Notes under the pieces: generated by a model
What the model was told of the DNA's origin: nothing
The model's input: only the letters and a program-made list of their open reading frames with translations
The model's database searches: none
Position numbers and translations under genes: made by a program
Shown: positions 1 to 26,364 of the stretch, one piece after another
Layout: each line of letters starts with the position of its first letter
Numbering within the stretch: position 1 is the first letter of the stretch
Assembly (NCBI GenBank): GCA_004114245.1
Contig: QZWS01000106.1
Coordinates: 1 to 26,364, forward strand
Length of the DNA stretch: 26,364 nucleotides
Reading direction: 5' to 3'
Source of the DNA: Zoopage sp. CT-All
Taxonomy: Eukaryota > Zoopagomycota > Zoopagomycetes > Zoopagales > Zoopagaceae

Positions 1-974
1 ACTTTGAAGAGTCTTTGGATCTTATCCAGCTTCACGGCATAGCATCTCATGCTCCACAGATGATTAAGGATCAACTTCCTCTCCTCGGGCACAGAGATAC
101 GCAGGCCTATTTTGTCGCTAGGGTACTTGAATATCTCAATGTCTTCATTGGGTTCGCCGTCAAGCAGATCGTTTCGGTAGGAGTCTGTCATCTTCATCGA
201 GTAAAAAAAGAACTCGTCGGCTATGATTTTAATCCCCATCATTATCTCAGGATATAATCCACGCACTAGTTTGGCATTGTCCTGGTAGGCTGCAATCATG
301 CAAGAGATTAACTGAATATCACCCTTCCTATACATCGAGTTCTTAAAATGCTTATTCTCTTGCATCGCCCAAATGATGCCCCTTCCGCGTCTTGCTTCTC
401 TGTCTGCATTGGCCGCAAATTTCAATTGACCCACAGAGAGGTCGAGGTCGCAAGATGCCATAGTAAGGTCATAGCCATCATTGAATTCGATGGCTTGCAT
501 GAGCTCGTTAGTCATGTCGTCTATTAACAACTCTCGTCGGGAAACTGTGTTATAATCCGGGCTGTTTATTGCCACAGCATTTAGCTTGTCAAGGAACAAG
601 TGCATTCCTTTACTCATTTTTGGGTAATCATCCGGATTGTAGAAGAGAATCTGGAAAGGGCCCATTCCATCAAGATACAAATCAGTGACCGAGGGTGGAG
701 GTGGGTCTGTCAATTCATTTATGCCCATTGCATCAGGGAATGTATCTTTACAGATGATCTGCATCCGCAGCATTTCTGCTTCCCTGCGGCCAAATTGACT
801 GGTGAAGCGCTTACGCCAGAGCATGTTGCTATCGCTTTCGCTAGATTCTGTGCGAGTCTCCACATGGGTGGTATTCTTTGCTGTGGTTGGAGTATACAGC
901 GCCCTCCAGTGCTGTCTCAGAAGTGTATCTTGTGCGGGGATGGGAATGTAGCATTTGCGGAGTGCACGGAGCAT
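1..974 (-). CDS. Orphan paralogue family, copy 1 (3' end outside window)
   Basis: I read one open frame on the minus strand from an ATG at 972-974 to the window edge: about 324 residues with no stop, so the C-terminus is missing. I do not recognise a known domain. It is homologous along its length to the genes at 10430-11520, 11939-12886, 22220-23218 and 23933-24919. Shared blocks are a basic N-terminus (MLRALRKCYIPIP), a D-x-FPDAMGI block, DLYLD followed by NPDDYP, DIQLISCMIAAYQ, YPEIMMGIKI, EFFFYSMKMT, EDIEIFKYP and the C-terminal LRISVPEERK and HLWSMRCYAV. The N-terminus is rich in Arg and hydroxylated or aliphatic residues and poor in acids, like a mitochondrial presequence; that location is inferred. 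A purine-rich tract just upstream (985-1005, CT-rich on the coding strand) resembles the CT-rich leader of copy 5. The start was chosen by alignment with the paralogues. Confidence 0.8.
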   Translation of the reverse strand, partial: MLRALRKCYIPIPAQDTLLRQHWRALYTPTTAKNTTHVETRTESSESDSNMLWRKRFTSQFGRREAEMLRMQIICKDTFPDAMGINELTDPPPPSVTDLYLDGMGPFQILFYNPDDYPKMSKGMHLFLDKLNAVAINSPDYNTVSRRELLIDDMTNELMQAIEFNDGYDLTMASCDLDLSVGQLKFAANADREARRGRGIIWAMQENKHFKNSMYRKGDIQLISCMIAAYQDNAKLVRGLYPEIMMGIKIIADEFFFYSMKMTDSYRNDLLDGEPNEDIEIFKYPSDKIGLRISVPEERKLILNHLWSMRCYAVKLDKIQRLFK

Positions 975-1987
975 GGCGAGCAGGTGGGAGAGGGAGAGGG
1001 GAGCGGAAAAATTAAGCTCTTTAGCAGTCCTTCTTCTATGGTCGGACAGCCAGGATTTAAGCCAATTGTGCCAAATCGAGAGCTTGTGTGGCTGACTAAT
1101 TCGATTAATCGGCATGATCTTGTGTGGTTAAGGAGCCAAACAAATTAGCTGAATATTGTTCACCATTGTATGAGACTCAAGGTATTTGGTGTCAACCTAT
1201 AGATCACTGTCTACCAAGACTTGAATAAGTATAATATAGCTACAGACATCACGTACCAACAGTTTCGGTTGCCTCGCTTGCATAAACCTGTGAGGGTCTC
1301 TGCCGATATCACTGTCGCCTTGCCATCAGTCGGCTGAAACACCTTCTCGTTATCGTCCGCAGGAGGTGAACCGTACAACTCAGCACATAACAACACAAAC
1401 GAGGTATGTTGATCCACGAGCCGTCCTGGGAGTCGAAAAAAGTATGAGCACTGCGGGGCCGCTGTGTTGGTATTATGCCTCTTGATACGTATAACGATTA
1501 TGGCTAGCTCAGTCTAGGTTCTTGCTGCAGTGCACCGTGTTTGCTTGTATCATCTGTGCACTACAAAAACAATCCAATGGGACACCAAAGTCTATCGGGA
1601 TTCGGAGGAATGATGGAGTGGATGGGTGACTTACTGCCGCCGAGCAGCTGCCATGTCCACCGCTTGCTGTACCGAGCAGGACACTTCCATCTTTTGGGCC
1701 TCGGCAATGGCAGCAATGCGGACCGTAGCCCTCTGCGCAACCAGAGCCAGTGAATGGCATGCATCCATGCCATCCGCAAAAAACGAACACCATGTCCTCA
1801 AGCGCCCAGCTCTACGACCCTGTCATAGACGTGCGACAGATGGATGCAACGCGTGAATAATATGCAGAAATTATGGTCATGGGCGGTGAGGTTCGCATGC
1901 CGTCTTCCAAGCACTCGATGGGTGGCTGGGGCGATTTCCGTGACTGCAAACTCCTACTTGCCCTGCCGCCACTCCGCTTGCCGCATT
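975..1987. other. Intergenic region, about 1 kb, mostly unassigned
   Basis: Between the divergent starts of copy 1 (974, -) and the EGF protein (1988, +). The first 30 bp are a GA-rich (coding strand CT-rich) tract. The segment around 1060-1100 holds, on the minus strand, CTCGATTTGG, which matches part of the upstream element shared by copies 2 and 4, but the rest of that element is not recognisable. The reading frames here are short and overlap on both strands; only the minus-strand candidate at 1561-1768 looks possible. Nothing else was found. Confidence 0.5.
1561..1768 (-). CDS. Possible small two-exon gene (doubtful)
   Basis: On the minus strand, an ATG at 1766-1768 opens a frame of helix-favouring sequence (LVAQRATVRIAAIAEAQK, then a Gln/Ala-rich segment). 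It ends at a good donor (GTAAGT from 1634). A 43-nt intron (1634-1592, ending GATAG) would join it to a short second exon that stops at 1561, giving 54 aa. The intron size fits the 42-47 nt introns seen elsewhere in the window, which is the main support. The frame is open upstream of the ATG to about 1815, so a 5' exon could be missing. No family is recognised, and an overlapping open frame on the plus strand weakens the call. Confidence 0.22.
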
Positions 1988-3649
1988 ATGCGCCGTTCAA
2001 GCGCCATATACTCCCCCCGGCGCATTTACATCCTCGCCATCCTTCTCCTCGTTATTCTAATATCCGACTCCTCTCCCGCAAGCGCCCAGACAGCATCCAC
2101 CGACCCGCTATCCACCTCTGTATGCGATAATCCCTCATGCACCGGCAACGTCGGTTTCGATTCATCCAAGTGCACCGGCTTCTCCCGCTCGCTCCAAGTA
2201 CTCTGCCCCTGTAGGCCCGGCTACATAGGCTTCAACTGCGAGGCCTGCGATGCTCGCATCGCCTGGGCCGGGGACATGATATCCGGGCAGATTGGCTGCA
2301 CCCCTTGCAACTGCCACGACCTGGGCTCGTCCGGGAAAAGCTGCAGCCGTGGTGTCTGCACCTGCAAACCAGGTTTTGCAGGGGATAAGTGCAGTGAGTG
2401 TGATGTCGGCTTCTCGGCGAATTTTCCAAACTGTCAGCGGTGCAAATGCAATCCCAGCGGGTCGATGTCGGCGGCGAACTCAACAACCCCAGCAGCAACC
2501 TGCGTGGATTTTAACGGTGCATCGCAGTGCAAGTGCAAGCCTGGGTACACCGGAGAAGGGTGCTATACGTGCGCCGGAAATGCCTACGAATCGTCCCCCG
2601 GCGTATGTTCCACCTGCGACTGCATTGTGGAGAATACCTTGGCCTGTGAGGCTGCCACGCCTGGAGCAGCATCATCCACGCCCTCATGTCAGTGCCGGGC
2701 AGGATTTGGCGGGACAAAATGCGAGCAATGCGCGAACGAGTTTACTAACTATCCCGAGTGTCGCGGCAATGTCTTTCTACAGAACAAGTCCGTGCTCATC
2801 GCTACTGCAGTCGCCGCCGTCCTCATCCCGATATTGCTGGCTCTCTTGCGGCGCAAGTCTCCTTCAGATGCAGACATCCTCCAACCATTCATGTCGCTTC
2901 TCTCCACCATTGGCCTCGCCACCGCCCTCCTCTTCTTTCGAGACCGTGCGCAGGGCTCGGATCTCGTCCTGGCTATCGTCACGGGCGTCTTCACCTTTGT
3001 CCCCTGGATTGCTAGTCTCGCCTTGTCATCCTGGATGATGCATGTCGAGCAGCGCGATAGCGAAGCCTTCCGAGTCTGGCTGAAGCAGAACTTGGCGCTT
3101 GCATCCGCGGTCGCCCTGCTGGGCATGTCTGGTGTCGAAATGCTCATGCTTCTCAGCTGCCGTGTGCTTGGACTTGGCGTCTTCTCTGCGCCCTGGCGCG
3201 AGACCACACTCACGAAAATCCAAGTGCGTGCCCTCTTCAATATTATTTTTGCTTCGCTGCCCCTTCTCGTTATACAAGCCATTGTGCTCTCGCGCGCTGG
3301 GCGGGACAAAAAAGATCTAGTCACATTGGCGAATATGTGCATTAGTGTGCTGCTGATATTGTTTGGTGTGCTCCAGCGAGTCCTCTTATATCAGATCTCC
3401 AAACGCGACAAGGCGATGCTGGAGAAAGCGAGCCCAGGCGTCGCTGACAGCAATAATGGAGGCATCTCAAGGCAAGTGGCGGCCACATCCAACATTTCTA
3501 ATCAGAAAGGCTGGCAACAATTGGACGATCAGAGTGGCATGAGAGCAACACTGGATGCAACGCGTCGGCCGTACCAGAAACCGCCGCCCCGGCCGCCTGT
3601 CCCAGAGCACCGACCTGGAGGTGCAAGTCATGGAGACGTCCGGTTCTAG
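1988..3649 (+). CDS. Laminin-EGF-repeat multi-pass membrane protein
   Basis: Protein of 553 aa. The ATG at 1988 puts a signal peptide first: basic RR, hydrophobic core (about residues 13-26), then an ASA site near residue 33. A longer in-frame start at 1844 would bury that signal, so I rejected it. Residues about 46-258 are a Cys-rich ectodomain of laminin-type EGF-like modules with repeated C-x-C-x-PG patterns (CPCRPGYIGFNC, CTCKPGFAGDKC, CKCKPGYTGEGC, CQCRAGFGGTKC). Six hydrophobic helices follow at roughly 268-287, 300-317, 326-348, 369-391, 415-436 and 446-468. The cytoplasmic tail is Ser/Gln-rich and ends near a proline motif (KPPPRPPVPEHRP) of the type SH3 domains bind. The arrangement suggests a cell-surface receptor or adhesion protein; ligand and function are unknown. 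No intron is needed. It converges on the gene ending at 3791. Confidence 0.85.
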   Translation: MRRSSAIYSPRRIYILAILLLVILISDSSPASAQTASTDPLSTSVCDNPSCTGNVGFDSSKCTGFSRSLQVLCPCRPGYIGFNCEACDARIAWAGDMISGQIGCTPCNCHDLGSSGKSCSRGVCTCKPGFAGDKCSECDVGFSANFPNCQRCKCNPSGSMSAANSTTPAATCVDFNGASQCKCKPGYTGEGCYTCAGNAYESSPGVCSTCDCIVENTLACEAATPGAASSTPSCQCRAGFGGTKCEQCANEFTNYPECRGNVFLQNKSVLIATAVAAVLIPILLALLRRKSPSDADILQPFMSLLSTIGLATALLFFRDRAQGSDLVLAIVTGVFTFVPWIASLALSSWMMHVEQRDSEAFRVWLKQNLALASAVALLGMSGVEMLMLLSCRVLGLGVFSAPWRETTLTKIQVRALFNIIFASLPLLVIQAIVLSRAGRDKKDLVTLANMCISVLLILFGVLQRVLLYQISKRDKAMLEKASPGVADSNNGGISRQVAATSNISNQKGWQQLDDQSGMRATLDATRRPYQKPPPRPPVPEHRPGGASHGDVRF

Positions 3650-3790
3650 CGCTCCTGTCATAATATCAGCGTGTACTCATTTAAAGGAAAGAATGCAAGG
3701 TCTAGTTATCGTTAAGATGTAGAAAAGCCATACAACGGTATCATAGCAAGCTACCACGATCCGATATACGCAAGGAAACGGCCAACCAAA

Positions 3791-4774
3791 CTAGACGACG
3801 GACGACGACGCAGAGAACCCCTCGCGACGGCGCACCTCTGATGCAGCCGCCGCCACGGCCGCCTCGCTCAATAGCAGCTCCTCCACCGGTGGGACAGCGT
3901 CCACTGCACTACCAGTGCCCTCGAACACATGGTCTGTGACCTGGCTTGACTTGCTGATGCGTTCCAAGAATGACTCCACCTCTGCCTGCGACATGCCCTC
4001 CTCCACCAGCATATCCTCCCAATCAATGTCCATATCGTCGTCGTCGTCTCCCATCTGACTGAAGCGATCTGCGAATTGTGAAGCACTAGTGGAGGATGTG
4101 GTGGCGGTGTCGGTCGACAGCCCACGCAGCCTCCGCCGGATATGCGCGGGTGGAAAGCCGGTGAGACGCGTGGTGGCATACGTGTCCATCGTCTCGGTAC
4201 GATTCCTTGCATCGCGGCGGCCTGCAATGGAGGCGGCTGACGATGAGGAGAGAACGAGCGACGACGCATCTGGGTCTGGGTCGACTTCAGCCGCCATCGA
4301 AGCCAGGTCGCCCGCCACGACAGATGCTTCCGTGGGAAGCTTGTGCTGCACCTCACGCGCAATCTCCTCCACGGACCATCCAGCCAGACCGCCCGCAACC
4401 AACCCAAGAACCGCTGCGGTGGTGAAAAACGCCACCAGAGGGATCCATCCCCACACAAAGCTCACTAGAATCAAGACGGGGGAAACGAGGATGGCATAGA
4501 TGGTGGCGAAGAGAAACTCCAGCACCGGGTAGACGAATGCAAAGACAAGGGAAAAGAAGGCATAGATGTAGGAGGAAAAGGAGAGGGTGGATTGAAGGAT
4601 GAGGGCAAGAACGCGCAGGGCAGGCGGCTGAGTGCTGTCGGTGGCCGAGTCGGCGCCGTCGCTGCCCTCTCTGGCCGCCGTCACCACTGCAGAGCACAAC
4701 ACCGCCGTTGCGGTGATCAGGAGAAGGAGGGTTGGCGGCGGCGAACGCACGCCGCTTGGCAGCTTTCGTTGCAT
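3791..4774 (-). CDS. Predicted membrane protein with acidic C-terminal tail, unknown function
   Basis: Protein of 327 aa from the ATG at 4772-4774. That start gives an N-terminal hydrophobic segment (about residues 14-34) that could be a signal peptide or first helix; the longer frame upstream to 4885 adds 37 unremarkable residues. Two or three further hydrophobic stretches lie at about 53-80, 80-107 and 110-133 (including YIYAFFSLVFAFVYPVLEFL and a Gly/Ala-rich GLVAGGLAGW). The rest is polar: Ser-rich, a basic patch (IRRRLRG), then a run of five Asp followed by MDIDWEDMLVEEGMS and a predicted helix. I do not recognise the family. Compact hydrophobic hairpins with a soluble tail occur in ER and lipid-droplet proteins, but that is only a guess. 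It is 137 bp downstream of the OPT gene, on the same strand. Confidence 0.6.
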   Translation of the reverse strand: MQRKLPSGVRSPPPTLLLLITATAVLCSAVVTAAREGSDGADSATDSTQPPALRVLALILQSTLSFSSYIYAFFSLVFAFVYPVLEFLFATIYAILVSPVLILVSFVWGWIPLVAFFTTAAVLGLVAGGLAGWSVEEIAREVQHKLPTEASVVAGDLASMAAEVDPDPDASSLVLSSSSAASIAGRRDARNRTETMDTYATTRLTGFPPAHIRRRLRGLSTDTATTSSTSASQFADRFSQMGDDDDDMDIDWEDMLVEEGMSQAEVESFLERISKSSQVTDHVFEGTGSAVDAVPPVEELLLSEAAVAAAASEVRRREGFSASSSVV

Positions 4775-4911
4775 GTTGGGTGTGGTGGTGGAAAAGTGCG
4801 TGAGCAACACGTGTGGGACGGCTGACGCCAACAACACTTGGAAGCGATGATGTGAATTATTTTGGTCGTTAGCAACAATAAGCAATGCGCGTAATAGGCG
4901 CCGCCTCCGCC

Positions 4912-7023
4912 CTAGAGATTAGGACAGTCAGGCTGGTTGCCCCACCAGTCAATCACCGTTTCGTGGTACTGGAACGCAAAGAATATGACCACGCCCGCGA
5001 TCGCCACTCCCGAGTCCATGGCCGCCGAAAGCACATAGTTGAACTTATTCCACCACGCATGGCGGTAGCGGTACAAGTAGAACTGGAAGAAGAAGCCGAC
5101 GAGGAACCAGCTGGGGTACATGACCGGCTGTGCGGGCGGCATGATCGCCGTGGCGCCGAGGATGATGGGCCAGTGCACGTACTGCAGCCACGAGTCGGGG
5201 AAGCGGCGGGCAATGAGCCAGGTCGGGATGGGCAGCAGCAGGCCAATGACAAACCACCAGAGCAGCGGGTGGTAGATGGACGCCGGACCAAACATCTTCT
5301 CGGGGCCGACGACGCCCCAGATGACCGACGCCGAGTAGAACACGTTGGCGGAGCTGCACGACCAGGTGCCTGGCTTCTCGCAGATCCCGTCAACGAGGTT
5401 GAACATGAGGTAGGCAGTGCTCAGGTTTATAAGTCCCGCGATAATGGTCCCGATCGTCTGCGCAATGAACATGTGCTTGGGCGGGATCTTCATGTAGTGG
5501 CCCAATTTTAGATCGCCGAGGAAGAGAATCGCCTGGTACATGGTGATGTACCCATACGTCTTGAACGTGACGTTGGCAATTGGCCGGCCAGGCAGGATGT
5601 AGCCAATGACAAACTCGGTGATGATGTTAAGGCCGGGTGTCTGATTGGCGATTGCAGTGATGATGCCGATCGGAAGCAAAAAGATGGCGGCCATGCCGAC
5701 GGCCATCAGCACGCCCCACCACGGCAAGTTGATGCGGAACAGCTCGCACACGACGATGGCGAGGGACAGGTTGATGAGGAAGATGACGGCGTACCACCAG
5801 TCCGGGACCTCGTGGTACCGATCCATGAGCTTGGCGTGGATGTCATCGTTGAGCGAGCGGGCTTGGCGGAATCGCGCGACGATTTCCTTGCCGTGGTAAA
5901 GCGCGGTGTGCATGAGCACCGCCGTGAGCGCTGCAAAGCCGACGCCGTACGAGATGGCGAAGAAGAAGGACATGCGCAGCGGCCCGTATTCAGCATACTT
6001 GACCTCGTCGACGGAAAGCGTGGCGAGATCCATGACCTGGCGCGGCTCATACTTCGATCCATCGGTACGGAAGGTGCGTGACGACAAGATGGGGTAGGTC
6101 TGCGCGTCCCAGATGTTGGAGTAGTAGCCGATGGGGACGATGATCCAGGTGACGCACACGAAGCCGACGAAAATGTTGATCTGGGCCCAGAAGGGAGTGA
6201 TGAGCGGCGAGGTGAGGAAGGAGACGATGGTGTTCCAGTCGAAGGAGAATGCGAGCACACCGAGACCGCGCGAGCCACTGCCGATCTGGTTGATCACCTT
6301 GTTGGTGGGGGCGGCATAGCAGAGGATGGATATGCAGGCGAGAAAGGTCGCAAAATACCCGGGCAGAAAGTAGTAGAAGAAGGAGCACGTGGAGACGATA
6401 ACGAAGAATTTCATGCGCGACATGGTGCCGTCAGAGTTGTGCTCCTCCTCGTGCAGCGTGCGGAACAGCACAACGTTGACCAGCTGCGCGGGCCAAATCA
6501 TTGCCGCCGGCCGGACCAGGAACCGCCTGCACATGCCAGCGAGACCGTAGCCGAGGCACTGGGTGGTGACGACGAGTAGGAATGAGCCGAGAAAGCCAAT
6601 ATCGTCCTTGTAAAATATCCGCTTGATCGTCACAATGTCGATCGCGTAGGCGGTGCCAGCGGCGGCATTCGCGCACGCGGTGATCAGCACATGCTCCTTG
6701 ACATTAAACGGGCCGGGATTCATCCATCCCAGCGGCAGCGTCCGGGCCATGAGACGGCCGAGCGGGTACGACAGCAGCTGCACCACCAGCACGCCGACGA
6801 CGAGCGGCGTCTCGCGAAACCAGAAGAACTGGTTGACAAACGAGAGCAGAATGGTAAACAGGATGCCGAGGACCCAGAAGCGAAAGGTCATGGTGGGCAG
6901 CAGCGGGTCGTCCTTGTTGGAGACGGCGGCGCGCACCATCTCGAAGGGCGAGTCCTCCTCCTCGGCATAGTCGAGCGACGGACGGACGCCCTTTTCCTCG
7001 TCCACGGAATATTTCTCCTGCAT
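4912..7023 (-). CDS. Oligopeptide transporter, OPT family
   Basis: Protein of 703 aa, within the usual range for fungal OPT proton-coupled peptide transporters of the plasma membrane. The ATG at 7021-7023 has a good context (CTCACC before ATG) and begins an acidic cytosolic tail (MQEKYSVDEEKG). The frame stays open for 109 codons upstream, but that part is repeat-rich leader and I excluded it. Diagnostic features: DDPLLPTMTFRFWVLG leading into the first helix, the OPT signature NPGPFNVKEH (residues 102-111), SFDWNTIVSFLTSPL, NIWDAQTYPI, GYILPGRPIANVTFKTYGY, LGDLKLGHYMKIPP, and the C-terminal WPIILGATAIMPPAQP region. Around 12-16 hydrophobic helices run throughout. It is expected to import tetra- or pentapeptides or related compounds; the substrate cannot be told from sequence. 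No intron is visible. Confidence 0.95.
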   Translation of the reverse strand: MQEKYSVDEEKGVRPSLDYAEEEDSPFEMVRAAVSNKDDPLLPTMTFRFWVLGILFTILLSFVNQFFWFRETPLVVGVLVVQLLSYPLGRLMARTLPLGWMNPGPFNVKEHVLITACANAAAGTAYAIDIVTIKRIFYKDDIGFLGSFLLVVTTQCLGYGLAGMCRRFLVRPAAMIWPAQLVNVVLFRTLHEEEHNSDGTMSRMKFFVIVSTCSFFYYFLPGYFATFLACISILCYAAPTNKVINQIGSGSRGLGVLAFSFDWNTIVSFLTSPLITPFWAQINIFVGFVCVTWIIVPIGYYSNIWDAQTYPILSSRTFRTDGSKYEPRQVMDLATLSVDEVKYAEYGPLRMSFFFAISYGVGFAALTAVLMHTALYHGKEIVARFRQARSLNDDIHAKLMDRYHEVPDWWYAVIFLINLSLAIVVCELFRINLPWWGVLMAVGMAAIFLLPIGIITAIANQTPGLNIITEFVIGYILPGRPIANVTFKTYGYITMYQAILFLGDLKLGHYMKIPPKHMFIAQTIGTIIAGLINLSTAYLMFNLVDGICEKPGTWSCSSANVFYSASVIWGVVGPEKMFGPASIYHPLLWWFVIGLLLPIPTWLIARRFPDSWLQYVHWPIILGATAIMPPAQPVMYPSWFLVGFFFQFYLYRYRHAWWNKFNYVLSAAMDSGVAIAGVVIFFAFQYHETVIDWWGNQPDCPNL

Positions 7024-7513
7024 GGTGAGTGGGAGAGAGAGCGTAAGGCGAGTGGTAGGGATGCGGGCGGTAAGGAATGCGTAAGTACCGGGCGCGGGAG
7101 ATGATGGTAGGATGTGGATGGTGGGTGGAGTAGCAGAGCAGATGTGCAGCTCGTGGTAGATTAAAGCGCACGAGCTGCGGCCAACCGGGTATTTCCAGCA
7201 GCGGGTTGCTGCTTGAGGACAGCCGGGTGCGATGGTGTGGGATGCAATGGTGTGGGGTGCAATGGTGTGGGGTGCAATGATGTGAGGGTGTGGTGGTAGG
7301 CAGAGTGACGTGGAAGGGACTATCAGGGAAGGTTTTTGATGTACAAACATGTGTCTGCATGTAGAGGCTTGTGTAAAACAAAGAGAGTGGCTGCCACGAT
7401 GCTGCCTAGGAATGCTTCATTCACTCATGCAACAGTGTGATTGATTGGCTTTGGACATGAGCTAAGTCGGACGGCGCACCCGCAACTCCTCAGCAGACCT
7501 GAACTCCATTGCA
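7024..7513. other. Upstream region of the OPT gene
   Basis: 490 bp between the OPT start and the 3' end of the secreted orphan, both on the minus strand, so it should hold the OPT promoter and leader. It contains a 15-bp tandem repeat (7228-7287). I found no RNA gene or convincing second gene. Confidence 0.5.
7228..7287. repeat. 15-bp tandem repeat, four units, in OPT leader
   Basis: Four head-to-tail 15-bp units: TGCGATGGTGTGGGA, TGCAATGGTGTGGGG twice, TGCAATGATGTGAGG. Because 15 is a multiple of three, the open frame upstream of the OPT ATG reads through it as a repeating IAPHT-like pentapeptide. It lies about 205-265 bp upstream of the OPT start. Confidence 0.9.
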
Positions 7514-8554
7514 CTACTTTAGTTTCAGCTGGCTATTGTGCGCATCCTCGCAGTCTTTCAGCCACTGTAGCAGCTTCAAGCAATACGCAGGTGAACAAAA
7601 ATCAGCATCGCCGGATCTGATATACTTTGCCAACTGTTGAGCCGCATTGCCAATAAAACACCCGAAAACTGAAGGTTTGGGGGCATGGTGATCCAATCGC
7701 CTGGCCACTTTGTCAACAGGTTGCAATAGTTCAGTGATAACTGGAAGCTTTTTCTTGGTAGTTATCTTACATGCTCGTGGCAATACATCAAAAAACACCT
7801 CATGACGAGCAATCGCAATCACAGGCAAAATCATAGAGGGGTGGAGGCAAATCGGGATGCTGTGATTGTAAAAATCGAATATATCCATATCTTTTGTAAA
7901 GGCCTCACCAGGTGTGTAGGGCCTTTCAATCACCAGTGGTGAGTCGGAGGTATACTTTAGACGGTCGAGGTAGGTAGATGCTATTTCACGCAATTCCCGT
8001 TTGGAAAATACGGGAGAGATTGTCTGCCTGTCAATGGAATCTAGGGGAGCGGCCTGCATAGCAGTAACTAGGGCATGAAAGGGATCCACTTGGATATAAT
8101 CTATAATGGACTTGCCCCTGAACAATGGATGAATCGACCTGCTATCAATACTTGCTAGCTGCATGAACACAGCCATCTGCACCGGCGATGGCTTAATGAG
8201 ATTCAAGTCAAAACGCCTGTTTTTGGAAAAAATACCATAGCCCGCATCTTCAAATATGGTCATGATGGCAGCCGCTTGCTTTGGATTCTCCTTGTTATGC
8301 GGGATCAACGTCTTTGCAAGTAGTATTTTAATGAGATTGTTCCTATCATTAAAGTGTTTGGGGAGAGGGAAATGGATAGGGAAATCGTCAGTACGAGCAG
8401 CTTGGATTGCATCAAGTATGGTGTAACTGGCGAGATTCACCTGATTGGGGTCACTCATACCACGATGCTTAAACGAGACATTGATCACCCTGTTGCCTGA
8501 TGCAGCAATGCAGCCGACAAATGCGGCAAGAACCAGGAGTAGAGCTTCGCGCAT
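7514..8554 (-). CDS. Secreted orphan protein
   Basis: Protein of 346 aa. The ATG at 8552-8554 starts a clear signal peptide (MREALLLVLAAFVGCIAASG). A frame extending upstream to 8761 adds 69 His/Cys-rich residues that would hide this signal, so I rejected that start. The mature part is mainly helical and moderately basic, with segments such as NLIKILLAKTLIPHN, QMAVFMQLASIDSRSIHPLF and ELREIASTYLDRLKY that look like degenerate helix-turn-helix repeats. There is no transmembrane segment and there are few cysteines. I do not recognise a catalytic motif or a family. It is probably exported or lumenal. The gene lies between the panB and OPT genes on the same strand, with no sign of functional linkage. 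Confidence 0.7.
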   Translation of the reverse strand: MREALLLVLAAFVGCIAASGNRVINVSFKHRGMSDPNQVNLASYTILDAIQAARTDDFPIHFPLPKHFNDRNNLIKILLAKTLIPHNKENPKQAAAIMTIFEDAGYGIFSKNRRFDLNLIKPSPVQMAVFMQLASIDSRSIHPLFRGKSIIDYIQVDPFHALVTAMQAAPLDSIDRQTISPVFSKRELREIASTYLDRLKYTSDSPLVIERPYTPGEAFTKDMDIFDFYNHSIPICLHPSMILPVIAIARHEVFFDVLPRACKITTKKKLPVITELLQPVDKVARRLDHHAPKPSVFGCFIGNAAQQLAKYIRSGDADFCSPAYCLKLLQWLKDCEDAHNSQLKLK

Positions 8555-8836
8555 TTTATGGGTATCCAGGATACAAAGACTTGAAGGCGATAGATGAGGG
8601 TTGATGGAGTGATTGGAAAGATGGCAACAAGGCAGACAGCGAACTTGACAGTGAGCGTGATGGCAAGCAAGCCTGTGGCAGGGTTTGGTTCTAGGGCGAG
8701 TTGCGGTGGTTCGGTGGTGAAGAAAAGTGACAGCACAGTCACTACTCGTGCCCCAATGCATAATAGAATAAACACCTCAAACTAGTCACCTACACTCATG
8801 GCCGAGTAAGACTGCATCGATGGCCATCGCGCCTTC

Positions 8837-9961
8837 CTACTTCTGCGACCCAAAGCCTTCCTTCTGCTGCATCTCGACCACCTCGCCCTTGTCTGCAATC
8901 ATCCGCAAGAATGCACTCATCTCGGCCTCGGGCATCCCATAGCCATGTACTTCGTTGCTCGGAAACTCACGGCTGCGAACCTCCCTGCCGTACTCTTCAA
9001 TGGCGCTGCGCATCGCATCGCCAATCTCGGCATAGCGCTTCACGAATTTGGGCACGCTGGCAAATACTCCCAGCATGTCGTGGTGCACCAGCACCTGTCC
9101 GGATGTTCCAATGCCGGCGCCGATTCCAATGGTTGGGATACTCAGCCGGCTGGTGATTTCGCGCGCAACGACATACGGGATGGCTTCCAGCACCACTGAG
9201 AAGGCTCCGGCGCTTTGCAGATTCTTGGCGGCCTCGAGTACGCGCGTGGCGGCGACAGCGCTGCGTCCCTGGACACGGTATCCGCCCAGCTGGGCATGCG
9301 TTTGCGGCGTCAGCCCCACGTGGCCCATAACCGGGATGCCCACATCGTGGGTGATCCGACGCACCAGCTCGCAATGATAGGGCGTGCCGCCCTCGAGCTT
9401 GACAGCCTCGGCGCCGCCTTCCTTGACAAACCTCAGCGCGGTGCGCACCGCAGTGTCGGGGGTGGCGAACGACCCAAACGGCATATCCGCCACCACGAAC
9501 GCGCGCTTCCCGCCGCCCCGGGTTACTGCGCGACACAGCATAATCATCTCGTCGACGGTGACCTCCGTCGTGTCCTTGTACCCAAGTGCGGTCATGGCGA
9601 GTGAGTCGCCAACCAGGCATATGTCCATGTGGGCGTCGTCGGCGAGGCGACCCGAGGGCGCATCGTGGGCCGTCAGCACGGCTATCGGCGTGCCACTGCG
9701 ATGCAGCTTTCGCAGCGTGTTTACCGTGACCTTCTTGTGCGGAGTGGCGGCGGGCGCATCGGCGGGCGCCTCCGCAGGCCGGAAGCTGAATGCACGTCGT
9801 TGCTGGGCGATGCGGCCGGGGCGCTGGCAGGGACGCGCATCCAACGTGAGCCAGGAGAGGGCCGGGGTGAGGAAGCGACTGCTTACATCCATGCTGATGG
9901 ACGGCGCAGCATGGGCGAGGTGAGAGAGCGCGCGGCGAGAGGCCACAGAGGAAGCGGACAT
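8837..9961 (-). CDS. panB: 3-methyl-2-oxobutanoate (ketopantoate) hydroxymethyltransferase
   Basis: Protein of 374 aa, equivalent to E. coli PanB and yeast Ecm31. It transfers a hydroxymethyl group from methylene-tetrahydrofolate to 3-methyl-2-oxobutanoate, making ketopantoate for pantothenate and coenzyme A. The conserved core begins near VTVNTLRKLH and shows LTAHDAPSGRLADDA, LVGDSLAMTALGYKDT (metal-binding Asp), VVADMPFGSF (second Asp), AVKLEGG (Glu), the PVMGHVGLTPQ signature, GGYRVQGR, VLEAIP (general-base Glu position), PTIGIGAG and VLVHHDMLG. All the expected active-site residues are present. The ATG at 9959-9961 gives an Arg/Ser/Ala-rich N-terminus without acids until well inside, like a mitochondrial presequence; an ATG at 9892 is an alternative. 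The frame upstream to 10279 is leader. Confidence 0.95.
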   Translation of the reverse strand: MSASSVASRRALSHLAHAAPSISMDVSSRFLTPALSWLTLDARPCQRPGRIAQQRRAFSFRPAEAPADAPAATPHKKVTVNTLRKLHRSGTPIAVLTAHDAPSGRLADDAHMDICLVGDSLAMTALGYKDTTEVTVDEMIMLCRAVTRGGGKRAFVVADMPFGSFATPDTAVRTALRFVKEGGAEAVKLEGGTPYHCELVRRITHDVGIPVMGHVGLTPQTHAQLGGYRVQGRSAVAATRVLEAAKNLQSAGAFSVVLEAIPYVVAREITSRLSIPTIGIGAGIGTSGQVLVHHDMLGVFASVPKFVKRYAEIGDAMRSAIEEYGREVRSREFPSNEVHGYGMPEAEMSAFLRMIADKGEVVEMQQKEGFGSQK

Positions 9962-10429
9962 TGAGACAGGGGAACAGAGCAGTTTTTTTAGTGACTGGTG
10001 CGACAGCGGCAGCGATCTTACCATGTTGTCCCACTCTTGGCTCTCAGTAGGAAAAAGATGTTGCAGCAAAGCAGACGGAGTGGGAAGGAAAGGAGTCGGA
10101 TTATATTGGCAATGGAATTGTTGCATAGAAGAAGGCTGCACCAACATGAATGTATAGCATTTGTATTGTTGTGCTTGTATATTGCGGGGCTTGGCAAGTG
10201 TTCTTTGTTCTGTAGGAACAACATGGTGTCTATGTACTACAAGGAGGCTTGCAGCTGCTGGCTGCCTGCTGTCCTTCATTGGGGTATTTACACCATTACA
10301 ACCAAACTTACTCTCTAAGGGAATCAGCCACTAGCTTACTAGTCTAGCCATTGGCTCACATTCTCCTGCGCTTCAAACATTTAGCCTGTCAGTACCCACA
10401 GCCTATTCTCGACAAGTGAGCCTCCAGCC
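9962..10429. other. Intergenic region upstream of panB
   Basis: 468 bp between the panB start and the stop of family copy 2, both on the minus strand. The panB-proximal half probably holds its promoter. The distal part (10313-10413) is the 3' flank conserved with copies 3 and 4. No RNA gene or further coding region is visible. Confidence 0.5.
10313..10413. repeat. Conserved 3' flank of family copy 2
   Basis: Starting with CTCTAAGGGAATCAG and continuing through TAGCCATTGGCTCACATTC, CAAACATTTAGCCTGT and CCCACAGCCTATTCTCGA, this segment aligns by eye with the regions beyond the stops of copy 3 (11829-11929) and copy 4 (23231-23334). Duplication therefore included about 100 bp of downstream DNA, or the flank is maintained for a function such as 3'-end formation. 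Confidence 0.65.
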
Positions 10430-11520
10430 TTATCTAGTAGGTCCAATCATACTCAACCCTGCAGTATAACAGCTCATGCTCCATAGATGGTTGAGTATCT
10501 GCTTCCTATCCTTGGGCACAGATATACGTAGGCCTTTCTTGCCGGGGTATTTGAATATTTCAATATCTTCGTTGGGTATACCACATGACAGATCTTCCAG
10601 GTAAGCGGCTGTCATTCTCATCGAGTAGAAATATAATTCGTCGCCCATGATTTTGATCCCCATCATTCTCTCAGGGTACACTTTATCCGCTGGTAGAGCA
10701 TTTTCCTGGTATGCTGCAATCATGCAAGATGCGAGTTGGATGTCGCCCTTCTTGTACTTTCCGAGGGGTATGTATTTGACCGCTTGCATTACCAATATGA
10801 TGCCGGTTCCTTTCCTTCCCACTCTGCTTGCTTTTGTTGCAAAATCTTTTTCCCCTACAGAGAGCCAAAGAGAGTAGGACAGCATGGTAAGATCTCTGCC
10901 GTTATCGCATTTGGCGGCCTTCATGAGTTCCATTGCCATGTCGTTGATACGCTTCTCTTCTTGGGGAACTTTCTTGGGCTGTGCATTGTTTAAAACCACG
11001 ATGCGCAGCTTGACAAGGAATGAGCATATTTCATCGCTCATCTCTGGATTGTTGACCGGACGGAAGCCAAGGATCTGGTCGGGACCAAACTGTTTTGCGA
11101 TGTATTGTTCTGCGATGGAGGCCAGCTTGGACATATGTATCCGAGAGAAGTAAAGTTCTTTTCAACAGTCTACACACCGCATCCCTGGCCACTACGTCCT
11201 TGCTCCAACACAAACTTGTCGAGGTATAGATTAGTGACCGAGGATGGGGGCGATTCCTTTGCTTCTTTGATGCCCACCGCATCCAAGAAGGAATCTTTGT
11301 CAATGATCCGGATTCTTAGTATGCTTTCTTCTGCATGGCCGAACTTGCTAGCGGATCTCTCAAATACGAGCTGATTGCTATCTTTGCTAGACCCCATGCG
11401 AGACTTCTTAAGGACAGTAACGCTTGCAGTGTTTGAACTATACATATTTCTACAGCGTTGTCCCAGGAGTGTATTGTTTGTGCGGGTGGGGATATAGCAT
11501 TTACGGAGCATACGAAACAT
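10430..11520 (-). CDS. Orphan paralogue family, copy 2 (interrupted by 122-nt intron-like insertion)
   Basis: Exons 11520-11212 and 11089-10430 (minus strand) join in frame to give 322 aa. The start (MFRMLRKCYIPT) matches the other copies; an ATG four codons upstream is possible. The N-terminus is presequence-like (RNMYSSNTASV). The body carries the family blocks LRIRIIDKDSFLDAVGI, SSVTNLYLDKF, GPDQILGF, FLVKLRIVVLNN, MELMKAAKCDNGRDLTM, SCMIAAYQENAL, YPERMMGIKI, YFYSMRMTAAYLEDL, EDIEIFKYPGKKGLRISVP and HLWSMSCYTAGL. Without splicing, the frame ends at a TAG inside the insertion and the gene would be broken. With GT-AG removal it is intact, adding only one Phe relative to the paralogues. No domain is recognised. 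It lies in tandem with copy 3. Confidence 0.75.
11090..11211 (-). other. Insertion in copy 2 behaving as a GT-AG intron
   Basis: A 122-nt segment begins GTGTTGGAG and ends GCAAAACAG on the minus strand. It lies between the codons for LYLDKF and FGPDQ, where the other four family members are continuous. TTTG stands at both junctions (11214-11211 and 11089-11086), as expected of a target-site duplication. It contains an in-frame stop, so it must be spliced or the gene is inactive. It is nearly three times the length of every other intron in the window. Confidence 0.7.
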
Positions 11521-11654
11521 GTTGAGCTGCAAGGGCGAGAAACGAGGCAGGCGGATCCCGGCAGCACACCAGGGTGAACTTGCCCAGTCAGCTGGACTTA
11601 TTGTTGTAGCTCAGTGGACGCGGCGTTGCCGAAGCAATGAAATTCAACAAGGCA

Positions 11655-11721
11655 GGCGGATCGATATTCAAAGCGAATCGTGAACCAAATCGAGAAACGG
11701 TTACACGAACTTATTCAGTCG
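11655..11721 (-). promoter_or_regulatory. Shared upstream element, occurrence B (copy 2)
   Basis: Reading the minus strand: GACTGAA, then CGTGTAACCGTTTCTCGATT, then TGG, a 15-nt spacer, and GAATATCGATCCGCC. The same two-part element occurs upstream of copy 4 (22100-22153) and of the Ser-Asp-repeat gene (26132-26188), in the same orientation relative to each gene. It ends 134 bp before the copy 2 ATG. A promoter or activator site is inferred; a relic of a mobile element is the alternative. Confidence 0.6.
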
Positions 11722-11820
11722 TTCATGCTACCATCCCGCCTTCCCAAATCGAGCATCCATGATGCGAACGAGTGCTTGTGTGGGCCAGAAAGTGAGAGCA
11801 GATGCTACAAGATAGTTTAT

Positions 11821-11859
11821 ACAGTGTTCCCTGAGGGAATCAGCTACAAAGATACCTGC
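11821..11859 (+). repeat. Inverted repeat flanking copy 3, left arm
   Basis: 39 nt (ACAGTGTTCCCTGAGGGAAT, then CAGCTACAAAGATACCTGC). It matches the reverse strand of 13097-13135 at 31 of 39 positions. Both arms read inward toward copy 3. Confidence 0.65.
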
Positions 11860-11929
11860 TAACCTAGCCATCAGCTCGCATAGCGATTCACACATTTATC
11901 CTGTTGGTTCCTACAGCCCATCCTCGATA
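11829..11929. repeat. Conserved 3' flank of family copy 3
   Basis: Contains GAGGGAATCAG, CTAGCCATCAGCTCGCAT, CACATTTATCCTGTTGG and CCTACAGCCCATCCTCGA, aligning with the 3' flanks of copies 2 (10313-10413) and 4 (23231-23334). Its outer end overlaps the left inverted-repeat arm. Confidence 0.65.
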
Positions 11930-11938
11930 AGAGACAAC

Positions 11939-12886
11939 TTAGTCTTCTCTAATCTCTCTTAATCCGGCAGTATAACATCGCATACTCCATAAATGGCTCA
12001 GGAGCTGCTTCCGATTCTTAGGCACCGAGATGCGCAGGCCTTTCTTGCCGGGATACTTGAGTATGTCGATACCTTCGCTGGGAGCACCTCGTGTCAGATC
12101 ATCCAAGTAGGAGGCTGTCATTCTCATCGAGTAGAAATAGAACTTGTCGCCTCTGATTTTGATCCCCATCATTCTCTCAGGGTACAACTCATCCACGAGT
12201 AAGGCGTTGTGTTGGTATGCTGCAATCATGCTAGATACGAGCTGGACGTCGCCTTTCTTTTCGTCTGTCATGTGACCGATCTGCTGCACTATCCATACGA
12301 TGCAGGCTCCTTTCCTCCCTCCTCTGTCTGCTTTTGCTGCAAAACATTCATTCCCTATGGACAGACTAAGAGAGCAGGGTGCCATTGTAAGGTTTCTGCC
12401 GTTATCGCATTTGACGGCCTTCATGAGCTCCATTGTCATGTCATCAATACGCTTCTCTTCTCGGGAAACTTTCTCGGGCTGCATGTTATTTACAACCACG
12501 ACGCGCAGCTTGACGAGGAATGCGCATGCATCGTCGTTCATCTCCGGATCGTTGCCTGGATGAAAGTCAAAGATCTGGTCAGGACCAAATTTGTCGAGAT
12601 AAAGATCGACGGCTGAGGATGGAAGCGGGTCAGTTGCTTCTTTAAGACCCATCGCATCTGAGAAGGAATTTTTGTCGATGATCTGGATTCTTAGTCCGCT
12701 TTTCTCTACATGGCCGAACCTGCTAACGGACTTCATGAATGCAAACTCTTTGCTAGAATCTGTGCCAGGCTTCCAAACGCTGGCAATCCTTACAGTGCCT
12801 GAACTGTATATCCTTTTACAATGCTGTCCCAGGAGCGCATTTCTTGTGTGTATGGGAATGGAGCAGTTACGGAATGCACAGAACAT
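11939..12886 (-). CDS. Orphan paralogue family, copy 3
   Basis: Protein of 315 aa from the ATG at 12884-12886 (MFCAFRNCSIPIHTRNALL), chosen because it matches the starts of the paralogues. The frame is open upstream to 13132, but that part includes the right inverted-repeat arm and is probably leader. The N-terminal 35 residues have Arg, Ser and no acids (KRIYSSGTVRIASVWK), like a mitochondrial presequence. Family blocks: LRIQIIDKNSFSDAMGLKEA, DLYLDKFGPDQI, DACAFLVKLRVVVVNN, MELMKAVKCDNGRNLTM, DVQLVSSMIAAYQHNALLV, YPERMMGIKIRGDKFYFYSM, DILKYPGKKGLRISVP and HLWSMRCYTAGL. It is uninterrupted where copy 2 has its intron-like insertion. No function is recognised. It is flanked by inverted repeats at 11821-11859 and 13097-13135. 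Confidence 0.8.
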   Translation of the reverse strand: MFCAFRNCSIPIHTRNALLGQHCKRIYSSGTVRIASVWKPGTDSSKEFAFMKSVSRFGHVEKSGLRIQIIDKNSFSDAMGLKEATDPLPSSAVDLYLDKFGPDQIFDFHPGNDPEMNDDACAFLVKLRVVVVNNMQPEKVSREEKRIDDMTMELMKAVKCDNGRNLTMAPCSLSLSIGNECFAAKADRGGRKGACIVWIVQQIGHMTDEKKGDVQLVSSMIAAYQHNALLVDELYPERMMGIKIRGDKFYFYSMRMTASYLDDLTRGAPSEGIDILKYPGKKGLRISVPKNRKQLLSHLWSMRCYTAGLREIRED

Positions 12887-13096
12887 GTTGATCATGCAGA
12901 GTGTGAGGTGAGAGCAGTCATTTTTATTTACCCGATGGACTTCCCAAACTTTGGAGTTCCGAGAGCTGGCAACGCTAGAACTGTTTGTTGGCATCATAAT
13001 TAGTGGCAAAAATCGAATCCTTTTATAACCCAATCCTAGACCATATACCACTGGTGATACTTGCTGCTCTAGGTGGCAGATCTTAGAGGACTGGTG

Positions 13097-13135
13097 GCTG
13101 GTATCCTTGTAACTGATACCCTTTGAGAACACTAT
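13097..13135 (-). repeat. Inverted repeat flanking copy 3, right arm
   Basis: On the minus strand it reads ATAGTGTTCTCAAAGGGTAT then CAGTTACAAGGATACCAGC, matching the left arm at 11821-11859 at 31 of 39 positions. The two arms enclose a 1315-bp unit containing copy 3. Confidence 0.65.
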
Positions 13136-13154
13136 GTAGTAAATTATCTTATAT

Positions 13155-13214
13155 GCACCAGCACCAGCACCAGCATCTGCTCATGCCTCCTTGCCCTTGC
13201 CTTTGCCCTTGCCA
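13155..13214. repeat. Short hexamer repeats
   Basis: Two adjacent simple arrays: GCACCA repeated about three times (around 13156-13175), and CCTTGC/CTTTGC repeated about four times (around 13189-13212). They are low-complexity DNA upstream of NOT3/5. Confidence 0.7.
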
Positions 13215-13356
13215 GCTTCATTCTCACCACTATACCATTGCTGTCCCTTGCCACAATCAGGGACTACTTTCTGACCTCACAACCATGTCTGACTAGTACA
13301 TTCTCACTTTATTCACTGTAGTACACCCATCTCACTAGAGATTTGACAAATCTAAA

Positions 13357-13398
13357 TACGCTGTACGCTTTACGCTCCACGCTCTACACTCTACGCTC
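13357..13398 (+). repeat. 7-bp tandem repeat upstream of NOT3/5
   Basis: Six consecutive 7-mers: TACGCTG, TACGCTT, TACGCTC, CACGCTC, TACACTC, TACGCTC. The array ends 59 bp before the NOT3/5 ATG, so it lies in the core promoter or the 5' UTR. Confidence 0.85.
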
Positions 13399-13457
13399 TC
13401 GCCCACCTGGAATCGAACTGCCAGCCTCTTCTCCATCGACCCATCCATCTGCCAGCC

Positions 13458-15742
13458 ATGGCCACCGTGAAGCGCAAGCTGCAAGCAGAGATCGACCTCA
13501 CCCGCAAAAAGGTCGACGAGGGCGTCGTTCTCTTTGAGCAGACGCTGGAGAAAATGCACTCCACCACGCACCCGACGCAGAAGGACAAGTTTGAGGCCGA
13601 GCTGAAGAAGGAGGTCAAGAAGCTGCAGCGGCTGCGCGACAGCATCCGCAAGTGGATCGATCAGCCGGATGTCAAGGAAAAGGACGTGTTGATCGAGGAC
13701 AGACGGCGAATAGAGTCGCTGATGGAGCGGTTCAAGGTGATCGAGAAGGAGATGAAGATGAAGGCCTTTTCCAAACAAGGGCTAAATCGCGAATCCAAGG
13801 TGGATCCGCGCGATTTGCTGAAGCAGGAAGCGGCCAGATGGATCCAGACGCAGCTGGACGAGTTGGCGGTACAGGTGGATCGCTTCGAGGCCGAGATCGA
13901 GTCATTGCGTGGGTCTGCCGGACCCGCAGGTGGCGGTAAGAAGGGCAAGAAGGGTTCCGCCGCAGCATCGAGCAATCCCGCGGCGATTCGCACGCGGCAG
14001 CTTCAGCATTTTGTGGATCGGCACAAGTTCCATACGCAGAGGCTCGAGCTTGCCGGGCGGCTGCTTGAGAACGACTCCATCACCCCCGAGCAATTGCATG
14101 AGATATACGACGGCGTGGAGTACTACATGAAGGAGAATCAGGAGGCAGATTTCGAGGAAGATGAGGGCATTTACGATGAGCTAGATTTGGATGAGGCCGA
14201 GGAGACGTATCGATTGGCGAGCGAGGTCGTTGCAGCACACGCGCTAAGCAGCGTTGCAGCCTCGGCAGCCGCAAGCTTGGCAGCCGCTGACGCAAAGGAT
14301 GACGACATGGCTGCACTCCAGTCGCATCGACGCCGTGTAAGCGACATCAACGCCAAGGCTGCAGGGTCCGCCTCGTCGATATCGGTCATCGCAAGCGCTG
14401 CGAGTCCTGTAGGCAAAGCTGACCGTCGCATGTCAGACATTACCAAAGGAGACGGACCTCGCGTAGTGACCTCTAGTCCTGCTGCGTCATCAGGGCCAAG
14501 TCCCATCTCCCCCACGATGCCTGCAAAACCGTACTCCAAGGCTTTGCCGTCGGTGGCGGCCGTCGTCGCCGCATCGTCGCCTGTACCGCCGCAACTCTAC
14601 TCCGTTACCGCAGCCCAGTCTCGCAGTGATTCCGTCTCCATGGCGGATGTGATTCAAGATAAATCCACGCAGAAATCTCCCGAGAGAAAGACAAAAAAGA
14701 GCCCGATGGTGACCACGCCCAGCAAATCAGTGGCTCAGAGCCCGGTGGCTCTTGTAGCACCTGCACCACCACTGCCGGTGAATGCGTCAAATTCGAATGA
14801 CATTCCAGCACCTGGCGCCAAATCTCAGTCTATTGCGCCAATGCTCGAATCTCCCGTAAAGTCTGCATCTGTCCTGACAAAGACAGTAAAACGTGAGGCG
14901 GGCTCAAAGGAAGGTGGAACGCCCACGTTAACTATTCTTCAGCGACCATCTTCCCAGGTATGCTGCCATCTGATGCATTCACAGCTGATCTATTTCAAGG
15001 TCTCTGGAAAGCAGAAGATCACGGAAAAGATGCAGGCGGTTTCATCGCCAGTGACGAGTCCCGTCCGGAAACCAGCATCACCGCAGAGCTTGGCTGTGGA
15101 GACCATTCCGAATATGCATCAACCGGAGATCAGCGCACAGCCTCCTCCACCCCCACGGCAGGAGTTGGCCGTCGCTGACCTCCTCAACATTCTCGCCGAG
15201 GCCGAGGCCGATGTATCTGCCCGTGAGAATGCCACCGTCAACAAGCTCGTGGAGCGATCCATGTCGCTCATGCCGCAGCAGACGGACATTGTCCGTCCCA
15301 AGACATATGTGCCACGAAGTCCGTATCCCACGGCGTCCTATTATCCTCAGAAGCCCATTCAGTTTGACGACCGCTTCTACGAGCAGCTTAGTCTTGACAC
15401 ACAGTTCTTTATTTTCTACTATCAGCAGGGATCGTACCAGCAGTAAGTGCATTTCGAAGGAATGCCATTGCCATTGCCACTTCTTGCAGATACTTGGCAT
15501 CGCGTGAGCTGCGCAAGACGTGGAGGTATCACAAGACGTATCACACATGGTTCCGCCGACTCGAGCCACCGCGCCATGTTATCGAGGGCGAGTACGAACA
15601 GGGCAGCTACAAGTTCTTTGACTACGAGGGCGCATGGATTCAAAGACAGCGAAGCGATTTCAGGTACGCATCCCTAATTGCAGTCCACACATCTGAGCTT
15701 TGCAGGTTCGATTATCAAGCGATGGACGATTGGTCGATGTAA
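13458..15742 (+). CDS. NOT3: CCR4-NOT complex subunit NOT3/NOT5
   Basis: Four exons: 13458-14957, 15000-15442, 15490-15663 and 15706-15742, giving 717 aa. It is a scaffold subunit of the CCR4-NOT deadenylase complex. The N-terminal NOT3 domain (about residues 1-240) is a long coiled coil with hallmark stretches: VKRKLQAEIDLTRKKVDEG, KFEAELKKEVKKLQRLRDSI, KWIDQPDVKEKD, NRESKVDPRDLLKQEA, LQHFVDRHKFHTQRLE and DGVEYYMKENQEADFEEDE. A long Ala/Ser/Pro-rich linker follows. The C-terminal NOT box spans exons 2-4: PYPTASYYPQKPIQFDD, LDTQFFIFYYQQGSYQQ, YLASRELRKTWRYHKTYHTW, EYEQGSYKFFDYEGAW and a final FRFDY. Introns are 42, 47 and 42 nt, each GT-AG; splicing restores conserved residues at both late junctions. 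The first intron is a multiple of three without a stop. Confidence 0.95.
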
Positions 15743-15834
15743 CCAGTGTACGGTTGCTTGTACAAACCCATGCTACATTCTTTCACTCAATATCCGACCA
15801 CAGCACAGCACATTATTGCTGGACTTTCTCGATA

Positions 15835-17572
15835 CTATTCAACTACCGGAACCATCTCACCTGCTTCAGTTTGAGTGCTTGCAGCACTCAAAGGTATCCA
15901 GTCTTGGACGTGGCGCGATCGGCGCTGGAGCACGCGGCTGTACAGGAATCCAATGTTGAAAGCTTCTTTGGCAAGGAGCAGGATGCAGCCGCCTAGCACA
16001 TTTCGCTGGAACGTTTCTGGAACATATTTGTTGACAAAGCTGAACCGGCGAATGAAGCTAAGCAATGATCAGTCATCACCACAAGGCACTTGCACGACGT
16101 ACGCTCCGATGAGAGAGGCACCTACTATAGCACATATTGTGAACACTATGTCGGCAAAGCAATCACCTACCTGGGAAGAGAAGCGCCCCCACCATTTGCG
16201 CTCCGACGCCAACGCCAACGAGAGCGATATTCCTATTCACTCCTGCAATCCGCCTAGCATCACCATTGTTTTGAACCGGACCTTGACGAAGACGATTGGC
16301 AGCGCCAGCAGGCACTGGTCCTTGTTCCGCTTGTTCAGCGACAGCGGGTGCTTCTTCGGCCACCACAAGCACTTCATCGGCCACCACAAGCACTTCATCG
16401 GCCACCATAAGCACTTCATCGGCCACCACGTGCAATCCATCGACCGCCACATCAGCATGAGGAACACCGTTTGCTAACCCAGCCGGCGGCATACGCTGTT
16501 GCTGGAGTGGCGCCTCCAATCTGCCAATGCCAATACGAACATCCACATCGGCCTGAACCAAGGGGCCATCGCCCCGAGGCGTCATATTGAGTTCACGCCG
16601 CCAGCCCTGCACGAAACGACCAATGCTATAGCCATACGCTGCCAAATACACAACCCGTGCCCAGGGCAGGAATGTGAGTATGGCCTGCGGCGATGTCAGC
16701 GACCGAAACGGCATTTCAACGAACAAAAGAGGGAGAAATGGCAGCAGTGGGTCGACGAGGCTTGTGCGAGACAGCACCAGGGTGATGGGGATAAGGGGCA
16801 GGCCAATGATGCGGCGCCAGTTCCACGGCTCCATGTCTGCCATACCCACGACCTGGTCAGCGAGGTCCGGGCCACATAGCGAGTAGGCGACAAAGCTGCC
16901 GTACGAGGCGAGGGAGGCGTACACGGCCGCAAGCGTACAAAGGGTGCCTGCCACGGGCACGACAATACTGCGATAGACCCTGTTTGCTCGAGAAAAGTAC
17001 AGCAGCGCCCAGCTATTACGCTGCTTGATGGCATAGTTGCACTTGCACTGCGGACACTGCACTTTGGACCGGCCAGCGCCTGGAACAATATTCATAGCCC
17101 CATTGCGCGTTTCCGCCTCCTGGATCCAATTCAGCAGGCAGTCTTCGTGCGCCATGAGAGAGCATCCACAGGCGTGGACCCAGCGGTGCGGTGAAATGGG
17201 TGTTGCCAGCGGGGCGTCGTCATCGGTGTCCTCCCCGAGACAGATCCAGCAACGCTTGGACGAATCATTCGCTCCTGCAAAGGCAACAGTAGATCTCGCA
17301 CGAGCACTCGATGAAGTCGACGACGTGCTCGATCTAGTGCGACGAAGTCGCGCAGTGGCAGCGAGAGAGCTTGATGCTGAGGTGCGGGGATGATGGTTTG
17401 GGCGTCGACGCGATGCCGCGTCCCTCGCCAGCCCCGCGTCATATTCGTTCACCTCTACCGTCGCGGCCGCAACAGGAATACCTGCTTCTTCCAGCAGAAT
17501 AATATTCTCGTCCATTGGTAGTGCGGGCTGTGGCAGATCAGTGTCGTTGTTGATGATGGCGTCCATTGCCAA
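15835..17572 (-). CDS. RING-CH (MARCH-like) transmembrane E3 ubiquitin ligase
   Basis: Three exons on the minus strand: 17572-16171, 16124-16103 and 16057-15835, giving 548 aa. A Ser/Arg-rich N-terminus leads to a C4HC3 RING-CH finger: C108-x2-C111, C135-x-C137, H142-x2-C145 (with LLNWIQE after it) and C173-x2-C176. This finger recruits an E2 enzyme for ubiquitination at membranes. Hydrophobic helices follow (about 203-230 and three more). A 7-residue tandem repeat (DEVLVVA-like) lies in the loop before the last membrane segment. The C-terminal exon, RNVLGGCILLLAKEAFNIGF, matches the last helix of MARCH5-like fungal proteins. Introns are 46 and 45 nt; the middle exon is only 22 nt. A possible further donor (GTGAGA near 15850) leaves the extreme C-terminus uncertain. 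An ATG at 17515 is an alternative start. Confidence 0.82.
16358..16441 (-). repeat. 21-bp coding tandem repeat in the RING-CH gene
   Basis: Four units of 21 bp (plus-strand GGCCACCACAAGCACTTCAT plus C), the fourth diverged. They encode seven-residue repeats (ADEVLVV-type, acidic pair plus aliphatics) in the polar loop before the final membrane segment. Copy number is likely to vary between strains. Confidence 0.9.
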
Positions 17573-17612
17573 GTTGAGGGAGCCGCATCAGGCCACCTTT
17601 GCCTGGCAGAAC
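17573..17612. promoter_or_regulatory. Compact divergent promoter region (RING-CH gene / PDCD5)
   Basis: Only 40 bp separate the start codons of the RING-CH gene (17572, minus) and PDCD5 (17613, plus). The 5' UTRs and core promoters must share or overlap this DNA and each other's first coding bases. No TATA box is evident. If the RING-CH protein begins at 17515, the gap is 97 bp. Confidence 0.55.
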
Positions 17613-18074
17613 ATGGCCGACGACCCGGAGGTTGCCGCGATCCGCGCCAGCAGAATGCAGCAGCTGCAGTCTCAAACCGCAGCCTCCCCCGGCGCACAGT
17701 CCTCGGCCTCCAGTGGCCAGAACGACGCTGTGGCGGCCGAGCGCCAGGCAAAGGCTGAGGAGATGCGGCACACAGCGATCGCGCAAATCCTCGACGCCCA
17801 GGCCCGCGAGCGCCTCAACCGCATCCGAATTGTCAAGGCGGACAAGGCACGGGCGGTGGAAGACTTGATTATTCAGTCGGCGCAGCGCGGGCAGCTCCGC
17901 GGCAAGGTGAACGAGGCGCAGCTGATTGATTTGCTGGATGGGATCAGCCAGCAGCAGCGGCAGGCCGAGCCAACCATCAAGGTAGGAGTGAAGTGTGCAG
18001 ATTGCAGTGGCTGACGAGCCTAGTTTAATCGCCGCAGGATGGAGGAGAGCTCGGATGAGGAAATCGAGTTCTGA
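17613..18074 (+). CDS. PDCD5: PDCD5-family DNA-binding protein
   Basis: Two exons, 17613-17981 and 18024-18074, giving 139 aa. PDCD5 is a small helical-bundle protein of archaea and eukaryotes, linked in animals to apoptosis and to chaperonin and TIP60 binding. The start MADDPEVAAIRASRMQQLQ matches the conserved N-terminal helix. The core follows: EEMRHTAIAQILDAQARERL, then RIRIVKADKARAVEDLIIQS and GQLRGKVNEAQLIDLLDGIS. A 42-nt GT-AG intron separates EPTIK from FNRRRMEESSDEEIEF, restoring the conserved K-FNRR junction and the acidic C-terminus. A Gln/Ala/Ser-rich insertion lies after the first helix. It is divergent from the RING-CH gene and convergent with eL35. Confidence 0.93.
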
Positions 18075-18159
18075 GCCGTGTAAATACAGACAACGCGCAA
18101 CACTTGCGAGAGAACCACACACTTTGTTGAAGCGCATCAACTTGCAACATTCCACACAT

Positions 18160-18531
18160 TCAAGCCTTGATGGCAAACTTGCGCATGGGGTAGTACTGCT
18201 CCCGCTTGGCCTGCCTCTGCGTCTTGGCCTGGCTCTCGGACGCCGTCAACCGCCGGCGAATTGCACGCGTCTTCTTGGGGCGCAGGTCCAACGGCTTGTA
18301 CTTCTTGCCCTTGTAGAACAGGCGCAGCTGCAGGCGCTGGGTTTGCGAGATGACGGTGAGCACGCGGGCAATGGACTTGCGGACCTGCTGGATCTTGGAG
18401 ATCTTGCCGGGGCCGGAGCCGGACATCTTCTGTACGCGGAGGGTCGCGAGCTCCTGCTTGAGGTCCTCAAGCTCCTTCTCGAGATCGACCTTGGATTTGG
18501 TGCGCAGTTCGTGGGCGAGGATGCGCGTCAT
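18160..18531 (-). CDS. RPL35: 60S ribosomal protein L35 (eL35)
   Basis: Protein of 123 aa, the standard eL35 (bacterial uL29 family) length. It binds 25S rRNA near the polypeptide exit tunnel. Conserved segments: [82 protein letters not shown] and the C-terminal [11 protein letters not shown]. The ATG at 18529-18531 sits in a strong context (GGCGGCC-type purine-rich leader) and aligns with the usual start; upstream codons in frame are leader. No intron is seen. It lies 150 bp downstream of the FGD-like gene on the same strand. Confidence 0.96.
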
Positions 18532-18680
18532 GGCGGCAACGAGGATGCGGTGGCGAGAAGGAGGAAGGCAGCCTTTTTGCCCCCATCGCAGTCTGCATTG
18601 ACCAGGGGTCCGCGGCTGCTGCTTGTGCGACACTAGACGGCGCCTGTACTACTGAAATTGCACTTACTATACACTCTATG

Positions 18681-21600
18681 TCACTCGTCCTCCTCGGGAA
18701 CGGGCTCGACGTTGGGCTCCCCGGCTGCACCGCCGCCCCGACCCTCCATAACCACCGTGTACGTCCATCCAGCACCGTCCGACGCCACTTGGATGAACGC
18801 AGGATCGATTCCGATGTAGCACGGATCGCACATACGCAGTCCTGCAGCGCCTTCACTGGCTCCTGCTCCAATGAGCCCGGCTGCAAGACGCTCGGCCACC
18901 GTGAGATCAGTTGGCAGCAGCGGCTTCTTGGACAGGCAGTTCTGGCAAAAATGCCTCTTACAGCGGCAGCAGTTGTGCTACCAGGTTGTCAGTCAGATGT
19001 CGCCTTGGAGGATGAGGCACCCACCCGACGGCGGAAGAGGGAAAAATCCAATTGGCAGAGTGCACAGCCGCCAGTTGATGAAGTGGCGGCCTCTGTCGAC
19101 GCCCGCCCTCGTTGGAATCGAATCGGCGCTCCAAACTGGTCTGAAGCGACGACACCATCTGACCGGCGACGCAGCGGATCAGCAACCATCTCGTTTGGCG
19201 ACGTCGGGCTTCCCGTGGTCCAGCTCCGGAATCGTCCACCGCCACCCTCACTTCCGCGTCTGACTAGAGGCGATTCGCTGTTCTTCTTGCGCTGGCGAGC
19301 TCGCTCTTCAGCTTCTAGCGCAAGCTCGATCGACCGCTCACCCTCGCCCCACCGCTGATCATAGCATTCGTCGCAGACTCGTTCCACCCTTTCGGGCGAC
19401 TGACCGTCCTCGTCTACTGCCACAATGAACTGCTTGCCGGAGCAGCGTCCGCAGATCACGCGACCACACAGTCTGCAGTGATGCTTGCGGCGAAACACAA
19501 GGTTGAACTCCTCGCGGCATATAATGCAAGCAGGCGCTTGCTCGTCAGGTACCCATATCGGCGCCTTGTAGTCCTGAACGACATTCAATGGCACATTGCT
19601 ACTGCCCAATATTGACGGCGACGATGGGGAGTAGATCGGGCTCGATGGAAGCGACGCATACTGGATGGCGTTATATACACTCGTTGGGCGAGATGACACG
19701 GAGCTGGTGGTGTCACTGCTTGCCGCTGACGCATCAACGAGTAGCGTTCGACGGGACTGCTTGTACTCGCCAATCGCGTCTGTGAAGGCTCGCACCCATT
19801 TGATCTTCTCGTCAAGCGTCGCGACGTATACAAGGAACGATTTGTCGCGCGATAGCACTTGAAAGCTGTGCTTTATCGCCGCCGTATCCTCCACTGCAAC
19901 CACCTTCATAATATCGAGGGGAATCTTGCGATGAAATAGGTACAGGCGATCGTCTAAAGCACCAACGCTGGAGGACGATGCAGAAGCCCCGGAAATGGGG
20001 CTGGTGTAGATGAGGCAGTCATTGAAAAGGAAAAACTCGCGCGGCTTGTGCGTTTTCCGGCACACTTTTAGCACGGACCCGCGACGGAGCAGACGTCGAC
20101 TCGGAGATACCAGCTTTTCCGGCAAATCTTTGATCAATCGCTGTAGTTCGATGAGAAACTCTTGCTCCTCACTGCGACGCACGATTTCATTGACATGGTC
20201 TGCAGCCTCACCGATCAAATCATACGCCGTCGTCAGGTTGTTGTAGTCCGGATGGTCCGAGTCCGTGTATTTGATCAAATGGGCGATCAGTAGACGATAC
20301 CGGGGAATTCGCTGAACAGGAAGCAGTAAATAGGCTTGGATGTTGAGCAATCGGTGCTTCTGTCGCACACTGACATCCTTGAGCAGTCGAACAAAAGCCG
20401 GGTTGCTCGACGCGCTTTGTTTGACCTGAATGATGGCCTTGCCGTAGCACTGAACGTATCGACTGTAGGCTTTGAGGTACGGCGCGATGTCCTTGAGAAT
20501 ATCGCCGAGAAGATCAGTGGCTGGATTCCAGGGGGGTACTGCCGAACCAGCTGTGTCGTCGGCTTGAAGGCGTGCAGTAAGCCAGCCCAGAATGGTCGCG
20601 CTCAATGTCATGACCTCGAGCAAACAGCCAAACACACAGCGAAACTCGGCGGAGGAAAGAAGTGGGGTAGAAGACGCGAGCGACCGCTGGATCGGCTTCA
20701 TGTAGTTGTCGTGCAAAAACCGAAGCCCGTCGTGATATGAATGCTCGGTGGTGAGGATCTCCATGGCGGCCAAGCGACGCTTGCGAAGACGCGCTGGATC
20801 GGGCATCGCGTTTAGGGTTACTGCAACTGTAAGCATGTTTAGCGTGAATTGCTCGCCCCCGTTGTCAATTTTTGTTGACATTGGCCGAGATGGGCAATCC
20901 ACTGACGAGGGTGGCAGTAGAGGAAAATCTTGCATGGGACTGGGGCTGCTTTGAAATCGTTCGGATTCGATCGAGCCAGCGAGGAGCTGAGCATCCCAAT
21001 CGGAATGGCGCTCGTGTGTTACATCGTGCATAGTATAGTCTTCACCGCATGTGTCGCTATAGTCCATGGATGCCATGAAGTGAGACATTGCCGAGACATC
21101 GCCGCTCGTGTTGGTTAGAAAATCCTCAGGACAAGAAGCGCGGTTCTGCCACCATCTGATCTCTTCCTCGGACACTGCAGGCAACACTGAAACATCGTTT
21201 GTCGGAAATCGTCGCAAAAAAGGCCTTGGCAGCGTGCCATAGGGCACCGACGATAAGGCGGAAGACGACAACGTGGGGGTATGCACTGGATATGAAACAC
21301 GATTCTGAACTGGTCGCTGCGCCATCATACCCGGGATAGGTGGTCTCCGTGTTGCCTCCAAAGTGGCATGCGCAATGGTGGAAGCGGTCGACAGGCCGGG
21401 AAACATGGGCTCGGCGATGTTCGTGGTAGATCGGGCCAGCGTGGACGTAATGGTTTCCTGTGTGGAAACCATCGACTGTCGTGCGGTGTAAAACATTGTA
21501 TGCACCGACCGAACCGTCGATGCGCCCGAAGAAGACGTCATCCTCGCCGAATCGGTCGCCGCATACGCGCCCGATTCAAAGTAAACCGACTTGATGGTAT

Positions 21601-21850
21601 CTCGCCGCGACACTGGTGCTGACTCGGCCATCAGCGGCTCCGATGGCCGCGCCTCATCCTCCAGCGATGTACTGCTCGTCGCATAGCCCGCCAGCGAGCC
21701 GATCGCGGAGGTGTCGGCGGTTGAGCCGGGAGTTGTCCCGAGCGACATGCTGCCGCCGCCACGATCGCCACCGTCCCGATAGCCGTCGTCAGTGGGGCAG
21801 GACAGGTTCTGGGTTATTTTTCTCGTGAAAGTCGACGCGCGGGAGTCCAT
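18681..21850 (-). CDS. FGD-like RhoGEF with DH, PH and two FYVE-type zinc fingers
   Basis: Two exons, 21850-19025 and 18977-18681 (minus strand), giving 1040 aa. It is predicted to activate a Rho-family GTPase (Cdc42-type in the FGD family) at phosphoinositide-bearing membranes. Residues 1-340 are Ser/Thr-rich and disordered. The DH domain (about 358-560) shows AAMEILTTEHSYHDGLRFLH and the LLLPVQRIPRYRLLI helix. The PH domain is about 590-698 (EFFLFNDCLIYTSP to KIKWVRAFTDAI). FYVE 1 (about 766-835) is complete: WVPD, RRKHHCRLCG, and RVCDECY. A second finger starts CALCQLDFSLFRRR and is split by a 47-nt intron (19024-18978); splicing appends HNCCRCKRHFCQNC and RMCDPCY. Without splicing the protein would end nine residues after CALCQLDFSLFRRR, with half a finger. 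The tail is Gly- and Glu-rich (GRGGGAAGEPNVEPVPEEDE). Confidence 0.9.
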
Positions 21851-22219
21851 GGAGAGGTGGAAAGCGAGGGAGGAGGGTGCGGGGATGGTGTAGTGGGAGC
21901 AGCGGGATCAAAAGTCACTGATGCTTTGGCATTGTGTCAGCTCCGCAATTAAGCGGACATTAATTGTGCTGTACTGTTTTGTGCGACACGGGCCTGCTAT
22001 GTTTAATTCTAGATTTCAATCAATGCATCATCACCTGCCCGTACACGTTCAGGGTGCGGGAATTTATTGTGGGGCAGAAGGGTAATATGGTGTAGCAGTG
22101 ACTGAACGATTCGTGTAGCCGTTTCCCGATTTGGCTTTCGAATATCGATCTGCCCACAGTCCATCTTTTCTCTCCCATTTGCCACGGCATCTGCAACAAG
22201 CACTCACACATACGCAGCA
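21851..22219. other. Divergent promoter region, FGD-like gene / family copy 4
   Basis: 369 bp between two divergent start codons. The part near copy 4 has the shared upstream element (22100-22153). No coding region or RNA gene is visible. Confidence 0.55.
22100..22153 (+). promoter_or_regulatory. Shared upstream element, occurrence A (copy 4)
   Basis: GACTGAACGATT, then CGTGTAGCCGTTTCCCGATT, then TGGCTTTC and GAATATCGATCTGCC. The 23-nt core differs from occurrence B (upstream of copy 2) at two positions, and the distal 15-mer at one. It ends 66 bp before the copy 4 ATG. Surrounding DNA is much less similar, which argues for selection or for a recently copied short element. Confidence 0.62.
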
Positions 22220-23218
22220 ATGTTCCGTGTTCTCCGTCAGCGCTACATCCCCATCCGCGCGAGAGATGCACTCCTGGGACATCAGTGGAGAAAGATGTAC
22301 AGTTCAAGCACCGTAAAAGATACCAGTTCAAGCACCGTGAAAGATACCAGCTCAAGTGGAACAGAATCCAAAGTACTCTGGTTCAAGAACACCATTAGCA
22401 AGTTTAACCACGTAGAGGAAAGTGGACTACGAATCCGGATCATTGGCAAAGATTCATTCTCAGACGCAATGGGCATAGGACAAGCAACAGAGCCGCCTCC
22501 ATCCTCGCTCACTGATCTGTACCTCGATAAGTTCGGTTTCAGCCAGATCATCGCCTTTGATCCGGACGACTATCCGGAACTGAATGAAGCAGTAAGCTCA
22601 TTCCTCTTCAAGCTATGCGCTGTAGCTGAGATCCAAGCGCAAGACGAATTTCGTCACGAAGAAACGTACACCGACAATATGGCAGTTGATCTCATGAAAG
22701 CCGCCAAACACGACGACGGCAAGCATCTCAACATGTTGCGCCGCAATCTCAAGTTCTCCGTAGGAGAAGAGATATATTCAGTAAGAGCTGACAGGGCTGG
22801 AACGCGAGGAAAACGTATCGTATGGGTGATGCAGGAGATCAAACACCTAGGAGGCAGAGAGTACAAACATGGTGATGTCGAACTCGCATTGTGCATGATT
22901 GCAGCTTATCAGGCCAATCTCTTTTATGCGAAGCAAATATATCCTGAGAAAATGATGGCGATCAAAATCGTAGGCGACAAGTTCTTCTTCTACTCGATGG
23001 AAATGACAATCCCCTACATGAAAGATCTGGAAATTGGTGGACCTGACAGTGAAATCGAGGTATTCAAGTATCCCAGCGAAAAAGACGATATGTCCAAGCG
23101 CCACCGCGCGAGAGGCCTGCGCATCACTGTGCCCGAGGAGAGGAAGCAGATCCTAGACCATCTGTGGAGTATGAGATGTTATGCCGCAGGGCTAGATAGG
23201 ATTAAAGGTCGCTGCTAG
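22220..23218 (+). CDS. Orphan paralogue family, copy 4
   Basis: Protein of 332 aa with a complete, uninterrupted frame. The start MFRVLRQRYIPIRARDALLG is almost identical to copy 5, and the N-terminus is strongly basic with many Arg and no Asp or Glu up to the RARD motif, followed by RKMYSSSTV; mitochondrial import is inferred. A 24-bp direct repeat expands the STVKDTSS segment after it. The conserved body contains GLRIRIIGKDSFSDAMGI, PPPSSLTDLYLDKFGFSQII, FDPDDYPELNEAVSSFL, AVDLMKAAKHDDGKHLNML, DVELALCMIAAYQANL, YPEKMMAIKIVGDKFFFYSM, EIEVFKYPSEK and GLRITVPEERKQILDHLWSM. The C-terminal basic block and WSMRCYAAGL are the most conserved part of the family. No domain is recognised. It lies 714 bp upstream of copy 5 in the same direction. 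Confidence 0.82.
   Translation: MFRVLRQRYIPIRARDALLGHQWRKMYSSSTVKDTSSSTVKDTSSSGTESKVLWFKNTISKFNHVEESGLRIRIIGKDSFSDAMGIGQATEPPPSSLTDLYLDKFGFSQIIAFDPDDYPELNEAVSSFLFKLCAVAEIQAQDEFRHEETYTDNMAVDLMKAAKHDDGKHLNMLRRNLKFSVGEEIYSVRADRAGTRGKRIVWVMQEIKHLGGREYKHGDVELALCMIAAYQANLFYAKQIYPEKMMAIKIVGDKFFFYSMEMTIPYMKDLEIGGPDSEIEVFKYPSEKDDMSKRHRARGLRITVPEERKQILDHLWSMRCYAAGLDRIKGRC
22301..22355 (+). repeat. 24-bp direct repeat inside copy 4
   Basis: AGTTCAAGCACCGTAAAAGA plus TACC occurs at 22301-22324 and, with one change, at 22325-22348, followed by a partial third unit to 22355. It adds SSSTVKDT units just after the presequence-like region; the other copies lack it. Confidence 0.9.
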
Positions 23219-23230
23219 AAGGATTGAATT

Positions 23231-23334
23231 GCAGGCGCCAACAGGCTAAATGTATGAAACGTGCATGAGGATGCGAGTTGATGGCTGGATTAGCAGGCTA
23301 GTGATTAGCAAATTTGTATCTGAATCCTTAGAGA
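23231..23334. repeat. Conserved 3' flank of family copy 4
   Basis: On the minus strand: TCTCTAAGGATTCAGATAC, CACTAGCCTGCTAATCCAGC, CATCAACTCGCATCC, CATACATTTAGCCTGTTGG and CGCCTGC. It aligns with the flanks at 10313-10413 and 11829-11929. Confidence 0.62.
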
Positions 23335-23771
23335 TCATTCTTTAGTAAACGTTCTCGAATAATCAAGGCACACTAATAGGTGCAATGTGTAATATCCATT
23401 AGCTTGCATTGCCGCTACAGTCCAATGAATGGTTCTTAAAATAGTGGACTGCTATCTTGTGTCACTTTTGTCATTTGGGCAAATGGAAAGGTTTCATTAC
23501 GGTTGTTTTGTTGTGTTGAGCAGGATCTCCGATGTGTTCAGGGTTATAGAATTTCAGTACTTATCAGGACAAGTTGTGCTTGCTCTCCTTTATACTGCCG
23601 AATTACTAATATCACGTCATCGCTTTGGTGGCGGCTTTTTTCTATTGGGTTCCAGGATGCTGAGTCTGACCAAAGCCGTCGCAGCAGCTTTTCAGCAGCT
23701 TTTTCATGCCCCTTCTCCTTCTCCTTCTCCCCTCTCCCCACTCCTTCCGCCCTCTCCCACCCCTTCTCCTT

Positions 23772-23910
23772 TCTCGCCAGCCCCTCTCCTCTCTCGCCGC
23801 TCCCACTTCTCTCTCGCCGGCTCTCTCTTCTCTCGCCGCTCTTTCTATTCTCTCGCCGTTTCTTCTATTCTCTCGCCGCTCCCTCTCCATTCTCACCGCC
23901 CTCTCATCGC
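23772..23910 (+). repeat. 20-bp CT-rich minisatellite upstream of copy 5
   Basis: TCTCGCC starts at 23772, 23792, 23812, 23831, 23851, 23871 and, as TCTCACC, 23891: seven units with a period of 20 (one 19). The array ends about 20 bp before the ATG of copy 5, so it is part of its leader or core promoter. Pyrimidine-rich leaders are common at fungal transcription starts, but the regular period is unusual. Confidence 0.85.
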
Positions 23911-23932
23911 CCCTTCTCCTCTCACCCTCAAC

Positions 23933-24919
23933 ATGTTCCGTGTGCTCCGTCAACTCAACATCCCCACCCGCGTGAGAAGTGCACTCATGGGACATCAATG
24001 GAAAAAGTTGTATAATCCGGCCATTTTTAGGAGAACAGATTTAAATGGGACGGAGAGTGACGATTTCTTTTTCAAGAGTTCGGTTAGCTTGTTCAACCAT
24101 GTAGAGGAAGCCGGACTACGCATCTGGATCATCGACAAGAAATCCTTTTCGGATGCGATGGGCATAAAAGAAGCAGCAGAATTGCCTCCCTCCTCAGTCA
24201 CTGAACTGTACCTCGACAAGATCGGTCCCGACCAGATCCGCGATTTTGATCCTGACAACTATCCGGATCAGAGCAAAGAAGTTAGCTCGTTCCTCGTCAA
24301 ACTACGCACTGTAGCTATAAGCGGTACAGAAGTTGACGTTCCTCACGAAGTATCGCATATCGACTATATGGCAATCGATCTCATGAAAGCCGTCAACTAT
24401 GATGACGGCAGGCATCTCAATACGTTGCGTCGCACTCTCGGGCTCTCCGTAGGAGAAGAGAAATTCTCAGCAAGAGCCAGCAGGGAGGGAAAGAGAGGCA
24501 ACGGTGCCATATGGGCGATGCAAGAGAACAAGGTCGCGGGAAACACAAGGCACAAAGGAGGCGACATCAAACTCGCGTCGTGCATGATTGCAGCATACCA
24601 GACCAATGCTCTATACGCGCCGGGAGTATTCCCCGAGAGAATGATGGCGATCAAAATCGTAGGCGACGAGTTCTTCTTCTACTCGATGAAAATGGCAGCC
24701 TCTTACCTGGAAAGTCTGAATCATGGCGTGCCCAATGAAGACATCGAAGTGTTCAAGTATCCTGGCGAAGACTTCAGCAAAAGCAAGTATCACGGATCCA
24801 AGCTCCCTGAAGGCCTGCGCATTTCGGTGCCCAAGGAAAGGAAGCAGATTCTCGATCATCTGTGGAGTATGAGATGCTATGCCGTAGGGCTGGAAAAGTT
24901 TAAGATTCGCCGCCAGTGA
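23933..24919 (+). CDS. Orphan paralogue family, copy 5
   Basis: Protein of 328 aa from the ATG at 23933 (MFRVLRQLNIPTRVRSALMG), chosen by alignment to copies 2-4; a longer open frame to 23429 runs through a CT-rich repeat tract and is not accepted. The presequence-like N-terminus is basic (GHQWKKLYNPAIFRR). Family blocks are all present: GLRIWIIDKKSFSDAMGIKE, PPSSVTELYLDKIGPDQI, FDPDNYPDQSKEVSSFLVKL, AIDLMKAVNYDDGRHLNTL, DIKLASCMIAAYQTNALYA, PERMMAIKIVGDEFFFYSMK, EDIEVFKYPGED and GLRISVPKERKQILDHLWSM. Like copy 4 it has an extra short basic insert (SKYHGSKLPE) before the C-terminal block. No function is recognised. Its 3' flank does not align clearly with those of copies 2-4. Confidence 0.82.
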   Translation: MFRVLRQLNIPTRVRSALMGHQWKKLYNPAIFRRTDLNGTESDDFFFKSSVSLFNHVEEAGLRIWIIDKKSFSDAMGIKEAAELPPSSVTELYLDKIGPDQIRDFDPDNYPDQSKEVSSFLVKLRTVAISGTEVDVPHEVSHIDYMAIDLMKAVNYDDGRHLNTLRRTLGLSVGEEKFSARASREGKRGNGAIWAMQENKVAGNTRHKGGDIKLASCMIAAYQTNALYAPGVFPERMMAIKIVGDEFFFYSMKMAASYLESLNHGVPNEDIEVFKYPGEDFSKSKYHGSKLPEGLRISVPKERKQILDHLWSMRCYAVGLEKFKIRRQ

Positions 24920-25219
24920 GGACGGGATTCTCGTTAAGGATGGTGCGGTGCGTATATTAGCGTTGAATATATTTGCATTGCTTTATATGTCATTGCTTGC
25001 CTTAACGCCTAGCTCCTTGCCACATAAGGCCGCCTGCTTGGCCCACTGGATTTTAAACTAGGTTAGACCAGCCTAACATGGCATAACGATGCTTGCTTAT
25101 ATTGACATCAAGGCCTAATACATGGTATTTTATTCCTCCGCTGCCTGCTTGGGTCGCCGCTTTTGCTGTATAGCTCATTCATTTACTCACTCGGCACCCT
25201 TTTCCATCAATTGGATAGT
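24920..25219. other. Convergent intergenic region
   Basis: 300 bp between the stops of copy 5 (plus) and the Ser-Asp-repeat gene (minus). It is AT-rich and has no recognisable gene, RNA or shared flank. Confidence 0.5.
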
Positions 25220-26107
25220 TTATCGTCTGTCATCATCACTATCGCTGTAATCATCGCTGTCACTGTCACTGTCACTGTCGCTATCGCTGTAATCGTCGCT
25301 GTCACTGTCACTGTCACTTTCACTGTAGTCGTCGCTGTCACTGTCACTGTCGCTATCGCTGTAATCGTCGCTGTCACTGTCACTGTCACTTTCACTGTAG
25401 TCGTCGCTGTCACTGTCACTGTCACTATCGCTGTAATCGTCGCTGTCACTGTCGCTGTCGCTGTCGCTGTAATCGTCACTGTCACTGTCACTTTCACTGT
25501 AGTCGTCGCTGTCACTGTCGCTGTCGCTATCGCTGTAATCGTCACTGTCGCTGTCGCTATCGCTGTAATCGTCGCTGTCACTGTCGCTATCGCTATCACT
25601 GTCATCTTCACCAACATCCGCAATATCATCTTCCCTGTCATCTTCACCATCATTCGTCACGTTGGCGTTCTCATCTGGTAGATTCGGCGGGCGCTGTATC
25701 ACATTCCCATTGAACAGAGTTTGAGTCTGCGCACCGCCAACAATATTTCCCCATGGCAGCAGATGGTCTGCGGGCTCCCACATCTTCGGCATGGCAGAGA
25801 ATAGCAATGCCGAGCTCACATCTTGGTAAACAATCGGGCGCTTGCTTAGCTCATGCATGCGCCCCATCTCCCCATGGCGATACATTGGTCGACAGTGCCG
25901 GAGCTGGTTTTCCGGGACCAGAGGCAGAGACGGAGGCGGCGCAACAGACTGGCGGAATGCACGAACAACTCGGGCAGGCTCATAACCACCGCGGAAGAAC
26001 ATACGCCACAAATGATCCTGCTCAGCCTGTGTGCGCATAGGACAATTCGCGGCCTTTGGCCGGATGGACGGGAGTATAATCTGCTTGAAATTGGGGCACT
26101 TGAGCAT
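25220..26107 (-). CDS. Acidic Ser-Asp-repeat protein, unknown function
   Basis: Protein of 295 aa from the ATG at 26105-26107. Residues 1-150 are an ordinary-composition region with no motif I recognise, including [20 protein letters not shown] (perhaps a short helical domain), a basic, His-containing middle and [15 protein letters not shown]. Residues 150-168 are acidic. From about 169 to 292 the sequence is Ser-Asp dipeptides punctuated about ten times by DDYSD or DDYSE, spaced 10-14 residues. Such tails are strong casein kinase 2 targets and are highly charged; roles in other proteins range from calcium binding to nucleolar scaffolding, none provable here. No signal peptide is seen. Occurrence C of the shared upstream element lies 24 bp before the ATG, which links its control to family copies 2 and 4. 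Confidence 0.65.
25232..25603 (-). repeat. Ser-Asp coding repeat array
   Basis: Plus-strand hexamers GTCACT, GTCGCT and ATCGCT in tandem, broken by GTAATCGTC or GTAGTCGTC at 30-42 bp intervals (encoding DDY). The alternation of DDYSE and DDYSD gives a higher-order period of about 66-72 bp over part of the array. All three frames on both strands are nearly free of stops, which produces spurious overlapping open frames. Confidence 0.92.
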
Positions 26108-26131
26108 GTGGTGATTGTCTGCGGTTGTTGT

Positions 26132-26188
26132 GGCGGATCGATAAACGATGAGAGTTGTGAGTCAAATCGGGGAAATCGTTACACGACA
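26132..26188 (-). promoter_or_regulatory. Shared upstream element, occurrence C (Ser-Asp-repeat gene)
   Basis: On the minus strand: TTTGTCGTGTAACGATTTCC, then CCGATTTGAC, an 18-nt spacer, and GTTTATCGATCCGCC. It has both parts of the element found at 22100-22153 and 11655-11721, in the same order and orientation, although the gene is unrelated. It ends 24 bp before the minus-strand ATG and could also serve a divergent gene starting at 26313. Confidence 0.58.
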
Positions 26189-26312
26189 AATATACCATGC
26201 GGATGAGAATAGTAACTAGTGTATTTGCGCAACACCATTCCGCTCCCATTCCTCTCCGATAGCTTATCAGACGGAACCGGAACAAACGAATTGCGCCCTG
26301 CACACCATCGCC

Positions 26313-26364
26313 ATGACGCTACGGAGACTCCCCGCTGGGCGAGCAAAGCTATTCAGAGCAGCGC
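26313..26364 (+). CDS. Possible start of a gene, cut by window end
   Basis: An ATG at 26313 (context ATCGCC before it) opens a frame to the window edge encoding MTLRRLPAGRAKLFRAA: basic, acid-free and amphipathic, like a mitochondrial presequence. Only 17 residues are visible and no family can be assigned. If real, it is divergent from the Ser-Asp-repeat gene with occurrence C of the shared element between them. Confidence 0.3.
   Translation, partial: MTLRRLPAGRAKLFRAA

Follow-up and report, generated by a model that had tools for sequence, protein, structure and literature searches.

A multi-copy protein family of Zoopage sp. CT-All with a fold best read as PD-(D/E)XK

We describe a multi-copy protein family in the genome of the fungus Zoopage sp. 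CT-All whose fold, in a structure model of a relative, is best read as PD-(D/E)XK (restriction-endonuclease-like). The family carries the residues that mark this superfamily, most aligned copies of this genome lack the full set, and in these copies the fold has been kept while the active site has been released. With about even confidence, we favor the reading that this is a new PD-(D/E)XK family in which an ancestral nuclease gained a presequence and gave rise, by birth and death of copies, to mostly non-cutting mitochondrial nucleic-acid binders. The family, its fold model, the residue loss and the selection acting on it were computed; ancestral activity, import and nucleic-acid binding are what we infer. 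Lineage-specific families mostly stay "unknown", and here one is placed in a superfamily. The family appears to be previously undescribed and is absent from the Pfam version used, while the PD-(D/E)XK superfamily itself is well known.

Copies in the window and across the genome

The window analyzed here is the whole of contig C354, 26,364 bases long, from an assembly of 8.62 Mb in 419 contigs. Five family copies (Table 1) are scattered in it among ordinary genes, which according to Pfam encode OPT transporter, ribosomal L29-type, RING-variant and RhoGEF-FYVE proteins. The five homologous genes proposed in the initial annotation are real, and a degenerate DNA pattern for FYSM matches only these five sites in the window, with 0.04 expected by chance. 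Two of the gene models had to be amended: the gene placed at 1-974 is a copy (3-974, reverse strand) whose frame reaches the contig end without a stop codon, and the one at 10430-11520 is a copy but not a single open frame, its two pieces being parted by an insertion of ~100 nt. AGTTTG direct repeats flank this insertion (window 11100-11215, reverse strand), which has GT and AG close to its ends; it may be an inserted element, a newly arisen intron or simple damage. The open reading frame of the copy at 23933 stays open for 504 nt more upstream, and its 5' flank is, by eye, unlike that of the other copies.

Table 1. Family copies in the window and subfeatures of the copy at 22220-23218
Feature	Position	Strand	Description
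Copy at 22220	22220-23218	+	332 aa, full length; D191, E206 and K208 (D-ExK) all present
Presequence-like N-terminus of copy at 22220, residues 1-28	22220-22303	+	Arg-rich, acid-poor; ends at a Met-Tyr-Ser stretch
Putative active-site segment of copy at 22220	22790-22843	+	Codons D191 22790-22792, E206 22835-22837, K208 22841-22843; in register with the C200 paralogue
3' flank of copy at 22220	23219-23320	+	Alike in other copies; homology to the copies C255 and C275b extends ~100 nt beyond the stop
Copy at 23933	23933-24919	+	328 aa, full length; D replaced by S, ExK retained
Copy at 11939	11939-12886	-	315 aa, full length; D retained, E replaced by Q, K by G
Copy at 3	3-974	-	324 codons, open up to the contig end; D-ExK retained
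Interrupted copy, C-terminal part	10430-11134	-	D replaced by S, E by A
Interrupted copy (10430-11520), N-terminal part	11200-11520	-	Different frame from the C-terminal part

Searching the genome at the protein level yielded 35 matches, which we grouped into 30 loci on 17 contigs, the weakest of them doubtful (C33, 35 residues, E 2e-4). The expectation of many more copies in the genome was thereby borne out, and since several loci lie at contig ends, 30 is probably a lower bound. A full-length open frame is present at 17 loci, counting C354 3-974, which runs off the contig, C313:20149-21078, which lacks the usual ATG, and C313:21195-22133, whose stop comes a few residues early; the other 13 are interrupted, partial, fragmentary or truncated where a contig ends. 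The proposed recent expansion is borne out only in part: among the 136 pairs of the 17 full-length copies, seven have a dS below 0.4 (lowest 0.15), but the 25 closest pairs reach 0.61 and the others are more distant. At one locus (C230:28237-29787, L025), two truncated copies are fused tail to tail inside the coding region. Additionally, the 3' flanks of several copies, such as L022:1290-1440 (-), share a stretch with a short palindrome resembling TGATTCCCTCAGGGAGCAATCA, ~60-140 nt past the stop (by eye).

Some other genes of the window also have unusual features. The product of the gene at 1844-3649 (+) is of membrane type and has laminin-type EGF repeats in four stretches (PF00053), which are unusual for a fungus. 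The protein encoded at 7514-8761 (-) has no Pfam or NCBIfam match and contains a signal-peptide-like stretch starting from an inner Met (MREALLLVLAAFVGCIAAS), and that at 25220-26107 (-) has a long terminal Ser-Asp repeat, which derives from a 30/36-bp tandem repeat (25257-25606). COX1 had no match in the assembly, and IFT57 had none over the cut-off in the genome.

Fold, relatives and putative active site

In agreement with the initial annotation, which found no domain to fit, the family lacks a described domain in Pfam and NCBIfam. Pfam gave no match for four window copies and nothing above noise for the 22 aligned copies (best E 0.064); NCBIfam gave none for three window copies, PHROGs and PADLOC none for the window copy at 22220 or the relatives P0006, P0022 and P0023, and the PDB no significant match by sequence. 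The structure model, built for P0006, contains the PD-(D/E)XK core (helix, three-stranded meander, helix, strand), and Foldseek and VIA rows agree. With the fold best read in this way, the family is no structural orphan, contrary to its earlier description. Its description as a folded, constrained protein, on the other hand, is supported by the secondary structure of the model and by maximum-likelihood (ML) dN/dS values below 1. A search of a viral structure library returned nothing below 1e-3, with weak PD-(D/E)XK exonucleases among its rows. A structure model from the copies of this genome only was too poor and was discarded.

Two divergent relatives at the start of contig C200 (locus L070) link the family with the PD-(D/E)XK superfamily. 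The distant paralogue C200:1561-2454 (-) bears IPDMTLYRGREISIVLEVKH, a PD...EVKH stretch that is a textbook PD...ExK motif. Its alignment with the family profile spans 205 columns and places D and ExK in register (P 8.5e-5), and its score of 39.2 compares with at most 26.7 for 20 shuffles, 14.8 for the reversed sequence and at most 15.9 for seven other window proteins. The second gene, at 1-597 (+), matched the C-terminal part of the family (P 8.7e-7), the shuffle and reversal controls having been run for C200:1561-2454 alone. The active-site stretch of C200:1561-2454 matched neither HSDR_N (E 0.11) nor Cas4 (E 0.02) significantly, both of which are PD-(D/E)XK families.

A single-sequence protein search returned no relatives, so profile searches were needed. 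The profile from the 22 copies of this genome (alignment A1) found six proteins at E 5.2e-100 or better; with these added, it found 21. Twenty of them come from jgi, ena or lgn sources, taken as metagenomes; the remaining protein, P0023 (E 3.2e-20), belongs to the chytrid Borealophlyctis nickersoniae. The viral contigs, bacterial and archaeal genomes and phage records scanned contained no relative. Given the relatives in other sources and in Borealophlyctis, the family is not confined to one lineage, and the earlier label "lineage-specific" has to be dropped. Alignment A3 combines 16 of the 22 A1 rows from this genome with 20 outside rows and omits P0021; the tree, of 35 rows, also omits P0020. 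In this tree, a branch (94/100, not starred) separates 18 outside rows from the copies of this genome. P0023 belongs to neither group, and P0023, P0022 and L027 are long branches whose placement is unsure. Among the open-licence PubMed Central texts that literature searches returned, titles and abstract openings held no description of the family.

The putative catalytic residues are D163, E178 and K180 in P0006 numbering. Among the outside rows of A3, E, K and the Gln of the following helix are kept in 20 of 20, and D, and with it the full D-ExK set, in 19 of 20. The rows from this genome keep D in 10 of 16, E in 9, K in 11 and all three in five; at least one of the residues has been lost in the other 11, yet their frames are open or long pieces of open frames. 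In the 22 rows of A1, all three residues are kept in eight (by eye), and among the window copies in two of five (22220 and 3-974). Across the rows from this genome, the D, E and K columns are more variable than most (62nd to 72nd percentile), whereas D191 (P0006 numbering), where the next helix begins, is invariant.

N-termini, selection and competing explanations

The initial annotation proposed a basic, presequence-like start and possibly a mitochondrial location. Residues 1-28 are basic and acid-poor in all 16 ATG-starting full-length copies, with means of 4.4 Arg, 0.6 acidic residues and a net charge of +5.4, against 1.9 Arg, 5.2 acidic residues and a net charge of -0.2 in 18 outside proteins (P0013 at +4). 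The basic start was thus confirmed, but the hydrophobic moment is no different (0.31 in these copies, 0.29 in the relatives), and the location was read from composition. Since two of eight unrelated window genes are as basic (net +5) and free of acidic residues, this composition is suggestive only. A Met-Tyr-Ser stretch near residue 27 resembles processing-peptidase sites. Judged from these sequence features, mitochondrial import of the family proteins is possible to likely. Averaged by region, pN reaches 0.45 in the linker that follows the presequence, against 0.22 in the presequence itself and 0.22-0.33 elsewhere. With pN/pS as the measure, the presequence (0.65) is looser than both the C-terminal half (0.50) and the N-terminal core (0.47).

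A dN/dS near 1 together with many broken copies had been named as the sign of decaying repeats. Broken copies are indeed many (13 of the 30 loci), but pairwise ML dN/dS is 0.48-0.67 in nine pairs, picked from 136 and some with common members, and eight of these reject 1 (2dlnL 5.0-15.7, threshold 3.84). The ninth (2dlnL 2.6) is indistinguishable from 1, and the values are high for a gene family, as decay without present function would have it. NG86 values also leave room for decay, since under neutral simulation they average 0.66-0.69 and only two of five observed pairs fall below every one of 60 runs; because transition bias places NG86 neutrality at this level, NG86 dN/dS alone was dropped as misleading and ML was used instead. 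Neutral drift over the 265 differences between two neighboring window copies produced a mean of 7.3 stops, and at least three in 200 runs, whereas none was observed. Together with 17 full-length open frames at dS from 0.15 up and structural columns that are invariant or nearly so, these results make decaying repeats highly improbable. A selfish or mobile-element-linked nuclease family, in which a self-duplicating unit spreads copies that decay after arrival, would account for the dispersal of the 30 loci over both strands with 13 broken or partial. It would also fit the edges of the duplicated unit, since among the pairs listed similarity begins 0 to ~20 nt upstream of the ATG and stops 84-170 nt past the stop, and a 3' piece of one copy has four genome matches, itself included, each adjoining a family copy. 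However, when 20 of the 24 longest flanking ORFs listed were scanned, nine matched Pfam families such as tubulin, KH, PI3/PI4 kinase and ribosomal L1, 11 did not, and none was a transposase, integrase or reverse transcriptase; the 3' edges listed bear no poly(A) tail (by eye), and dN/dS is below 1. We consider this explanation quite unlikely.

Two further explanations were weighed. In the first, the copies with D-ExK (22220 and 3-974) would be active nucleases that, in the manner of Pet127 or MGME1, cleave the RNA or DNA of mitochondria while the degenerate copies disappear. The full residue sets listed above, in this genome and outside it, favor this possibility, and Pet127 illustrates that such enzymes function in mitochondria (excerpt of PMC9014873). 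Nevertheless, most rows from this genome have lost a catalytic residue with their frames still open or in long pieces, Pet127 is already present in the genome, and the copy at 22220 has E at the position of the helix Gln of the outside rows, so that we regard active nucleases as possible but on balance unlikely. The proteins would instead leave the cell if they were secreted CRN (Crinkler)-type effectors that reach the host cell and its mitochondria. CRN C-termini are known as expanded nuclease-fold families, often with a REase-superfamily domain; a chytrid is among the organisms with CRNs, and the CRN header is ubiquitin-like with an LFLAK-type motif (excerpt of PMC5289972). By eye, the 22-row alignment contains no LFLAK motif and the N-termini have no hydrophobic signal stretch; NTPase or kinase domains were not found in Pfam scans of four window copies and the 22 aligned copies. 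Such effectors are therefore very unlikely.

Under the favored reading, a nuclease turned mostly non-cutting mitochondrial binder, the ancestor would have had ~290 residues, an intact D-x14-E-x-K followed by a helix that opens with Gln, and no presequence; as its relatives retain these residues, it was probably an active nuclease. The copies of this genome would then have gained their Arg-rich presequence-like start, which is absent from most relatives. Multiplication would have involved a unit of the coding region plus ~100-150 nt of 3' flank. During the birth and death that followed, relaxed purifying selection would have held the frame and the structural residues, whereas one or more of the catalytic residues disappeared from most aligned copies. 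The products may be imported into mitochondria and bind RNA or DNA there without cutting, by analogy with mL37/mL65 on mitoribosomal RNA, and a minority of copies, to judge from their residues, may still be able to cut. Weighing against this reading are the unrelated genes with similar N-terminal charge, the several copies with the full set, the modest Foldseek TM and the lack of a sequence link to mL37.

Comparison with known systems

Several known PD-(D/E)XK systems invite comparison. CRN REase domains and fungal Spok proteins likewise belong, according to literature excerpts, to eukaryotic PD-(D/E)XK or REase-superfamily families; the present family differs in having no CRN header (LFLAK type, by eye) and no NTPase or kinase domain. 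Pet127, which acts as a PD-(D/E)XK 5'-3' exoribonuclease in fungal mitochondria (excerpt of PMC9014873), shares superfamily and organelle, the latter as predicted for our family, and is present in this genome at one place, on C336 (PF08634). PF08634 had no match among the family proteins in Pfam scans. The Pet127 gene itself (C336:6209-7088, reverse strand, locus L080) gave two matches 49 nt apart, perhaps separated by an intron; full-length family copies match unbroken. BpuSI, DrdV (N-terminal nuclease part) and NucC are bacterial and aligned over 136-156 residues in the structure rows, with no sequence match.

The animal mitoribosomal large-subunit proteins mL37 and mL65 (MRPL37 and MRPS30; Pfam PDCD9) appear to have the same fold over most of their length when compared by Foldseek with the P0006 model (TM 0.35-0.46). 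Sequence identity with the family is 6-9%, with no PDB sequence match, and aligning the family profile to a 103-residue piece of mL37 (hhalign) resulted in P 0.56. PDCD9 gave no row in Pfam scans of 22 proteins from this genome and eight outside proteins, and nothing against the genome, though the latter search carries no information, as no control genome gave a match either. Furthermore, the family is multi-copy and fast-evolving, which is unexpected for a core ribosomal protein such as mL37 or mL65. It is conceivable, though unlikely, that the family is the fungal sister of the nuclease from which animals made mL37/mL65, a second mitochondrial entry of the same eukaryotic PD-(D/E)XK architecture with the change from nuclease to binder under way. 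Relatives with the nuclease residues stand here beside expanded paralogues that have lost them while keeping the fold, a natural series from nuclease to binder, and this series allows one to ask whether mL37 and mL65 arose from such a family.
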